From: Methylophilus sp. DW102
GTDB lineage: Bacteria > Pseudomonadota > Gammaproteobacteria > Burkholderiales > Methylophilaceae
Direction of reading: 5' to 3'
Length of the DNA stretch: 64,000 nt
Assembly: GCF_037076555.1 (NCBI RefSeq)
Contig: NZ_AP029023.1
Location: 1,612,001 to 1,676,000 of the forward strand
Part shown: in pieces, positions 1 through 64,000 of the stretch
How positions within the stretch are numbered: the stretch's first letter is position 1
How the letters are laid out: the number at the start of each line of letters is the position of its first letter
Notes under the pieces: model-generated
Told to the model about the DNA's origin: nothing
What the model saw: only the letters and a program-made list of their open reading frames with translations
Database searches by the model: none
Position numbers and translations under genes: made by a program

Positions 1-176
1 TATTAATCAAAAATATTTTTAGCTTTTACACCCCTTAACAACAGGCAGGCAGCAACTGTGAGAAAGCGGTCAATTCGCCCTTTTATTCCCAACTTAGAAA
101 TACATTTATCTAGCCAATAATCACTCACAAGACACACGACATGGCGTGGTGTGCAAACCCGGAACGAGTGAAAGAC

Positions 177-1349
177 ATGGCAGCTGAAGACAGCGATATG
201 GAAAAGACCGAAGACGCGTCCCCCAAGCGATTGGAGAAGGCACGCGAAGACGGCGATGTTCCCAGGTCGCGCGAATTGGCCTCTTGTGCGGTTTTGTTTA
301 CCAGCGGCATTGCCATCATGATGATGAGCAAGCCGATGGGTGAGGCCATGAAGGATGTATTGCGTCAGGGCCTGAGTCTGGACAGGGCCATGGCGTTTGA
401 GCCGCAGCTGTTGATTGTGCATATGATCAAAGTGGTGGAACAGGCAATGTGGGCCTTTTTGCCACTGGCAGTCATTGTGGTTGCCGTAGCGATTGCTTCA
501 CCGATCTTGGTCGGTGGCTGGGTGATGTCGCAGAAATCGCTGGTGCCCAACTTTGGCAAACTCAACCCGATGAAAGGCTTGTCCAATCTGATCTCCAAGA
601 ACTCGCTGGTGGAGTTGGTGAAGTCGATTGCAAAAACCATCCTGGTTGGTTCTGTCGGCTACACGCTGGTGAAAAAGGATTTGCAACCGATGTTGGGCTT
701 GTCCAACATGCCGCTGGAATCCGGAATTAGCACTGTCAGCGAACTTATGGTGACCGGCTTTTTAACATTGGCTTCTGCGCTGGTCCTGATCGCCGTGATT
801 GATGTGCCCTACCAGCTGTATCAATACGCGCAAAAACACAAAATGACCAAACAGGAACTCAAGGACGAATCCAAAGAGTCCGAAGGCAGCCCTGAAATTA
901 AAGGCCGTATCCGTCAGCAGCAGCGTGAAATGGCGCGCAGAAGAATGATGAGTAATGTGCCCAAGGCAGACGTGGTGATTACTAACCCGACCCACTATGC
1001 CGTGGCGATCAGCTATAAAGAAGGTGAAAATGCAGCGCCTGTCGTCGTTGCCAAAGGCGTCGATGTACTTGCGCAAAAAATCAAGGAAATTGCTGCAGAA
1101 CATAATGTGATGACGCTGGAATCCCCCAAACTGGCACGGGCCTTGTATGCCCATGCCGAGCTGGAGCGCGAGATTCCACAAACCTTGTATGCCGCGGTAG
1201 CGCAAATTTTGGCTTATGTGTTTCAACTGCGCGTGTTCAAGCAGCATGGCGGCGTCCGTCCGGTCATCCCTACTGATGTACCGGTCCCGGACGCACTGGA
1301 TCCACATGCACTGGTCGCAGCGCCTGCCACGGCAACAGATATTGAATAA
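177..1349 (+). CDS. flhB: Flagellar export-gate protein FlhB
   Basis: Inner-membrane component of the flagellar type III export apparatus that switches substrate specificity from rod/hook to filament proteins. The 390-aa protein begins MAAEDSDMEKTE, as the family does, has about four hydrophobic segments in residues 30-215, and carries the self-cleavage motif NPTH at about residue 270. I chose the ATG at 177 over the in-frame ATG at 141 because it matches the family N-terminus and has a purine-rich ribosome site just upstream. It is the first gene of a seven-gene operon; flhA follows after 21 bp. Identification is secure; the exact start is slightly less so. Confidence 0.95.
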   Translation: MAAEDSDMEKTEDASPKRLEKAREDGDVPRSRELASCAVLFTSGIAIMMMSKPMGEAMKDVLRQGLSLDRAMAFEPQLLIVHMIKVVEQAMWAFLPLAVIVVAVAIASPILVGGWVMSQKSLVPNFGKLNPMKGLSNLISKNSLVELVKSIAKTILVGSVGYTLVKKDLQPMLGLSNMPLESGISTVSELMVTGFLTLASALVLIAVIDVPYQLYQYAQKHKMTKQELKDESKESEGSPEIKGRIRQQQREMARRRMMSNVPKADVVITNPTHYAVAISYKEGENAAPVVVAKGVDVLAQKIKEIAAEHNVMTLESPKLARALYAHAELEREIPQTLYAAVAQILAYVFQLRVFKQHGGVRPVIPTDVPVPDALDPHALVAAPATATDIE

Positions 1350-1370
1350 GCAAGACTGAGGAGTATTTAG

Positions 1371-3458
1371 ATGAATAACTGGCAACAAATAATGGGGAAA
1401 TTGGACGGCCGCAGCATCGCCGCCCCGCTCATTATTGTTTTGCTGCTGGCCATGATGATCTTGCCGTTACCGGCCATCATGCTCGATGTGTTTTTCACTT
1501 TTAATATTGCCTTGTCCATCCTGGTCTTGATGATCGGTCTGCAAACCACCAAGCCGCTGGACTTTATCGCCTTCCCGACCGTACTGCTGATGACCACCAT
1601 GTTGCGCTTGTCGCTCAACGTGGCTTCGACCCGTATCGTGCTGACCGAGGGCCATGCTGGTCCTGATGCCGCCGGTAAAGTGATCGAGGCCTTTGGTCAC
1701 TTTCTGATTGGCGGGAACTATGCGGTCGGAATTGTGGTGTTCGTCATCCTCACCATTATCAACTTTACCGTGATCACCAAAGGTGCGGGCCGGATTGCAG
1801 AAGTGGGTGCACGGTTTACCCTGGATGCGATGCCAGGCAAGCAGATGGCGATTGACGCGGACCTGAACGCGGGCCTGATTGGCGAAGATGAAGCCCGTCG
1901 CCGCCGTAAAGAAGTCGGCCAGGAATCCGAATTCTATGGCGCGATGGACGGTGCAAGCAAGTATGTGCGCGGGGATGCGATCGCCGGGATCTTGATCATT
2001 ATTATCAACATTGTCGGCGGGTTGATTGTCGGCATGGTGCAACATGACCTGAGCTTTGGCGATGCAGTGAAAAACTACACCCTGCTCGCCATTGGTGATG
2101 GCCTGGTGGCACAAATCCCTTCGCTGGTGATTTCCATTGCGGCCGGTGTGGTGGTTTCACGTGTGGCCAACAATGAAGACATCGGCGGCCAGCTGATTAC
2201 CCAACTGTTTGAAAATCCACGTGTGCTGACCATCACCGCCGGCATTATTGGCGGTATCGGCCTGATTCCAGGCATGCCTCACCTGGCCTTTATCGGGTTG
2301 GGGGGCTTGTTGGGTGGGATGGCCTATTCAGTCAAACAAAAACAGGAAAAAGCCAAACAGCAAACGGTGATTGAACCACAACCAGATGATAAATTGGCCC
2401 CGGCCAGCGAGGCGGAAGAAGCTACCTGGAACGATGTGCTGCCAGTAGATACCATCGGCCTCGAAGTTGGCTACCGTTTGATCCCGCTGGTGGATAAAGG
2501 TCAAGGCGGTGAATTGCTCAAGCGTATCAAGGGCATTCGCAAGAAATTTGCCCAGGAGATTGGTTTCCTGGCACCGACGGTCCATATCCGCGACAACCTG
2601 ACGCTTAAACCGAACGCCTACCGCATCACCATGAAAGGCGTGGAAATGGCGACCGGGGAATCTAACTATCATCAAATGCTGGCGATTGATCCAGGTGCGG
2701 TGACCGGTGAGCTTGAAGGCACCCGCACTACAGATCCAGCCTTTGGCTTGCCGGCAGTGTGGATTGATCCCGAGCAGAAAGAATTCGCACAAAGTCTGGG
2801 CTATACCGTGGTAGATCCAGGCACCGTGATTGCCACTCATTTAAACCACATCATTTCACTCAATGCCGGTGAGCTGTTGGGCCGCCAGGAAGTCCAGCAA
2901 CTGCTGGATCACATGAGCAAAGAATCTAGCAAGCTGATTGAGGAAATTGTGCCCAAGATCATCAGCTTGTCCACCTTGCAAAAGGTCTTGCAAAACCTGC
3001 TCAATGAGGGCGTGCATATCCGTGACATGCGCACGATTCTGGAAACGCTGGCAGACCATGCCCAGTATTCGCAAGATGCCAATGACCTGACCGCCATGGT
3101 CCGCATCAAGCTGGGGCGTGCAATTGTGCAGGACCTGTTCCCCTACAGCAACGAGATCACCGCCATGACCTTAGATGGTCAATTGGAAAAACTGTTGTTG
3201 CAAGCATTACAAAACAACCAGTCTAGCCAGGGCGTGATCGAGCCTGGCATTGCCGAAAGACTGTCACAAGAGACCGAAATGGCCGCCAGACAGCAAGAGC
3301 AGATGGGCTTGACACCAGTCCTGCTGGTGGCTGGCCCCCTCCGCCAGGCTTTATCCAGATTTTTAAGAAGGACCGTCCCGCACCTCAGAGTGTTATCCCA
3401 CGATGAGTTGCCAGACAACAAATCGATTCGTGTCACCAGTTTAATCGGAGCGCAGTAA
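1371..3458 (+). CDS. flhA: Flagellar export-gate protein FlhA
   Basis: Large export-gate subunit of the flagellar type III secretion system. The 695-aa length is normal for the family. The N-terminal half (about residues 18-320) holds roughly eight membrane helices; the C-terminal half, after a charged linker near residues 325-350, is the cytoplasmic domain that docks chaperone-substrate complexes. A GAGGAG ribosome site precedes the ATG. It lies between flhB and flhF, the usual order in polar-flagellate proteobacteria. No truncation or missing region is visible. Confidence 0.97.
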   Translation: MNNWQQIMGKLDGRSIAAPLIIVLLLAMMILPLPAIMLDVFFTFNIALSILVLMIGLQTTKPLDFIAFPTVLLMTTMLRLSLNVASTRIVLTEGHAGPDAAGKVIEAFGHFLIGGNYAVGIVVFVILTIINFTVITKGAGRIAEVGARFTLDAMPGKQMAIDADLNAGLIGEDEARRRRKEVGQESEFYGAMDGASKYVRGDAIAGILIIIINIVGGLIVGMVQHDLSFGDAVKNYTLLAIGDGLVAQIPSLVISIAAGVVVSRVANNEDIGGQLITQLFENPRVLTITAGIIGGIGLIPGMPHLAFIGLGGLLGGMAYSVKQKQEKAKQQTVIEPQPDDKLAPASEAEEATWNDVLPVDTIGLEVGYRLIPLVDKGQGGELLKRIKGIRKKFAQEIGFLAPTVHIRDNLTLKPNAYRITMKGVEMATGESNYHQMLAIDPGAVTGELEGTRTTDPAFGLPAVWIDPEQKEFAQSLGYTVVDPGTVIATHLNHIISLNAGELLGRQEVQQLLDHMSKESSKLIEEIVPKIISLSTLQKVLQNLLNEGVHIRDMRTILETLADHAQYSQDANDLTAMVRIKLGRAIVQDLFPYSNEITAMTLDGQLEKLLLQALQNNQSSQGVIEPGIAERLSQETEMAARQQEQMGLTPVLLVAGPLRQALSRFLRRTVPHLRVLSHDELPDNKSIRVTSLIGAQ

Positions 3459-3459
3459 T

Positions 3460-4809
3460 ATGAACATCAGAAGATTTTTTGGCAAAAACGCACGTGAAGC
3501 CCTGGCTCAGGTCAAGCAGGCCCTGGGGGAAGATGCCATTATTGTTGCGAATCGCAGTGTCAACGGTGGGACCGAGATCATGGCCATGCTGGAGTCGGAT
3601 GTCGATGCCAGTGCGAGCCAGCCAACTGCTGAGCAAGGCAGCGAGCAAACCCGCAGCCTGCTTGATTTTGTGAATGCCAAAGAGCAACCCCGGCAAGCAA
3701 CCCCAGTACCGGCGCCGCGCGCCGTTCAGCCGCCGGCAGCAACGGTCTCTGAAGAGGCCAATGTCAACGAATCGGCCATCATGGACATGCTCAAGCAGCA
3801 CAGTGAACAACAAGAGCATGCGTATCAGCTGGCAACACAAACGCTGGAAGAAAAAATGCAAGGCATGATGGTGGAAATGCGCCAGATGCGCAGCCACTTT
3901 GAAACCCAGATGAGTGCCATGACCTGGCAGCATCATTTACAACATAGCCCGGCCAAATCAAAAGTGCTGGGCACCCTGCTCGCTGCCAACTTCAGTGCGT
4001 CTCTTTCGCGCCAGATTGCCGAAAAAATGCCGCAACACATTGATGTGAATAAGGCGCCAATGTGGGCCAAAGAAGTGATCAGCCGCAATTTGCATACGCT
4101 GGACGACGAAGATGCTTTGCTGGACCGTGGTGGCATCTATGCCTTGGTCGGCCCGACCGGGGTAGGCAAAACCACCACCACAGCCAAACTGGCGGCCCGC
4201 TATGTAATGAAACATGGCACCCAGAACCTGGGCTTGATCACCACGGACAGCTACCGGATTGGCGGCTACGAGCAATTACGCATTTACGGCAAGATTCTGG
4301 GCGTGATGGTACATGCGGTCAAAGATGAAGAAGACTTAAAAATAGCCTTAAACGAACTCAAGAACAAACATATGATTCTGGTGGATACCGTAGGCGTCAG
4401 CCAGCGTGACCAGGCGGTGACTGAGCAACTTTCCATGCTGAGCCGTGCCGACAGCCCGATACAGAAACTGTTGTGCCTGAATGCGACCTCAACCGGCGAT
4501 ACCTTGACTGATGTGATGCGTAGCTATAAAAAACATGATATCGCTGGCTGTATCGTCACCAAACTCGACGAAGCGGCTGCGATTGGCAATGTACTGGACG
4601 TGTTGATTCGCGAACGTATGCGCCTGTTTTACACCACCAGCGGTCAGCGTGTGCCGGAGGATATCGAGGTTGCAGACAAGCAAGCCCTGGTCGAGCGCGT
4701 GTTGACACCGCACCAGGCCAGCCTGCCCTACCAGTATCTGGATGAAGAGTTACCGCTGGTGATCTCCAGCATGATGCAATCCGCCAGCCAGGAGCAGCCA
4801 CATGTTTAA
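3460..4809 (+). CDS. flhF: Signal-recognition-type GTPase FlhF
   Basis: SRP-family GTPase that sets the place, usually the cell pole, where the flagellum is built. The 449-aa protein has the conserved N-terminus MNIRRFFGKNAREAL, a variable, proline- and glutamine-rich B region (about 50-160), and a C-terminal NG domain with the P-loop GPTGVGKTTTTAKLA near residue 231 and later motifs DTVGVSQRD and TKLDEA. It starts 1 bp after flhA and overlaps flhG by 8 bp, so translation is probably coupled. Its normal partner FlhG stimulates its GTPase. All GTPase motifs look intact, unlike those of the next gene. Confidence 0.96.
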   Translation: MNIRRFFGKNAREALAQVKQALGEDAIIVANRSVNGGTEIMAMLESDVDASASQPTAEQGSEQTRSLLDFVNAKEQPRQATPVPAPRAVQPPAATVSEEANVNESAIMDMLKQHSEQQEHAYQLATQTLEEKMQGMMVEMRQMRSHFETQMSAMTWQHHLQHSPAKSKVLGTLLAANFSASLSRQIAEKMPQHIDVNKAPMWAKEVISRNLHTLDDEDALLDRGGIYALVGPTGVGKTTTTAKLAARYVMKHGTQNLGLITTDSYRIGGYEQLRIYGKILGVMVHAVKDEEDLKIALNELKNKHMILVDTVGVSQRDQAVTEQLSMLSRADSPIQKLLCLNATSTGDTLTDVMRSYKKHDIAGCIVTKLDEAAAIGNVLDVLIRERMRLFYTTSGQRVPEDIEVADKQALVERVLTPHQASLPYQYLDEELPLVISSMMQSASQEQPHV

Positions 4810-5593
4810 TTACCGTGACCAGGCGGACGGCTTGCGCCGTATCATGGCCAAAACCTCTGCCCGCATTATCAGTGTGATTGGGGCCAATGGCCAGCCAGCC
4901 AGCCAGTGGATGCGTCAACTGGCGACCAGCATGCTGACGCCAGAACAGCGTTTGTTGCTGGTGCACGCGCACCGCCAACCCGCGATGACACATTCCCTGC
5001 AAGGCATCGCCGTGCAACGCCAGGCCATCCAGCGGGGCATTTTCAAACACCCGCAAGGCTATGACCTGACCTGTTTGGGCGAAAATGACCTGTTAACCTC
5101 GCCTTTATCTCACGATTTAAAAACGCAACTCAACGGTATAGTGGAGCAACTTGCGTACGATTACGACACTGTGATGATTGAAGCACAACTGGATAGCCAA
5201 GACTACAGCCTGCTGCTGCCGGTAATTGCCGCGCATGAGCTGGTGATCCAAATGGATAGAAGCGAAGCCGCCATTAAGTCGGCATATGCGACCATCAAGC
5301 ACATCAGCCAGCAGCATGGGCAGATTCCGTTGGGTGTCGTCGTGACAGACGCTAACCATGATCAAGGCAATCAGTACTTTATGCGCCTGAACCAGGTGTG
5401 CAAACAATTTTTGGGCATCACGCTGGAGTTCATTGGGGCCATGCCTGCTGAAACCGCCAAGGCAGTCACTGCCAACCCTGGGCGCGCGACTGCAGAAGTG
5501 AGCAAACAGCTTTCCAGCACACTGGCGTTTAAAACCGTCGCCCATCGTCTAGAACAACAACGGATTTCCATGCCATCCATGGCTGTTGCCTAA
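4802..5593 (+). CDS. flhG: FlhG/FleN-like protein with degenerate MinD ATPase fold
   Basis: By position and N-terminus this is FlhG, the MinD-family partner that limits flagellar number and activates FlhF. The activator motif is present (YRDQADGLRRI, residues 4-14). The deviant Walker A motif GGKGGVGKT, expected around residues 27-36, reads GANGQPASQW, so the signature lysines are gone. The switch II aspartate region (usually IIDTAAG) reads MIEAQLD. The rest keeps MinD-like length (263 aa) and strand/helix spacing. I infer a protein that can still bind and stimulate FlhF but cannot hydrolyse ATP or use ATP-driven dimerisation. The reading frame is intact, so it is not an ordinary pseudogene. 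Confidence 0.8.
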   Translation: MFNYRDQADGLRRIMAKTSARIISVIGANGQPASQWMRQLATSMLTPEQRLLLVHAHRQPAMTHSLQGIAVQRQAIQRGIFKHPQGYDLTCLGENDLLTSPLSHDLKTQLNGIVEQLAYDYDTVMIEAQLDSQDYSLLLPVIAAHELVIQMDRSEAAIKSAYATIKHISQQHGQIPLGVVVTDANHDQGNQYFMRLNQVCKQFLGITLEFIGAMPAETAKAVTANPGRATAEVSKQLSSTLAFKTVAHRLEQQRISMPSMAVA

Positions 5594-5610
5594 AGTCAAA
5601 AAGGAAAAAC

Positions 5611-6345
5611 ATGTATACCGCTAAAGGCACGACTCAAAATACCGATCAGATGCTCAAAATGCATAGCGGCCTGGTCAAGAAAATGGCGTATCAAATGAAG
5701 GCCAAGCTGCCCTCCTGCGTCGAGCTGGATGACCTGGTGCAAGCGGGCATGATCGGGCTGATGGACGCGATACAGCGTTACGAAGATACGCATGGGGCAC
5801 AATTTGAAACTTACGCCTCTCAGCGCGTACGCGGCGCCATGCTGGATGAATTGCGCGGTGCCGACTGGCTGCCGCGCGGTATCCGCAAAAACATGCGCGA
5901 TATCGAGTTGGCTGTGCAGCAACTGGAACAAAAACTGGGTCGCCCGCCAACTGAATCCGAAATCGCCAAGCACATGAATTTTAGCCTGGAAGATTACTAC
6001 GAGGTCTTGAGCGACTGCCAGGGTCACCAGCTGATTTATTACGAAGATTTTCAGGACGATGACGGTGGCGAGCACTTTCTGGATCGTTATGTGGACGATG
6101 ATAGCAGCGACCCGGTGAAAGCCCTGCTCGAAAGCGACTTCCGTGAAGCCTTGATTGCCTCTATCGACAACTTGCCAGAGCGCGAAAAGATATTGATGGG
6201 CTTGTATTACGAGCAGGAGCTTAACCTCAAGGAGATTGGCGCCATCATGAATGTGTCCGAATCACGCGTTTGCCAGCTGCATAGCCAGGCGGTCGCCCGC
6301 TTGCGTGCCGCCATGCGTGAAAAAGCCTGGACCGGAGTTGCCTGA
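5611..6345 (+). CDS. fliA: Flagellar sigma factor FliA (sigma28)
   Basis: RNA polymerase sigma factor for late flagellar, motility and chemotaxis genes. The 244-aa protein contains region 2 (ELDDLVQAGMIGLMDAIQRYE, then the FETYASQRVRGAMLDELR stretch typical of FliA), region 3, and a region 4 helix-turn-helix ending ESRVCQLHSQAVARLR. An AAAGGAA ribosome site lies 8 bp before the ATG. It ends in a TGATG overlap with motC, so sigma factor and stator genes are translationally linked. An anti-sigma factor gene (flgM) is not in the window. Confidence 0.96.
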   Translation: MYTAKGTTQNTDQMLKMHSGLVKKMAYQMKAKLPSCVELDDLVQAGMIGLMDAIQRYEDTHGAQFETYASQRVRGAMLDELRGADWLPRGIRKNMRDIELAVQQLEQKLGRPPTESEIAKHMNFSLEDYYEVLSDCQGHQLIYYEDFQDDDGGEHFLDRYVDDDSSDPVKALLESDFREALIASIDNLPEREKILMGLYYEQELNLKEIGAIMNVSESRVCQLHSQAVARLRAAMREKAWTGVA

Positions 6346-7097
6346 TGGATTGGGGTAGCCTGGCCGGACTGCTGATTGCACTCGGCGGCCTGGTCCTGGG
6401 CCAAGTCATAGAAGGGGGCCACCTCAACTCCCTGATGCAACCTGCTGCCTTTGCCGTGGTTATTCTCGGCACGACTGGCGCCGTCTTGCTGCAAACCGAA
6501 CTCAAAGTGTTTATCAAAGGCCTGCGCATGTTGAAGCTGGCCTTTGTCCACCCACAAGATGACCGTAAAAAATTCGCCGTTAAAATCAATCAATGGAGCC
6601 AGCAGGCGCGCAAAGAAAGCGTGCTGTCTCTGGAAAGCTACATCAAGCGTGAGCAGGATCCTTTCGTACGCAAGGGCTTGCAATTGCTGGTGGACGGCAC
6701 CCCGCCTGACCGCATCCGCGAAGTCTGTGCCATTGATATGTATTACTACGAAATGCAACAGCGCGACGCTGTCAAAATCTGGTCAGCGGCAGGCGGCTAT
6801 GCGCCCACCGTAGGCATTCTGGGTGCGGTGCTCGGCCTGATTCATGTCATGGAGAATCTGTCTGACCCAAGCAAGATCGGTAGCGGCATCGCAGTGGCCT
6901 TTGTTGCCACCATTTATGGTGTAGCGCTCGCCAACCTGGTGTTTTTACCCATCTCCAATAAACTCAAAGGCCATGTCCAGCATGAAATGTCCAGGCGCGA
7001 AATGCTGCTCAATGCCTGGGTCTCCATCGCACGGGGCGACAATCCAAAACTGGTCAGTGAGCGGCTGGAATCTTATCTGCATTTGAGACAATCGTGA
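6345..7097 (+). CDS. motC: Flagellar motor stator subunit MotC (MotA family)
   Basis: Inner-membrane stator subunit of the MotA/PomA/ExbB family, forming the ion channel with the following gene. The 250-aa protein has four hydrophobic helices: two near the N-terminus (about 5-50) and two near 145-205. The latter contain the conserved PTVGILGAVLGLIHVM stretch and a following GIAVAFVATIYG helix. The charged cytoplasmic loop between them contacts the rotor. The gene shares one base with fliA and one with motD. Location beside flhF/flhG/fliA matches the second stator (MotCD type) of Pseudomonas; a primary MotAB pair could exist elsewhere. Confidence 0.93.
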   Translation: MDWGSLAGLLIALGGLVLGQVIEGGHLNSLMQPAAFAVVILGTTGAVLLQTELKVFIKGLRMLKLAFVHPQDDRKKFAVKINQWSQQARKESVLSLESYIKREQDPFVRKGLQLLVDGTPPDRIREVCAIDMYYYEMQQRDAVKIWSAAGGYAPTVGILGAVLGLIHVMENLSDPSKIGSGIAVAFVATIYGVALANLVFLPISNKLKGHVQHEMSRREMLLNAWVSIARGDNPKLVSERLESYLHLRQS

Positions 7098-8032
7098 TGT
7101 ACAGACGCCACAAGCTCGAAGATGAAGAGGAAAGCCACGAACGGTGGCTCATTTCTTATGCAGACTTCATTACCCTGCTGTTTGCTTTTTTCGTCGTCAT
7201 GTATGCCACCTCCAACATTAACCTGAATAAATACCGCGCCCTCTCCAGCTCGGTCGTCAATGCGTTTCAGGGGCAACCGGGGGCTGTCGGCCAGCCGCAG
7301 AATATGCCACAGGGCTTACAAACGCCTGGTTTGCCAGTTCCTGGCGCACAGAATCAAAATGGGCAAGTTCCAAGTGCGGTGATGAAGCCTTTGCCGCTCA
7401 GCTATCTATATCAGGAAAAAAAACTGCGTGATCAGGAGAAAATTCGTGCCATGGCTCAGCAACTGGCCAACACTCTGGGGCAATGGATAGAGCAAAAACA
7501 GATCACGGTTTACCAGTCAGACTTGGGGGTGGAAATGGATATTTCCACCCATCTGCTGTTCCAGAACAACCAGGCGGCATATACACCCCAGGCCAGCCAG
7601 GTACTGCACATCATCAGCGCACAACTAAAAAATGAATACCGCACCCTCCAGGTTGAAGGGCATAGTGACAAGCACACCTTCAGTGGCATGGTTGACGCAG
7701 AAAGCAAGCGTTGGACATTGACGGCGACGCAGGCAGCACGCGTCGCGGCAACACTGGCCGCCGATGGCATCGCAGCCAAACGGCTTTCAGCCCTTGGCCT
7801 GGCAGAAACAAGGCCGGTCTCCAGCAGTGACAACAATCTGGCGCAATCGCTCAACAGCCGTATCACCCTGCGCATCCTCACCGCAGAGGCAGGTGAGCAA
7901 CTCACCACCAATCTGGCGAACCGCCAGGAAGTCTCGCCAGCCGAGCCAGAAGCAACCGCAGAGATTCCAACGATGGCAACGCCAGCTACTTTGCCATCAG
8001 CAATGACAAACAAGCGCAACAGTCAGCCTTGA
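7097..8032 (+). CDS. motD: Flagellar motor stator subunit MotD (MotB family)
   Basis: Partner of MotC. The 311-aa protein has one membrane helix near residues 18-40 (WLISYADFITLLFAFFVV) with the ion-binding aspartate at residue 23, which favours proton coupling. A proline- and glutamine-rich plug/linker follows, then a C-terminal OmpA-like peptidoglycan-binding domain (about 170-275, VEGHSDKHTFSG and LNSRITLRIL). The ATG at 7097 overlaps the motC stop as TGATG; a GTG three bases earlier is possible. A low-complexity tail rich in Ala, Glu and Pro ends the protein. It is the last gene of the flagellar operon seen here. Confidence 0.92.
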   Translation: MYRRHKLEDEEESHERWLISYADFITLLFAFFVVMYATSNINLNKYRALSSSVVNAFQGQPGAVGQPQNMPQGLQTPGLPVPGAQNQNGQVPSAVMKPLPLSYLYQEKKLRDQEKIRAMAQQLANTLGQWIEQKQITVYQSDLGVEMDISTHLLFQNNQAAYTPQASQVLHIISAQLKNEYRTLQVEGHSDKHTFSGMVDAESKRWTLTATQAARVAATLAADGIAAKRLSALGLAETRPVSSSDNNLAQSLNSRITLRILTAEAGEQLTTNLANRQEVSPAEPEATAEIPTMATPATLPSAMTNKRNSQP

Positions 8033-8091
8033 CCTTGGCTGTGCGGCCGTAAAAGTTATTTTTTAAACCATCCCCTTTTAGGGCATCATTT

Positions 8092-10353
8092 CTAAACCAG
8101 CGCTTGTTGCAACCAATCATTAAATGCGTCTATTGGCATGGGTTTACCAAACAGGTAACCCTGGTAGCGGCGGCAACCATTGTTTAGCAACAGCTCCAGT
8201 TGTTCTGGGGTTTCAACCCCTTCGGCAATCACGCCGAGGTACATGCTCTGCGCCATTGCAATAATGGTACGCACAATGGTGCGGTCATGACTATCGGTCA
8301 CAATATCATTTACAAATGAGCGGTCTATCTTGAGTTGATACAGTGGCAATTTTTTCAGATATTGCAACGAAGAATAGCCGGTGCCAAAGTCGTCTAGGGA
8401 GAACTGGATGCCTGACTGGCTGAGCTCTGTCATGATGCGTACCGCATCGTCCACATTTTCCAAAAGCAGGCTTTCGGTTAACTCCAGACGCAAGGCATTA
8501 GGGTTGATTTGATGCCGCTGTAAACAGGCTTTGACCATGGCGGTGAAATTGGCCTGACGGAACTGGCGCGCGCTGATATTCACCGACAAACTGAGTTCAC
8601 GTGTTTTTTGTGCCCGTTGCCAAACGGCAATTTGTGCACATGCCTGGTCGAGCACCCACATGCCGATTTCAACAATCAGGCCACTGCTCTCGGCCACCGC
8701 GATAAATTGCAGCGGTGAAATGAGGCCTTGGGTGGGGTGTTGCCAACGCAGCAAGACTTCTGCACCAAACGGCCGGCCGGTGTGATCCACTTGCACCTGA
8801 TAATAAACCCGCAACTGTTGCTGGACGATGGCTTCGCGCAGCTCGGCTTCGAGGCGCGCTTGCGTCGCAATCTCGGTCTGCATGCCAGGCTCATACAGAC
8901 AGGCATGGTTGCGGCCAGTCTGCTTCGCTTTGTGCAAGGCGATGTCCGCGGCTTTCACATAGTCCGTTTCATCCATGTCTGTCCCGCTAAAGCTGCACAA
9001 ACCCATGCTGGCGGTCACCGGTAGCTTGAGTCCTGCCACGTTAAAGGGCCGTTGCAGGGTTTTGTGCAATTTGCGCTGCAAGGCCCAGACCTGTTGTACC
9101 GCCTTGTCTTTTTGGGTGGACAGCCCGGAAAGCAGAATCAGAAACTCATCGCCGCCCATACAGGCAATAAAATGCGGTTGTGCCGCCTTTTGCAGGCGCT
9201 GCGCCACTTGCTGCAACAGCGTATTGCCTGCATTGTGGCCATGGGCTTCATTCACCCATTTGAAATGGTCGAGGTCGATATAAATGAGACCGCCATGTTG
9301 CTCTGCGGCGGATTGATGACGCAAGGCATGCAATACTTCATACATTTTTTTGCGGTTAGGCAAACCGCTCACCGGCTCAAGATAGGCCAGGGTTTGCATC
9401 GACTGCTGTGACAAATGGCGATCCACGACGATACTGACCAGTCTGGCCGCCTGCCCGATCAGGGATTGCTCAGCGGCTGTAGGTAGTTGTACCTGGCGCG
9501 AATACAAGGCAAACGCCCCGAGCACTTCCCCCGCAGCATTGAGAATAGGCTCTGCCCATCCGCCCTGCACTCCCGAAGCCTGTGCTGCCGTTCGGTGGTA
9601 CTGCCAGTAAGGATGGGTCATGACATTTTCAACCATCACGCGCTGGCGCGTGGCAATCGCTGTGGCAAGAGAGCCATTACCGGCCTCCAGCTTGAGCTGT
9701 TGCAAGGTTTGCAGTAGCGGAGATGGCAAACTGGGCGCGATCACGGTTTGTACACGTTGCCCCAGATCCTGCGTCACTACGATGGCACAAAAGGTCTCGG
9801 GATGCAGCGCTTCGATCTCGCCAACAATCCAGGCCAGGATGTGTTCGGTGTCCTGTTCTTTAAGAATCAGCTCCAGCATAGAAAACTTGAAGCGATCATA
9901 GTCTCGCACTCGTTGTTTTTCTTGCTGGTAAAGCAAGGCAGCTTGATGCGTCTGACTCACATCCCGCACCAGCAGCAAACAACGTGGCTCGTTTTGCCCA
10001 TGCAAAAAATAATGCACTCGACACTCTAGCCACTGCACTCCCAGCTGGTCGCAGGCAATCTGTATGCATTGTTGGGTGGTCTGATCAGTGGCGGGCGTTA
10101 ACAGGGCTTTTATCAACGCATGACTTTCGGCGGGTAAGGCTTGCCAAAGGCCGTTGCTATTCAAGACTTGATGCGCTGGTGAAGTCGCAGCTGGCCCTTG
10201 CGCTAACACAGACAAACAATCACCGGCGGCATTGGTCTCAACCGCCAGGTAATACTGGGCCGGATCAAGCAAATTAGACCACTGTTCAAGAAGCACACAC
10301 AGTGCAGGATTGGCCAATATTGAAGCACTTGGCTCAGAGATTACTGAAGACAT
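8092..10353 (-). CDS. GAF-GGDEF-EAL cyclic-di-GMP signalling protein
   Basis: Predicted soluble c-di-GMP enzyme of 753 aa. A PAS/GAF-like sensory part covers about residues 20-300, a GGDEF domain about 315-490 with the intact motif GGDEF at 400-404, and an EAL domain about 500-750. The EAL site reads EVLLRW (E about 533), with NISARQF, TESLLLEN, DDFGTGYSSL, KIDRSFV and AEGVETPEQ all present, so phosphodiesterase activity is likely. No RxxD inhibitory site precedes GGDEF and the usual arginine before it is missing (CMGGDEF), so the cyclase domain may be weak or only bind GTP. It lies convergent to the motility operon, which fits a role in the motile/sessile switch (inference). Confidence 0.9.
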   Translation of the reverse strand: MSSVISEPSASILANPALCVLLEQWSNLLDPAQYYLAVETNAAGDCLSVLAQGPAATSPAHQVLNSNGLWQALPAESHALIKALLTPATDQTTQQCIQIACDQLGVQWLECRVHYFLHGQNEPRCLLLVRDVSQTHQAALLYQQEKQRVRDYDRFKFSMLELILKEQDTEHILAWIVGEIEALHPETFCAIVVTQDLGQRVQTVIAPSLPSPLLQTLQQLKLEAGNGSLATAIATRQRVMVENVMTHPYWQYHRTAAQASGVQGGWAEPILNAAGEVLGAFALYSRQVQLPTAAEQSLIGQAARLVSIVVDRHLSQQSMQTLAYLEPVSGLPNRKKMYEVLHALRHQSAAEQHGGLIYIDLDHFKWVNEAHGHNAGNTLLQQVAQRLQKAAQPHFIACMGGDEFLILLSGLSTQKDKAVQQVWALQRKLHKTLQRPFNVAGLKLPVTASMGLCSFSGTDMDETDYVKAADIALHKAKQTGRNHACLYEPGMQTEIATQARLEAELREAIVQQQLRVYYQVQVDHTGRPFGAEVLLRWQHPTQGLISPLQFIAVAESSGLIVEIGMWVLDQACAQIAVWQRAQKTRELSLSVNISARQFRQANFTAMVKACLQRHQINPNALRLELTESLLLENVDDAVRIMTELSQSGIQFSLDDFGTGYSSLQYLKKLPLYQLKIDRSFVNDIVTDSHDRTIVRTIIAMAQSMYLGVIAEGVETPEQLELLLNNGCRRYQGYLFGKPMPIDAFNDWLQQALV

Positions 10354-10684
10354 CGCAAACTTTCACAACTGCAGTGCACAATCTCTGTCCCTCCAACGCA
10401 GGTAAATACGCTGGTCATGAGATGGCACACCCCCGAAGAATATTTTTAGAATAGCACTACCAATGGATGGCTGCGCATTATATTTACAATAATGTGTCCA
10501 AAAAGCAGTGCGATGTCAAGCACAGATACCTTAACACTTGTCTGGCTGCAAGCAAGTTCGCGGGTAGAAACAGTGCGCGACCATCCCCCTCCCCGGCCTC
10601 ACTTTGGGGTAAATCCGGCGATTGGAGTTCGTCCCACGTAAGATGGCTTTGCATCATAAAAAATCAAAGAAAAATCGCCCAAAT
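10354..10684. other. Intergenic region upstream of the GGDEF-EAL gene
   Basis: These 331 bp separate the start of the GGDEF-EAL gene from the end of msrQ. I see no convincing gene: reading frames here lack a ribosome site and any family character. The region must hold the promoter of the GGDEF-EAL gene on the minus strand, but I could not find a clear -35/-10 pair. No repeat or strong hairpin stands out. Confidence 0.5.
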
Positions 10685-11299
10685 CTACTTTCTACTAAAG
10701 ACAGGCAAACGCAAGAGCATGATCAAGCCAAACACCCCGCTGTAAATGATCGGTTCGGTCAGGTCTTTTTTGACCAGCCACCAGAAATGCAGCAAGGCCA
10801 AGACCGCAATCACATACACCAGTTGATGCAATGTTTTCCAGCGCTGTTTAAGGGCATGCATGGCTGCCTGGTTAGAAGTAGCCGCCAACGGCACAGTCAA
10901 TAATAAAGCCAATGCCCCAACCAGCACATAGGGATGCTTGACGATATCTTTGACCATGTCTGACCAGTCGAACTGATAATCCAGCCAGACATAACTGGTC
11001 ACATGCAAACTGGCATAGGCAAACATCCATAACCCTAACAGGCGCCGCACGGCGATCAACCAGCCTAGACGGGTGAGAGATTTAAGCGGTGTCACACTCA
11101 GTGACAGTAACAAAAATACCAGTGCCCACGTGCCGGTCGAACGCTCAATAAGTTCAACCGGATTCGCCCCCAGGTCATTGGTAACCCCCAGATAGACCAG
11201 GCGCAGTATCGGCAGTAATGCGCCTAGCCAAACCAGCATCTTTACCCCCTTGATGCGGTCTTTCACTGAAAGAGAAGGCCATGTGAATAAAGGACTCAT
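10685..11299 (-). CDS. msrQ: Heme b membrane subunit MsrQ of periplasmic methionine sulfoxide reductase
   Basis: Six-helix inner-membrane protein of the ferric-reductase-like family that carries electrons from the respiratory chain to MsrP in the periplasm. The 204-aa length, the RLLGLWMFAYASLHVTSYVW helix with its histidine, the RWKTLHQLVYVIAVLALLHF segment and the VLVGALALLL helix match the MsrQ/YedZ family. The gene begins 1 bp after msrP ends, so the two are one transcript. The pair repairs oxidised methionines in envelope proteins. Confidence 0.93.
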   Translation of the reverse strand: MSPLFTWPSLSVKDRIKGVKMLVWLGALLPILRLVYLGVTNDLGANPVELIERSTGTWALVFLLLSLSVTPLKSLTRLGWLIAVRRLLGLWMFAYASLHVTSYVWLDYQFDWSDMVKDIVKHPYVLVGALALLLTVPLAATSNQAAMHALKQRWKTLHQLVYVIAVLALLHFWWLVKKDLTEPIIYSGVFGLIMLLRLPVFSRK

Positions 11300-11300
11300 A

Positions 11301-12248
11301 TTAGAAATTTTTCTTCAAATCCATCCCGGCATACAAGCTGGCGACTTCTTCATAACCATTAAACAGCTTGGTTTTCACGCGCCCGGCAAACAGTCCTGCG
11401 CCGATACGCTTCTCTGAGGACTGCGTCCAGCGTGGATGATCGACTTGCGGGTTTACGTTGGCGTAAAACCCGTATTCACGCGGACTAGCCCGCATCCAGG
11501 TTGTCGTTGGCATCTGCTCTACAAAGCGAATGGTAGAAATGGCTTTGGCCCCTTTAAACCCATACTTCCATGGCACCACCAGACGCACTGGTGCGCCGTT
11601 CTGATTTGGCAAGACCTTGCCATACAGTCCCACCGCCAGAATCGTCAGTGGTTGCATGGCCTCATCCATACGCAACCCCTCCACATAAGGCCAGTCCAGT
11701 ATTGGCATGCGCGCGCCAGGCATATGCCGGGGGTCGTTATACGACACAAATTCAATATACTTTGCATTGCCGGTCGGTTGCGCCCAGTCAATCAGCGCCT
11801 TGAGTGGCAACCCTATCCATGGGATGACCATAGACCAGCCCTCGACACAGCGCATACGATAAATCCGCTCTTCAAGCGGTGCCAGCTTCATCAGTTGCTC
11901 AATGCCTATGGTTTTCGCTTGCTTGACCGCACCTTCTATCTTGATGGTCCATGGCGTCGGCTTGAACAGCACCGCCTCGCGCGCCGGGTCTTCTTTGCCG
12001 GTGCCAAACTCATAATAATTATTGTAATTGGTCACGTCCTGCAAAGCGGTGAGCGTCTCCTCCTTGCCATAGGCGGTTTTTTGAAACTCCAGCGTTTGCG
12101 CTGCCTGTGCCGTGGTTGGCAACCACAAACTGGCAGCGGCGATACCAGCAGCCTTGATCAAGGTCCGGCGTTGTTCAAACAGCGCTTGCGGCGTGATTTC
12201 TGAGGGTAAGATTCCGCTGGGGTTGCTGCGGTGAGGGTCAAATTGCAT
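11301..12248 (-). CDS. msrP: Molybdopterin catalytic subunit MsrP of protein-methionine-sulfoxide reductase
   Basis: Periplasmic molybdoenzyme that reduces methionine sulfoxide in proteins, fed by MsrQ. The 315-aa protein has a twin-arginine signal ([18 protein letters not shown], residues about 27-44, ending TAQA), so it is exported folded with its cofactor. The sulfite-oxidase fold follows, with the cofactor cysteine in [16 protein letters not shown] chose the ATG at 12248 because an AGGAAAC ribosome site stands just upstream and homologues begin here; an upstream in-frame start at 12317 would add 23 residues that look untranslated. Confidence 0.94.
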
Positions 12249-12369
12249 GTTGTTTCCTGTGTGGTGACAATTGTATGTTTGTCGCGTATGACAGGAAAAC
12301 CTTACAGGGGATTCCAAATAAAAATAAAACTTTAACTGCCAGGGACGTTTGACAGGGCTAAATGCGTCA

Positions 12370-12395
12370 CTTGAGGCCCTTAACTGGGCCTCAAG
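12370..12395 (-). terminator. Strong hairpin downstream of the TPR gene
   Basis: A perfect 10-bp inverted repeat, CTTGAGGCCC and GGGCCTCAAG, with loop TTAACT. It sits 30 bp past the stop of the minus-strand TPR gene and before msrP. The minus-strand side is not U-rich, so it may be a weak terminator or an mRNA 3'-end stabiliser. Confidence 0.55.
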
Positions 12396-12425
12396 CGCAA
12401 ATCATCCAGTTTGATTGGGAATGCT

Positions 12426-13304
12426 TTATTTTGCCTGTGTCAACAAGGCGTCCAGTTCAGCATCTTTTAATTTGGCGGCAATGGTACGGGCTTGCTGCAG
12501 TAACTGTTGCGCAGCCGCATGATCCCCTTGTGCCTTTTTTGAAGCGGCCCATTGAATGGCGGTCTTGGCTTCATAAAATTCGCCGCCATTGTCATGCGCA
12601 TAGTCCATCAAGCGCTGGTAGGTTTTGTCTGCCCCGACAAAGTCTTTTTTATCGGTAAACAATTGCCCCAAAGTCAGGCTGGCTTCAGCATATTGGTCAG
12701 GGGTGCCTGATTTGCGCAGCATCAGGACACCTTTGAGCTGATATTCAATCGCTTTTTCAGCCTGTTTTAACTGCTGATAGGTCATGGCTTCGTGGATATA
12801 GCTATCCGCGCGCTCGTCGTCGTTCAAGGAGAGCTTTTCGCCGGCTTCAAATGATTTGAGCGCGTCAGCATACTGCTCCATTTCAAAATAGGCTTCGCCG
12901 ATGAGGTTGTGGGCAACGCGGGCATAGCGGCGCATGTTTTGCTGCTCGCTAAATTTCAATGCTTGCTGATAACTCTCCAGCGCTGCGGCATGCACTTTGG
13001 CTTCCAGCTGCGCATTGCCCAACAACATATGCGCCGCAATCAGATCCAGCCCTTCCGGCTTGAGGCTTAGTGCCTGTTTAAAGCTCTGCTGGGCGGCGGT
13101 GTTATCCCCTAAACCCGATTGCGCGCGGCCTTTGCAAAGCCAAAATTCAGCCTGTTTTGCATGCTGCTCCGCAAGTTTGACGGCTTCAGCGTATTGATGT
13201 TTTTGGACGGCAGTATCGCAGGCATCTAATGCAGCATCCTTAGCCATTGATTCATTTATAATCAATAGATTAACAGCAAAAATTAAAGTTAATTTTAAGT
13301 TCAT
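12426..13304 (-). CDS. Exported tetratricopeptide-repeat protein
   Basis: A 292-aa protein with a short N-terminal signal peptide (MNLKLTLIFAVNLLIINESMA) and then TPR helices through the whole length; clear repeat units occur near residues 50-80, 90-125 and 130-160 (for example AHNLIGEAYFEMEQYADALKSFE). It is probably periplasmic. TPR proteins act as binding scaffolds, so the partner cannot be told from sequence. It starts 2 bp after ligA ends on the same strand and may be cotranscribed with zipA-ligA. Confidence 0.75.
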   Translation of the reverse strand: MNLKLTLIFAVNLLIINESMAKDAALDACDTAVQKHQYAEAVKLAEQHAKQAEFWLCKGRAQSGLGDNTAAQQSFKQALSLKPEGLDLIAAHMLLGNAQLEAKVHAAALESYQQALKFSEQQNMRRYARVAHNLIGEAYFEMEQYADALKSFEAGEKLSLNDDERADSYIHEAMTYQQLKQAEKAIEYQLKGVLMLRKSGTPDQYAEASLTLGQLFTDKKDFVGADKTYQRLMDYAHDNGGEFYEAKTAIQWAASKKAQGDHAAAQQLLQQARTIAAKLKDAELDALLTQAK

Positions 13305-13306
13305 AT

Positions 13307-16827
<3,521 letters not shown>

Positions 16828-16879
16828 GTGACTTAACAATCCTTTATAACGCTTGCATTATGATACAACAAAACTGGCG

Positions 16880-19800
16880 CTAAGCCGCATGCATGCGGAT
16901 GGCCTCTTCGATATCCACATCGACAATCCGTGACACGCCCGACTCTTGCATGGTGACCCCAATTAGCTGTTCAGACATCTCCATGGTGATTTTGTTGTGA
17001 GAAACAAACAAGAATTGGGTTTTTTCTGACATCACGCGCACCAGTTGGCAGAAACGCTCGGTGTTGCTGTCATCTAATGGTGCATCCACCTCATCCATCA
17101 GGCAAAACGGAGCCGGATTTAACCTGAACAGCGCAAACACCAGCGCCATGGCCGTCAGCGCTTTTTCGCCCCCGGATAATAACTGGATGGTCGTGTTTTT
17201 TTTGCCTGGCGGTTGCGCAAAGACTTGTACGCCGGTATCCAGAATTTCATCACCCAACAGCACCAGCTTAGCATTGCCGCCATTAAACAAGGTATTAAAT
17301 AATTCGCCAAAGTGACGGTTGGCTTCATCAAAGGTTGCGCGCAGTTTTCCGCGGGTTTCGCGGTCTATTTTCTGGATCGCCTCTTCCAGCGTTTCGCTGG
17401 CGGTGAGCAGGTCTTGCAGTTGACTGTCCAGATACCCTTTACGCGCCTGCTCGCTGGCTAATTCTTCAATCGCAGCCAGGTTGACTGCGCCGAGTTGCTG
17501 GATCTGCTGTTGTAACCTTTGGGTCGTTTGTGCCAGTGTTTCGGCTTTGCTGTCATGATTTAGCCCTTGCTGAAGCAAGGCTTCATCCAGCCCCGTTTCA
17601 GACAAAGACTGCTGGCATTGCTCGACTTGTAGCTGACAGGCCTGCTGTTTAAGTCTTTGTTGCTCAACGGTGTCGCGCAAGGGATGCAATTGCTGCTCGA
17701 TTTGCATGCGCTGACGCTCTTCTGACTGCAAAACGGCTTCTTTCTGCGCCAGATCGTTACGCACATGCGCCAGCGCATGCTCACAAGTGTGCTGCTTGTC
17801 CAAGGCCTGTGCCAAATGTGCCTTCAAGGTTTCCATGGCACTGACGGCCAGCGTTTGCTCGGTTTCTTGCAGGCGTAATTGCAAATGCTCACGCTCTTGG
17901 CTGAGCTGACTCAAGCGGTGCTGCAAATCATTGACAGCATTTTGCAACAGGGTTTGCTCGAATACTTGTGACTGATGCGCTTTTTCAGCCTGCTGTACGC
18001 TGTCACGCGCATCAAAATAGGCTTGCTCTACATGATGCTTGAGGGCCTGCGCTTCGCGCGCCGCCTGTTCCAGGCTGGCAAACTGCGCCTGATACTGCGC
18101 GATCCTGGCTTGCGCTTGCAAAATCTCGTCATTGAGACTCTGCTGCCGTACTTGCAGCGCAGACAGGTCTTGTTGCAAAGCGGTTTGCCTGCGCGACGCG
18201 TTGTCATAGGCCTGCTGCAAGCTTGACTGTTGCATCTGCGCCTCATGCATGGCTGCGGTATATTGTTTGATCCGTGGATGTGCCTGCTGCTGTTGCAAGC
18301 GCAACTGTTGCAGCGCCTGTTCAATCAGTTGCACCTGCTGCTGGGTGTGATTAACCGCAGCTTGCGCGGCTTCCAAACCGGCCTGTAACTTGACCAGTTG
18401 CTGCTGCCGTTCCAACACGCCTTGCATGGCATTCTGGCGGCCATGATAAACCACGCTATAGCGTTGATAGAGATCCCCTTGCTTGCTAAGCAGACTCACG
18501 CCTGCCGGGAGTTGCGATTGAAAGTGGCCAGCTTGGGCAATATCCTCAATCACATAAATGCCCATGAGCCAGTGTTGCAAGGCACCGGCAATTTCCGGCT
18601 GCTTGAGCGTAAGCAAACTATATAGGCTAGGCAATCCTTGCCAACGCTCTGGTAAACTATCGCGCGCCGTTCCAGCCATGGCTATGGCTAAAGCGGCTTG
18701 CGGATGCGGTAATGTAGCCAACATCGGCAAAGATTCAGTGAGCAAGGCATTCAGTTTATAGCCCAGGACCGCTTCGAGTGCGGGTTGCCATGCGGCATCC
18801 ACCTCTACCGCCTGCCACAAACGCGCCGCTGATTGCAAACCGCTTTGTTGCAACCAGGGCCCTAGTTGCTGGTCTTGCTTGAGGCTTTGCAGCAACTTTT
18901 GCAAAGACTGGATTTCGGCTTCAAGCTGGTTCAGCTGGCGTTGAGCCTGCTGCCAGTCTTGCCTGGCTTGCAGCAACCATTGCTGTTGCTGCTGCTCATC
19001 TACCCGCCATTGTTGTAGCTGCTGTTCTTCTTGCTGCAACTGGGCTTGCTGTTGCGCCTGCTGCTGCTTATACCCCTCCAAGGCCTGCATATCTGGCAAG
19101 GCCCAGGCTGATAGCTCACCTTGTAACTGTTGCAAGCGCTGGCTGGATTCAGAAAGATTGCGTTGCAAAAACTGTACGTTATTCTGCTCCAGTTGCATCT
19201 GCTGGCGGCATTGCTGCACGGCTTGCTGTGCTTCACTGGCGGCTTGCTGTATACCTTGCAACTGTAATGACTGTGCAGGCAAAGCCTGTTGCAAGGCTTG
19301 CAACTGCTGCGCTTGTTCGGTCAGCGTTTGTTGTGCGGAGGCAAGTGCCGTGGTTTTTTCGTCCAGTTGCTGTTGTAACTGCGCTTGCTGCTGGCTACCA
19401 CGTTCAATCTGCCCCTGCAGCTGTTGCTGCTGTTGCAGCAGTCTTAAGCGGGCCTCTTCCGATTGCTTGACTTGTAAATCCAGATTGGAAACTTGCGCGT
19501 TGGCCTCGTAAAAGGCCGCCTGTGCCGTATGCAATTCGCCTGATACGGCCTGATGCTGCTGTCGAGCCTGCTCCAAAACCAGCTCGCAACGCCTTAACGC
19601 CGCAACTTTCTCCTCCAGCGCATTCACTGCGTGCGCTACCGCTTGTGAAGCGGCCTCGTAAGTCAGCACAGCATCTCGCTTGCGCAACCACCACCATTGC
19701 GCCTCAGCCAGTTGGTACGCCGCTTGCAGTGACTGATATTTCTGCGTCACCACGGCTTGCGCCTCCAGCTTGAGAATCTGCTTGTTCATCTCGCGTGAAA

Positions 19801-20389
19801 TATCTTCCACGCGCGCAAGATTCTCACGTGTATCACGCAAGCGTAGCTCTGTTTCACGCCTGCGCTCTTTATATTTGCTGATCCCTGCGGCTTCTTCGAG
19901 AAATACTCGCAGCTCTTCTGGCCGGGCTTCAACAATACGTGAAATCGTGTTTTGACCGATGATGGCGTAAGCACGTCCCCCAAGGCCGGTGCCCAAAAAC
20001 AAATCCGCCACATCCCGACGGCGTACCGCAGTGTTATTAATATAGTAGCTTGAGCCCTTATCGCGCTCGATTACACGCTTGACCGAGATTTCAGCATATT
20101 GATTCCACTCGCCACTGGCACCACCCAGGCTGTTATCAAAAATGAGCTCGACACTGGCCCGCGAAATAGGTTTGCGATGCGAAGATCCGTTAAAAATCAC
20201 TGCGTCCATGGCATCGGCGCGCATTTCCTTGGCGGAGGATTCGCCCAGCACCCAGCGGACCGACTCCATGACGTTAGACTTGCCACAGCCATTGGGCCCT
20301 ACCACGCCCACACGCTGCCCATGCAGGTGGATGGTCGTTGGATCAACAAAAGACTTGAACCCCGCAAGTTTTAAATGTGTCAGACGCAA
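16880..20389 (-). CDS. smc: Chromosome segregation ATPase SMC
   Basis: Forms the arms and ATPase heads of condensin, which organises and segregates the chromosome. The 1169-aa protein has the N-terminal Walker A (GPNGCGKSN, about 32-40), two very long coiled coils, a hinge near residues 510-640 (YKLNALLTESLPML and following) and a C-terminal head with signature LSGGEKAL and Walker B FCLMDEVDAPLDD. Translation appears to begin at TTG (MRLTHLKLAGFKSF), since that is where homologues start and no ATG lies before it. The coiled coils are strikingly rich in glutamine. It is divergent from queF. Kleisin partners scpA/scpB are not here. Confidence 0.96.
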   Translation of the reverse strand: MRLTHLKLAGFKSFVDPTTIHLHGQRVGVVGPNGCGKSNVMESVRWVLGESSAKEMRADAMDAVIFNGSSHRKPISRASVELIFDNSLGGASGEWNQYAEISVKRVIERDKGSSYYINNTAVRRRDVADLFLGTGLGGRAYAIIGQNTISRIVEARPEELRVFLEEAAGISKYKERRRETELRLRDTRENLARVEDISREMNKQILKLEAQAVVTQKYQSLQAAYQLAEAQWWWLRKRDAVLTYEAASQAVAHAVNALEEKVAALRRCELVLEQARQQHQAVSGELHTAQAAFYEANAQVSNLDLQVKQSEEARLRLLQQQQQLQGQIERGSQQQAQLQQQLDEKTTALASAQQTLTEQAQQLQALQQALPAQSLQLQGIQQAASEAQQAVQQCRQQMQLEQNNVQFLQRNLSESSQRLQQLQGELSAWALPDMQALEGYKQQQAQQQAQLQQEEQQLQQWRVDEQQQQQWLLQARQDWQQAQRQLNQLEAEIQSLQKLLQSLKQDQQLGPWLQQSGLQSAARLWQAVEVDAAWQPALEAVLGYKLNALLTESLPMLATLPHPQAALAIAMAGTARDSLPERWQGLPSLYSLLTLKQPEIAGALQHWLMGIYVIEDIAQAGHFQSQLPAGVSLLSKQGDLYQRYSVVYHGRQNAMQGVLERQQQLVKLQAGLEAAQAAVNHTQQQVQLIEQALQQLRLQQQQAHPRIKQYTAAMHEAQMQQSSLQQAYDNASRRQTALQQDLSALQVRQQSLNDEILQAQARIAQYQAQFASLEQAAREAQALKHHVEQAYFDARDSVQQAEKAHQSQVFEQTLLQNAVNDLQHRLSQLSQEREHLQLRLQETEQTLAVSAMETLKAHLAQALDKQHTCEHALAHVRNDLAQKEAVLQSEERQRMQIEQQLHPLRDTVEQQRLKQQACQLQVEQCQQSLSETGLDEALLQQGLNHDSKAETLAQTTQRLQQQIQQLGAVNLAAIEELASEQARKGYLDSQLQDLLTASETLEEAIQKIDRETRGKLRATFDEANRHFGELFNTLFNGGNAKLVLLGDEILDTGVQVFAQPPGKKNTTIQLLSGGEKALTAMALVFALFRLNPAPFCLMDEVDAPLDDSNTERFCQLVRVMSEKTQFLFVSHNKITMEMSEQLIGVTMQESGVSRIVDVDIEEAIRMHAA

Positions 20390-20433
20390 AGTAAGTAAAC
20401 TGCTTATAAGAATTTGAGTGGTCGCTTAAGCGT

Positions 20434-20439
20434 TATAAT
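20434..20439 (+). promoter_or_regulatory. -10 element of the queF promoter (candidate)
   Basis: A perfect TATAAT lies 21 bp before the queF start in the 70-bp gap between divergent smc and queF. No good -35 hexamer is present at 16-18 bp, so this is only a partial promoter call. Confidence 0.4.
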
Positions 20440-20459
20440 ACCCATTTTTAAGACGAAAC

Positions 20460-20915
20460 ATGCGCACAATGAACGAACATTTACTTGGTGGGAAACCCAC
20501 TGCACAACCGACTAAAACACTGGAAACTTTTGAAAATCCCAATTCGCAGAGAGACTTCCATATCCATATGGAAATTCCAGAGTTTACCTGCCTGTGTCCA
20601 AAAACCGGTCAACCTGACTTTGCGGTGATTTATCTGGACTATATTCCCAACAAGTTATGTGTTGAGCTCAAGAGTCTTAAACTTTACATGTGGTCATTCC
20701 GCGATGAGGGCTGCTTCCATGAAGCGGTCACCAATCAGATTCTGGATGATCTAGTCTCTGCCATAGACCCAAAATTTATGCGCGTAACCGCCAAGTTTTA
20801 TGTCCGTGGTGGCATTTTCACCAATGTGGTGGCCGAACATCGTGCCCCAGGCTGGCAGCCACAACCTTTTGTCGAGCTCTCTCAGTTTTCTGCGCAAAGT
20901 AATATACGCGGATAA
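20460..20915 (+). CDS. queF: NADPH-dependent 7-cyano-7-deazaguanine reductase QueF
   Basis: Reduces the nitrile preQ0 to the amine preQ1 in queuosine biosynthesis. The 151-aa length marks the short, single-domain QueF type. The thioimide-forming cysteine is in [14 protein letters not shown] and the QueF motif is [20 protein letters not shown]. An in-frame ATG three codons later (20469) is an alternative start. queD, an earlier step of the same pathway, lies 1.6 kb downstream on the same strand, which supports the role. Confidence 0.95.
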
Positions 20916-20940
20916 GCCATTTGACCATGCAAAAAAACAA

Positions 20941-20964
20941 AAGCCCGGCAATGCCGGGTTTTTT
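20941..20964. terminator. Bidirectional terminator between queF and the tRNA genes
   Basis: Stem CCCGGC/GCCGGG with loop AAT, followed by six Ts on the plus strand and preceded by an A-rich run that gives U-rich RNA on the minus strand. It can end queF (plus) and the tRNA-Ala/tRNA-Glu transcript (minus). Confidence 0.85.
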
Positions 20965-21077
20965 ACTGCGTAATCTGTACGCAGCTTTACACCATAGCCT
21001 TAAAGAAGCTTAAGCTTTAATAAGCAGGTAATTTAAATAAATATGAAATTTAAAGCTAGAAATCACTGAGTGATTTT

Positions 21078-21153
21078 TGGCGTCCCCACGGGGATTCGAA
21101 CCCCGGTCGCCTCCGTGAAAGGGAGGTGTCCTAGGCCTCTAGACGATGGGGAC
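21078..21153 (-). tRNA. tRNA-Glu (anticodon UUC)
   Basis: The minus strand folds as a 76-nt cloverleaf including encoded CCA. Acceptor GTCCCCA pairs with TGGGGAC, the T arm has GTTCGAATC, and the anticodon loop CTTTCAC reads UUC. It is second in a two-tRNA transcript behind tRNA-Ala. Confidence 0.96.
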
Positions 21154-21242
21154 CTAAGAAATTTAACAACCCGTGCATTATACCAGTTTTTCAAATAATT
21201 AAAATATTTATTTTTTAAAAAAATTCAATATTTTCAATCACT

Positions 21243-21318
<76 letters not shown>

Positions 21319-21371
21319 AAATCTCTGGTATTGCAGTTCTTTGTTTTGCAGTGCAATTCAAAGAAGGCGCC

Positions 21372-21400
21372 ATATTAATGATGCCCAGATATCTTGTCAA
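21372..21400 (-). promoter_or_regulatory. Sigma70 promoter of the tRNA-Ala/tRNA-Glu operon
   Basis: On the minus strand TTGACA and TAATAT are separated by exactly 17 bp, about 47 bp upstream of the mature tRNA-Ala end. The -10 is followed at once by GGCGCC, a GC-rich discriminator typical of stable-RNA promoters under stringent control. Confidence 0.8.
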
Positions 21401-21500
21401 CGACTTTGATAAGAAAACATGAAAAAAACTTTATATCGTTTTGTTTTATGAGGCCCTGCCTTGTTTTGCTACAGAGCCTGCCGTAAAAACCTTGAGAAAC

Positions 21501-22031
21501 TTACTTGAGATGGGGTTTGATCTTGCCGAGAATTTCTTCACTTTCCGGACGTGTCATACTGTTAAAAGAATAGACCTTCTGCCCGCCTGGCAAAATCAGA
21601 TATTTGTAGAAATTCCATTGTGGTGCCTGCCCTGTTTGTTTGATCAGTTGCTGATAAAGCGGATTGGCGCCACTTCCAGTCACGCTGGACTTTTCAACCA
21701 TAGGAAACTTGACCGAATAAGTCAGCTTGCAAAAGTCGCCAATCTGCTTGTTGTTGCCAGGCTCCTGACGGAAATCATTGGAGGGGAAGCCAATCACCAC
21801 CAGCCCTTTATCTTTATATTGCTCATACATGGCCTCCAACGCTTCAAACTGTGGCGTGAATCCGCATTTGCTGGCAGTGTTCACAATGAGCACTGGCTTG
21901 TCCTGAAATTGACAAAAATCGACAGTTTGACCTTGCAGTGTCTTAAACTGGTGCTGGTATAACGGTAGACATTCTGCCTCAGCCATGGATACCCCCCCCA
22001 GGGTTAAAAACATCAATATAAAACTGCGCAT
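21501..22031 (-). CDS. Exported glutathione peroxidase family protein
   Basis: Thiol peroxidase of the glutathione peroxidase family, cysteine type. The 176-aa protein has a signal peptide (MRSFILMFLTLGGVSMAEA), so it should act in the periplasm, where thioredoxin-like donors rather than glutathione may reduce it. The catalytic site is NTASKCGFTPQF (Cys in place of selenocysteine), with the second motif GFPSNDF and a WNFYKYL active-site segment. I chose the ATG at 22031 because GGAGAG lies 8 bp upstream; a longer frame begins at 22100. It is a single-gene unit divergent from the small gene at 22253. Confidence 0.88.
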   Translation of the reverse strand: MRSFILMFLTLGGVSMAEAECLPLYQHQFKTLQGQTVDFCQFQDKPVLIVNTASKCGFTPQFEALEAMYEQYKDKGLVVIGFPSNDFRQEPGNNKQIGDFCKLTYSVKFPMVEKSSVTGSGANPLYQQLIKQTGQAPQWNFYKYLILPGGQKVYSFNSMTRPESEEILGKIKPHLK

Positions 22032-22167
22032 TGCATCTCTCCAAATAGTTATGATTGTGTTATGCCTTTGTAGACAATGTGTTAGCTTGATTGTTCTCAA
22101 TTAAGTTTTCATATTTTACTTTTTTTAATAGGTGCCGTTAACCTTCTTGTAAGGAACCTTTGCCATG

Positions 22168-22185
22168 CTTGGCACAGTCTATGCT
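22168..22185 (+). promoter_or_regulatory. Sigma54-type promoter candidate
   Basis: TTGGCACAGTCTATGCT matches the -24/-12 consensus TTGGCACGNNNNTTGCT. The GG and GC doublets are exactly 12 bp apart, the spacing sigma54 requires. It faces the 57-aa gene starting at 22253, with a predicted 5' leader of about 55 nt. Flagellar and nitrogen regulons commonly use sigma54, but no activator site was identified. Confidence 0.5.
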
Positions 22186-22252
22186 AAAGATGTTCTAAAG
22201 CAATTTGATACTGACAGGTTTTGTTAACAGAATAACGTCATGGGAGATCATC

Positions 22253-22426
22253 ATGTTACAAAAAGCAGCACCTAACGATAAATTCAAGAAAATCGATCAA
22301 ATGCTCGAAGACTTTGCCGGCGATGAAGTCGATGATTATGACAGTGGCTATGGTAGCTATGAAAAAAGTCATAAGCACTACTCTGCCGATGAAGATGCAT
22401 TGATGAATATTGATGATTTGTATTGA
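22253..22426 (+). CDS. Small acidic protein of unknown function
   Basis: A 57-aa protein that I do not recognise. It starts at an ATG with GGGAG 6 bp upstream, a better start than the in-frame ATT/ATG frame beginning at 22205. The C-terminal two thirds are rich in Asp, Tyr, Ser and His (DEVDDYDSGYGSYEKSHKHY) and the protein ends NIDDLY. There is no signal peptide or membrane segment. It is a free-standing unit between a glutathione peroxidase gene and queD, preceded by a sigma54-like promoter. The clear ribosome site and promoter argue that it is real. Confidence 0.6.
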   Translation: MLQKAAPNDKFKKIDQMLEDFAGDEVDDYDSGYGSYEKSHKHYSADEDALMNIDDLY

Positions 22427-22481
22427 TGCATGCACTTGCATTTGCAATCCGTGATCGCGCATCAGCGTGAGCCGTGGTTGC

Positions 22482-22490
22482 TGATATAAT
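22482..22490 (+). promoter_or_regulatory. Extended -10 promoter of queD
   Basis: TGATATAAT combines the extended TGN motif with a perfect TATAAT. It ends 6 bp before the queD ATG, so transcription would start at or next to the initiation codon and give a leaderless mRNA. No -35 element and no Shine-Dalgarno sequence are visible, in agreement with that. Confidence 0.5.
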
Positions 22491-22496
22491 GGCGTG

Positions 22497-22943
22497 ATGG
22501 AAATTACTACACGCTTGGAATTCGATGCGGGCCATCGCATTCCTGATCACAAGAGTCAATGCCGTAATCTGCACGGTCATCGCTACGCAATTGAAATTAC
22601 ACTGTCTGGAGAGGTGATTCATGCAGAGCATGCCTCTGAAAATGGCATGGTAATGGATTTTGCCGATGTAAAAAGAATTGCCCGTGAAACCATTGTCGAT
22701 CGCTGGGACCATGCTTTTCTGGTCTACCATGGCGATACGGCGGTGCTGGATTTTCTAAACAGCTTGCCCAATCACAAGACTGTGGTGTTCCCAACCATCC
22801 CGACGGCAGAAAACATGGCTGCGGAAGCCTTTAAGCTGCTCAAGGCCCAATATCGTGATACCTTCGGCAATCAGCTCAAGCTGGTAAGGGTTCGCCTTTA
22901 CGAAACGCCCAATAGCTGGACGGACGCATTCGATCAGAAATAG
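22497..22943 (+). CDS. queD: 6-carboxy-5,6,7,8-tetrahydropterin synthase QueD
   Basis: Converts dihydroneopterin triphosphate to 6-carboxytetrahydropterin in preQ0/queuosine synthesis. The 148-aa protein begins MEITTRLEFDAGHRI and shows the zinc-binding histidines in DAGHRI and NLHGHRY, the RWDHAFL motif and the C-terminal YETPNSW. A GTG lies one codon upstream. It belongs to the PTPS family; the family also includes pterin-synthesis enzymes, but the nearby queF favours QueD. Confidence 0.92.
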   Translation: MEITTRLEFDAGHRIPDHKSQCRNLHGHRYAIEITLSGEVIHAEHASENGMVMDFADVKRIARETIVDRWDHAFLVYHGDTAVLDFLNSLPNHKTVVFPTIPTAENMAAEAFKLLKAQYRDTFGNQLKLVRVRLYETPNSWTDAFDQK

Positions 22944-22956
22944 TCTGCGATCAGAA

Positions 22957-23874
22957 TTAATTTTCCAGCGCACTCAACGCTGGCATGACTTGCGCAAGTG
23001 ATGTGTCCCATCCCGGCAAACGCACACCAAACACCTGCTCCAGCTTATCACTGACCAGCCTTGAGTTTTGAGGGCGTCTGGCAGGCGTTGGGTATTCTGC
23101 AGTTGATATGGCTTGCAGCTCTTTAAGTAGCAAGGCGGGCCAGCCCTGTTTTAGCGCCAGCGCTTGATACTGCGCCACAATCTCACTGGCAAAACCATAC
23201 CAGGTGGTTTCACCTCGATTCACCAAATGATAAATCCCGGTTTGTTCAGCGTTGTGCGGATGCCAGCGTTCAATTAATTGCGCGACTGCTTCAGCAATCG
23301 CGATATCGGCCGTGGGGGCGCCATGCTGGTCTGCCACAATGCGTAGTTGTTCACTACTCTGTGCTAACCGAATGATGGTTTTGAGGAAGTTTTTGCCGTA
23401 GCTGCCATAGACCCAGCTGGTACGCAGGATGAGATGCGGGAGGCCAACCTCAGCAATTGCCTGCTCGCCAGCAAGTTTGCTGGCGCCATAAACACTGACT
23501 GGATTAACTGCGTCAGTTTCAAGGTAAGCTGTGGCTTTGCTGCCGTCATATACATAGTCAGTCGAGAAATGGATCAGCGCTGCATTCAGTCGTGCGGCTT
23601 CTTCTGCAATGATTTGTGGGGCCGTGGCGTTGATGGCAAAGGCAAGTTCACGCTCGGTTTCGGCCTGGTCTACCGCGGTATAGGCGGCAGGGTTAATAAT
23701 CAGGTCTGGTTTGACCTGGCGGATGACTTGTCGGATGTGCACTGGCTGACTGAGGTCCAGTTGTTGGCGGGTACAGCTGATTAGCTGTACTTGAGCAATG
23801 GGCTGTTGTTGCAGCTGTGCGGCAAGTGCATGCCCCACTTGACCATTGACGCCTGTTAACAGGATTTTTTTCAT
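22957..23874 (-). CDS. rfbD: dTDP-4-dehydrorhamnose reductase
   Basis: Last enzyme of dTDP-L-rhamnose synthesis, reducing dTDP-4-keto-L-rhamnose with NAD(P)H. The 305-aa protein has the Rossmann motif GVNGQVG (residues 8-14), DYVYDG, and the catalytic YGASKLAGE. I took the ATG at 23874, where homologues begin (MKKILLTGVNG). It is the last gene of rfbB-rfbA-rfbC-rfbD, 39 bp after rfbC. The product feeds rhamnose into lipopolysaccharide or exopolysaccharide, but no glycosyltransferase lies in the window. Confidence 0.94.
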   Translation of the reverse strand: MKKILLTGVNGQVGHALAAQLQQQPIAQVQLISCTRQQLDLSQPVHIRQVIRQVKPDLIINPAAYTAVDQAETERELAFAINATAPQIIAEEAARLNAALIHFSTDYVYDGSKATAYLETDAVNPVSVYGASKLAGEQAIAEVGLPHLILRTSWVYGSYGKNFLKTIIRLAQSSEQLRIVADQHGAPTADIAIAEAVAQLIERWHPHNAEQTGIYHLVNRGETTWYGFASEIVAQYQALALKQGWPALLLKELQAISTAEYPTPARRPQNSRLVSDKLEQVFGVRLPGWDTSLAQVMPALSALEN

Positions 23875-23913
23875 ATGCGTGAGCAAGGTCCGAATCAAAG
23901 AATATGCTAATAA

Positions 23914-24459
23914 TTAGTCAAATTTGGGCGCCTGTGCCCAGGGGAGCCCTTGCTGATCTTTGGCAGACAGGCTGGGGGGCATGTCCAACGGCCAGTCTAT
24001 GCCAATCGTCGGGTCATCCCATTTAAGGCAGGCCTCATATTGTGGCGCATAGTAATCCGTTGTTTTATACAGAAAGTCAGCCGTGTCAGAGAGCACGACA
24101 AAGCCATGCGCGAAGCCAGGCGGAATCCATAGCTGACGGTGATTGTCAGCGCTTAAATGCACGCCTTCCCATAATCCAAAGGTCGCAGAACTCTGACGCA
24201 GATCGACCGCGACATCAAACACTTCTCCGGCAACCACTCTCACCAGTTTTCCCTGCGCTTGCTGGACTTGATAATGCAGACCGCGTAATACGCCTTTGGC
24301 CGAACGGGAATGGTTATCTTGCACGAATGTCACATCGAGCCCTGTGGCTTGTTTAAAGGCTTGCGCATTGAAGCTCTCTATAAAGAAGCCTCGTGCATCG
24401 CCGAATACCTTGGGTTCTAGAATCAACACCTCTGGAATTTTGGTCGCAGTCACCAGCAT
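23914..24459 (-). CDS. rfbC: dTDP-4-dehydrorhamnose 3,5-epimerase
   Basis: Third enzyme of dTDP-rhamnose synthesis; epimerises carbons 3 and 5 of the keto sugar. The 181-aa cupin has the catalytic histidine in VLRGLHYQ, the NHSRSAKG motif before it, and the PPGFAHGFVVLSD strand typical of RmlC. It overlaps the rfbA stop by one base, so the genes are translationally coupled. Confidence 0.96.
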   Translation of the reverse strand: MLVTATKIPEVLILEPKVFGDARGFFIESFNAQAFKQATGLDVTFVQDNHSRSAKGVLRGLHYQVQQAQGKLVRVVAGEVFDVAVDLRQSSATFGLWEGVHLSADNHRQLWIPPGFAHGFVVLSDTADFLYKTTDYYAPQYEACLKWDDPTIGIDWPLDMPPSLSAKDQQGLPWAQAPKFD

Positions 24460-25340
24460 TAAAATACCCGCTCTTTTAAAATCATCTTCAAATACTGTCC
24501 GTACCCATTCTTGGCATATTTATCCGCCAGTTTGTCCAGTTGCTCTGCATTGATAAAGCCCTGGCGATAGGCGATTTCTTCCAGACAGGCAATCTTCAGG
24601 CCCTGACGCTTTTCAATCGTTTGAATAAAGCCACTGGCTTCCAGCAGTGATTCGTGGGTACCAGTATCCAGCCAGGCCATGCCACGCCCCATGACTTCGA
24701 CATTGAGGTCCCCAGAGGCCAAATAATGCTTGTTGACGTCAGTGATCTCGAGTTCGCCACGGGCCGAGGGCTTGAGGTTCTTGGCAATCTCAACCACGCG
24801 CTGATCGTAAAAATACAGCCCAGTCACCGCATAGCGCGATTTGGGTTGTGTAGGCTTTTCTTCCAGGCTGATGGCCGTGCCGTGCGTATCAAACTCGACC
24901 ACGCCATAGCGCTCGGGGTCGTTGACCGGGTAGGCAAACACGGTGGCGCCCTGCTCGCGTTTACCGGCAGTCATGGCCATGTCACCGAGCTCATGCCCGT
25001 AAAAAATATTGTCGCCGAGCACTAGGGCGCTGCTGTCGTTACCAATGAACGACTTGCCGAGGATAAAGGCTTGTGCCAGCCCATCGGGTGAGGGTTGTAC
25101 CTGGTATTCAATGCGCATGCCCCATTGACTACCATCGCCTAGCAGTTCTTTAAAGCGTGGTGTGTCCATCGGGGTAGAAATAATCAACACTTCCCGGATG
25201 CCTGCCAGCATGAGTGCGGACAGGGGGTAGTAGATCATGGGTTTGTCATACACCGGCAACAGTTGTTTGGAGACGACTTGCGTCACTGGATATAAGCGGG
25301 TGCCGGAGCCACCGGCCAATACGATGCCTTTTCTTGCCAT
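24459..25340 (-). CDS. rfbA: Glucose-1-phosphate thymidylyltransferase
   Basis: First enzyme of the dTDP-rhamnose pathway, making dTDP-glucose from dTTP and glucose-1-phosphate. The 293-aa protein carries the nucleotide-binding signature [13 protein letters not shown], the [16 protein letters not shown] segment, the LGDNIFYG metal site and the [13 protein letters not shown] motif. It shares a base with rfbB upstream and one with rfbC downstream. Confidence 0.97.
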
Positions 25341-26425
25341 TATGCCAACTCCTCGCCACGTTCATGGTAGTTTGTACTGAGCCAGTGCTGGTATTCACCG
25401 CTGGTGACGCGTGCCACCCATTGGGTATGCTCCAGATACCAGCGCACCGTTTTACGGATCCCGGTTTCAAAGGTTTCCTGAGGTTTCCAGCCTAAGGTCT
25501 GCTCGATCTTGCTGGCGTCAATGGCGTAACGCAGGTCATGACCGGGACGGTCTTTGACAAACGTAATCTGATCGCGGTAGCTGCCTTGTGCTTTGGGCTG
25601 CTCCTGATCGAGGATGTCGCACAGCGTATGTACAACGTCCAGATTGGTTTTCTCATTCCAGCCACCAATATTGTATGTCTCGCCAGGCAGGCCCTTGGCC
25701 AGCACTTCACGGATGGCATTGCAGTGGTCTTCGACATACAGCCAGTCACGGATATTGCTGCCATTCCCATAGATCGGCAAGGGTTTGCCAGACAAGGCGT
25801 TATGAATTACTAATGGAATCAGTTTTTCTGGGAAGTGGTAAGGGCCATAATTGTTGGAACAATTGGTGGTGAGGGTCGGCAGGCCATAGGTGTGATGATA
25901 GGCACGCACCAGATGATCTGAGGCCGCTTTTGAGGCTGAATATGGACTATTGGGCTGATAAGGGTTGGTTTCCTTGAATGCAGGATCATTGGGTTCCAGT
26001 GAGCCATAGACTTCATCGGTAGACACATGCAGGAAACGGAACGACTGTTGTGACTCTACCGGCAATGCTTGCCAATAGGCCCTGACCTCTTCGAGCAGAT
26101 TAAACGTACCGACCACATTGGTCTGGATAAACGCATCCGGCCCGTGGATAGAGCGGTCTACATGACTTTCTGCAGCAAAATTAAGCACCGCCCTGGGCTT
26201 GTGGGTTTCCAGCAAAGTTTTAACCGCAGCGCGGTCACCGATATCCGCATGAATGAAGACATGGTCCGGGTCGTGGCTAATCTCCGCCAGATTTTCCATG
26301 TTGCCAGCATAGGTGAGCTTGTCCAGATTGACCAGTTTACCCAGCTTCAGCTTTACCCAGGCATTGACGAAATTGCTGCCGATAAAACCGGCACCCCCGG
26401 TCACTACAATGGTGTCTGTGTGCAT
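25340..26425 (-). CDS. rfbB: dTDP-glucose 4,6-dehydratase
   Basis: Second enzyme of dTDP-rhamnose synthesis and first gene of the operon. The 361-aa short-chain dehydrogenase has the NAD motif [10 protein letters not shown] (residues 9-18), VSTDEVYG with the catalytic Thr-Asp-Glu, and [12 protein letters not shown] with the YxxxK pair. Neighbours fix the substrate as dTDP-glucose. Confidence 0.97.
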
Positions 26426-26469
26426 AAAATCTCTGCTTAATAGTGATTACAACTTGGAAATATCTTTTG

Positions 26470-26497
26470 ATACTACCGCAAGCACCCGGCATGTAAA
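26470..26497 (-). promoter_or_regulatory. Promoter candidate of the rfbBACD operon
   Basis: On the minus strand TTTACA and TAGTAT are 16 bp apart, about 45 bp upstream of rfbB and downstream of dnaQ. Each hexamer differs from consensus at one or two positions. Confidence 0.45.
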
Positions 26498-26547
26498 GAG
26501 TGAATAAGCGCAGCAGAGCCGCATCAAATCACAACAAAAGACGGTCG

Positions 26548-27228
26548 TCACCAGGGTGAAGCGCCAGACTTGCTAAGACTTTCTATATATTGCTGATGGC
26601 TGGCCAACTCCTCTTCGCTCGGCTGCAATCGCTTCAGTGCAGAAAAGTCGACGTCAATATGGCTTTGCGTGGTTTGCTGCTCGGAGGTTGAGAGTTCCAT
26701 CAACAGGCTCTCTTGTCCGCGCGTCATGGCAATGTAGACATCGGCGAGCAATTCCGCATCGAGCAAGGCGCCGTGCAAAGTCCGCTGTGAGTTATCAATA
26801 CCGAAGTGGCGGCACAAGGCATCCAGATTGTTACGCTGGCCGGGACGCATTTCCTTGGCCATTTTCAAGGTATCAACGATACCACTGACGAATGACGGCA
26901 ACGGGTCCAGGTTAAGCCTGGACAACTCCATATTGAGGAAGCCGACATCAAACGGAGCGTTATGAATAATGAGCTCTGCACCACGAATAAACGCAATGAA
27001 ATCCTGTGCAATTTGCGCAAAAAGCGGCTTATCTTGCAAAAACTCCAGCGAAATGCCATGTACTTCCTGCGCACCGGCATCAATCTCACGCTCGGGATTG
27101 ATATACAAGTGAAAGTGACGCTGGGTTGGTCGGCGGTTCAGCATCTCCACCGCCGCAATTTCAATAATTCGATGTCCCTGATCGGGATAGAGGCCAGTGG
27201 TCTCGGTATCGAGGAAAATCTGTCTCAT
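26548..27228 (-). CDS. dnaQ: DNA polymerase III epsilon subunit (3'-5' proofreading exonuclease)
   Basis: Proofreading subunit of the replicative polymerase. The 226-aa protein has the DEDDh motifs: FLDTETTGL (Exo I), HNAPFDVGFLNME (Exo II) and HGALLDAELLADVY (Exo III, with the catalytic His). The C-terminal 50 residues probably bind the alpha subunit. It starts 13 bp after rnhA on the same strand; the rnhA-dnaQ pair is a common arrangement. Confidence 0.96.
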   Translation of the reverse strand: MRQIFLDTETTGLYPDQGHRIIEIAAVEMLNRRPTQRHFHLYINPEREIDAGAQEVHGISLEFLQDKPLFAQIAQDFIAFIRGAELIIHNAPFDVGFLNMELSRLNLDPLPSFVSGIVDTLKMAKEMRPGQRNNLDALCRHFGIDNSQRTLHGALLDAELLADVYIAMTRGQESLLMELSTSEQQTTQSHIDVDFSALKRLQPSEEELASHQQYIESLSKSGASPW

Positions 27229-27241
27229 TTAAGCTACACTC

Positions 27242-27691
27242 CTATCCTATCGCCACGGTTAATACACCTTGATTTGCCAAGGCATCCGCACGCTCGTTGC
27301 CCTCGTTGCCAGCATGACCTTTCACCCAAATCCATTCAATCTGGTGAGGCTGGGCGATGACATCCAACTGTTGCCATAAGTCCGCATTTTTAACCGGCTT
27401 TTTATCCGCCGTACGCCATTGCTTGAGCTTCCAGCCTGCCAACCACTCGGTCATGCCTTTTTGCACATAGCTGGAATCGGTATACACCCTGACATGTGAG
27501 GGTTTCTTAAGCGCCTGCAAGCCTTGAATCACCGCAGTCAGCTCCATACGATTATTGGTGGTCAGCGCTTCGCCACCGTAGAGGGATTTTTCGTGCGAGC
27601 CCGCTTTAAGCCAGACCCCCCAGCCACCGACGCCAGGGTTGCCCTTGCAAGCACCATCAGCGTACATTTCTATCCATTGTTGATTCGACAT
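27242..27691 (-). CDS. rnhA: Ribonuclease HI
   Basis: Cuts RNA in RNA-DNA hybrids. The 149-aa protein has the acidic catalytic set: Asp in [13 protein letters not shown], Glu in NNRMELTA, Asp in VYTDSSYV, and Asp in ERADALA. The basic loop ([17 protein letters not shown]) matches the E. coli-type enzyme. Its start overlaps the end of the methyltransferase gene by 35 bp. Confidence 0.97.
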
Positions 27692-28451
27692 CCGCGCATT
27701 CTAACTGCTTTTGGCCGTTTTTTTGTATGCTGGAACGGCCTTTTCTGACCTGCAACGCCGGATTCAGCGGCAACATTTTCCAGTCTGGTTTTAACAAACG
27801 GATATTGAGCACTCTTTTTTTGGCAATCAGGAAATAAATGCCACCACTCATGCCACACAAGCGTGGCCCCCACCGTTCCAGGCAAGACTGACGCGCCAGC
27901 CAGTCAGGATCATTGAATGGAAAAGCGTGCATCAAATAACCACTACGCACGACCTCAAATCCCAATACACTCAACCAGTCACGAATGCGCCAGGCTGTAA
28001 ACAATCTACTGAAACCGCCTGCCTGCCTGAATTGCCCGACTCTGGCGCGCATGCCTAAACAACTGGCAGGGCTAATTCCGGTCAACACCAAAGTACCTTC
28101 AGGCACCAGTACCCGAAACACTTCGCGTAACGTCTGCTGTGGATCCGCGCACTGCTCCAGCACATGTGGCATGCAAACCAAGTCAACTGAATTTTCGGCA
28201 AATGGCAAAAACTCGCTTTCGCATAACAACGAGGCATTGGCCGAGGCGGTTAGCTGTAGGGAGTGTTTGTAAGGAATCCGGCACTGCTCGAGCAGGTCAT
28301 GCGCAGACCATCCGATCTGCAGAGCATGAAAGCCGAACACATCAGCCACGGCTTGCGCGTACAAAGGCGTTTCACGCGCGACAATATATTGACCCAGAGG
28401 CATTTGTTCAAAGAACACTGACTGGCTTGATTGCAAGATAGATTCCCTCAC
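27657..28451 (-). CDS. SAM-dependent methyltransferase (class I, Methyltransf_11 type)
   Basis: A 264-aa methyltransferase of unknown substrate, of the type commonly encoded beside gloB and rnhA in proteobacteria. A shortened SAM-binding core is visible ([30 protein letters not shown], motifs near residues 95-130), with the strand [15 protein letters not shown] after it. I took the GTG at 28451 because AGAGGTG lies upstream and homologues begin near MPLGQY; a TTG at 28499 is possible. The C-terminal 40 residues overlap rnhA. The glycine-rich first motif is weak, so activity is not certain. Confidence 0.7.
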
Positions 28452-28526
28452 GCACTTAAAACACCTCTTGAATACCGTCCAGGGCATCTCCCTTGACAAG
28501 CATCATGATTTTTTCAATGATGCGTG

Positions 28527-29306
28527 ATGGACAAAAGTTCTGCAAGTATAGAAATCATCCCCCTGCCCGCTTTTAGCGACAATTATCTGTGGTTAATTCA
28601 GTCTGGCTCACTGGCCTGGCTGGTTGATCCGGGCGATGCGGACGTGGTTGAAGAGGCTTTGAGCAAGAGAAAACTGAGCTTAAAAGGGATTTTACTCACA
28701 CATCATCATGCAGACCATGTGGGCGGCGCTGCCAGCTTGCAAAAGCATTGGCGCTGTCCTGTCTATGCCCCGGACAGTTCACAGCCGTCTTATCAGGCCA
28801 TGCAGACCATCCCCGTCCACGCCGGGGACACTATCAGTCTGCTGCCAGAAGACATAATAAGCTGCGAAGTGCTTTCGCTGCCGGGCCATACACTTGATCA
28901 TGTGGCTTATTATGTCAATCAGCAGCATTTGTTTAGCGGCGACGTTCTGTTTGGTGCAGGGTGCGGCCGCCTGTTTGAAGGCACGCCTGCACAAATGTAT
29001 GCCTCGCTACAGCAGATTGCCGCGCTTCCCCCAGAAACACTCGTTTACCCGGCGCATGAATATACCGCGCACAATCTTGCTTTTGCGCAGACCATAGAGC
29101 CGGATAACCGCGCATTACTCCAACGTATCGTAACCACCCGCGAGTTACGCCATCAGCAACGCCCCACCCTGCCAACGTCCTTGGCACAAGAATTGGCGAC
29201 CAATCCGTTTTTGCGCTGTGAACAGTTGCGTCTGCGCCCTGAATTTCAATCGCGCTCGGTGCTGGAAGTGTTTACCGAGATCCGCACCCGCCGCAATGAC
29301 TTCTGA
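28527..29306 (+). CDS. gloB: Hydroxyacylglutathione hydrolase (glyoxalase II)
   Basis: Hydrolyses S-lactoylglutathione, the second step of methylglyoxal detoxification. The 259-aa metallo-beta-lactamase-fold protein has the binuclear metal motif THHHADHVGG (residues about 56-65), the later ligands GHTLDH and FSGDVLFGAGCGRLFEG, and the C-terminal YPAHEYT histidine. A GTG three bases before the ATG is possible. It is divergent from the methyltransferase. Confidence 0.95.
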   Translation: MDKSSASIEIIPLPAFSDNYLWLIQSGSLAWLVDPGDADVVEEALSKRKLSLKGILLTHHHADHVGGAASLQKHWRCPVYAPDSSQPSYQAMQTIPVHAGDTISLLPEDIISCEVLSLPGHTLDHVAYYVNQQHLFSGDVLFGAGCGRLFEGTPAQMYASLQQIAALPPETLVYPAHEYTAHNLAFAQTIEPDNRALLQRIVTTRELRHQQRPTLPTSLAQELATNPFLRCEQLRLRPEFQSRSVLEVFTEIRTRRNDF

Positions 29307-29348
29307 TCGCACAACCTTCAAGCACAGTCTGGGCTCGCTGGCAAGGGC

Positions 29349-29376
29349 TTGTCTCCCCCCGAATTTAACGTAGAAT
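29349..29376 (+). promoter_or_regulatory. Promoter candidate for the lytic transglycosylase gene
   Basis: TTGTCT and TAGAAT are 16 bp apart, followed by a leader of about 130 nt before the ATG at 29517. This sits in the 210-bp gap after gloB. Confidence 0.45.
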
Positions 29377-29516
29377 GATGTCCTCCTTAAAGCGCTTGTG
29401 TGCGTTAGGCCTATCTCAAACAGATCGGCGCGGCCGCTACGGCCATCCGGATTTAGCAATCCATGTGTATCCGCTCTGCCGGATGCACAACACTCTCAGG
29501 ATAAAGTATTACCGTC

Positions 29517-31085
29517 ATGCGTTTTAAAAGATTCATCGTCTGCATTGCACTGTCAGCCTCGCCATGGTGCGGGTCGGCTGAATACGTGGAACCAGCCACC
29601 TTGTCCGATGACAATGGCAGTTATGACGAAAGCTATGGAGAGACTGGCGTAGAAGGCTACACCTCCACTTATCAGTTTGAAGATAGCCTGACCTTGCAAA
29701 ACAGCTTGTGGGACCGCGTGCGCGATGGCTTTAACATGCCGGACATCGACTCAAGCTACACCAACAAACACGAACAATGGTACGCCTCTCGCCCAGACTA
29801 CGTTTCACGCATGCTGGAGCGGAGTAAAAAGTATCTTTACCACATCGTTGTTGAGGTTGAAAAAAGAGGCATGCCCACCGAGATTGCGCTACTGCCCATG
29901 ATAGAAAGCGGCTTTAACCCTAAAGCGCTATCTACCAGCAAGGCGTCAGGCATCTGGCAATTCATCCCCTCTACCGGCAAAGACTTTGGCCTCAAGCAGA
30001 ACTACTGGAAAGATTCACGCAAAGACGTGACTGCCGCCACCCAGGCTGCGCTCAATTATCTGCAAAAGCTTTATACCATGTTTGGCGCCTGGGACTTGGC
30101 ACTGGCCGCTTACAACGCGGGTGAAGGCACGGTTGCACGCGCCATTGAGCGCAATGAGCGCCTGGGCTTGCCGACCGATTACCAGCACTTGTCCTTACCG
30201 GATGAAACTCGCAATTACGTGCCAAAGCTGCAGGCCATCAAAAACATTATTTTCCGGCCTGAACAATATGGATTGACGCTAAACGAAATTCCAAACCGGC
30301 CTTACTTTACCACCGTCCAGGCCCCCAACAAGATTGATGCAAAACTGGCTGCAGAGTTGGCAGGGATTACGCTGGAGGAGTTTAGCGCACTGAACCCAAG
30401 TTTTACGCGGCCGGTCCTCATTACGGAAAACAGTTATCAAAAACTTCTGTTACCAACCTGGGCGGCCAGCAACTTTACACAAAATCTGAATGCGTACAAC
30501 CGTCCCCTCTCCAACTGGCACAGCTACCAGCCCAAGCGTGGTGAGCGCCTGGGTGTGATTGCCAGCAAGTTTGATATCAGTATTTACGAATTGAGCGCAA
30601 CCAATAACCTGAAGCCGAATCGCAATCTGATTGTCCGTCGACCATTGTTAGTGCCCGCCAGCGTGGAGTCAGCTGGTCTGACCAAACCGATTGATGTCGC
30701 AGCCATGGCCAAACTTTCCGTAGAAGTGCCGGTTGAAAAAGAGTCATCCAGCGAACCAACGACTTTTTCCCATAAAGTGAAAGCTGGCGAGACCTTGTCT
30801 ACTCTGGCCAAGCGCTATGGCATTAGCAGCCAGCAAATCATGCAACAAAACCATCTCAAGTCTAAAAAACTGGCGGCTGGCCAGGTATTGCAACTGCAAA
30901 AACAAGAAAGCCATGCCAGCAAATCAAGTAAAGGGAACTCTGGAAAATCGCATGACTCGAAAACAAGCGTAAAATCTGGTGCTAAGAAAGCAGGCAGCCA
31001 CAGTAAACATAGTGCCTCTTCATCAGATTCAGCTAAAAAGAGCACAACATCGCATCATAAGAAAAGTCAGTCCAGCAAACATTAA
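29517..31085 (+). CDS. mltD: Membrane-bound lytic murein transglycosylase D (MltD) with LysM domains
   Basis: Cleaves peptidoglycan to 1,6-anhydro products. The 522-aa protein has a signal peptide (to about residue 21, GSA), an SLT domain (about 105-250) with catalytic Glu in LPMIESGFNP and the motifs SGIWQFIPSTG and AYNAGEG, then two LysM domains (about 335-385 and 420-465, KVKAGETLSTLAKRYGIS). There is no lipobox cysteine at the cleavage site, so unlike E. coli MltD it may be soluble in the periplasm. The last 55 residues are an unusual Ser/Lys/His-rich tail. Confidence 0.92.
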   Translation: MRFKRFIVCIALSASPWCGSAEYVEPATLSDDNGSYDESYGETGVEGYTSTYQFEDSLTLQNSLWDRVRDGFNMPDIDSSYTNKHEQWYASRPDYVSRMLERSKKYLYHIVVEVEKRGMPTEIALLPMIESGFNPKALSTSKASGIWQFIPSTGKDFGLKQNYWKDSRKDVTAATQAALNYLQKLYTMFGAWDLALAAYNAGEGTVARAIERNERLGLPTDYQHLSLPDETRNYVPKLQAIKNIIFRPEQYGLTLNEIPNRPYFTTVQAPNKIDAKLAAELAGITLEEFSALNPSFTRPVLITENSYQKLLLPTWAASNFTQNLNAYNRPLSNWHSYQPKRGERLGVIASKFDISIYELSATNNLKPNRNLIVRRPLLVPASVESAGLTKPIDVAAMAKLSVEVPVEKESSSEPTTFSHKVKAGETLSTLAKRYGISSQQIMQQNHLKSKKLAAGQVLQLQKQESHASKSSKGNSGKSHDSKTSVKSGAKKAGSHSKHSASSSDSAKKSTTSHHKKSQSSKH

Positions 31086-31096
31086 ATCGGCTCATT

Positions 31097-32818
31097 ATGC
31101 GCACTGCACACTCACCGCTCAATTTGCACGTTGTGTCTCATCCGCAGAATGCGCAAGGCAAGCGCCGAGGATATGTGCGCCATGCCATGATGACCATGGC
31201 TCTGGCGGCCATGCTGTCAGCCTGTAGTCCAGAGCAGGCCAACCAGGAGACACTGGCGTTTGATCAGGCCTACCCACCACAGGCCGGGGGCACGCTGATG
31301 AGCGCCATGCCCTCAGATCCGAGCAGCATGATCGGTATGGTGGCTGGCGAATCCGCCTCGCTGGCAATTGGCAGTTACCTGTTTAATTCACTGCTCAAAT
31401 ACGACCAGAATCTGGATTTGGCCGGCGAATTAGCCGCTTCCTGGCAAGTCGCAGACGACAATAAGACCATCACTTTCAAGCTCAAACCCAATCTGCAATG
31501 GGCTGATGGCAAGCCGCTTACCAGTGCGGATGTGCTTTTCACCTGGCAGCTGATCACAGACGAAAAAACGCATAGCCCTTATGCCTCTGATTATCAACTC
31601 GTCACCCAGGCAGAAGCGCCAGATCCACAAACGTTTATCGTGCACTATTCGCAGCCCTTTGCACCCGCGCTCGAAAGCTGGGCCAGTTTGCAAGTGCTGC
31701 CCAAACACAAACTGGCAGGACAGGATATACATACCACCAGTTTTGCGCAAAAACCGTTAGGCAGTCATTATTACCAGCTTCAGGAATGGCGACACGGCGA
31801 ATACATCAAATTAAGTCGCAACCCCAAGTCTGTCATGGGACCCGCCAACATCGAAACACTGGTCGAACGCGTGATCCCTGATCCAGCCGCCCAATTTCTC
31901 GAGCTCATGGCGGACCATATTGATAGCATGAACATGGATCCGATTACCTATGCACGCATTATTCCTTCGCGTCCGGCACTCGCAGCCAGGCTCAACCAAT
32001 ACAAAGAGCTAGGCAACAGCTATACCTACCTGGGCTTTAACCTCAAACGCAAACCATTTGATGATGTGCGTGTGCGTAAAGCGATCAACTATGCCATTGA
32101 TAAACAGGAAATTATTGATGGCGTCTATCTTGGCCTCGGCATTGCGATTGCCTCCCCGTACAAGCCGGGCACGCGCTGGAGCAATCCTGATCTTCACCCC
32201 TATGCCTTCGATCCGGCCAAAGCCAGACAATTGCTAGCCGAGGCAGGTTACACAGACAGCGATGGCGACGGTTATCTAGACAAAAATGGTCAAAAATTGT
32301 CATTTGAAATCCTGACCAACCTCGGTAACAAGCAGCGCGAGAAAACCTCGGTCATTATTCAGCGCAGACTCAAGGAAGTCGGGATTGATACCCGCTTGCG
32401 TACGCTGGAATGGGCCAGTTTACTGACCAATTTTATCAAACCGGGTAATTTTGATGCCGTGGTAATGGGCTGGGGACTGGGTCTGGACCCTGACCAGTAC
32501 AATATCTGGCATTCCAGTCAGCAGAATCCCGGACAATTCAACTTTATCGGCTACCACAATCCTCAAGTAGACCATCTGCTGGAGCAAGGGCGACTTGAGT
32601 TTGACCCGGAAAAACGCATGCAGATTTATCATGCATTCGCCAAGGCCCTCTATGACGATAGTCCTCTGGTTTACCTGTCTGCCGGCTACGGGCTGACCGC
32701 CATCCACAAACGTGTGCAAGGGATTATGAATCCTATACCTCCGGCGGGTGTCGGCTACGACTCACAAAAATGGTATATTCCGGCGCCGCTGCGCCGCGCG
32801 CAAATACAGGCTGAATAA
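31097..32818 (+). CDS. Peptide ABC transporter substrate-binding lipoprotein (family 5)
   Basis: Binds oligopeptides or related solutes outside the inner membrane and delivers them to the two permeases encoded next. The 573-aa protein has a long N-region with a KRR cluster and a lipobox AMLSAC (cysteine about residue 43), then an SBP_bac_5 fold (NPDLHPYAFDPAKARQLLAEAG, RVRKAINYAIDKQ). The start is uncertain: the ATG at 31097 gives a positive n-region, while one at 31187 would leave a signal without charge. It is 11 bp from mltD, so it could be cotranscribed with it. Confidence 0.88.
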   Translation: MRTAHSPLNLHVVSHPQNAQGKRRGYVRHAMMTMALAAMLSACSPEQANQETLAFDQAYPPQAGGTLMSAMPSDPSSMIGMVAGESASLAIGSYLFNSLLKYDQNLDLAGELAASWQVADDNKTITFKLKPNLQWADGKPLTSADVLFTWQLITDEKTHSPYASDYQLVTQAEAPDPQTFIVHYSQPFAPALESWASLQVLPKHKLAGQDIHTTSFAQKPLGSHYYQLQEWRHGEYIKLSRNPKSVMGPANIETLVERVIPDPAAQFLELMADHIDSMNMDPITYARIIPSRPALAARLNQYKELGNSYTYLGFNLKRKPFDDVRVRKAINYAIDKQEIIDGVYLGLGIAIASPYKPGTRWSNPDLHPYAFDPAKARQLLAEAGYTDSDGDGYLDKNGQKLSFEILTNLGNKQREKTSVIIQRRLKEVGIDTRLRTLEWASLLTNFIKPGNFDAVVMGWGLGLDPDQYNIWHSSQQNPGQFNFIGYHNPQVDHLLEQGRLEFDPEKRMQIYHAFAKALYDDSPLVYLSAGYGLTAIHKRVQGIMNPIPPAGVGYDSQKWYIPAPLRRAQIQAE

Positions 32819-32821
32819 AAC

Positions 32822-33847
32822 ATGCTACGTTATTTAATCAGACGTGTTTTATGGATGATCCCGATGTTGATCGGCATCAGTCTGATTTCGTTTTTTATCA
32901 TGCATCTGGCGCCTGGCGATATCACCAGTACGGAATCTGCGTTCGACCCCAAATCCTCAGAAGAGTCACGGCAAAAACTGCGTGAGCTTTATCATCTGGA
33001 TAAACCCATTATCGTGCAGTATGGCTTATGGCTGGAGCGCATGGTGCACCTTGATTTCGGCCATTCGTTTGCCAGCCATCAAAAACCGGTGTTTTGGTCA
33101 GAAACCGACAAAGACGGCAATACCACCAAGGGCATGATTGAAGAAGCCTTGCCAGTGACCTTGCTCATGAATTTAGTTGGTTTGTTGTTGACGCTGAGCC
33201 TTGCGATTCCGCTGGGTGTCATGGCGGCCAAAAAACATGGTCATTGGCAAGATCGAAGCATTACCTTATTTAATTTTATTGGCTTTTCTATCCCCGGCTT
33301 CTGGTTATCCCTGTTGCTGATGTACTGGCTGGGTGTGATTCACCCCTGGTTTCCGATTTCTGGCCTGCATAGCCTCAACTACGACCAACTCAACGCCTGG
33401 CAGCAAGCACAGGATCTGTTCATGCATTTGTGTTTGCCTGTGATCATTCCAGCATTGACGGGCCTCGCAGGTGTCACCATGTTTGTGAAAAACGGCATGC
33501 TGGACGTATTGAGCCAAGACTTTGTGATCACCGCTCGCGCCAAGGGCTTGAGTGACCGGGTCGTGACTTATAGACATGCTCTGCGCAATGCCCTGCTACC
33601 ACTGATTACTTTGGTCGGCCTGTCACTGCCGGGCTTGATTGGCGGCTCGGTGATTGCTGAAACCATTTTTGCCATTCCAGGCATGGGTAAACTGTTTTAT
33701 GAAGCGGTGATGATGCGTGATTTTCCGGTCGTCATGGGCATACTCACCATAGGCTCAGCCTTGACGCTGGTGGGCAACTTATTGGCTGATCTTGCCTACG
33801 CGTGGGCGGATCCGCGTTTACGCAAAGGGGTCATGCCACAACGCTAG
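32822..33847 (+). CDS. Peptide ABC transporter permease (DppB family)
   Basis: Inner-membrane permease with six predicted helices in 341 aa. The first helix begins RYLIRRVLWMIPMLIGISL; the ABC-contact loop is in the segment ITARAKGLSDRVVTYRHALRNAL (about 235-255). It starts 3 bp after the binding-protein gene and runs into the next permease gene within 12 bp, so all three form one transcript. Substrate is inferred only from family. Confidence 0.93.
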   Translation: MLRYLIRRVLWMIPMLIGISLISFFIMHLAPGDITSTESAFDPKSSEESRQKLRELYHLDKPIIVQYGLWLERMVHLDFGHSFASHQKPVFWSETDKDGNTTKGMIEEALPVTLLMNLVGLLLTLSLAIPLGVMAAKKHGHWQDRSITLFNFIGFSIPGFWLSLLLMYWLGVIHPWFPISGLHSLNYDQLNAWQQAQDLFMHLCLPVIIPALTGLAGVTMFVKNGMLDVLSQDFVITARAKGLSDRVVTYRHALRNALLPLITLVGLSLPGLIGGSVIAETIFAIPGMGKLFYEAVMMRDFPVVMGILTIGSALTLVGNLLADLAYAWADPRLRKGVMPQR

Positions 33848-33858
33848 GCTATCCAGAC

Positions 33859-34683
33859 ATGAAAAAAGTCCTGCAAAATCCCTTAGCCCTAACCGGGGTG
33901 ATCATTATCAGCATCATCTTGCTGCTGGCGCTACTTGCGCCCTGGATTGCCCCTTATGACCCGGATGCGATCCAGGTCAAGCAGATTCTGGTGGGGCCTT
34001 CGGGCCAGCACTGGATGGGCACCGATGGTCTGGGGCGGGATGTCTGGAGCCGGATGCTGTTTGGCGGCCGCGTCTCGCTACTGGTAGGCCTGGTCGCGGT
34101 GGGGATTTCGACTGCCATCGGGGTCATGCTCGGTGCTTTAGCTGGCTACTATCGTGGTTGGGTAGATACGCTGATCATGCGACTGGTTGATTTGATGTTG
34201 TCTATTCCCAGTTTTTTCTTGATTTTAGCCGTGATTGCCTTTTTAAGTCCTTCGATCACCAACGTCATGGTGGTCATCGGCCTCACCTCCTGGATGGGCG
34301 TCACGCGGCTGGTGCGCGCTGAATTCCTGAGTCTGACACAACGTGAATTTGTCACCGCTTCCACGGCGCTCGGTGCTCTGGACAGCCGCATTATTTTCAA
34401 ACATTGCCTGCCTAATAGTCTCACCCCTATTCTGGTTAGTGTCGTGCTGGGCATCGCCAGCGCCGTTCTCCTTGAGTCTGGCCTCAGCTTTTTAGGTCTG
34501 GGCGTGCAGCCACCGCAAGCCTCCTGGGGCAACATCCTCACCGATGGTAAAGAGTACATCCAGTTTGCCTGGTGGTTATCCGTGTTTCCCGGACTTGCCA
34601 TTTTAATCACGGTGTTAGGGTATAATCTGCTCGGCGAAGGACTGCGGGATGTGTTCGACCCACGTTCCAACACAGTACGCTAA
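33859..34683 (+). CDS. Peptide ABC transporter permease (DppC family)
   Basis: Second permease of the peptide transporter, 274 aa from the ATG at 33859 (MKKVLQNPLALTG). It has the periplasmic-loop motif GTDGLGRDVWSRMLFGGRVSL typical of DppC, and the EAA loop VTASTALGALDSRIIFKHCLPN. A frame extending to 33802 overlaps dppB and is not supported. No ATPase gene (dppD/dppF type) follows; fabI comes next, so the ATPases must be encoded elsewhere. Confidence 0.93.
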   Translation: MKKVLQNPLALTGVIIISIILLLALLAPWIAPYDPDAIQVKQILVGPSGQHWMGTDGLGRDVWSRMLFGGRVSLLVGLVAVGISTAIGVMLGALAGYYRGWVDTLIMRLVDLMLSIPSFFLILAVIAFLSPSITNVMVVIGLTSWMGVTRLVRAEFLSLTQREFVTASTALGALDSRIIFKHCLPNSLTPILVSVVLGIASAVLLESGLSFLGLGVQPPQASWGNILTDGKEYIQFAWWLSVFPGLAILITVLGYNLLGEGLRDVFDPRSNTVR

Positions 34684-34731
34684 CCCTTCAATCAACTGAC
34701 CAAACGAACTAACAACCACACAGGAACAAGC

Positions 34732-35517
34732 ATGGCATTTCTTGCTGGAAAAAAAATCCTGATTGCCGGTTTGCTGAGCAACCGTTCAATCGCTTATGGC
34801 ATCGCAGCCGCAATGAAACGTGAAGGTGCCGAACTGGCATTTACCTATCAAGTCGACAAACACGAAAAGCGTGTACGTGACCTGGCCGCAGACTTTGAAT
34901 CCGAGATCGTTCTCCCCTGTGACGTTGCTGAAGATGCACAAATCGACAACCTGTTTGTAGAGCTGGCTAAAGTCTGGGATGGCCTGGATAGCCTGGTGCA
35001 CTCGATTGCTTTCGTCCCTAAAGTCGCTCTTGATGGTGACTACCTCGAAAGAATCGACCGCGAGTATTTCCGCATTGCACATGATATCAGCTCCTACAGC
35101 TTCTCAGCGATGGCCAAAGCAGCCTACCCGATGATGCAAGGCCGCAATGGCAGCCTGTTGACCATCAGCTATTTGGGCGCAGAACGCACCATGCCTAATT
35201 ACAACGTCATGGGGGTCGCCAAAGCCAGTCTGGAAGCCAACGTACGCTACCTGGCACAAAGCCTTGGCCCACGCGGAATCCGTGTTAACGCTGTTTCTGC
35301 TGGCCCAATCAAAACGCTGGCTGCCTCAGGCATCGCTGACTTTGACAAAATGATCGGTTTTAACGAAAAACACGCCGCCTTGCGCCGTAACGTGACCATC
35401 GACGAAGTTGGCAATGTCGCCGCCTTCCTGACCAGCGACCTCGCCTCTGGTGTGACTGGTGAAATCACTTATGTTGATGGTGGCATGAACATCACTGCTG
35501 CTGGTCAAATCGACTAA
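34732..35517 (+). CDS. fabI: Enoyl-[acyl-carrier-protein] reductase FabI
   Basis: Last reductive step of fatty-acid elongation, using NADH. The 261-aa short-chain dehydrogenase has the FabI start [25 protein letters not shown], the catalytic Tyr-x6-Lys in [19 protein letters not shown], and the C-terminal [12 protein letters not shown]. An AGGAAC ribosome site precedes it. It is essential in most bacteria lacking other enoyl reductases. Its promoter was not found; it may lie in the end of the permease gene. Confidence 0.97.
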
Positions 35518-35533
35518 AGTTGACCACCTGCAT

Positions 35534-35570
35534 AAAAACGCCTGCGCTGATAAAAGCCAGGCGTTTTTTT
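35534..35570 (+). terminator. Rho-independent terminator of fabI
   Basis: Arms AAAAACGCCTG and CAGGCGTTTTT with a 13-nt loop and seven Ts, 17 bp past the fabI stop. Confidence 0.85.
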
Positions 35571-35809
35571 ATAGCTAAATGCCGAATACTTGCACTGCTT
35601 AATAACAATGCGCTAAATTGCACAATATCTTCAAAGCAATCAAAAAAATACAAACAAACCAATTAAAGGTGCACTAGAATTTAATTCTCATTTAATTATG
35701 GTGTAATAAAAATATATAATATATTGTATTTTAATTAAAATTTATTTTTTAATATTTATAGCCCCTAGTCTAAATAAAAGTTTAGGTTCGTTTTTGGGGT
35801 CTAATTAAC

Positions 35810-35816
35810 GTTAGAG
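35810..35816 (+). other. Integron core site, attI-like or half attC
   Basis: GTTAGAG preceded by TCTAATTAAC, resembling the right half of the attC sites in this array (TTAATTCAAAC before GTTAGG). The matching left half with TAAC is not found upstream, so this may be a remnant attI or a degraded attC. It marks the left end of the array. Confidence 0.5.
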
Positions 35817-35823
35817 CGCAACA

Positions 35824-36219
35824 ATGAAAATAACTGGGCATGCTTTTGAATGTGAAATTGATTTATCACTTCCCGACAGTGGGGAGTGGATGGATACCAA
35901 TGTCAAAGTCAAAACCCAGCAGTTTCAGGGCGCTTTTACATGTACTGTTCAAAAAAGTGAGTGGTTGTTGCTAATCAAAACACTCAAGAAACTTGATGCA
36001 TCAGTCGGTAAAAGCACTGAACTAAAATGGTCGAATATGGAAGAAAACATCTATTTTGAGTTCAAACTTAGTGCTTTAGGCTCTCTTGAAACAGAGTATA
36101 AATTTAGCTCTGAGAACTTTAGTGACGGTCCAGTTCTTTCGGGTTATTTTACAGCAGACCAAAGCTATATAGGAGTGTGGGAAAATTCAGCACGGCAAGA
36201 GGTAGAAAATGTTCTCTAA
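35824..36219 (+). CDS. Cassette gene 1: WapI-family immunity-like protein
   Basis: A 131-aa soluble protein beginning MKITGHAFECEIDLSLPDSG. The start pattern, the glycine/phenylalanine strand (QQFQGAFTCTV), the central WLLLIKTLKKLDAS helix and the C-terminal GYFTADQSYIGVW resemble what I remember of the WapI-type immunity family, which protects against a contact-dependent or Rhs toxin. I cannot confirm this by search. No toxin gene adjoins, so it would be an orphan immunity gene. Codon use is AT-rich. The gene fills its cassette, ending within its attC site. Confidence 0.6.
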   Translation: MKITGHAFECEIDLSLPDSGEWMDTNVKVKTQQFQGAFTCTVQKSEWLLLIKTLKKLDASVGKSTELKWSNMEENIYFEFKLSALGSLETEYKFSSENFSDGPVLSGYFTADQSYIGVWENSARQEVENVL

Positions 36220-36271
36220 CCCATCATTCAAGCGGGACGCCTAACGGCGCCCCTTAATTCAAACGTTAGGG
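36214..36271 (+). other. attC recombination site 1
   Basis: Runs from CTCTAAC to the core GTTAGGG. Inner arms AAGCGGGACGCC and GGCGCCCCTT can pair around a TAAC loop with unpaired bases, the single-strand hairpin form integrase recognises. It overlaps the stop of cassette gene 1. Confidence 0.8.
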
Positions 36272-36280
36272 GCTAATACT

Positions 36281-36763
36281 ATGATACTAAAGCATCGCCT
36301 CGCTATTACGGGTTTATTTTTCTTCTTATCTACTAGCTTTGTATTTGGTGAGTCTAGCTATGGAAATCCAGTAGATGGTCGCACATATCTAACCAATGGA
36401 GAATTTAAAACCTACAGTCCAGAGGGGCAAAATTTCGCCAAAAACGAGAAAGTAACTATAAGTAACGTCCGACTTCTAACTGGTGAGCCTGACTTGAAAG
36501 AAAGAGTCCTTGTTGAAGAGCTCGACTCATTTATTAAATCAGCCGAAAATGAGGCACATGCCATTTTGGCAAAAAATATAGCTCCAGCCCGAGTGCTTCT
36601 TCAATTCAACTGTCAACCCAATCATCATGTTGTACAAATTGCTAGTCAAGGCAATGCACAAGAAGCTGTACTGCATGAACTTTATGACAAGACAAAAGCC
36701 CTTACACCACTTAAAACCAGTGGTGAGGTAATTTTCCAGGTTGAGTTTAATGTTAGCCACTAA
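36281..36763 (+). CDS. Cassette gene 2: exported protein of unknown function
   Basis: A 160-aa protein I do not recognise. The N-terminus is a signal peptide (ILKHRLAITGLFFFLSTSFVFG), so the mature 135 residues should lie in the periplasm or outside. The mature part has a charged N-half, then a single cysteine in LLQFNCQPNHHVVQIASQG and a strand-rich end (GEVIFQVEFNVSH) that could form a small beta sheet. It begins 9 bp after attC 1 and ends inside attC 2. Typical of cassette proteins of unknown role. Confidence 0.65.
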   Translation: MILKHRLAITGLFFFLSTSFVFGESSYGNPVDGRTYLTNGEFKTYSPEGQNFAKNEKVTISNVRLLTGEPDLKERVLVEELDSFIKSAENEAHAILAKNIAPARVLLQFNCQPNHHVVQIASQGNAQEAVLHELYDKTKALTPLKTSGEVIFQVEFNVSH

Positions 36764-36868
36764 CCCATCCATCAAGAGGAACTGGCGAAAGCAATCTTCG
36801 ATGATGGAATTTTCAATAACGAGGGTGGAGCCACCAATGTCGCCAGCTCCTTATGTCAAACGTTAGCA
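36758..36868 (+). other. attC recombination site 2
   Basis: A long attC (111 bp) from CACTAAC to core GTTAGCA. The arms AGAGGAACTGGCGA and TCGCCAGCTCCTT are complementary except for single bulges, with a large variable centre between them. The CACTAAC overlaps the stop codon of cassette gene 2. Confidence 0.8.
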
Positions 36869-36873
36869 GTCTC

Positions 36874-37395
36874 ATGGAAGCCATCGACCAACTTCAGCGC
36901 CACTACATGATGCTTACGCTTGGTGTAGGTGAGATACAACCGTGCATCGACTGGGCAATTGAACGATTGGAGCTCAATCAAGAAGGTGATGATCTAGACG
37001 TTATCTTGCTTGCTGCAGCAACAGTACTAGAAGAAGCTTCTCCGTTGGCTCATACGATTTTGGAGCGCTACAAAGGCCCTGAGGCATTGGACAAGCAACT
37101 TGCTGCAGGAAAGTACGTGGCGAGTTTACGGCCTTTGCATTTGTCTGGCGCCGAGTCCATTGAGTCGCTCAATGGCAAGTTCACCAAACTCTTTGTCAGT
37201 CTTGGGTATCCAAATTGGCTAGTCATGCTCAGCAGAAACTGTGAATACGCTACCGACGTCGATGCATTCCGCGAGCCCTTCGAACAAGAGTTCGAGTACA
37301 TCGCAGATCTTTGGGGCAAGGCCAGAACACTCACTGAGTTTGAAGCTGCATACAGTCGAGAAGTATCGAACACTCATGATGCGAAATACTGCTAA
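36874..37395 (+). CDS. Cassette gene 3: hypothetical protein
   Basis: A 173-aa soluble, acidic, mostly helical protein (MEAIDQLQRHYMMLTLGVGE; later LSGAESIESLNGKFTKLFVSLGYPNWLVMLSRNCE). I do not recognise the family. The ATG at 36874 lies 5 bp after the attC core; a frame opening at 36853 lies inside attC 2 and is unlikely to be used. It ends within attC 3. The tidy one-gene-per-cassette layout is the main evidence that it is real. Confidence 0.65.
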   Translation: MEAIDQLQRHYMMLTLGVGEIQPCIDWAIERLELNQEGDDLDVILLAAATVLEEASPLAHTILERYKGPEALDKQLAAGKYVASLRPLHLSGAESIESLNGKFTKLFVSLGYPNWLVMLSRNCEYATDVDAFREPFEQEFEYIADLWGKARTLTEFEAAYSREVSNTHDAKYC

Positions 37396-37457
37396 CAAGT
37401 CCGTCAACCGGATGCCAAAATGCTGCGCTCCGGCGCCGATTAGGTCAAACGTTAGCG
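37390..37457 (+). other. attC recombination site 3
   Basis: 68 bp from TGCTAAC to core GTTAGCG, with internal GTCAACCGGATGCC and GGCGCCGATTAGGTC arms. It resembles the shorter attC types of chromosomal integrons in Gammaproteobacteria. It starts 3 bp before the end of cassette gene 3. Confidence 0.8.
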
Positions 37458-37462
37458 GGTTT

Positions 37463-37561
37463 ATGAGAACGCTCGCAAAAGCTGCTGCCATTCTCGCCTC
37501 CTTATCCTTGGTAACTTATGAAAGATTTGCAGAGTTGATGCGTTATGAAGGCGAAACCTAG
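37463..37561 (+). CDS. Possible 32-aa membrane-seeking peptide after the last attC
   Basis: MRTLAKAAAILASLSLVTYE opens a short frame 5 bp after the last core site, the position a cassette gene would take. The N-terminal half is hydrophobic with a basic start; the rest is charged. It could be a small peptide, a truncated cassette gene or chance. The sequence after it keeps a half site (CTCTAAC at 37580), suggesting a decayed fourth cassette. Confidence 0.35.
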   Translation: MRTLAKAAAILASLSLVTYERFAELMRYEGET

Positions 37562-37597
37562 CGAGTCATATCAAACGGACTCTAACAAAGATGAATT

Positions 37598-38215
37598 ATG
37601 AAATGCACTCGTTATCAAGGCAGAATCACTACCTGGAAAGACGAACAAGGGTTTGGCTATATCACGCCCAATAGTAACGGAAAGCAAGTGTTTGTTCATA
37701 TCACTGCATTTTCAAACCGGCGGCGACGGCCGATTGGCAACGAGATTGTGAGTTATGAAGTCAGTAAAGATGCGAGTGGGAAATTAAAAGCCGAGCGTGT
37801 TCAATACATTGATGCACCATCGCGATCAAAGGATGGGCAGTTTCTATTCCTATTTGCCATCATTTTTCTTGTTTGCATGGCAATATCCGTTTTCGCCGGA
37901 AAACTGCCATTATGGGTGTTAGGGATCTATTTGCTGATGAGCAGTTGCACACTCATTGCTTACAAGCTGGATAAAAGTGCTGCAAGGCAGAACAATAGAC
38001 GTACCCCTGAAAAAACCTTGCATCTATTGGCATTAATCGGTGGCTGGCCTGGGGCCATTATTGGCCAGAAACTGTTTCGCCACAAATCAAAGAAGCTTTC
38101 TTTTCAAGTGATTTTTTGGGCAACTATTATTCTGAACTGCGCGACATTAGCGTGGCTGCTTTCCATGAATGGTCTCGCTTTTATAGAGCGCGTGATTAGC
38201 ACATTTTTAAATTAG
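37598..38215 (+). CDS. Cold-shock domain and DUF1294 membrane protein
   Basis: A 205-aa two-part protein: an N-terminal cold-shock (OB-fold) domain, residues about 5-70, with the RNA-binding motif KDEQGFGYI and VFVHITAF, and a C-terminal DUF1294 domain of about four membrane helices (about 82-200) with the family motif KTLHLLALIGGWPGAIIGQ and RHKSKKLSFQ. The fusion is known from many bacteria; its role is not established. It borders the cassette array but has no attC at its 3' end, so it is probably resident. Confidence 0.85.
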   Translation: MKCTRYQGRITTWKDEQGFGYITPNSNGKQVFVHITAFSNRRRRPIGNEIVSYEVSKDASGKLKAERVQYIDAPSRSKDGQFLFLFAIIFLVCMAISVFAGKLPLWVLGIYLLMSSCTLIAYKLDKSAARQNNRRTPEKTLHLLALIGGWPGAIIGQKLFRHKSKKLSFQVIFWATIILNCATLAWLLSMNGLAFIERVISTFLN

Positions 38216-38247
38216 CCAGGTGTATCAATTACAGAGTGACATGAAAT

Positions 38248-38276
38248 AAAAAAGGAGGGCTATGCCCTCCTTTTTT
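38248..38276. terminator. Bidirectional terminator
   Basis: Perfect stem AAAGGAGGGC/GCCCTCCTTT with loop TAT, flanked by As and Ts, between the convergent CSD-DUF1294 gene and ppiD. Confidence 0.9.
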
Positions 38277-38292
38277 CACTTCAGTTCGCTAA

Positions 38293-40191
38293 TTATTCGT
38301 TACCTTTAGATAACAACACTTTGGCATTGAACTGAATATCTTTCTTGGCTTTGAGCGAAGCGACATAAGCATGTGACATCTCTGCCCCCAGTGCCATCTG
38401 ATACACTTTAAAGGCTCTGTCCGCCACATCTGGCTGGTCTTTGAGCTTCTGGTTCACCGCAATCACTTTAATCACGGTATAGCCTTTGTTGGCCTCGTTA
38501 AAGCCATAGTACGCTGGCAGTGTATGTATGTTGACCTTGAACACATTTCTCATCACACCATCGCTCAAGCCCTGCGCATTTCTGCGATCAACCGTCACGG
38601 GCGTAATCCAGTCTGCATTGCTTGCTTTACCGGCCTTTAGCTCAGCCAACAAGGCCTCGCCTTTTTGCTGCACCAATTTATCTGCGGCTTCAGCTTTGAG
38701 CAAGCCTTCAATACCGGCTTTAACTTCATCAAAGCTACGAGGCGCTTCTGGGCTGTACTCAACCACGCGTGCAGACACCAGGTTATTCGGTGATACCTCA
38801 ACGGCTTCGGTATTGCGTTTATCTTTAAGCACGTCATCGGAGAACACCAAGGAAGCAAAACGATCGCTTTTGAAGAACTTGGCGACTTCATCTTTGCTCA
38901 TGGCTGGAGAAGACTGCAATTGCAGGTTAAATTTCTTGACCGCTGGCTCCATGCTGCCAGATTGCTCATACACAGTATTGCCAAAATCATCGGCCAATTC
39001 TGCATATTTGGCTTGTGCTTTCTGGAACAACAATTCGGCTTTAATTTTGAGCTTCATCGAATCAAAATCAGAAGACTCGCCTGTAATGCCTGTCAGCTTG
39101 ATGATATGGTAGCCGAACTCAGATTCCACCAAATCGCTGATATCGCCAACCTTCATTGAGAAAGCTGCATCCTCAAAAGGCTTGACCATCGCACCACGGC
39201 CAAAACTGCCTAAATCGCCGCCCTTGCCTGCTGAGCCTGTGTCTTGTGAAAACTCAATTGCCAGCTTTTCAAAACTCTTAGGATTGGCCTTGACCTGCTT
39301 GAGAATGGACTCTGCCTTTTCTTTGGCAGCGGCTTTTTCAGCAGACGTGGCAGTGCTATTAAAGCCGATCAAAATATGGCTGGCCTGACGTTGTTCATTG
39401 CCCTGAAATTTAGCCGCATTTTCATCATAGTATTGCTTAACTTCTTGGTCAGTCACGCTGACTTGACCCATCAGGCCTGCAGCAGAGAGCAAAGCAAACT
39501 GTAACTTCACCTTGGCTGGTGCAATGAATTTAGTTTTATGCTGGTTGTAATACGCTTGTACCTGCTCAGGCGTCACCGTCACCTGATTCATAAAGTCAGC
39601 TACTTTAATATCGGTCACGCTGACTTCACGCTGTTCAAACTCGGACATCAGCGATTGCTCAGCGACTTTTTTCGGCATAAAGACCAGATTGCTCAGGCCT
39701 TCTCTTACCTGCTGGACCGCGAGGTCTTTGCGTATGCTCTGCTCAAATTTGGCTGGTGTCAGCTTGTTTTGTGTCAGCAACTGGTTGTAGGTTTCCTCAG
39801 AAAACTTACCGTTGCTTTGAAACTCGGGCATGCCAAGAATATGCTGGCTGAGTTGCTCGTCACTGATTTTAAAGCGGTAATCATGAATCGCACCCTCAAT
39901 CAGCCGACGTGTAATGATGCCTTCCAGCACAGATTGCTTGAAAGCCGGGCTTTCGAGCAAAGCCGTATCGACTTTTTGTCCCTGGGACTGCATATAGTTA
40001 CGCGCATTTTCCACGGCGTTAGAATATTCCTGCAGGGATATCTTCTGGCCATCAACTTTGGCCACTGCAACCTGCCCACCCGCCTGATTCAAATAGGAGT
40101 CGATGCCAAACAATGCAAACGGCACCACAATCAGTGCCAGAATGATTTTTGCCATCCATCCTTGTGTATGTTTTCTAAGTGCTTCCAACAT
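38293..40191 (-). CDS. ppiD: Periplasmic peptidyl-prolyl isomerase/chaperone PpiD
   Basis: Membrane-anchored chaperone at the Sec translocon that helps new outer-membrane and periplasmic proteins fold. The 632-aa protein has one N-terminal membrane helix (residues about 15-33, AKIILALIVVPFALFGI), a SurA-like N domain, a parvulin PPIase domain (about 265-365: QASHILIGF, GGDLGSFGRGAMVKPFEDAAF and SEFGYHIIKLTG) and a long C domain. Length and order match the family. Confidence 0.94.
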   Translation of the reverse strand: MLEALRKHTQGWMAKIILALIVVPFALFGIDSYLNQAGGQVAVAKVDGQKISLQEYSNAVENARNYMQSQGQKVDTALLESPAFKQSVLEGIITRRLIEGAIHDYRFKISDEQLSQHILGMPEFQSNGKFSEETYNQLLTQNKLTPAKFEQSIRKDLAVQQVREGLSNLVFMPKKVAEQSLMSEFEQREVSVTDIKVADFMNQVTVTPEQVQAYYNQHKTKFIAPAKVKLQFALLSAAGLMGQVSVTDQEVKQYYDENAAKFQGNEQRQASHILIGFNSTATSAEKAAAKEKAESILKQVKANPKSFEKLAIEFSQDTGSAGKGGDLGSFGRGAMVKPFEDAAFSMKVGDISDLVESEFGYHIIKLTGITGESSDFDSMKLKIKAELLFQKAQAKYAELADDFGNTVYEQSGSMEPAVKKFNLQLQSSPAMSKDEVAKFFKSDRFASLVFSDDVLKDKRNTEAVEVSPNNLVSARVVEYSPEAPRSFDEVKAGIEGLLKAEAADKLVQQKGEALLAELKAGKASNADWITPVTVDRRNAQGLSDGVMRNVFKVNIHTLPAYYGFNEANKGYTVIKVIAVNQKLKDQPDVADRAFKVYQMALGAEMSHAYVASLKAKKDIQFNAKVLLSKGNE

Positions 40192-40228
40192 TTTATCGTT
40201 TCCATTACCTGATTTTTTGCAACAGCAA

Positions 40229-40237
40229 ACTATACCA
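40229..40237 (-). promoter_or_regulatory. Extended -10 promoter candidate of ppiD
   Basis: On the minus strand TGGTATAGT gives an extended -10 about 38 bp before the ppiD start; a -35 match is poor. Confidence 0.4.
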
Positions 40238-40472
40238 TAAAGCGATTAAAACCGCCTGAGTGCAACACCCTTCAGGCATTACACCCAAAGATTTGATCCA
40301 AAAATAAACCGTACGTTAGCCAATGCACTCGATCAAATAAGCGCTGGAGGTCTGAGAGATTAAAACGAATGGGAAAGAACAGCAGTCGATACTGACAAAC
40401 ATACAAGATAAACCTGATTCCAAATTTGGAATATCAAGTGAACAAATGAGAAGTGTTTTAATCGAATAAAAA

Positions 40473-40503
40473 GAAAAAAGCCCTGAATAATCAGGGCTTT
40501 TAT
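40473..40503 (-). terminator. Terminator of tRNA-Asp
   Basis: Stem GCCCTGA/TCAGGGC with a 4-nt loop, ending in a U run on the minus strand, 2 bp after the tRNA 3' end. Confidence 0.85.
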
Positions 40504-40504
40504 T

Positions 40505-40581
40505 TGGCGGAGCGGACGGGGCTCGAACCCGCGACCCCCGGCGTGACAGGCCGGTATTCTAACCAACTGAACTACCGCTCC
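40505..40581 (-). tRNA. tRNA-Asp (anticodon GUC)
   Basis: 77-nt cloverleaf on the minus strand with encoded CCA: acceptor GGAGCGG/CCGCTCC, anticodon loop CTGTCAC, T loop GTTCGAGCC. It has its own promoter and terminator. Confidence 0.96.
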
Positions 40582-40600
40582 CGGTAATCGTTAAGCTGAA

Positions 40601-40628
40601 ATTATAACATTGTTTTTTATAAAATCAA
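40601..40628 (-). promoter_or_regulatory. Promoter of tRNA-Asp
   Basis: On the minus strand TTGATT and a perfect TATAAT are 16 bp apart, about 20 bp upstream of the tRNA-Asp 5' end. Confidence 0.65.
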
Positions 40629-40700
40629 CTAATTTTTTTAATTACTTATTCGGTACTTAGCATTGCTAATTAAAGTAACTTCTTAAGTACCGTGTCACTC

Positions 40701-40735
40701 AAAAAATTAAGAGCGCAAACTTCGCACTCTTAATT
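40701..40735 (-). terminator. Terminator of tRNA-Val
   Basis: ATTAAGAG and CTCTTAAT arms, extended by inner GCG/CGC pairs, followed by a U run on the minus strand. It lies 10 bp past tRNA-Val. Confidence 0.8.
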
Positions 40736-40744
40736 TAAATTGTT

Positions 40745-40820
40745 TGGTGGGTGCTAACGGGGTCGAACCGCTGACATTCGCCTTGTAAGGGCGACGCTCT
40801 ACCAACTGAGCTAAGCACCC
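40745..40820 (-). tRNA. tRNA-Val (anticodon UAC)
   Basis: 76-nt cloverleaf on the minus strand with encoded CCA: acceptor GGGTGCT/AGCACCC, anticodon loop CTTACAA, T loop GTTCGACCC. It lies 60 bp after hupB on the same strand and may be read partly from the hupB transcript. Confidence 0.96.
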
Positions 40821-40880
40821 GTAACAACCACTGGTGTTGCTACTGCAGTTAAGCAACAAACGCTGCTCAACCAAAGAATG

Positions 40881-41153
40881 CTAGTTTACAGCATCTTTAA
40901 GGCCTTTACCAGCCCTAAATTTAGGAGATTTAGCAGCTTTGATGTTAATTGTTGCGCCGGTACGAGGATTACGGCCAGAACGGGCAGAACGCTCACCTAC
41001 ATAGAATGTACCAAAACCAATCAAGGTCACCATATCACCTTTTTTCAATGCACCGGAAATAGCCTCAGTTGTTGCATCCAGAGCACGAGCCGCAGCGGCT
41101 TTAGAAATACCAGCAGCACTTGCAATATGATCTATCAATTCTGATTTATTCAC
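40881..41153 (-). CDS. hupB: DNA-binding protein HU
   Basis: Nucleoid protein that bends and wraps DNA as a dimer. The 90-aa protein has the HU order: helix pair ([21 protein letters not shown]), the DNA-clamp arm ([23 protein letters not shown]) with the proline at its tip, and a C-terminal helix. It lies downstream of lon, as in many proteobacteria. The codon use suggests high expression. Confidence 0.95.
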
Positions 41154-41172
41154 GTGTTTCCCCTAATAACTA

Positions 41173-41205
41173 GTTAAAAAGACAGGTACATCCTGTACCG
41201 TCTTT
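41173..41205 (-). terminator. lon terminator overlapping the hupB promoter
   Basis: On the minus strand AAAGACGGTACA pairs with TGTACCTGTCTTT (one bulged base, GGA loop) and is followed by five Us. The first arm overlaps the -10 of the hupB promoter. Confidence 0.75.
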
Positions 41206-41232
41206 ATATCAAGCCGCAAAACGAGCTGTCAA
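41203..41232 (-). promoter_or_regulatory. Promoter of hupB
   Basis: On the minus strand TTGACA and TATAAA are 18 bp apart, with a predicted start near 41196, inside the lon terminator hairpin. Confidence 0.65.
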
Positions 41233-41273
41233 GCGGTATTCCGGCCTTTTGACAATAATTCGCATCAATTTTA

Positions 41274-43706
41274 CTAATGCGTGACAGCTTGCTCGGCATT
41301 CCCTTCGCCAGCGGCAACAATCTCGACTGCAGGCGCTTCCACAGCCAACGGTTGCGGTGCTCTTTCCAGCGCAAGATCCAGGACCTGATCTATCCACTTC
41401 ACGCAATGAATGTCGAGATCCTTTTTGATGTTGGCAGGGATTTCAACCAGGTCCTTTTCATTAGCTGAAGGAATCAATACCGTTTTAATCCCTCCACGGT
41501 GAGCGGCAAGCAATTTCTCTTTCAAGCCGCCAATCGCCAGCACTTCCCCACGCAAGGTGATCTCGCCTGTCATCGCCACGTCTGCTCGGGCTGGAATGCC
41601 CGTCAGCACAGACACAAAGGCAGTGGTTAAGGCAATACCCGCACTTGGACCATCTTTAGGCGTCGCACCTTCTGGCAAGTGGATATGAATATCCTTCTTC
41701 TCGTAAAAGTCGGTCGGAATACCCAATCCTTCTGAACGGCTACGTACCACACTCATGGCCGCAGTGACAGACTCTTGCATCACATCGCCTAACTTACCTG
41801 TGGTGATCGTTTTACCCTTACCAGGCAAAGTCACCGCCTCAATGGTCAGCAATTCACCGCCTACCGAGGTCCATGCCAAGCCTGTCACCTGCCCTACCTG
41901 GTTATCTTTAGCGGCAACACCAAAGTCATAGCGCTTGACGCCCAGATATTGTTCAATATTCTTGCTGGTGATGTTAATCTTTTTAACGGTTTTGGTTTTG
42001 CCTTTGGCCAGCAATTGCTCTTTGACTGCTTTACGGCAGACCTTGGCAATTTCCTGCTCCAGGCGACGCACCCCCGCTTCACGGGTGTAGTAACGCACGA
42101 TATCGCGCAACACACTTTCCGCCACCGAAATATCGGTAGACTTCAAGCCATGGGCTTTAAGCTGCTTGGGTAACAAGTAGCGTTGCGCAATATTGATCTT
42201 CTCATCTTCGGTATACCCTGACAGACGAATAATTTCCATCCGGTCCAATAACGGCTCGGGGATATTCATACTGTTAGCCGTCGCGACAAACATGACGTCG
42301 CTCAGGTCATAATCAACCTCGACATAGTGGTCAGCAAAGGTATGGTTTTGTTCTGGATCCAACACCTCCAGCAAAGCTGAAGACGGATCACCGCGCATGT
42401 CCTGGCCCATTTTGTCGACTTCATCAAGCAGGAACAACGGGTTTTTCACCCCAACTTTAGTCATGCTTTGCAGCACTTTGCCTGGCATGGAGCCAATATA
42501 GGTACGGCGATGGCCGCGAATCTCCGCCTCATCACGCACACCGCCTAAAGCCATGCGCACAAACTTACGGTTGACCGCTTTGGCGATACTCTGTCCCAGC
42601 GAGGTTTTACCGACCCCTGGAGGGCCCACCAAGCACAAAATTGGGGCTTTGAGCTTGCCAACACGCTGCTGTACTGCCAGATATTCCACAATACGCTCTT
42701 TGACTTTATCAAGACCATAGTGATCCGCATCCAGAATCGCTTCTGCTGCCTGCAAGTCTTTGCTGATTTTGGTTTTCTTTTTCCATGGCAGATTTAACAG
42801 AGTATCAATGTAGTTACGTACCACAGAAGCCTCAGCTGACATCGGTGACATCAATTTCAGCTTCTTGAACTCGGCAGTGACTTTGGCTAATGCCTCTTTA
42901 GGCATGGCAGCGTTTTTAATGCGCTGGTCCAGCTCTTCCATCTCGGCATTTTCATCCTGCTCACCGAGCTCTTTCTGGATAGCTTTCACCTGCTCATTGA
43001 GGTAGTACTCGCGCTGACTTTTTTCCATCTGCCGTTTAACACGGCCACGGATGCGTTTTTCAACCTGCAGGATGTCGATTTCAGACTCCATCAGGTAGAG
43101 CAAATGCTCCAGACGCTCAATCACGCTGAGCATCTCAAGCACTTTCTGCTTTTCTTCCAGCTTGAGCGTCAAGTGAGCTGAAATGGTGTCAGCCAGACGA
43201 CCAGGCTCGTTAATTGTTGCCAGCGAAGTCAGAATTTCGGGGGGAATCTTTTTATTCAGTTTAACGTATTGATCAAACTGGGTCATGACCGTACGCATCA
43301 AGGCTTCAGCCTCTTTGTCATCCTGATCTGTTTGCTCAACCTCTTCACCCAAAGCCATGAAGCACTCGTCAGTCTCCACAAAATGGGAAACGCGTACGCG
43401 ATGCAAGCCTTCTACAAGAACTTTCACTGTACCATCCGGGAGCTTGAGCATTTGCAGTACGGTCGCCAGGGTACCGATTTCATACAAGTCTTCAGCCACA
43501 GGATCGTCTTTGTTGGCTGACTTTTGTGCAACCAGCAAAATCTTTTTATCGCCCTCTGAAGCGCGCTCCAACGCTTTGACCGATTTGGTCCGGCCAACAA
43601 ACAATGGAATCACCAGGTGGGGATAGACGACGACATCGCGCAAAGGCAATAAAGGGATTAAAGCGTTTTCCGGTGTCTCGGAGTCAAGCAAAGTGTGTTC
43701 TGTCAT
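41274..43706 (-). CDS. lon: ATP-dependent protease Lon
   Basis: Degrades misfolded and regulatory proteins in the cytoplasm. The 810-aa protein has the N-terminal substrate domain (PLLPLRDVVVYPHLVIPL), an AAA+ module with Walker A GPPGVGKTSLGQ (about residue 356) and Walker B FLLDEVDKM, and a protease domain with Ser in PKDGPSAGIA and its Lys partner downstream. I took the ATG at 43706; a TTG at 43718 lies four codons earlier. The C-terminal 30 residues are Ala/Glu-rich. Confidence 0.97.
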   Translation of the reverse strand: MTEHTLLDSETPENALIPLLPLRDVVVYPHLVIPLFVGRTKSVKALERASEGDKKILLVAQKSANKDDPVAEDLYEIGTLATVLQMLKLPDGTVKVLVEGLHRVRVSHFVETDECFMALGEEVEQTDQDDKEAEALMRTVMTQFDQYVKLNKKIPPEILTSLATINEPGRLADTISAHLTLKLEEKQKVLEMLSVIERLEHLLYLMESEIDILQVEKRIRGRVKRQMEKSQREYYLNEQVKAIQKELGEQDENAEMEELDQRIKNAAMPKEALAKVTAEFKKLKLMSPMSAEASVVRNYIDTLLNLPWKKKTKISKDLQAAEAILDADHYGLDKVKERIVEYLAVQQRVGKLKAPILCLVGPPGVGKTSLGQSIAKAVNRKFVRMALGGVRDEAEIRGHRRTYIGSMPGKVLQSMTKVGVKNPLFLLDEVDKMGQDMRGDPSSALLEVLDPEQNHTFADHYVEVDYDLSDVMFVATANSMNIPEPLLDRMEIIRLSGYTEDEKINIAQRYLLPKQLKAHGLKSTDISVAESVLRDIVRYYTREAGVRRLEQEIAKVCRKAVKEQLLAKGKTKTVKKINITSKNIEQYLGVKRYDFGVAAKDNQVGQVTGLAWTSVGGELLTIEAVTLPGKGKTITTGKLGDVMQESVTAAMSVVRSRSEGLGIPTDFYEKKDIHIHLPEGATPKDGPSAGIALTTAFVSVLTGIPARADVAMTGEITLRGEVLAIGGLKEKLLAAHRGGIKTVLIPSANEKDLVEIPANIKKDLDIHCVKWIDQVLDLALERAPQPLAVEAPAVEIVAAGEGNAEQAVTH

Positions 43707-43748
43707 AGCGTCTTTCAATAAGTGTCAAAGGAACAAGTCCTTTGCATA

Positions 43749-43777
43749 TAGATGGGAACATTCTTTGAGAATTCAAG
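43749..43777 (-). promoter_or_regulatory. Heat-shock (sigma32-like) promoter of lon
   Basis: On the minus strand CTTGAAT and TCCCATCTA are separated by 13 bp, close to the sigma32 consensus CTTGAAA-N13-CCCCATNTA. It predicts a start about 36 bp before the lon ATG, in the gap after clpX. The upstream promoter of tig-clpPX has the same spacing. Confidence 0.65.
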
Positions 43778-43808
43778 AGAGCAAGCATCTCATGCTATTA
43801 GATGCTAT

Positions 43809-43836
43809 CTTGCAATAGCCGGACGGCTATTGCAAG
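43809..43836 (-). terminator. Hairpin after clpX
   Basis: A perfect 12-bp stem (CTTGCAATAGCC/GGCTATTGCAAG, loop GGAC) 6 bp past the clpX stop. No U run follows on the minus strand; a second, weaker hairpin lies at 43785-43805. It may end tig-clpPX or protect its 3' end. Confidence 0.6.
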
Positions 43837-43842
43837 CGGGAT

Positions 43843-45132
43843 TTAATGTGCGTTTTCAACGCGTTTTTGTGCATCCTGATAAATCAGAATTGGTTCGGAG
43901 GTGTGTTCAATCACGCCAGCATCTACAATCACTTTAGACAAGTTTTTGAGAGATGGCAGCTCATACATCAGGTCTAGCAAAGCGTGCTCGAGAATCGAAC
44001 GCAGGCCACGTGCACCGGTTTTACGTTCCAGCGCTTTTTTAGCAATTAGACGCAAGGCAGACTCTTCAAACTCCAGCTCAACGCCTTCCATTTTGAACAG
44101 CTTCATGTATTGCTTGGTCAGCGCGTTTTTGGGTTCTACCAGAATCGTCATCAGTGCAGCCTCATCAAGAGACTCAAGTGTCGCCACGACTGGCAGACGT
44201 CCAATGAACTCAGGAATCAAACCAAACTTGATCAGATCTTCCGGCTCCACTTCACGCAAAACTTCGCCAACCGCGCGCACATCTTCTTTGCTCTTGACTT
44301 CGGCACCAAAACCAATACCGCCTTTTTCTGAACGGTGACGAATGACTTTTTCCAGCCCGTCAAAAGCGCCACCGCAGATAAACAGAATGTTAGTGGTATC
44401 CAACTGCACAAACTCCTGGTTAGGATGCTTGCGTCCACCTTGTGGCGGCACCGAGGCAATCGTGCCTTCGATCAGTTTCAACAAGGCCTGTTGCACGCCT
44501 TCACCAGACACATCACGGGTGATTGACGGGTTATCAGACTTACGGGAAATCTTGTCGACTTCATCAATATAAACAATGCCGCGCTGTGCTTTTTCTACAT
44601 CGTAATCACACTTTTGCAGCAGTTTCTGCATGATGTTTTCAACATCCTCACCCACATAACCGGCTTCGGTCAGTGTGGTCGCATCCGCCATCACAAAAGG
44701 CACATCCAGCAAACGTGCCAAGGTCTGCGCCAGCAATGTTTTGCCAGAGCCGGTTGGTCCAATCAGCAAAATGTTGCTTTTTTGTACCTCAACATCATCT
44801 TTGCCAGACTGGTTGCCGTCAGACAAAGGGTTATACCCCAGACGTTTGTAGTGGTTATACACCGCAACAGACAGATTTTTTTTCGCCTGTATCTGGCCAA
44901 TCACATACTGATCCAAAATAGAGCAGATTTCTTGTGGCGTCGGCAATTTTTTGTCTGCGGACTTGATTTCGTTAAGGCTCTGAATTTCTTCACGAATAAT
45001 GTCATTGCATAAATCAACGCATTCATCACAAATAAACACAGAGGGGCCTGCAATCAGTTTTTTCACTTCATGCTGACTTTTGCCACAAAACGAGCAATAT
45101 AACAGCTTCTCGCTGTCAGATTTGTTTGCCAT
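43843..45132 (-). CDS. clpX: ClpX, ATPase subunit of the Clp protease
   Basis: AAA+ unfoldase that feeds proteins into ClpP. The 429-aa protein has the N-terminal zinc-binding domain ([15 protein letters not shown] ... CDECVDLC), Walker [13 protein letters not shown] (about residue 125) and Walker [10 protein letters not shown], and the [13 protein letters not shown] sensor region. The pore loop [10 protein letters not shown] is present. It starts 27 bp after clpP on the same strand. Confidence 0.97.
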
Positions 45133-45159
45133 GCTATTCCCCTGCTAGTTACGCGCTGA

Positions 45160-45807
45160 TTAAGCAGCGCTACGTGCGGCAATCACCTGATCTACCAAAC
45201 CATAAGCTTTGGCAGCGTCAGCACTCATAAAATTGTCACGATCGGTATCGTTGGCAATGGTTTCAATACTTTGGCCAGTGTGATGGGCCATGATGCCATT
45301 GAGTTTGTCCTTCAGGTACAAAATCTCTTTGGCATGGATCTCGATATCAGACGCCTGGCCCTGGAAGCCACCCAGCGGCTGGTGAATCATCACGCGTGAG
45401 TTAGGCAGGCAGAAACGCTTGCCTTTCGCACCAGCGGTCAGCAGGAACGCGCCCATGCTGGCCGCTTGACCGATACACAGCGTGCTGACATCGGGCTTGA
45501 TGAACTGCATGGTGTCATAGATAGACATCCCCGCAGTGACCGAGCCACCGGGAGAGTTAATGTAGAGAGAAATGTCCTTGTCAGGATTCTCGGCCTCAAG
45601 GAACAGCAACTGCGCCACCACCAGATTGGCGGTCATGTCATTGACCGGCCCCACCAGAAAAATGACGCGTTCTTTGAGCAGCCTGGAATAGATGTCATAT
45701 GAACGCTCTCCTCGGCCACTCTGCTCAATAACCATAGGGATATATCCCAGGCCTTGTGGCTCCATACGTTGTTGCATCATGCCTTCGTTCGCGTTCATAT
45801 AATTCAT
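45160..45807 (-). CDS. clpP: ClpP, proteolytic subunit of the Clp protease
   Basis: Serine protease forming the tetradecameric chamber. The 215-aa protein has the catalytic triad: Ser in [11 protein letters not shown], His in [10 protein letters not shown], Asp in DTDRDNFM. The first 20-25 residues are a likely cleaved propeptide. The start is uncertain: the ATG at 45807 overlaps nothing, but the ATG at 45777 has a better ribosome site (GAAGG). It lies 3 bp after tig. Confidence 0.96.
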
Positions 45808-45810
45808 GGT

Positions 45811-47121
45811 TTAAGCACCTGCCATCATCAATTCATCAAATTTAATTTTTTTGTTTGTTACTTTGGCTTTTTCCAACACCCAGGCAACAACATTTTCTTC
45901 GGTCGCCAAGGCCGCTGGCTCATCCAGACGTTTCACATCTGCATAATACCAGTTGACCAGCTCTTCAGGTTTCTCAAAGCTTTGCGCGAAAGTATCTACC
46001 ATCGCACGTACCTGATCGGCATTGGCCTGCAAGTTGTTGGTGTTGACCAACTCAGTTAAAACCAAACGCAACTTGGCATTGCGCTGTGCCTGCGTTTCAA
46101 ACACAGAAGGCTCCATAGGCACTTGTGCCGGATCCACACCGCGCTGACGCAGGTTTTGTGCAGCAACCTGCATCAAACGATTAGTCTCGGCCGCAATCAC
46201 CGCTTTAGGCAATTCAAAGCTGCTCTCATCGACCAAGGCCTGGAAGACAGACTCTTTAACCCGTGCCTTGATACGTTTATCTACTTCTTGCTCAAGGCTT
46301 TGCTTGATTTCAGCTTTCATGGTGTCGATGTTGCCATCTTCCACCCCGAGGCTTTTCGCAAACTCAGCATCCACTTCAGGGTAGACTGGCTGCGACACAG
46401 AAACAAACTTCACCGCATAAGACACAGTTTTACCTGCCAACTGCGCCGGATTGTGATCTTCCGGATAAGTGATCTCAAATGTTTTTTCGGTACCAGCTTT
46501 GCCACCGATCAACGCATCGTCAAATTCTTTCACACGGCCTGGTTCACCGATCACAAGATCAATACCACGGTCGCCAGTACTTTCAACCTGCTCACCATCA
46601 ATAGAAGCGGTCAAAGTAATGTTAATGCGGTCACCCTTTTTCGACATGCGTTTGACCGGCTCATAGCTCACGCGCTGCTTCACCAACACATCCAATGTTT
46701 TTTCCACATCGGCATCGGTCAACTCCAACGCTGGACGCTCAATTTTGACTTTGCTCAGATCGCCCAGTTTCACTTCCGGGAAAATTTCGAAAGTAGCAAT
46801 GTATTCAAATTCCTCTGCAGCATCCTTAAACGGAATATGCTCGATATTCGGGAAGCCTGCCACACGCAGCTGATTCTGCTCTACCGCTTCACCAAAGCTG
46901 GTTTCTACAGCTTTGGAGTACACTTCATCGCGGACCTGATTGCCGTAGTGCTGGTTGACCAAACCCATGGGCGCTTTGCCCGGACGGAAACCAGCAAACT
47001 TGGCGGTACGTGAAATTTGCTGTAAACGTTGTCTGATTTGCCCTTCCAGCGGTGCCAAAGGGACTTTGATTGTCATGCGACGTTCCAAGTTGCTGACTGT
47101 TTCAACAGATACTGCTGCCAT
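45811..47121 (-). CDS. tig: Trigger factor
   Basis: Ribosome-bound chaperone that meets nascent chains. The 436-aa protein has the ribosome-binding signature FRPGKAP (GFRPGKAPMG), a PPIase (FKBP-like) domain (about 160-240, ITYPEDHN) and a C-terminal chaperone domain. I chose the ATG at 47121 with AGGAAG upstream; a frame opening at 47217 adds 32 residues that look non-coding. It heads the tig-clpP-clpX operon. Confidence 0.96.
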   Translation of the reverse strand: MAAVSVETVSNLERRMTIKVPLAPLEGQIRQRLQQISRTAKFAGFRPGKAPMGLVNQHYGNQVRDEVYSKAVETSFGEAVEQNQLRVAGFPNIEHIPFKDAAEEFEYIATFEIFPEVKLGDLSKVKIERPALELTDADVEKTLDVLVKQRVSYEPVKRMSKKGDRINITLTASIDGEQVESTGDRGIDLVIGEPGRVKEFDDALIGGKAGTEKTFEITYPEDHNPAQLAGKTVSYAVKFVSVSQPVYPEVDAEFAKSLGVEDGNIDTMKAEIKQSLEQEVDKRIKARVKESVFQALVDESSFELPKAVIAAETNRLMQVAAQNLRQRGVDPAQVPMEPSVFETQAQRNAKLRLVLTELVNTNNLQANADQVRAMVDTFAQSFEKPEELVNWYYADVKRLDEPAALATEENVVAWVLEKAKVTNKKIKFDELMMAGA

Positions 47122-47456
47122 GCTGAACTTCCTGTAAAAATCGTTATTTAACGATGGGTTATGTAAGTGAACGCCATTGAATGCGCATTTAATAATGTTT
47201 TCACACAACCTGACCACACTCTAAAGGCAGAGGCCGGCGATCAAATGATGAAAAAAGAGCGTAAAAATATAACACAAGTCTGAATTGAAATAAACTTAAA
47301 GCCAGTTTAGCGCAACTGCGCACAACACATGGCTAAAGACACTGTACTTTTAAACGACAACCCCATCAAAATGCGAAATACTCACTACATGAATCGAAGA
47401 TGGGGCTAAGCACTTTAATTGCAAGCGGCCTAACTCAGCAATGTTTACTCAACATC
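47122..47456. other. Regulatory region upstream of tig
   Basis: 335 bp without a gene, between ridA and tig on the same strand. It holds a sigma32-like promoter (47397-47425) and an inverted repeat (CCCCATC 47361-47367 with GATGGGG 47399-47405) that may end ridA. A long leader of about 270 nt would precede tig if that promoter is used. I see no other clear element. Confidence 0.55.
47397..47425 (-). promoter_or_regulatory. Heat-shock (sigma32-like) promoter of tig-clpP-clpX
   Basis: On the minus strand CTTGCAA and CCCCATCTT are separated by 13 bp, one base from the sigma32 -35 and a full match to the -10 consensus. The spacing is the same as at lon. Confidence 0.6.
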
Positions 47457-47831
47457 TTATGCAAGTGCAACAATCGTCTCAATTTCAACCAATACATCGC
47501 GCGGCAATTTGGCCACTTGTACGGTGGAGCGTGCCGGGGTGTGCGTGCCAAACACTTCGGCATACACCTGATTCATCGCCACAAAATCATCCAGATTCTT
47601 GAGAAACACGGTTGTTTTCACAACTTGCTGCAAACTGCCCCCTGCAGCCTCGATAATAGCCTGCAAATTGGATAGTACTTGACGCGTCTGGGTCTCAATA
47701 TCGCCATCATTGAGCGTGCCATCCGGGCGCAAGGCGATTTGCCCTGAGGTATAAAGCATATTCCCGACGACAACACCTTGTGCGTAAGGCCCGATCGCGG
47801 CTGGTGCATTCGCTGTTTGTACAATATTCAT
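47457..47831 (-). CDS. ridA: RidA family enamine/imine deaminase
   Basis: Removes reactive 2-aminoacrylate and related enamines made by PLP enzymes. The 124-aa protein has the trimeric YjgF/RidA fold with the substrate-binding Arg in TPARSTVQVAKLP and the NMLYTSGQI segment. It lies between tRNA-Leu and tig on the minus strand. Confidence 0.94.
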   Translation of the reverse strand: MNIVQTANAPAAIGPYAQGVVVGNMLYTSGQIALRPDGTLNDGDIETQTRQVLSNLQAIIEAAGGSLQQVVKTTVFLKNLDDFVAMNQVYAEVFGTHTPARSTVQVAKLPRDVLVEIETIVALA

Positions 47832-47924
47832 TTTTCGTTCCTTTCAGAGCGTCATTCAAAGATGACTCGCTCAAATCAATCCAGATCATTTGCTTAGGCC
47901 GCTCTATCATGACCATTGAACGGC

Positions 47925-47962
47925 CGCCAAAAACAACAAAGGCCTCCGCAAAGGAAGCCTTT
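47925..47962 (-). terminator. Terminator of tRNA-Leu
   Basis: 10-bp stem (AAAGGCTTCC/GGAGGCCTTT with one G-U pair, loop TTTGC) followed by a U-rich run on the minus strand, about 30 bp past the tRNA. Confidence 0.8.
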
Positions 47963-47990
47963 AATTTGTATCCTCCCCCATCGGGTGAGG

Positions 47991-48075
47991 TGGTGCGAAA
48001 GGAGAGACTCGAACTCTCACGCCGCGAGGCGCTGGAACCTAAATCCAGTGCGTCTACCAATTTCGCCACTTTCGC
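47991..48075 (-). tRNA. tRNA-Leu (anticodon UAG)
   Basis: 85-nt class II tRNA on the minus strand with encoded CCA and a long variable arm (CGCCTCGCGGCG). Acceptor GCGAAAG/CTTTCGC, anticodon loop TTTAGGT, T loop GTTCGAGTC. Confidence 0.96.
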
Positions 48076-48104
48076 ATACTGCCATCGTTCGCTGACAATT
48101 CGAT

Positions 48105-48134
48105 ATTATACCCTAATTGCATCAGCTTTCACAA
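48105..48134 (-). promoter_or_regulatory. Promoter of tRNA-Leu
   Basis: On the minus strand TTGTGA and a perfect TATAAT are 18 bp apart, about 30 bp upstream of the tRNA 5' end. Confidence 0.65.
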
Positions 48135-48220
48135 ACTTGCCGAGTTCAGATTGACAAGCCAGCCGTTCAACTGCAAGATGCCAGATTAATCATCATAAAA
48201 ACGTTGTTATAGGACAGGAT

Positions 48221-48457
48221 ATGCATTCAGCCGAAGAAAACATGCTTAGAGCGGAACTTGAGCTCTTGATGCGAGAGCGTGAAATTTTGCTCAAAATCAC
48301 CGGGGTGGCTGCCGGACTCATTGCAGAACTCAACACACCGGATTTGCCAATTCGCACGGTGGAAGCCGCTGATTTATTGGCCACGACCATTAATCAGCTG
48401 CCAGAAGACCTGTTACAAGACGCGCTGGACGCTGTTCACGCGACCATCGTCAACTAA
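48221..48457 (+). CDS. 78-aa helical protein of unknown function
   Basis: Begins MHSAEENMLRAELELLMRERE with an AGGACAGGA ribosome site. The first 30 residues form a charged helix that could pair as a coiled coil; the rest is helical and acidic, without membrane segments or cysteines. I do not recognise the family. It lies 42 bp before the outer-membrane efflux gene and may be in the same transcript, which would make it a possible regulator or accessory of the efflux system (inference). Confidence 0.65.
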   Translation: MHSAEENMLRAELELLMREREILLKITGVAAGLIAELNTPDLPIRTVEAADLLATTINQLPEDLLQDALDAVHATIVN

Positions 48458-48499
48458 GTTCTGGTGAAGTGCATGTCTGACATGCGGGCTTGAGATGTG

Positions 48500-49918
48500 A
48501 TGCGTCTGCTAGCTTTTGCTTTTCCATGGTTACTGACTGCTTGCGGCACTGCTTTTCAGCCACACCCGATTCCTCAACAAGAAAACATTACCACCATCCA
48601 TGAAGCGGTGCCGGATGAAGATGGCTTCAAGACGTTTGTTCTAAGCAATGCACCCCAGACCGCCTGGCCTATCCAGACCTGGGATTTGGATAGCCTGACC
48701 TTATCTGCGCTTTATTTTCATCCAGCCCTTAAAGTTGCAAAATCCGATTACGCAGTTGCGCTCGCCAGCATCACCAGTGCCGGACTCCGGCCGCAAGTCG
48801 GCTTGAACAGCCAGTTAGCGCATAGCAACCAGGCCAATGGTGACATCAGCCCCTGGGCTTACAGCCTGCAAGTGAGTATCCCGCTAATTACTGCTAACAA
48901 GCGACAAATCAGCATTGAAATCGCGCAATATCAGGCAGACATCGCCAAAATACAGATCGCGGAAACGGCGTGGATGCTCAGGCAGCAATTGAGCGTAGAC
49001 TTGATTTTGCTGGCAGAGCAGCAAGCCATGCAGGCAAACTTGAGCAAATTGCAAACAGCACAGGATCAATTGCTGGATGCTTACCAGAAACGGCTGGATG
49101 TGGGAGTCGCAGGGCAATCTGACGTGCTGCCGATTCGTTTGCAGCGTGACCAGTCAGCCTGGCAGTTGCAACAAACCAGTGTTCAAATCAAACAGACCGA
49201 GCAGAAAATCTTGCATGATGCCGGACTGACCACACAAAACAACCCGCTGTTTAAACTGGCGCCAGTCCAGCTTTCCCAAATTCTCAAGGAGCGCTTTGCG
49301 CATGCAGCGGTATATGCCGATGCGACCACCATACAACATTATGCGCTGACCAACCGCATGGACATTCAACGCGGCTTAGCACAATATGCCAAGGCTGAGT
49401 CGCAACTGAAACTGGAGATGGCCAAGCGCTACCCCAACCTCTCGCTCAGCCCCGGCATCATGTATGAATATGGCGATAAAATCTGGTCATTGGGATTGAG
49501 CACCATGCTGAACCTGCTCAACCGCAATTCGGATTTGTGGGCACAAGCCGAGCAAGTGAGACTGAATGAAGCTGCGCGATTTTATGCCTTACAGCATCAG
49601 GTGATTCAATCTTCAGAGCAGGTGCATGTCAAATACCGCGATAGCGCGCATTTGCTGGTCACATTGACACAAACCTATGAACAGCAAATGCAGAGAAAAG
49701 CCCAGCTTGCAAAACAGTGGCGGCAAGGGCTGATCGACAAAGTGGAATACTTGCAAGCCGAAATTCAATTTTACAATGCGCAGCAACGGCTCATTTTGCA
49801 GCAGGCCAATGTCATGCGGGCATTGCAAGAGATTGAGAACGTAATGCAAACACCCATCGCGCTGTCACAGCGCCCGGTGGTCACCCTAAAACAACAGCAA
49901 AAGGCAACAGCCAAATGA
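48500..49918 (+). CDS. Outer-membrane efflux protein (TolC/CusC type)
   Basis: Outer-membrane exit duct of an RND efflux system. The 472-aa protein has a signal peptide with a lipobox (LLTAC, cysteine about 15), so it is likely a lipoprotein. Two TolC-like repeats with long coiled hairpins follow (for example QLLDAYQKRLDVGVAGQSDVL). A GTG lies one codon upstream. It overlaps the adaptor gene as ATGA. Confidence 0.88.
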   Translation: MRLLAFAFPWLLTACGTAFQPHPIPQQENITTIHEAVPDEDGFKTFVLSNAPQTAWPIQTWDLDSLTLSALYFHPALKVAKSDYAVALASITSAGLRPQVGLNSQLAHSNQANGDISPWAYSLQVSIPLITANKRQISIEIAQYQADIAKIQIAETAWMLRQQLSVDLILLAEQQAMQANLSKLQTAQDQLLDAYQKRLDVGVAGQSDVLPIRLQRDQSAWQLQQTSVQIKQTEQKILHDAGLTTQNNPLFKLAPVQLSQILKERFAHAAVYADATTIQHYALTNRMDIQRGLAQYAKAESQLKLEMAKRYPNLSLSPGIMYEYGDKIWSLGLSTMLNLLNRNSDLWAQAEQVRLNEAARFYALQHQVIQSSEQVHVKYRDSAHLLVTLTQTYEQQMQRKAQLAKQWRQGLIDKVEYLQAEIQFYNAQQRLILQQANVMRALQEIENVMQTPIALSQRPVVTLKQQQKATAK

Positions 49919-50979
49919 ATAAAAAAGCGCTGTGGATTATTGTGGTTCAGGTTTTACTGATTGTGGTTCTGATATGGTGCGTTGCCATTCTCGGTCGCGA
50001 CGAGTATGAATCCGTCCAGAATGACGGAGATGAAACCATTGAAGGCCCCTCAAGAGTAAGCGAGCAAAATGGGTTGCAAGTGGTCAAATTGAATGCAGCC
50101 ACGCAAAAAAACAGTGGCATCCAGGTGCAGCCTCTGCAAGCCTATCAATATCATGGCAATATCAAGGTGCTGGGTTCAGTGATCTCGATCCAGACACTGG
50201 TGGACTACAACAGCCAATACCAGCTACTCAAGTCACAATTGGCACTGGCTGAAAACATGTTGCCTAACCATCAACTGCAATACCAGCGTTACAAGCAACT
50301 GAACGAAGACGACAAAAATATCTCTGACAAGGCACTACAAGAAGCGCAGTCAGTGATGATTAGCGACCAGACGCATATCAAAACCACGCAAGAGCAACTC
50401 AGGGCGCTCACAGACACCATCGTGGCACAATGGGGCAAACCGCTGGCTACCCTCATCACCCAGCAACCTTCGCAAGGCCCGCTCAATGACTTGATCAAGC
50501 AAAAAAAAGTACTGGTACAAGTCAGTTTTCCGTTGAATTATGAGGCACCAGCCACCGACTCCGTTGTTTATCTGACCCCAATTCAAGATGAAGTCACCCC
50601 CATCCGGGCAGAGTTTGTTTCGCAATCGATCCAAACCGATATCAGCAATATCGGAAAAACCTATTTTTACAGTGCGCCCGCCGATTATTTGCGGGTAGGC
50701 ATGCGGGTCAATGTGGTTCCGGCCGAGGCCTCGTCAAAATCACTCAAGGGCGTACTGGTGCCTAACCAGGCGATTGCCTGGCACGGGGGCATCGCCTGGA
50801 TTTACATCAAGACCCAGCCAGATACCTTTTTGCGCAAACCGGTGGCCTCTGATATTGAACTCGAGCACGGCTGGTTCGACACCCATTTAACGCCCGGCAC
50901 AGAAGTCGTCACCCATGGTGCACAGTTGTTGTTGTCGGAAGAGTTCAAATTTCAGATCAAGAATGAAAATGAAGATTAA
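49915..50979 (+). CDS. RND efflux periplasmic adaptor subunit
   Basis: Membrane-fusion protein linking the inner-membrane pump to the outer-membrane duct. The 354-aa protein has an N-terminal membrane anchor (residues about 5-26), a lipoyl-like/helical hairpin region (about 75-165) and a beta-barrel part (YLRVGMRVNVVPAEASSKSLKGVLVPNQAI). The hairpin is shorter than in AcrA. It is fixed as a tripartite member by the flanking genes; the motifs are weak on their own. Confidence 0.85.
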   Translation: MNKKALWIIVVQVLLIVVLIWCVAILGRDEYESVQNDGDETIEGPSRVSEQNGLQVVKLNAATQKNSGIQVQPLQAYQYHGNIKVLGSVISIQTLVDYNSQYQLLKSQLALAENMLPNHQLQYQRYKQLNEDDKNISDKALQEAQSVMISDQTHIKTTQEQLRALTDTIVAQWGKPLATLITQQPSQGPLNDLIKQKKVLVQVSFPLNYEAPATDSVVYLTPIQDEVTPIRAEFVSQSIQTDISNIGKTYFYSAPADYLRVGMRVNVVPAEASSKSLKGVLVPNQAIAWHGGIAWIYIKTQPDTFLRKPVASDIELEHGWFDTHLTPGTEVVTHGAQLLLSEEFKFQIKNENED

Positions 50980-51015
50980 TCTGCAACTGTTTGAAAAAAA
51001 TAGAGATTTCAAACC

Positions 51016-54000
51016 ATGATGGCAGCCCTAGTCAGATTTTCCATCCGCTTTTACGGTGTCATCATCGGCCTGGCCCTGCTGGTAGTACTGTATGGTGTTT
51101 ATAGCCTGCAGCAAAGTGATCTGAATGTTTTTCCAGAGTTTGCGCCAACACAGGTGGTGATTCAAACCGAATCGCCGGGATTGTCCGCCAGCCTGGTAGA
51201 AAAAATGGTGACACAACCGATTGAAAACGTGCTCTCCGGATCGATAGGCATCAAAAGCTTACGTTCGCAGTCGATTCCAGGCTTGTCCATCGTCACCGTC
51301 GTTTTCCAGGACAAGTCAGACATATACCGCAATCGGCAAATGGTTGCGGAGCACCTGAACATGCTGGGCAATCTGCTACCTGCAGGCATTATTCCCAAAA
51401 TGACTCCGCTGACCTCGTCCGCCAGTACCGTTCTCGGGCTGGGTATTACCTCGGAGACGCTGTCGCTGATGGCGCTACGGACCCTGGTCGATTGGCAACT
51501 GACTCCGCATTTGATGAGCATACCTGGCGTGGCTGATGTCAATGTCTATGGCGGACAAGTGCGTCAGTTTCAAATCAAGATTGATCCGCGCAAATTGATG
51601 CTATACCAGCTGAATGTGCAAGATGTCGTCAATGCAGCCTCCCGCGCAACTGGAGTCAGAGGGGCCGGGTTTATCCAAAATGACAATCAGCGCCTCATTC
51701 TGAATACGCAAGGGCAAACCACGACACCACAGCAACTCGCACACATCACCCTGCTCCGCAAACTTGGCCGGACCATTCGCATCAGCGATGTGGCCGAAGT
51801 CGCAGAAGGTGCGGCCCCCTCCATTAGCAGTGCGGCGATCAATGGCAAGGTGGGCGTCTATCTATCGGTGCAAGGGCAATTGGGGGCCAACGTATACGCC
51901 CTCACCAAACAGCTGGAGCAAAAACTGGCAGAGATACAGCCCAGCTTGCAACGCGCGCAAGCAACCTTGCACACCGGCCTGTTCCGCCCGGCCAACTTTA
52001 TTGAAACGGCGATTCACAGCCTGCGCTCCGATATATTGATTGGTTCCATACTGGTCATCGCCGTCTTGTTTGTATTTTTGTTCAACGTGCGTACGGCCGT
52101 CATTTCCGCCACGGCCATTCCCTTGTCACTGCTAACCGCCATTGTGGTGCTCTACCAGTGTGGTGCAGGTCTGAATATCATGGTGCTGGGGGGGCTGGCG
52201 ATTGCACTGGGCGAAGTGGTGGATGACGCCATTATTGATACGGAAAATATTTTCCGCCGCCTACGCGAAAACCGCCAGCTTGCACAGCCACAACCTGTGA
52301 CAACCGTGGTTTTTCAAGCTTCGATGGAGGTGCGCAGTTCGGTGGTCTACGCCACCATGATTGTCGCGCTGGTATTTTTACCGTTGCTGACCTTGACAGG
52401 GGTAGCAGGAAAATTGTTTGCGCCATTGGGCTACGCTTATATTTCTGCCATCTTAGCCTCATTATTCGTCGCCCTCACCCTTACCCCTGCACTCTGTTAT
52501 CTGTTGCTGGCGAAAGCGCCTTTAGATGCGCAAGAATCACCTTTATTACACTGGCTCAAGCACCGTTATGTCGCCCTGCTCCACCGCATTGAACAGCATT
52601 ATCAGCTCATTCTGCTGAGCAGCTTTGTGTGTATTGCACTCGGCCTGGCCCTGCTGCCTTTATTCAGGAGCCAATTTATTCCCTCCCTGCACGAAGGGCA
52701 CTACGTATTGCACATGACTACCGTGCCAGGGACCTCAGAGCTGCAGTCACTCAAGCTGGGCAATCAGGTCACTAAAACGCTGCTGGAAATCCCCGGAGTG
52801 AAAACGGTCGCCCAATGGGTAGGCCGGGCCCCGAATGCAGCAGATACGTTTGGCACACACTACAGCGAGTTTGAGGTCGAGACTGGCACCTTGCCCGGCG
52901 CTGAGCAGGAGCGTATTTTTCATGCCATCCGAGAGGAGCTGGCTGGCGAATCCACGGACGAAGAGGATGACGGTAAAGTGGAAGTGGGATTTGTCGGCGC
53001 CAATTTTGCCATGAATACGTTTTTAACCGAGCGGATTGAAGAAACCATCTCGGGCTACGCCGCTGGCTTGGTGATTAATATTTACGGCCAGGACCTGGAT
53101 GCCCTGGACAGGGATGCGCAAAAAGTCGCCAGTGTATTGGCCGGGATACGCGGCATTCGAGATGTCATGGTGCAATCCCCACCTGAAACGCCAGAGATTG
53201 TGATTCGGCTCAAGCAGGAAAAACTGGCATTGTGGGGGTTGCAGCCTATGGACGTCCTGGAGACGGTTAAAGCCTGCTATGAAGGGGTGCCTGTCAACCA
53301 GGTTTACATTGGCAATCGCGCGGTCGGTGTCAGCGTGCTGCTCAATGATGCCGCACGCGACGATATCGCCGATATGCGCAACCTGCCTATTTTCAACCCC
53401 GAAGGCCAGATGCTCAAGCTGTCTGATGTCGCTTATGTTGCGCAGGAAGGTGGACGGTCAAAAATCCTGCATTCAGGTGCCAAACGCATCCAAACTGTCA
53501 CCGCCAATATGGCCGGGCGTGACCAGACATTATTGCTTAAACAGATACAAAGCGCTTTACATGAAAAGATGACACTCAATCCCGGCAACTATCTTGAATT
53601 TTCGGGTGAGGCTGAAGCTAACGCGCAATCGCGTCAGGACCTAATTGTTCATTCGCTGGTCGCTGGCATCGCCATTTTTCTCATGCTGTACATGGCGTTT
53701 GGCCGGCTGCGTAACCTCCTGCTAGCCTTTGCCAATCTGCCTTTTGCCTTGATTGGCGGCGTAGTGGTGACCTTTTTTAGTGGCGGCTGGATCTCGGTAG
53801 GCACATTGGTGGGGTTCGTCACCTTGTTTGGCATCACGTTGCGCAACTCCATCATGATGGTATCGCACTTCCAGCATCTGGTGGATCATGAGGGCTGTGA
53901 ATGGAATCTGGAGACCTGCATTCGTGGCGCCTCAGAACGGCTGCCTTCGGTGCTGATGACCGCCTTGGTAACAGCGTTAGGCTTACTCCCGCTCGCCATT

Positions 54001-54147
54001 GGCAGCGGCGAACCCGGGCGGGAGATTGAGGGCCCGATGGCGACCATTATTGTCGGCGGGCTGGTGTCTTCAACAATTCTTAATTTGCTGATTCTGCCCA
54101 CGATCATGCTGCATTTTGGCAAATTTGAGCAGACAGCCCCTCAGTAA
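51016..54147 (+). CDS. RND efflux transporter inner-membrane subunit (CusA/CzcA family)
   Basis: Proton-driven pump of 1043 aa with about 12 membrane helices in two halves and large periplasmic loops. The start (RFYGVIIGLALLVVLYGVYSL) and VFPEFAPTQVVIQTESPG are typical of the heavy-metal-efflux branch. Helix 4 carries GEVVDDAIIDTENIFRR with the acidic proton-relay residues. No metal-binding Met triad could be located, so the substrate (metal or organic) is open. It starts 36 bp after the adaptor gene. Confidence 0.9.
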   Translation: MMAALVRFSIRFYGVIIGLALLVVLYGVYSLQQSDLNVFPEFAPTQVVIQTESPGLSASLVEKMVTQPIENVLSGSIGIKSLRSQSIPGLSIVTVVFQDKSDIYRNRQMVAEHLNMLGNLLPAGIIPKMTPLTSSASTVLGLGITSETLSLMALRTLVDWQLTPHLMSIPGVADVNVYGGQVRQFQIKIDPRKLMLYQLNVQDVVNAASRATGVRGAGFIQNDNQRLILNTQGQTTTPQQLAHITLLRKLGRTIRISDVAEVAEGAAPSISSAAINGKVGVYLSVQGQLGANVYALTKQLEQKLAEIQPSLQRAQATLHTGLFRPANFIETAIHSLRSDILIGSILVIAVLFVFLFNVRTAVISATAIPLSLLTAIVVLYQCGAGLNIMVLGGLAIALGEVVDDAIIDTENIFRRLRENRQLAQPQPVTTVVFQASMEVRSSVVYATMIVALVFLPLLTLTGVAGKLFAPLGYAYISAILASLFVALTLTPALCYLLLAKAPLDAQESPLLHWLKHRYVALLHRIEQHYQLILLSSFVCIALGLALLPLFRSQFIPSLHEGHYVLHMTTVPGTSELQSLKLGNQVTKTLLEIPGVKTVAQWVGRAPNAADTFGTHYSEFEVETGTLPGAEQERIFHAIREELAGESTDEEDDGKVEVGFVGANFAMNTFLTERIEETISGYAAGLVINIYGQDLDALDRDAQKVASVLAGIRGIRDVMVQSPPETPEIVIRLKQEKLALWGLQPMDVLETVKACYEGVPVNQVYIGNRAVGVSVLLNDAARDDIADMRNLPIFNPEGQMLKLSDVAYVAQEGGRSKILHSGAKRIQTVTANMAGRDQTLLLKQIQSALHEKMTLNPGNYLEFSGEAEANAQSRQDLIVHSLVAGIAIFLMLYMAFGRLRNLLLAFANLPFALIGGVVVTFFSGGWISVGTLVGFVTLFGITLRNSIMMVSHFQHLVDHEGCEWNLETCIRGASERLPSVLMTALVTALGLLPLAIGSGEPGREIEGPMATIIVGGLVSSTILNLLILPTIMLHFGKFEQTAPQ

Positions 54148-54167
54148 TGTGCCTGGCTAAACCTGCA

Positions 54168-54833
54168 TTACGCAGTTGAAATACTCGTCACGCCACAACG
54201 ATCAAAATGGCTGGCATCAAAGCCGTGCTCGCACAGTGTGTATTGACTCTGATGCACCACCCGGGTTTTAAACCGCGCCAGCCTGAGGAGCGCGGTAACT
54301 CCGGTGTCTATCATGCCCATCTCCTGCAATTGTGGCAATGTCAGCGCCTGGTCTAGGCTCAGCAAGCGTTCATCAGACTTCACCAGCAACAACTGGCAAG
54401 CATCCAGTTGCAAAGCCAACCACGCGGCCAGGCTATCCGAGGTCACGTCCCAGCTGTGCGGCAGCGGATATTCCGTGGCAAATGCCTGGTTTAATGCCAT
54501 TTCACTCGGCAACCAGACCAGGCCACGGTGTTGCCAGCCACGCTCGGCAATTTCAAAGGGATTACGCACCAGGGTTAGCGCGGGCATCATCGCTACCAGG
54601 CTACGTGCCATTTGATCCATGGCGTAAATTGCCAGCGCATGCGCCTGACTGTCATCGATATGTCCCTCAGGCATCGTCGCCCGCAAGCGCTGGAACTCAC
54701 GTACCGCATCAGCATACACACCGCCCCCGGGGACGATGATCACCTTACCATCCCCCCAGCGCACCACCAGCTTTAGCCATTGCATCAGGCTATCATAGTG
54801 GGTCACGCTACCCCCTAGCTTGATCACCCACAT
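54168..54833 (-). CDS. Amino acid kinase family protein, MfnE-like (C1-cofactor biosynthesis)
   Basis: A 221-aa protein of the amino acid kinase fold (MWVIKLGGSVTHYD, IIVPGGGVYADAVREF, LLLVKSDERLL). The start at 54833 has AGGAAG upstream; a frame reaching 54980 overlaps pabB and is unlikely. From memory, the archaeal relative MfnE phosphorylates an aminomethylfuran phosphate in methanofuran synthesis. Its place in an operon with MfnF- and MfnD-like genes supports a role in methylofuran synthesis, but the reaction is inferred. Confidence 0.75.
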   Translation of the reverse strand: MWVIKLGGSVTHYDSLMQWLKLVVRWGDGKVIIVPGGGVYADAVREFQRLRATMPEGHIDDSQAHALAIYAMDQMARSLVAMMPALTLVRNPFEIAERGWQHRGLVWLPSEMALNQAFATEYPLPHSWDVTSDSLAAWLALQLDACQLLLVKSDERLLSLDQALTLPQLQEMGMIDTGVTALLRLARFKTRVVHQSQYTLCEHGFDASHFDRCGVTSISTA

Positions 54834-54849
54834 CGCATCTTCCTGAACA

Positions 54850-56304
54850 TTAGTTTTTTGCTGACCATTCGTTTTTTGTTTTAAATGCCGCAACCAGCTT
54901 GAAGAACTGCGACGCCTTGTCAAAGGTTTCCTGATACTCTTTGGCGCAATCCGAATCAGCGACAATGCCACCGCCGGCAAAAAACGTCATGCGGTCTTGG
55001 GCAATGACCGCCGTTCTAATCGCAATATTCGTATCCATACAACCATCAAAGCCAATGTAGCCGATACTGCCGCAATAAATCCCACGCCGATGCGGCTCCA
55101 ACTCCTCAATAATTTCCATCGCACGCAACTTGGGCGCACCAGTAATAGAGCCGCCAGGGAAGCAACCGCGCAGCAAATCCAGCGCATGAAACCCATTGGC
55201 CAGCTGACCACGAACGATGCTGACCAGATGATGCACATTGGTAAATCGCTGCAATTTGAATAACGCTTCGACTTTCACCGACCCAACGGCACACACCTTG
55301 CCGATATCGTTGCGCAACAGATCAACAATCATGAGGTTCTCGGCGCGGTCCTTGATACAGCCGGATAACTCCTGGGCAATCGCTGCATCTTGCTCAGCAT
55401 CGAGGTGACGCGGACGAGTGCCTTTGATCGGACGCGTTTCCACCTGTTGATCCACCACCTGCAAAAAACGCTCAGGCGACATGGAAAGGACCGAAACAGG
55501 CAACCCCTCCCCGTCCTCCACTTGCATCAACGCCATAAAAGGCGCACGGCTCAATTGCCGGAAATGATCATACGCTTGACAGGCGTCACCGCGCACCTCC
55601 ACGGCAAAACGCTGCGCAAGGTTAATCTGATAGCAATCCCCGGCACGGATGTAATCTTTGACGCGTGTAAAGGCCTGAGCATAAGCTGCTTGATCCAGAT
55701 TGGCCTCTACGTTGCCGACGACTTCAAATGGTACGCTATTGCATTCTGGCGCCACGGATAGCAACCTGGCATGCAGTTGCTCAAGGCCTGCTTGATCCAG
55801 ATAGCGTAAATGCGAAACCAGCTTGCACTGCCGTGCATGGTGATCCACGATGATCGCCCAGTCATAAATGCCCACCATCATCTCTGGCAACGGCACGTCC
55901 TGTTGTGCCATCACTGGAATGTTTTCAATACTGCGACCCAAGTCATAGGCAAAATAGCCGAGGGCGCCCCCTGCAAACGGAACCTCAGGGGTACGTTCAA
56001 CAGGATGGGAGAGCAACCATTGCTGAATGGCTTTGAAAGGATCTTCTTCCGTGCGGGTGCGCTGCTCATCAACCAGCACGTCTGTGTGCGGATGCCGATG
56101 AATTATTCTCGCCACAGGGGCAGCCACCACAATATCAAAGCGCGCCCCCAGGCTGATCTCTTCATCCACGGTCGCGACTGCATCTGTTTTCTCAATCTGC
56201 CCACTTTCAAGCAACATGGGCCAAGTGAGGTCTCTCACCTGCTTGAACCAATGCATGCCTTCAGCATACGGGAGCGTCAGCGTATTCAATGTCGTTGCTG
56301 CCAT
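54850..56304 (-). CDS. pabB: Aminodeoxychorismate synthase component I
   Basis: Makes 4-amino-4-deoxychorismate, precursor of p-aminobenzoate, which is needed for both folate and tetrahydromethanopterin. The 484-aa chorismate-binding enzyme has the PabB-specific PIKGTRPR motif with its lysine (TrpE has PIAGT), GCFPGGSITGAPKLRAME and GGGIVADSDCAKEYQET. I took the ATG at 56304; 56334 is possible. Its start overlaps the end of the hydantoinase-like gene by 19 bp. Its position among C1-cofactor genes suggests a share in H4MPT supply. Confidence 0.9.
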   Translation of the reverse strand: MAATTLNTLTLPYAEGMHWFKQVRDLTWPMLLESGQIEKTDAVATVDEEISLGARFDIVVAAPVARIIHRHPHTDVLVDEQRTRTEEDPFKAIQQWLLSHPVERTPEVPFAGGALGYFAYDLGRSIENIPVMAQQDVPLPEMMVGIYDWAIIVDHHARQCKLVSHLRYLDQAGLEQLHARLLSVAPECNSVPFEVVGNVEANLDQAAYAQAFTRVKDYIRAGDCYQINLAQRFAVEVRGDACQAYDHFRQLSRAPFMALMQVEDGEGLPVSVLSMSPERFLQVVDQQVETRPIKGTRPRHLDAEQDAAIAQELSGCIKDRAENLMIVDLLRNDIGKVCAVGSVKVEALFKLQRFTNVHHLVSIVRGQLANGFHALDLLRGCFPGGSITGAPKLRAMEIIEELEPHRRGIYCGSIGYIGFDGCMDTNIAIRTAVIAQDRMTFFAGGGIVADSDCAKEYQETFDKASQFFKLVAAFKTKNEWSAKN

Positions 56305-57344
56305 AACCTCGCCACTGCATAGGCCGGAAAACATACCTCTGCATCCTTTTTTAAACTTGCCTCAGCGGCCTCTACCACAGTAGAAGCAGCGTAGTACTTC
56401 ATCCCCAATTCGTCAGCCAATTGGCTGACCAGAAAACTGCCCGCACCAAGACCCACCAAGGTCTGCGGTCGGTCTTGTCCCTGCGCGATCACTGCCTGAA
56501 TACTGTGCTTGATTAAGGTGAGCTGCGCTGCTTTAAACGCCTGCGCCAGAGACTGCCAGAGGTTGTCCTCGGCTGATTCGACATCATGCCCAACCATACG
56601 AGCGATGCGCCGCATGCTTTCTAACAGCGATTTGCCTTGACCATCCGCCGTGTCTGCCAGGTCATCGCTGGCCGGCAGCTCGCCCAAAATACGGTAGACA
56701 TCCGCCGTGGTGGCAAAATACTCGGCAGCGATATGGCGCTGTGCACCTTGCCATTCAATAAATGGCCCAAGCGCCATCAGCGGCGTGCGGACGACACCGG
56801 TATAACAGAGCCCAGATTGCCGCATACGTTCGGCATCTGTCCAGCCTGAGGGCAAGACCTGTTGCTGCTGACATCGTGTCAGATCGCAAGTCGTACTGCC
56901 GATATCAACCACAACCATCGCGGCATCAGGCAAGGCCATGGCCAGACATTGTGCTGAGGCATGCCAATTCATCGATGCAATCGTTTCCGCCTGGCCTGTC
57001 ACATTGTCGGTAAAGGTCACGCCTGAACGCTTTGTGGCCTGATAAAATCTGGCGGCTGGCAAATAGCGATGGACCGTTTCCGCAATTGCTTGTACGCCTT
57101 GTGCCCGATTTTCAAATAAATCCACCAACTCGCCGGTCATGGTAATGACATGATCGCATTCGTCCGCCGACAATTGCCAGTCATGCAACAGCTGCTTGAT
57201 GGCCTCCTCCAATCGCGGCAGGCCTTTCCATAAAGCGCATGCCTGCTGTGAAACGTTGAGTACCTGCGATTGTGTATCCAGCATCACCGCTTTGACATGC
57301 GCACCGCCAATATCCCATCCAATGACAGGTTTAGACCTGGTCAT
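56286..57344 (-). CDS. H4MPT-linked C1-transfer pathway protein, hydantoinase-like (MfnF-like)
   Basis: A 352-aa actin-fold protein of the group annotated as tetrahydromethanopterin-linked C1-transfer protein. It shows two phosphate-binding loops (IGWDIGGAHVKAVML at the N-terminus and MVVVDIGSTTCDL near residue 145) and a conserved CYTGVVRTPLMALG. From memory, the archaeal MfnF of this family joins aminomethylfuran diphosphate to tyramine. Overlaps with both neighbours show translational coupling. The bacterial reaction is inferred. Confidence 0.82.
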   Translation of the reverse strand: MTRSKPVIGWDIGGAHVKAVMLDTQSQVLNVSQQACALWKGLPRLEEAIKQLLHDWQLSADECDHVITMTGELVDLFENRAQGVQAIAETVHRYLPAARFYQATKRSGVTFTDNVTGQAETIASMNWHASAQCLAMALPDAAMVVVDIGSTTCDLTRCQQQQVLPSGWTDAERMRQSGLCYTGVVRTPLMALGPFIEWQGAQRHIAAEYFATTADVYRILGELPASDDLADTADGQGKSLLESMRRIARMVGHDVESAEDNLWQSLAQAFKAAQLTLIKHSIQAVIAQGQDRPQTLVGLGAGSFLVSQLADELGMKYYAASTVVEAAEASLKKDAEVCFPAYAVARLWQQRH

Positions 57345-58407
57345 ATCCCCCCTCTTGCAATGTGTTCAGCGTGAGTCTTAGCGAGCTGCTAGCCACGTCT
57401 GCTTGTAACTGATTGTTTAATACTGCCTGCAGTATGACACCTGCCGGATTGCTGTTCATTATCCTCGACAATCCAATATACGGAGTGGTTAATCGTGGAT
57501 TGATTTCAACCAGCACCAAGGCGCCCGCAGCATTCAAAATCATATCCGCCCCCCAATAACCGATCAGGCCCGGGATCGCGCGATGGACTTGCTCGGCCAG
57601 TCGCTGCATGGCGAGGATCTGATCCGTCGCTTCATTTACGCCAGCCCCGTTAAAAGTAAATTCACCGTTGACGATTTCCACCTGCTGACGATGCGCAGCG
57701 ATCACTTTTACCTCGTTAGCGGTAGCCACCACTGACATGCTCAAGGCGATGCCTGGCACATAGGGCTGTAGCAAAAACTGCGTCTGACTCAGCAAGGAAT
57801 TATTGATTAAATTATTTTTAAATTCAATCAGTTCAGAATCTTTTTTAAAGTAATATGTTGCAGTGCAACCCGCGCCATCATCAGGTTTCACTACCCAGCC
57901 ATGCAACTGCCCCTGAGCATACCAGGACAGCGATTCAAATGTGGTCAGTTCAGCCAACATCACGTGTGGCACCACTGGCACACCGGCCTGGTGACAAAGC
58001 TCAGCCATGCATGCCTTGCTGGTGGTGTCGGCAATAGCCTGTGCCGTGCATCCGACCCATGGAATACCCATGTCTTGCACCAGATGACACAACGCTTGCA
58101 GAATCCCCTGCGTTTCGGGTGCGATCACCCAACAGGCATCAATGTCCTGCTCAGCGAGTTGCTGTTGCCATACCGAATGCGCATTTTCATGCGCCTGTAT
58201 GGCAACACTCTGCGCCATTGCAGGCGGCATCACGCGGTAGTCATGGCTAGTGATACAATCCATGCCCAGCGCAGCCAGGTCTGCCAATAGGGCGTCTCGC
58301 ATCAACAGCCCTTCCTGCAGCAAACTGGCAGGCAAGGCTTCTGCAACCAAGCCGCCGGCGCTGATGTATTCACAAACCCAGATTTTGAAACGAGTGCTAT
58401 TTTGCAT
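57331..58407 (-). CDS. ATP-grasp ligase, MfnD-like (C1-cofactor biosynthesis)
   Basis: A 358-aa ATP-grasp enzyme starting at the ATG 58407 (MQNSTRFKIWVCEYISAGGL). The ATP-binding loop is GWVVKPDDGAGCTATYYF (about 170-190) and the metal-binding end is ALVLVEINPRLTTPYIGLSR. The archaeal relative MfnD adds glutamate to tyramine; in methylotrophs a polyglutamate-bearing methylofuran is made, so a similar ligase is expected. It is the first gene of the minus-strand operon and overlaps the next by 14 bp. Confidence 0.8.
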   Translation of the reverse strand: MQNSTRFKIWVCEYISAGGLVAEALPASLLQEGLLMRDALLADLAALGMDCITSHDYRVMPPAMAQSVAIQAHENAHSVWQQQLAEQDIDACWVIAPETQGILQALCHLVQDMGIPWVGCTAQAIADTTSKACMAELCHQAGVPVVPHVMLAELTTFESLSWYAQGQLHGWVVKPDDGAGCTATYYFKKDSELIEFKNNLINNSLLSQTQFLLQPYVPGIALSMSVVATANEVKVIAAHRQQVEIVNGEFTFNGAGVNEATDQILAMQRLAEQVHRAIPGLIGYWGADMILNAAGALVLVEINPRLTTPYIGLSRIMNSNPAGVILQAVLNNQLQADVASSSLRLTLNTLQEGGYDQV

Positions 58408-59109
58408 ATTCTTCCCGTCATCGATTTGATGCATGGCCAGGTGGTCCAGGCCATACAAGGCCAGCGCCAGCACTACCGTCCTATTCAATCGCAACTGACG
58501 GAGAGCCATGCCCTGATCGATATCGTGGCAGCTATTTTACAAGTTTATCCGTTTGACTGCCTGTATATTGCAGATTTAAATGCCATCACTGGCCAAGGCA
58601 CGTTGCCGAACCACCTGTCCTTGATCCAGCAGGCGATGGTCGAGTTCCCGCAATTAGCCTGGTGGATAGACGCAGGTTTTCAAACCGCCGACCAGCTGAT
58701 TCCTTGGCAATCTGCCCGCATCACCCCTATTCTGGCCAGTGAGTCTATGCAAGATGATCAAACCTATGCACAAATGCGGCAAACGTGCCCAAACAGCCTA
58801 CTCTCGCTGGACTTTTTCCAAGATGGCTTTCATGGGCCCACCCAACTGCTCTCAGCGCCACAGCAATGGACACACCCCACCATCGTCATGAGCTTGCCCA
58901 AGGTCGGGGCAAATCGCGGCCCAGACCATACACAACTGGCCACGCTCAAAGCGCAGCATCCGCAACAAGCTTTATATGCCGCTGGTGGCGTACGTGATGC
59001 GCAAGATATTGAAACCTTATCGCAGGCAGGCGCCAGCGGCGTATTGATCGCCAGTGCGCTGCATCAAAAGCAACTCACAGCACATGATTTATCCAAATGG
59101 GGCGCATAA
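58402..59109 (+). CDS. HisA/HisF-like TIM-barrel protein of the C1-cofactor cluster
   Basis: A 235-aa beta/alpha barrel related to histidine-pathway HisA. It keeps the first aspartate strand (HILPVIDLMHGQVV) and a second one (LYIADLNAITG), plus the C-terminal phosphate loop (YAAGGVRDAQDIE). Translation must begin at TTG 58402, because the next ATG (58429) would remove the catalytic strand. Such proteins are known in methylotroph H4MPT/methylofuran clusters; their reaction is not established. Its start codon overlaps that of the divergent ATP-grasp gene. Confidence 0.78.
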   Translation: MHILPVIDLMHGQVVQAIQGQRQHYRPIQSQLTESHALIDIVAAILQVYPFDCLYIADLNAITGQGTLPNHLSLIQQAMVEFPQLAWWIDAGFQTADQLIPWQSARITPILASESMQDDQTYAQMRQTCPNSLLSLDFFQDGFHGPTQLLSAPQQWTHPTIVMSLPKVGANRGPDHTQLATLKAQHPQQALYAAGGVRDAQDIETLSQAGASGVLIASALHQKQLTAHDLSKWGA

Positions 59110-59136
59110 AAAAACCGGTCATACGACCGGTTTTTT
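59108..59136. terminator. Bidirectional terminator
   Basis: Stem AACCGGTC/GACCGGTT with loop ATAC, flanked by As and Ts, between the convergent HisA-like gene and hxlB. Confidence 0.9.
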
Positions 59137-59155
59137 ATAGGCCAAGCCTAAACAC

Positions 59156-59692
59156 TTACTCAAGGTTTGCATGCAATGCGCGCATGCCTTCTTCTGTCAG
59201 GCCTTTAGCATGAATCAATTCAGAAATCGCGCCTTCAAGGAATACCAAGGTCGACAGCTCGAACTGACCACCCATAGGCATGCCTTTGACCAGTGGGAAG
59301 CTGTCATCCTGACCAATTTGAATCACCAGGTCAGCCACATCTGCCATGGCAGAAGTTTTCTTCATGGAGATAACCACCAGTTTTGCGCCCACTTCTTTGG
59401 CTTTTTTCACAAATGGCAGCAACGTCGCTGTACCACCGGAACCAGAAACCAATACCAGCAAGTCACCTTTTTTGATGGCTGGAGTCACTACTTCACCGAT
59501 CATGTAAACGCTGTAACCGGAGTGTACCAGGCGCATGGCAAAGAAACGTGAGACCAGCAGTGAGCGACCTGCGCCACCAATGAACGTAGAACCTGCCTCA
59601 TCAACCAACTTGAGCAGCTCAGCTGCTTTTGATTTGTCGGTCACGTCAAGAATGCGTTTCAGGTTGTCCAGAATAAATTGTTGATGATCCAT
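59156..59692 (-). CDS. hxlB: 6-phospho-3-hexuloisomerase
   Basis: Second enzyme of formaldehyde fixation in the ribulose-monophosphate pathway; turns hexulose-6-phosphate into fructose-6-phosphate. The 178-aa SIS-domain protein has GGAGRSLLVSRFFAMRLVH and LVLVSGSGGTATLLPF, the usual sugar-phosphate motifs, and the end LTEEGMRALHANLE. I took the ATG at 59692 with AGGA upstream. A terminator-like hairpin separates it from hxlA. Confidence 0.95.
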   Translation of the reverse strand: MDHQQFILDNLKRILDVTDKSKAAELLKLVDEAGSTFIGGAGRSLLVSRFFAMRLVHSGYSVYMIGEVVTPAIKKGDLLVLVSGSGGTATLLPFVKKAKEVGAKLVVISMKKTSAMADVADLVIQIGQDDSFPLVKGMPMGGQFELSTLVFLEGAISELIHAKGLTEEGMRALHANLE

Positions 59693-59723
59693 TTTTAAAT
59701 CCTGTGTAAACATAAAATTGAAT

Positions 59724-59755
59724 AAAAAACCCGACACATTACTGGGTCGGGTTTT
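59724..59755 (-). terminator. Terminator or attenuator between hxlA and hxlB
   Basis: Arms AAAAAACCCGAC and GTCGGGTTTTT with a 10-nt loop, giving a U run on the minus strand, 32 bp before the hxlB start. It may lower hxlB expression relative to hxlA. Confidence 0.7.
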
Positions 59756-59797
59756 TATGATCGCTAATCAATAATTGCTTATTGATGCTTAAATGAA

Positions 59798-60430
59798 TTA
59801 AGCGTGAGCGATAGCAGTGATTTCTGCAGCAGCAGCAGCTGGGTCAGCAGCGCCGTAGATAGCAGCACCAGCAACGATGATAGTCGCGCCAGCGTCACGT
59901 ACTTGAGCAGCTGTAGCAGCTTTAACGCCACCAGCAACAGAGATGTCAACACCCAGGTTCAAACCGGCAACAGCAGCCAGGTCAGCAAATGGAGTTTGAC
60001 CAGCAGCTTGTTGGTCCAAACCAGTGTGGATACCGATGATGTGTGCACCAGCAGCAGCAACTTCTTTAGTTTTAGCAACTTTGTCTTCAACGCTGATCAG
60101 GTCAACTTGAGCTTTTTTGCCGTATTTGTTAGCAGCTTTGATTACGCCTTTGATTGTACCGATGTCGGATACGCCCAAAACTACGCAGATGTCAGCACCA
60201 GCTTTGTAGAATGGCTCAGACTCGTACTCACCAGCGTCCATAGTTTTCAGGTCAACCAGGATCTTGTTGTTTGGGAACTTAGCACGCAAAGTTTCCAGCA
60301 ATTTGATACCGTTGTGCTTGATGCATGGTGTACCGATTTCCAGAATGTCAACGTGTGGAGCAACTTTTTCTGCCAAAGCGATAGTTGCGTCGAAATCCAA
60401 TGAGTCTAATGCCATTTGTGTTAATGCCAT
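59798..60430 (-). CDS. hxlA: 3-hexulose-6-phosphate synthase
   Basis: Condenses formaldehyde with ribulose-5-phosphate, the key C1-fixing step of the ribulose-monophosphate cycle. The 210-aa protein has the active-site motifs MALDSLDF, DLKTMDAGEYE and IIGIHTGLDQQ of the orotidine-decarboxylase superfamily. Codon choice is extremely biased (nearly uniform GCA/GCT alanines), a mark of very high expression. The ATG at 60430 has GGAGA upstream. It has its own strong promoter. Confidence 0.97.
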   Translation of the reverse strand: MALTQMALDSLDFDATIALAEKVAPHVDILEIGTPCIKHNGIKLLETLRAKFPNNKILVDLKTMDAGEYESEPFYKAGADICVVLGVSDIGTIKGVIKAANKYGKKAQVDLISVEDKVAKTKEVAAAGAHIIGIHTGLDQQAAGQTPFADLAAVAGLNLGVDISVAGGVKAATAAQVRDAGATIIVAGAAIYGAADPAAAAAEITAIAHA

Positions 60431-60496
60431 GTTTTTCTCCAAAAGTTAAAATTTAAATGCTATTGCTAGCGTACTACCAATTCAAGCTGGTCGCCC

Positions 60497-60525
60497 ATAG
60501 TAAGCTCGCAGCCAAAATAAGTCAA
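60497..60525 (-). promoter_or_regulatory. Sigma70 promoter of hxlA
   Basis: On the minus strand TTGACT and TACTAT are 17 bp apart, with a leader of about 60 nt. It lies between the tal terminator and hxlA. Confidence 0.7.
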
Positions 60526-60550
60526 TGTTGCAGGCCAATTTATGCCTGAC

Positions 60551-60584
60551 TTAAAAGCCACACGGGCAGTGATCTGCCCGTGTG
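60551..60584 (-). terminator. Terminator of tal
   Basis: 11-bp stem CACACGGGCAG/CTGCCCGTGTG, loop TGAT, followed by GCTTTTAAG on the minus strand, 19 bp past the tal stop. Confidence 0.75.
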
Positions 60585-60602
60585 CATTATCGCATGGCGA
60601 TA

Positions 60603-61556
60603 TTACAGTTTTGCGGCTAATGCAGCTTCCAGTTTGTTCTGGTCAGCCACGAAACCACGGATACCTTCAGCCAATTTCTCTGTCGCCATTGGATCCTGAT
60701 TCAATTCAAAGCGGAACTGCTCTTCTGTCAATTTGGCAGGGACTTCTTTGGTTTTTCCGCCATCTTTCAACACTTGAGTCAATGTACCTTCAGTTGCAGC
60801 CAACTCTTGCAGCAGGTTTGGAGACACGGTCAAACGGTCACAACCAGCCAAGGCAATCAGCTCGCCAGTGTTACGGAAAGAAGCACCCATTACCACGGTT
60901 TTGTAACCGTGTTCTTTGTAGTACTGGTAGATCGCGCGCACAGAAACCACACCTGGGTCAGTTTCTTGTGTGTACTCAGTGCCTGGGTTTTTCGCTTTGT
61001 ACCAGTCGAGGATACGGCCAACGAATGGGGAGATCAGGAATACGCCAGCTTCAGCACAAGCACGGGCTTGACCAAAACCGAACAGCAAAGTCAGGTTACA
61101 CTGGATGCCTTCTTTTTCCAGAATCTCACCGGCCTTGATACCTTCCCAGGTAGAAGCCAGTTTGATCAATACGCGGTCTTTGCTGATGCCAGACTCTTGG
61201 TACAGGCTGATCAATTTGCGACCTTTAGCAACCATGGCGTCGATATTGAAAGACAGACGTGCATCCACTTCTGTAGAAATACGGCCTGGAACCACTTTAG
61301 TGATTTCAGCGCCAATCAACACAGCCAATTTATCCGCTGCGTTCTCAATTTGTTGCTCTTTAGAGCCGCCTTGTGCTTTAGCATAAGCAATGGCAGTGTC
61401 AATCAATGGTGCGTATTCAGGGATTTGGCTAGCCTTCAACACCAGAGATGGGTTTGTGGTTGCATCCACAGGTTTAACACTTTTAATTGCTTCAACATCA
61501 CCAGTGTCAGCCACGATGGTTGTCATTGCTTTCAACTGATCTAATAAATTTGCCAT
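60603..61556 (-). CDS. tal: Transaldolase
   Basis: Moves a dihydroxyacetone unit between sugar phosphates in the rearrangement phase of the ribulose-monophosphate cycle. The 317-aa TalB-type protein has [12 protein letters not shown], the Schiff-base lysine in [12 protein letters not shown] (about 132), and the [12 protein letters not shown] and [15 protein letters not shown] motifs. Codons are strongly biased, so expression is high. An AGGAG ribosome site precedes the ATG. It is separate from hxlA by its own terminator. Confidence 0.97.
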
Positions 61557-61617
61557 TCGATTGCTCCTAAAAATTGCAATTATCGTTTACGTATTGTTAT
61601 ACACAAAAACCTCGAAC

Positions 61618-61623
61618 ATTATA
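61618..61623 (-). promoter_or_regulatory. -10 element of tal (candidate)
   Basis: A perfect TATAAT on the minus strand about 62 bp before the tal ATG; no good -35 lies at 17 bp. Confidence 0.35.
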
Positions 61624-61710
61624 ACTGAATTTATTTGAGTTGGTTAAGCCTCGTTTTGGCCTTGGATAAGCCCCGGGGCCAGGCCCACCTCACACACAAC
61701 GCGTATTTTT

Positions 61711-61724
61711 TTGATTAAAATCAA
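61711..61724 (+). promoter_or_regulatory. FNR/ANR-type operator
   Basis: TTGATTAAAATCAA is a perfect match to the FNR box TTGAT-N4-ATCAA. It lies 107 bp before the Rieske gene and between it and divergent tal. If transcription starts near 61759, the box centres at -41.5, the class II activator position. Confidence 0.65.
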
Positions 61725-61830
61725 ATGATTGAGCCGGATTTTTACAGTGAATAAAGGCGCTTTGACTTTTCATTTACCCCCTTTTCGGGCACAATTCACC
61801 TTTTTTGCAAGTAATCTATCCGTTGGGCAT

Positions 61831-62982
61831 ATGGGCTCTGTCACCTCTTTAAACAAAGAACACCATCAGACTCGCTTCGCACAATTACCCGTAGACTGGT
61901 ATCTCAACCCGGAAATCTATGCGCTGGAGCAGGCGCATTTGTTTTCCTTGCTGCCACAATACTTAGGGCATACGCGCATGGTGCCTAATGCCGGAGACTA
62001 CCGGGCGCTGGATTGGATGCACGACGCTGTGGCCTTGGTCAACCAGCAAGGCACGCCTCAACTGATCAGCAATATTTGCCGTCACCGGCAAGCAGTCATG
62101 CTCAATGGACAAGGCAATACGCAACATATCGTATGTCCGTTGCATCGCTGGACATACGACCTGAGCGGACAATTGCTCGGCGCCCCGCATTTTGAGCAAA
62201 CCCCTTGCCTGCACCTTGAAAAACAATCCCTGACAGAATGGCAAGGCCTGCTTTTTAAAGCGAACGAGACCACCGCCAAACAAAAAGGTCTGGAGATTAG
62301 CCAGGTGTTAAAAACGCTTGGTTGCAAGCAAGACTTTGACTTCACCGGCTATTATTTTGATTCGGCGATTGTGGATCACTATGATTTCAACTGGAAGACT
62401 TTTATCGAAGTCTACCTGGAAGACTATCATGTAGGCCCCTTCCACCCTGGCCTGAACCAGTTTGTTGATTGTGGTGAACTGCACTGGGAATTTGGCGAAC
62501 ACTACAGTGTACAAACCGTGGGCTACAAACCACTGCCAGATTACAGCCTGTCGCCAGTCTACAAGCATTGGCAACAAACGGTCACCGATTACCAGCAAGG
62601 CACCGCGCCTAAATACGGCGCCATCTGGTTCGTCATGTATCCTTTCCTGATGATCGAGTGGTACCCCAATGTGTTGGTCGTCTCGCACATCATCCCGACC
62701 GGCGTCGAGTCCTGCAAAAACGTGGTCGAATTTTACTATCCAGAAGATATTGCGCTGTTTGAACGTGAGTATATCAAAGCGCAGCAAGCGGCCTATTTTG
62801 AAACCGCAGTAGAAGACAAAGAAATCTGCCAGCGTATGCAGGATGGCCGCAAAGGCTTGTATCTGCTAGGTAAAGATGAGCGTGGCCCCTATCAGCACCC
62901 GATGGAAACAGGACTGGAACACTTCCATCAATGGTATCGCCGCCAGATGGAACCGCATCTACCCGCCCACTTGCCACGCTAA
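61831..62982 (+). CDS. Rieske non-heme iron oxygenase (ring-hydroxylating alpha-subunit family)
   Basis: A 383-aa oxygenase. The Rieske 2Fe-2S ligands are C83 and H85 (NICRHRQAV) and C102 and H105 (VCPLHRWTYDLSG); the mononuclear iron ligands include H200 and H205 (DYHVGPFHPG). Such proteins hydroxylate or demethylate quaternary amines and aromatics, so a C1-releasing demethylase is possible but unproven. I took the ATG at 61831; a TTG at 61729 would lie before the predicted transcript start. No reductase or ferredoxin partner adjoins. Confidence 0.82.
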   Translation: MGSVTSLNKEHHQTRFAQLPVDWYLNPEIYALEQAHLFSLLPQYLGHTRMVPNAGDYRALDWMHDAVALVNQQGTPQLISNICRHRQAVMLNGQGNTQHIVCPLHRWTYDLSGQLLGAPHFEQTPCLHLEKQSLTEWQGLLFKANETTAKQKGLEISQVLKTLGCKQDFDFTGYYFDSAIVDHYDFNWKTFIEVYLEDYHVGPFHPGLNQFVDCGELHWEFGEHYSVQTVGYKPLPDYSLSPVYKHWQQTVTDYQQGTAPKYGAIWFVMYPFLMIEWYPNVLVVSHIIPTGVESCKNVVEFYYPEDIALFEREYIKAQQAAYFETAVEDKEICQRMQDGRKGLYLLGKDERGPYQHPMETGLEHFHQWYRRQMEPHLPAHLPR

Positions 62983-63008
62983 CCGAACATCCATCTTACT
63001 GTTTCCGC

Positions 63009-63908
63009 TTGAAAAAACCACCTTCCCCACGCTCCTGGCACCCCAAACATTGGCAGCTGGGTAGCTACTGGATGTTGCTGGCAGGCTTGGGGTTTGCCAT
63101 CATGGGCGCATTTGTCAAAGCAGGCGCAGCACGCTTCACCACCAGTGAACTGGTGTTTTACCGCTCAGCCTTTGGCTTTGTGATGATTGCCGCCATCGTT
63201 TATGGTCAAGGCAAGCAGATAAAAACACCACTACTCAATATGCAGTTACGCAGGGCCGGCGTGGGGTTCACGGCCTTGCTGCTATTTTTCTATGCCATCG
63301 CGCATTTACCGCTGGCCACAGCCATTACACTCAATTACACCTCACCTATGTTCCTCGCCCTGCTCTCCCCCTGGCTGCTCACAGGTGACCAGCCACTGAC
63401 GCGCCAACAGCGATTGAGGCTTAATCTATGCGTGGTGGGAGGCTTTATTGGCATTTGCCTGCTCTTGCAACCCACATTCCATCGCGAGCAATGGCTGGCC
63501 GGAGGCGTCGGCCTGCTCTCAGGCATTGGGGCAGCGCTCGCCTATGTCCACGTCAAACAACTGGGGATACAAGGCGAACCCGACTGGCGTACCGTCTTTT
63601 ACTTCACACTGTTGTGCACGATTGCCAGTGGCGGCTGGATGTTGATCGACCATGTCACCCCCCTACGCTGGCAAGACCTGCCATTATTGTGCGGTCTCGG
63701 CCTGTCGGCAACCCTGAGCCAACTGGCGCTTACCCGCGCTTACCGCACAGGCAACACCTTGACGGTGGCAAGCATGGCTTATAGCACCATCGTCTTTGCC
63801 ACCCTGCTTGGGATGCTCTTCTGGGCAGAAGCCCTGAGTCTGCTTGAAACAGCAGGCATGCTGCTGATTATCGCCTTTGGTGTTTTAAGTACCCGCAGCC
63901 GCGCTTAA
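63009..63908 (+). CDS. EamA/DMT-family transporter
   Basis: A 299-aa inner-membrane protein with about ten helices in two EamA repeats (MLLAGLGFAIMGAFVKAGA; later LCGLGLSATLSQLALTRAYRTG). The start is uncertain: TTG 63009 gives a basic N-terminus (KKPPSPRSWHPKHW), ATG 63072 removes it, and a frame opening at 62931 overlaps the Rieske gene. DMT proteins usually export amino acids or metabolites; the substrate cannot be told. Confidence 0.8.
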   Translation: MKKPPSPRSWHPKHWQLGSYWMLLAGLGFAIMGAFVKAGAARFTTSELVFYRSAFGFVMIAAIVYGQGKQIKTPLLNMQLRRAGVGFTALLLFFYAIAHLPLATAITLNYTSPMFLALLSPWLLTGDQPLTRQQRLRLNLCVVGGFIGICLLLQPTFHREQWLAGGVGLLSGIGAALAYVHVKQLGIQGEPDWRTVFYFTLLCTIASGGWMLIDHVTPLRWQDLPLLCGLGLSATLSQLALTRAYRTGNTLTVASMAYSTIVFATLLGMLFWAEALSLLETAGMLLIIAFGVLSTRSRA

Positions 63909-63945
63909 AGCCATCCCAAGGCCTTACCCTCTCCCAAAGTGCAAT

Positions 63946-63980
63946 AAAAAAGTCATTCTTATTGCTAAGAATGACTTTTT
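63946..63980. terminator. Terminator after the EamA gene
   Basis: A perfect 15-bp stem (AAAAAGTCATTCTTA/TAAGAATGACTTTTT, loop TTGC) with A and T flanks, 37 bp past the stop; it can work both ways. Confidence 0.9.
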
Positions 63981-64000
63981 ATTAAAGACCTAAGCTGGTT

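Follow-up and report, generated by a model that had tools for sequence, protein, structure and literature searches.

The interval between fabI and ppiD in the analysed window is supported by sequence comparison as an array of integron cassettes that lacks a neighbouring integrase. This array is headed by a copy of attI and is probably refilled in trans by the integrase IntI encoded 121 kb away. The window is the whole stretch of 64,000 nucleotides (C1:1612001-1676000) taken from a genome that consists of a single contig of 3.02 Mb and is labelled G000. Its relevant features are listed below.

34732..35517, + strand: fabI (enoyl-ACP reductase), left flank; FabI models are the top NCBIfam matches
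35700..35816, + strand: type A copy of attI that lacks intI, with the core G/TTAG at 35810-35814
35824..36219, + strand: cassette 1 ORF, 131 aa, WapI-like immunity family (PF24716, 37.3 bits, cut-off 27)
36214..36272, + strand: attC 1, short type (78.7 bits, E 1.1e-19)
36281..36763, + strand: cassette 2 ORF, 160 aa, without Pfam family
36758..36869, + strand: attC 2, long type (51.6 bits, E 5e-12)
36853..37395, + strand: cassette 3 ORF, 180 aa, without Pfam family
37390..37458, + strand: attC 3 (34.5 bits, E 3.1e-7)
37598..38215, + strand: protein with cold-shock domain and DUF1294, right flank (PF06961, 82.8 bits; PF00313, 42.6 bits)
38293..40191, - strand: ppiD-like peptidylprolyl isomerase, outer right flank (NF008054, 266.8 bits, below the cut-off of 493)

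The best match of the fabI protein to the NCBIfam FabI models has 429 bits and lies under the cut-off of 440. ppiD follows fabI in 21 of 22 genomes of the genus, and the remaining one (G011) stops at a contig edge. The original prediction had placed three attC sites in this interval, each overlapping the 3' end of a single gene. All three were recovered in the proposed check with an attC covariance model, which was built from 38 sites of related genomes with the window and its own genome left out. Searching both strands of the 64 kb at E<=10 gave exactly three matches, all within the array, and every site covers the stop codon of a single ORF (the ORFs end at 36219, 36763 and 37395). The bottom-strand folding energies of attC 1, 2 and 3 compared with shuffles (z of -2.07, -0.81 and -1.47) are weak evidence when taken alone. 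Therefore, the case for attC rests on the sequence-plus-structure model and on genome comparison. The predicted lack of an integrase between fabI and the array holds, since none is present in the ORF list and no intI similarity was found within 3.5 kb upstream of the core. As a description of the genome, however, "integrase-less" does not stand: the suggested search for intI elsewhere found one IntI over the cut-off, 121 kb from the array. With at least two attC sites and no integrase nearby, the array is a CALIN by definition. Of the features of a complete integron, attC-bounded cassettes and an attI head are present, and intI beside attI is absent. A scan for the cassette promoter Pc scored no better than shuffles and gave no prediction on the + strand of attI. 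At E<=0.001, the cassette 1 ORF has 8 relatives and the cassette 3 ORF 182, with short metagenome contigs being frequent among the best 120 of these 182. The toxin partner of the WapI-like immunity protein (35824-36219) is absent from the same cassette.

The left end of the array had been described as an extra core. The core is indeed present (GTTAGAG, 35810-35816), but it forms the terminus of a full attI copy. The stretch 35688-35814 is 78% identical over 127 bp (E 7e-20) to 1768952-1769078, which lies between the IntI gene and its first cassette. Given this homology to the intI-linked attI, the window array possesses an attI while lacking an integrase of its own. An attI profile matches at 35700-35814 and a 60-base profile at 35752-35815 (E 7e-17), and the resemblance covers about 116 bases, far more than the core. 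Overall, G000 contains five arrays. Each begins with an attI-like site that belongs to one of three types, and a single array has intI. Behind a dyad, all three types have ends resembling CTA-NN-TTACGTTAG. A genome search with the pattern CTANNTWNCGTTRK gave 6 matches, namely the five array heads and one elsewhere. As proof on its own, this core pattern was rejected because a reversed control gives 22 genome matches versus 6, and the longer homologies therefore carry the weight. The leader motif AGGTGYRVTAWAAA was also rejected as a common repeat, with only 2 exact genome matches. Type B accompanies an IntI in G013 and, in G061, a truncated IntI (91% identity over 167 aa), and type C is the attI of the IntI genes in G015, G016 and G019. 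A search with TIGR02249 found no intact type B or C IntI in G000.

In the whole genome, the attC model yielded 22 matches at E<=1. The regions 948-949 kb, 1173-1178 kb and 1277-1278 kb have 2, 12 and 3 of them, and the window has 3. The remaining two are an isolated site at 2126 kb (22.7 bits) and a partial match at 1149 kb (E 0.41). The two cassettes beside intI also have attC sites, recognised by eye, that the covariance model does not reach. At locus L106, G061 has a truncated type B intI, an attI and two ORFs; the G000 counterpart (L111, 2124-2128 kb) holds an unrelated inserted sequence and one weak lone attC.

The proposed comparison of the fabI-ppiD interval with a genome of the same species, G061, revealed a site-bounded replacement of the whole array, so neither of the two refuting outcomes named with the prediction was observed. 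Two homologous blocks of the window, 14665-35815 (21 kb, 98.1%) and 37433-63481 (26 kb, 98.4%), are separated only by the array. At fabI, G061 has three attC-like sites and cassettes that all differ from those of the window. The switch points are the attI core and the last attC core, with homology resuming at 37433, inside attC 3. From fabI to attI (35501-35815), identity between the strains is only 86%. At the type B array at 1173 kb, homology reaches exactly to the end of the attI core, and the unmatched stretch that follows is 4.9 kb long (2.1 kb in G061). At 1276 kb, homology ends 2 bp past the core and resumes 2.4 kb on (1.3 kb in G061). The intI-linked locus is aligned throughout, cassettes included (5.25 kb at 96.8%). 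Arrays were thus replaced at 3/3 intI-less loci shared by these strains, and the intI-linked array was unchanged. For the type C head at 948 kb, the match is limited to 143 bp of attI, at another place in G061.

Further pairs of genomes were compared. At fabI, homology breaks at the core for G000/G004 and G000/G005, 13 bp after the core for G010/G014, and 21 bp before it for G004/G005, where the G005 core is damaged. The G004/G005 break at typA lies at the core, that between G000 1276 kb and G005 1883 kb 9 bp after the core, and that between G000 948 kb and G014 2184 kb at the core end. Six intI-less loci gave 11 pairwise comparisons. In 10 of them, homology on the left side stops close to the attI core, with nine ending at the core or at most 13 bp after it and one before the damaged core. 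In the eleventh, the mutL pair G008/G011, homology is already gone before attI. All six genomes with an attI after fabI lack an intI trace at this locus. They have the leader from fabI to attI in common, and the compared pairs among them share no attI-proximal cassette.

Cassettes were compared among 31 arrays, considering matches of at least 170 bp. Single cassettes with cassette-exact ends are common to arrays at unrelated loci. Such cassettes are shared by the G004 fabI and G008 intI arrays (94.4%, 479 bp), by the intI-linked and the intI-less mutL array within G008 (96.4%, 333 bp), and by the G000 1173 kb and G020 intI arrays (95.2%, 433 bp). The first cassette of the intI-less 948 kb array of G000 also occurs in the C2 array of G003 with 99.5% identity over 375 bp; the fabI genes of these two genomes are 82% identical. 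For the three cassettes of the window, no match of at least 170 bp was found in the other 30 arrays. Taken together, the alignments demonstrate site homology, sharp boundaries, turnover at intI-less loci, and cassettes common to intI-linked and intI-less arrays. In G061, an intI split over two frames as assembled (L107:4874-5832) lies beside an array, and this array and the 1173 kb array of G000 have a 477 bp cassette in common (95%).

The IntI of G000 has 331 aa and reaches 409 bits with TIGR02249 (cut-off 265), and it is the only integron integrase of the genome over this cut-off. Compared to the IntI of the same-species strain, dN is 0.009 and dS 0.107, and the protein is under purifying selection between these two strains. 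The usual catalytic set of integron integrases comprises two Arg, two His including that of the HxxR box, and Tyr. In the alignment, the first Arg, second Arg, second His and Tyr line up, and the HxxR box reads NTLR; the G000 IntI hence deviates from the usual set by Asn for His. Its gene (L018:5087-6082) belongs to a lineage with this replacement in seven genomes, the others being G061, G002, G003, G004, G009 and G010. G011 has Gln at this position, eight other type A genomes have His, and G009 also has Lys replacing the first Arg. The number of attC sites (E<=0.001) does not clearly fall with Asn in HxxR, with counts of 19 in G000, 19 in G003, 1 in G010, 4 in G009 and 6 in G004.

Across the genus, 46 distinct attI sites were collected from fetched loci of 18 genomes, a non-random sample chosen for holding sites. 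Applying a threshold of E<=0.01 for intI traces within 1.5 to 3.5 kb upstream, depending on the stretch, 16 sites have an open intI and 4 have a remnant, one of which is weak (E 0.004); the other 26 show no similarity. The remnants adjoin attI in G061, G004, G005 and G017. Only the longer profile detected two further intI-linked attI copies, in G009 and G011, whose cores are damaged. A universal presence of attI heads was rejected, as seven attC arrays of the genus (L080, L107, L127, L131, L132, L134 and L135) do not match any of three attI profiles. In G017 and G031, an IntI over the cut-off is absent, yet attC arrays with attI-like heads are present, so a head does not prove activity. In G017, the profiles match just part of the heads, and the genome does not contain the core pattern, as expected if heads decay without an enzyme. 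The G031 core is intact, which means that an intact core does not prove use.

A single origin of the attI after fabI was examined on a tree of fabI and ppiD; 6 of 22 genomes carry this attI, which requires 4 changes, a number as low in 46 of 500 shuffles. Possible leader remnants after fabI have profile scores of 2.5-11.9 in the array-less genomes G003, G007, G008, G009 and G020, where none of 40 shuffles scored as high; the score in array-less G002 is 0.6 (2 of 40 as high), and the profile found nothing in array-less G013 and G017. An ancestral attI head after fabI is thereby suggested for some array-less genomes.

The most probable explanation is that cassettes would enter the window array at the attI core at 35810 and leave at the attC sites through recombination by IntI. 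The acting enzyme would be the one encoded 121 kb away, and we infer its action in trans at the window attI. G000 would then carry a distributed integron of five attI-headed arrays, three attI types and one integrase, which would have to accept attI types B and C as well. Some heads may be former ordinary intI-attI units whose intI has decayed. Several findings count against action in trans: the intI-linked array, nearest to the enzyme, did not change between the strains, IntI has NTLR, the fabI attI drifts, and the window cassettes are unmatched elsewhere. The headed arrays of G017 and G031 and the missing type B and C IntI also weigh against it. Between G000 and G061, the attI core differs at 7 of 58 positions at fabI, at 0 in the intI-linked site, and at 2 and 3 in two type B sites. 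Therefore, constraint on the fabI attI is not seen, and the drift of a relic would look the same.

Another possibility is a fossil array. In this case, intI would have disappeared long ago, the attI would be a relic in decay, and whole arrays would have been imported homologously across conserved flanks from other strains. Such an origin could account for the drift of the fabI attI at about the neutral rate (fabI dS 0.149), the low identity of the interval before it, the IntI remnants at 4 of 46 attI sites, and the state of G017. It is nevertheless unlikely, given that the flanks are uniformly about 98% identical without a wide imported tract, that single cassettes with exact ends are common to unrelated loci, and that one strain pair shows changes at three loci but none at the intI-linked locus. 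Exchange while intI was still in cis, followed by a separate loss in each lineage, would agree with the intI wrecks adjoining attI in four genomes. It is very improbable, since the six fabI-attI genomes with a common leader and no intI similarity would need repeated clean losses. Off-target insertion by IntI at a chance genomic site (attG) is a known process and has been proposed as one source of such arrays (PMC8618304, PMC12444791); the head should then be unrelated to attI, and its long match to the intI-linked attI makes this origin even harder to credit. That the sites are chance matches or another repeat would fit only their unremarkable folding energies, and it is dismissed in view of the E-values, the three sole matches in 64 kb and the cassette-bounded replacement.

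Refilling in trans raises the wider proposal that a distributed integron is the rule in Methylophilus, and perhaps in other Methylophilaceae. A single integrase would serve several attI platforms of up to three types, fixed beside housekeeping genes, with turnover mainly at platforms without their own integrase; for this general form, the chances are about even. CALINs have been described as degraded integrons (PMC9024848) and as mobilisable in trans (PMC12444791). Compared to this class, the window array has a recognisable attI head, a conserved locus that different species have in common, and content that was turned over. The genome resembles a sedentary chromosomal integron in its attI, attC array, cassettes of mostly unknown function and single IntI, but here the integrase is not in cis and several attI-headed arrays lie on one chromosome. 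In Xanthomonas, too, intI has a single locus, and CALINs away from ilvD occupy other, relatively conserved places, but the available text interprets them as past activity and does not report attI heads (PMC12444791). The delta-attI gene cassettes of class 1 and 2 integrons likewise have attI sequence outside its usual place (PMC12901181); there, attI pieces replace attC within an array, whereas here attI copies head separate chromosomal arrays. Other proposed origins of integrase-less arrays are intI loss and rearrangement (PMC8618304). The accessible parts of studies on Shewanella (PMC9229058) and Treponema (PMC3607928) do not show such heads, and attI-headed arrays without intI were not found in titles and abstracts of the open-licence literature. 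Mobile cassettes had been called little described in this family; their attC sites are already in print, placed in a marine clade (PMC11089894), and for small insertions of pelagic Methylophilaceae the consulted sections report that bona fide integrons were not found (PMC10872708). Since attI is poorly described outside class 1 and undetected by a common finder (PMC9024848), such heads may be overlooked elsewhere. How integrase-less arrays arise and whether they still work becomes testable through recognisable heads and arrays that differ between close strains, as the genus is culturable and offers natural before-and-after pairs.

Heads lie downstream of and in line with conserved genes, namely typA, mutL, fabI, moaC and genes for a Nudix hydrolase and a NodT-type outer membrane efflux protein (L065, L066, L069, L020, L106, and 34732-35517 of the window). 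In G013, a transposase-like ORF identified by eye stops 8 bp before a truncated attI (L073:2887-3973) and is probably an insertion that removed the attI leader. G022, from another genus, has one IntI over the cut-off with an adjoining attI. It also has a near-identical attI with attC sites and without intI, another that comes with a fragment of intI, and a single type C-like head. Two of its loci (L138/L139) carry a near-identical attI of ~58 bp, with homology stopping abruptly at GTTTATACACC on the left, which hints that the attI core itself may have been copied.
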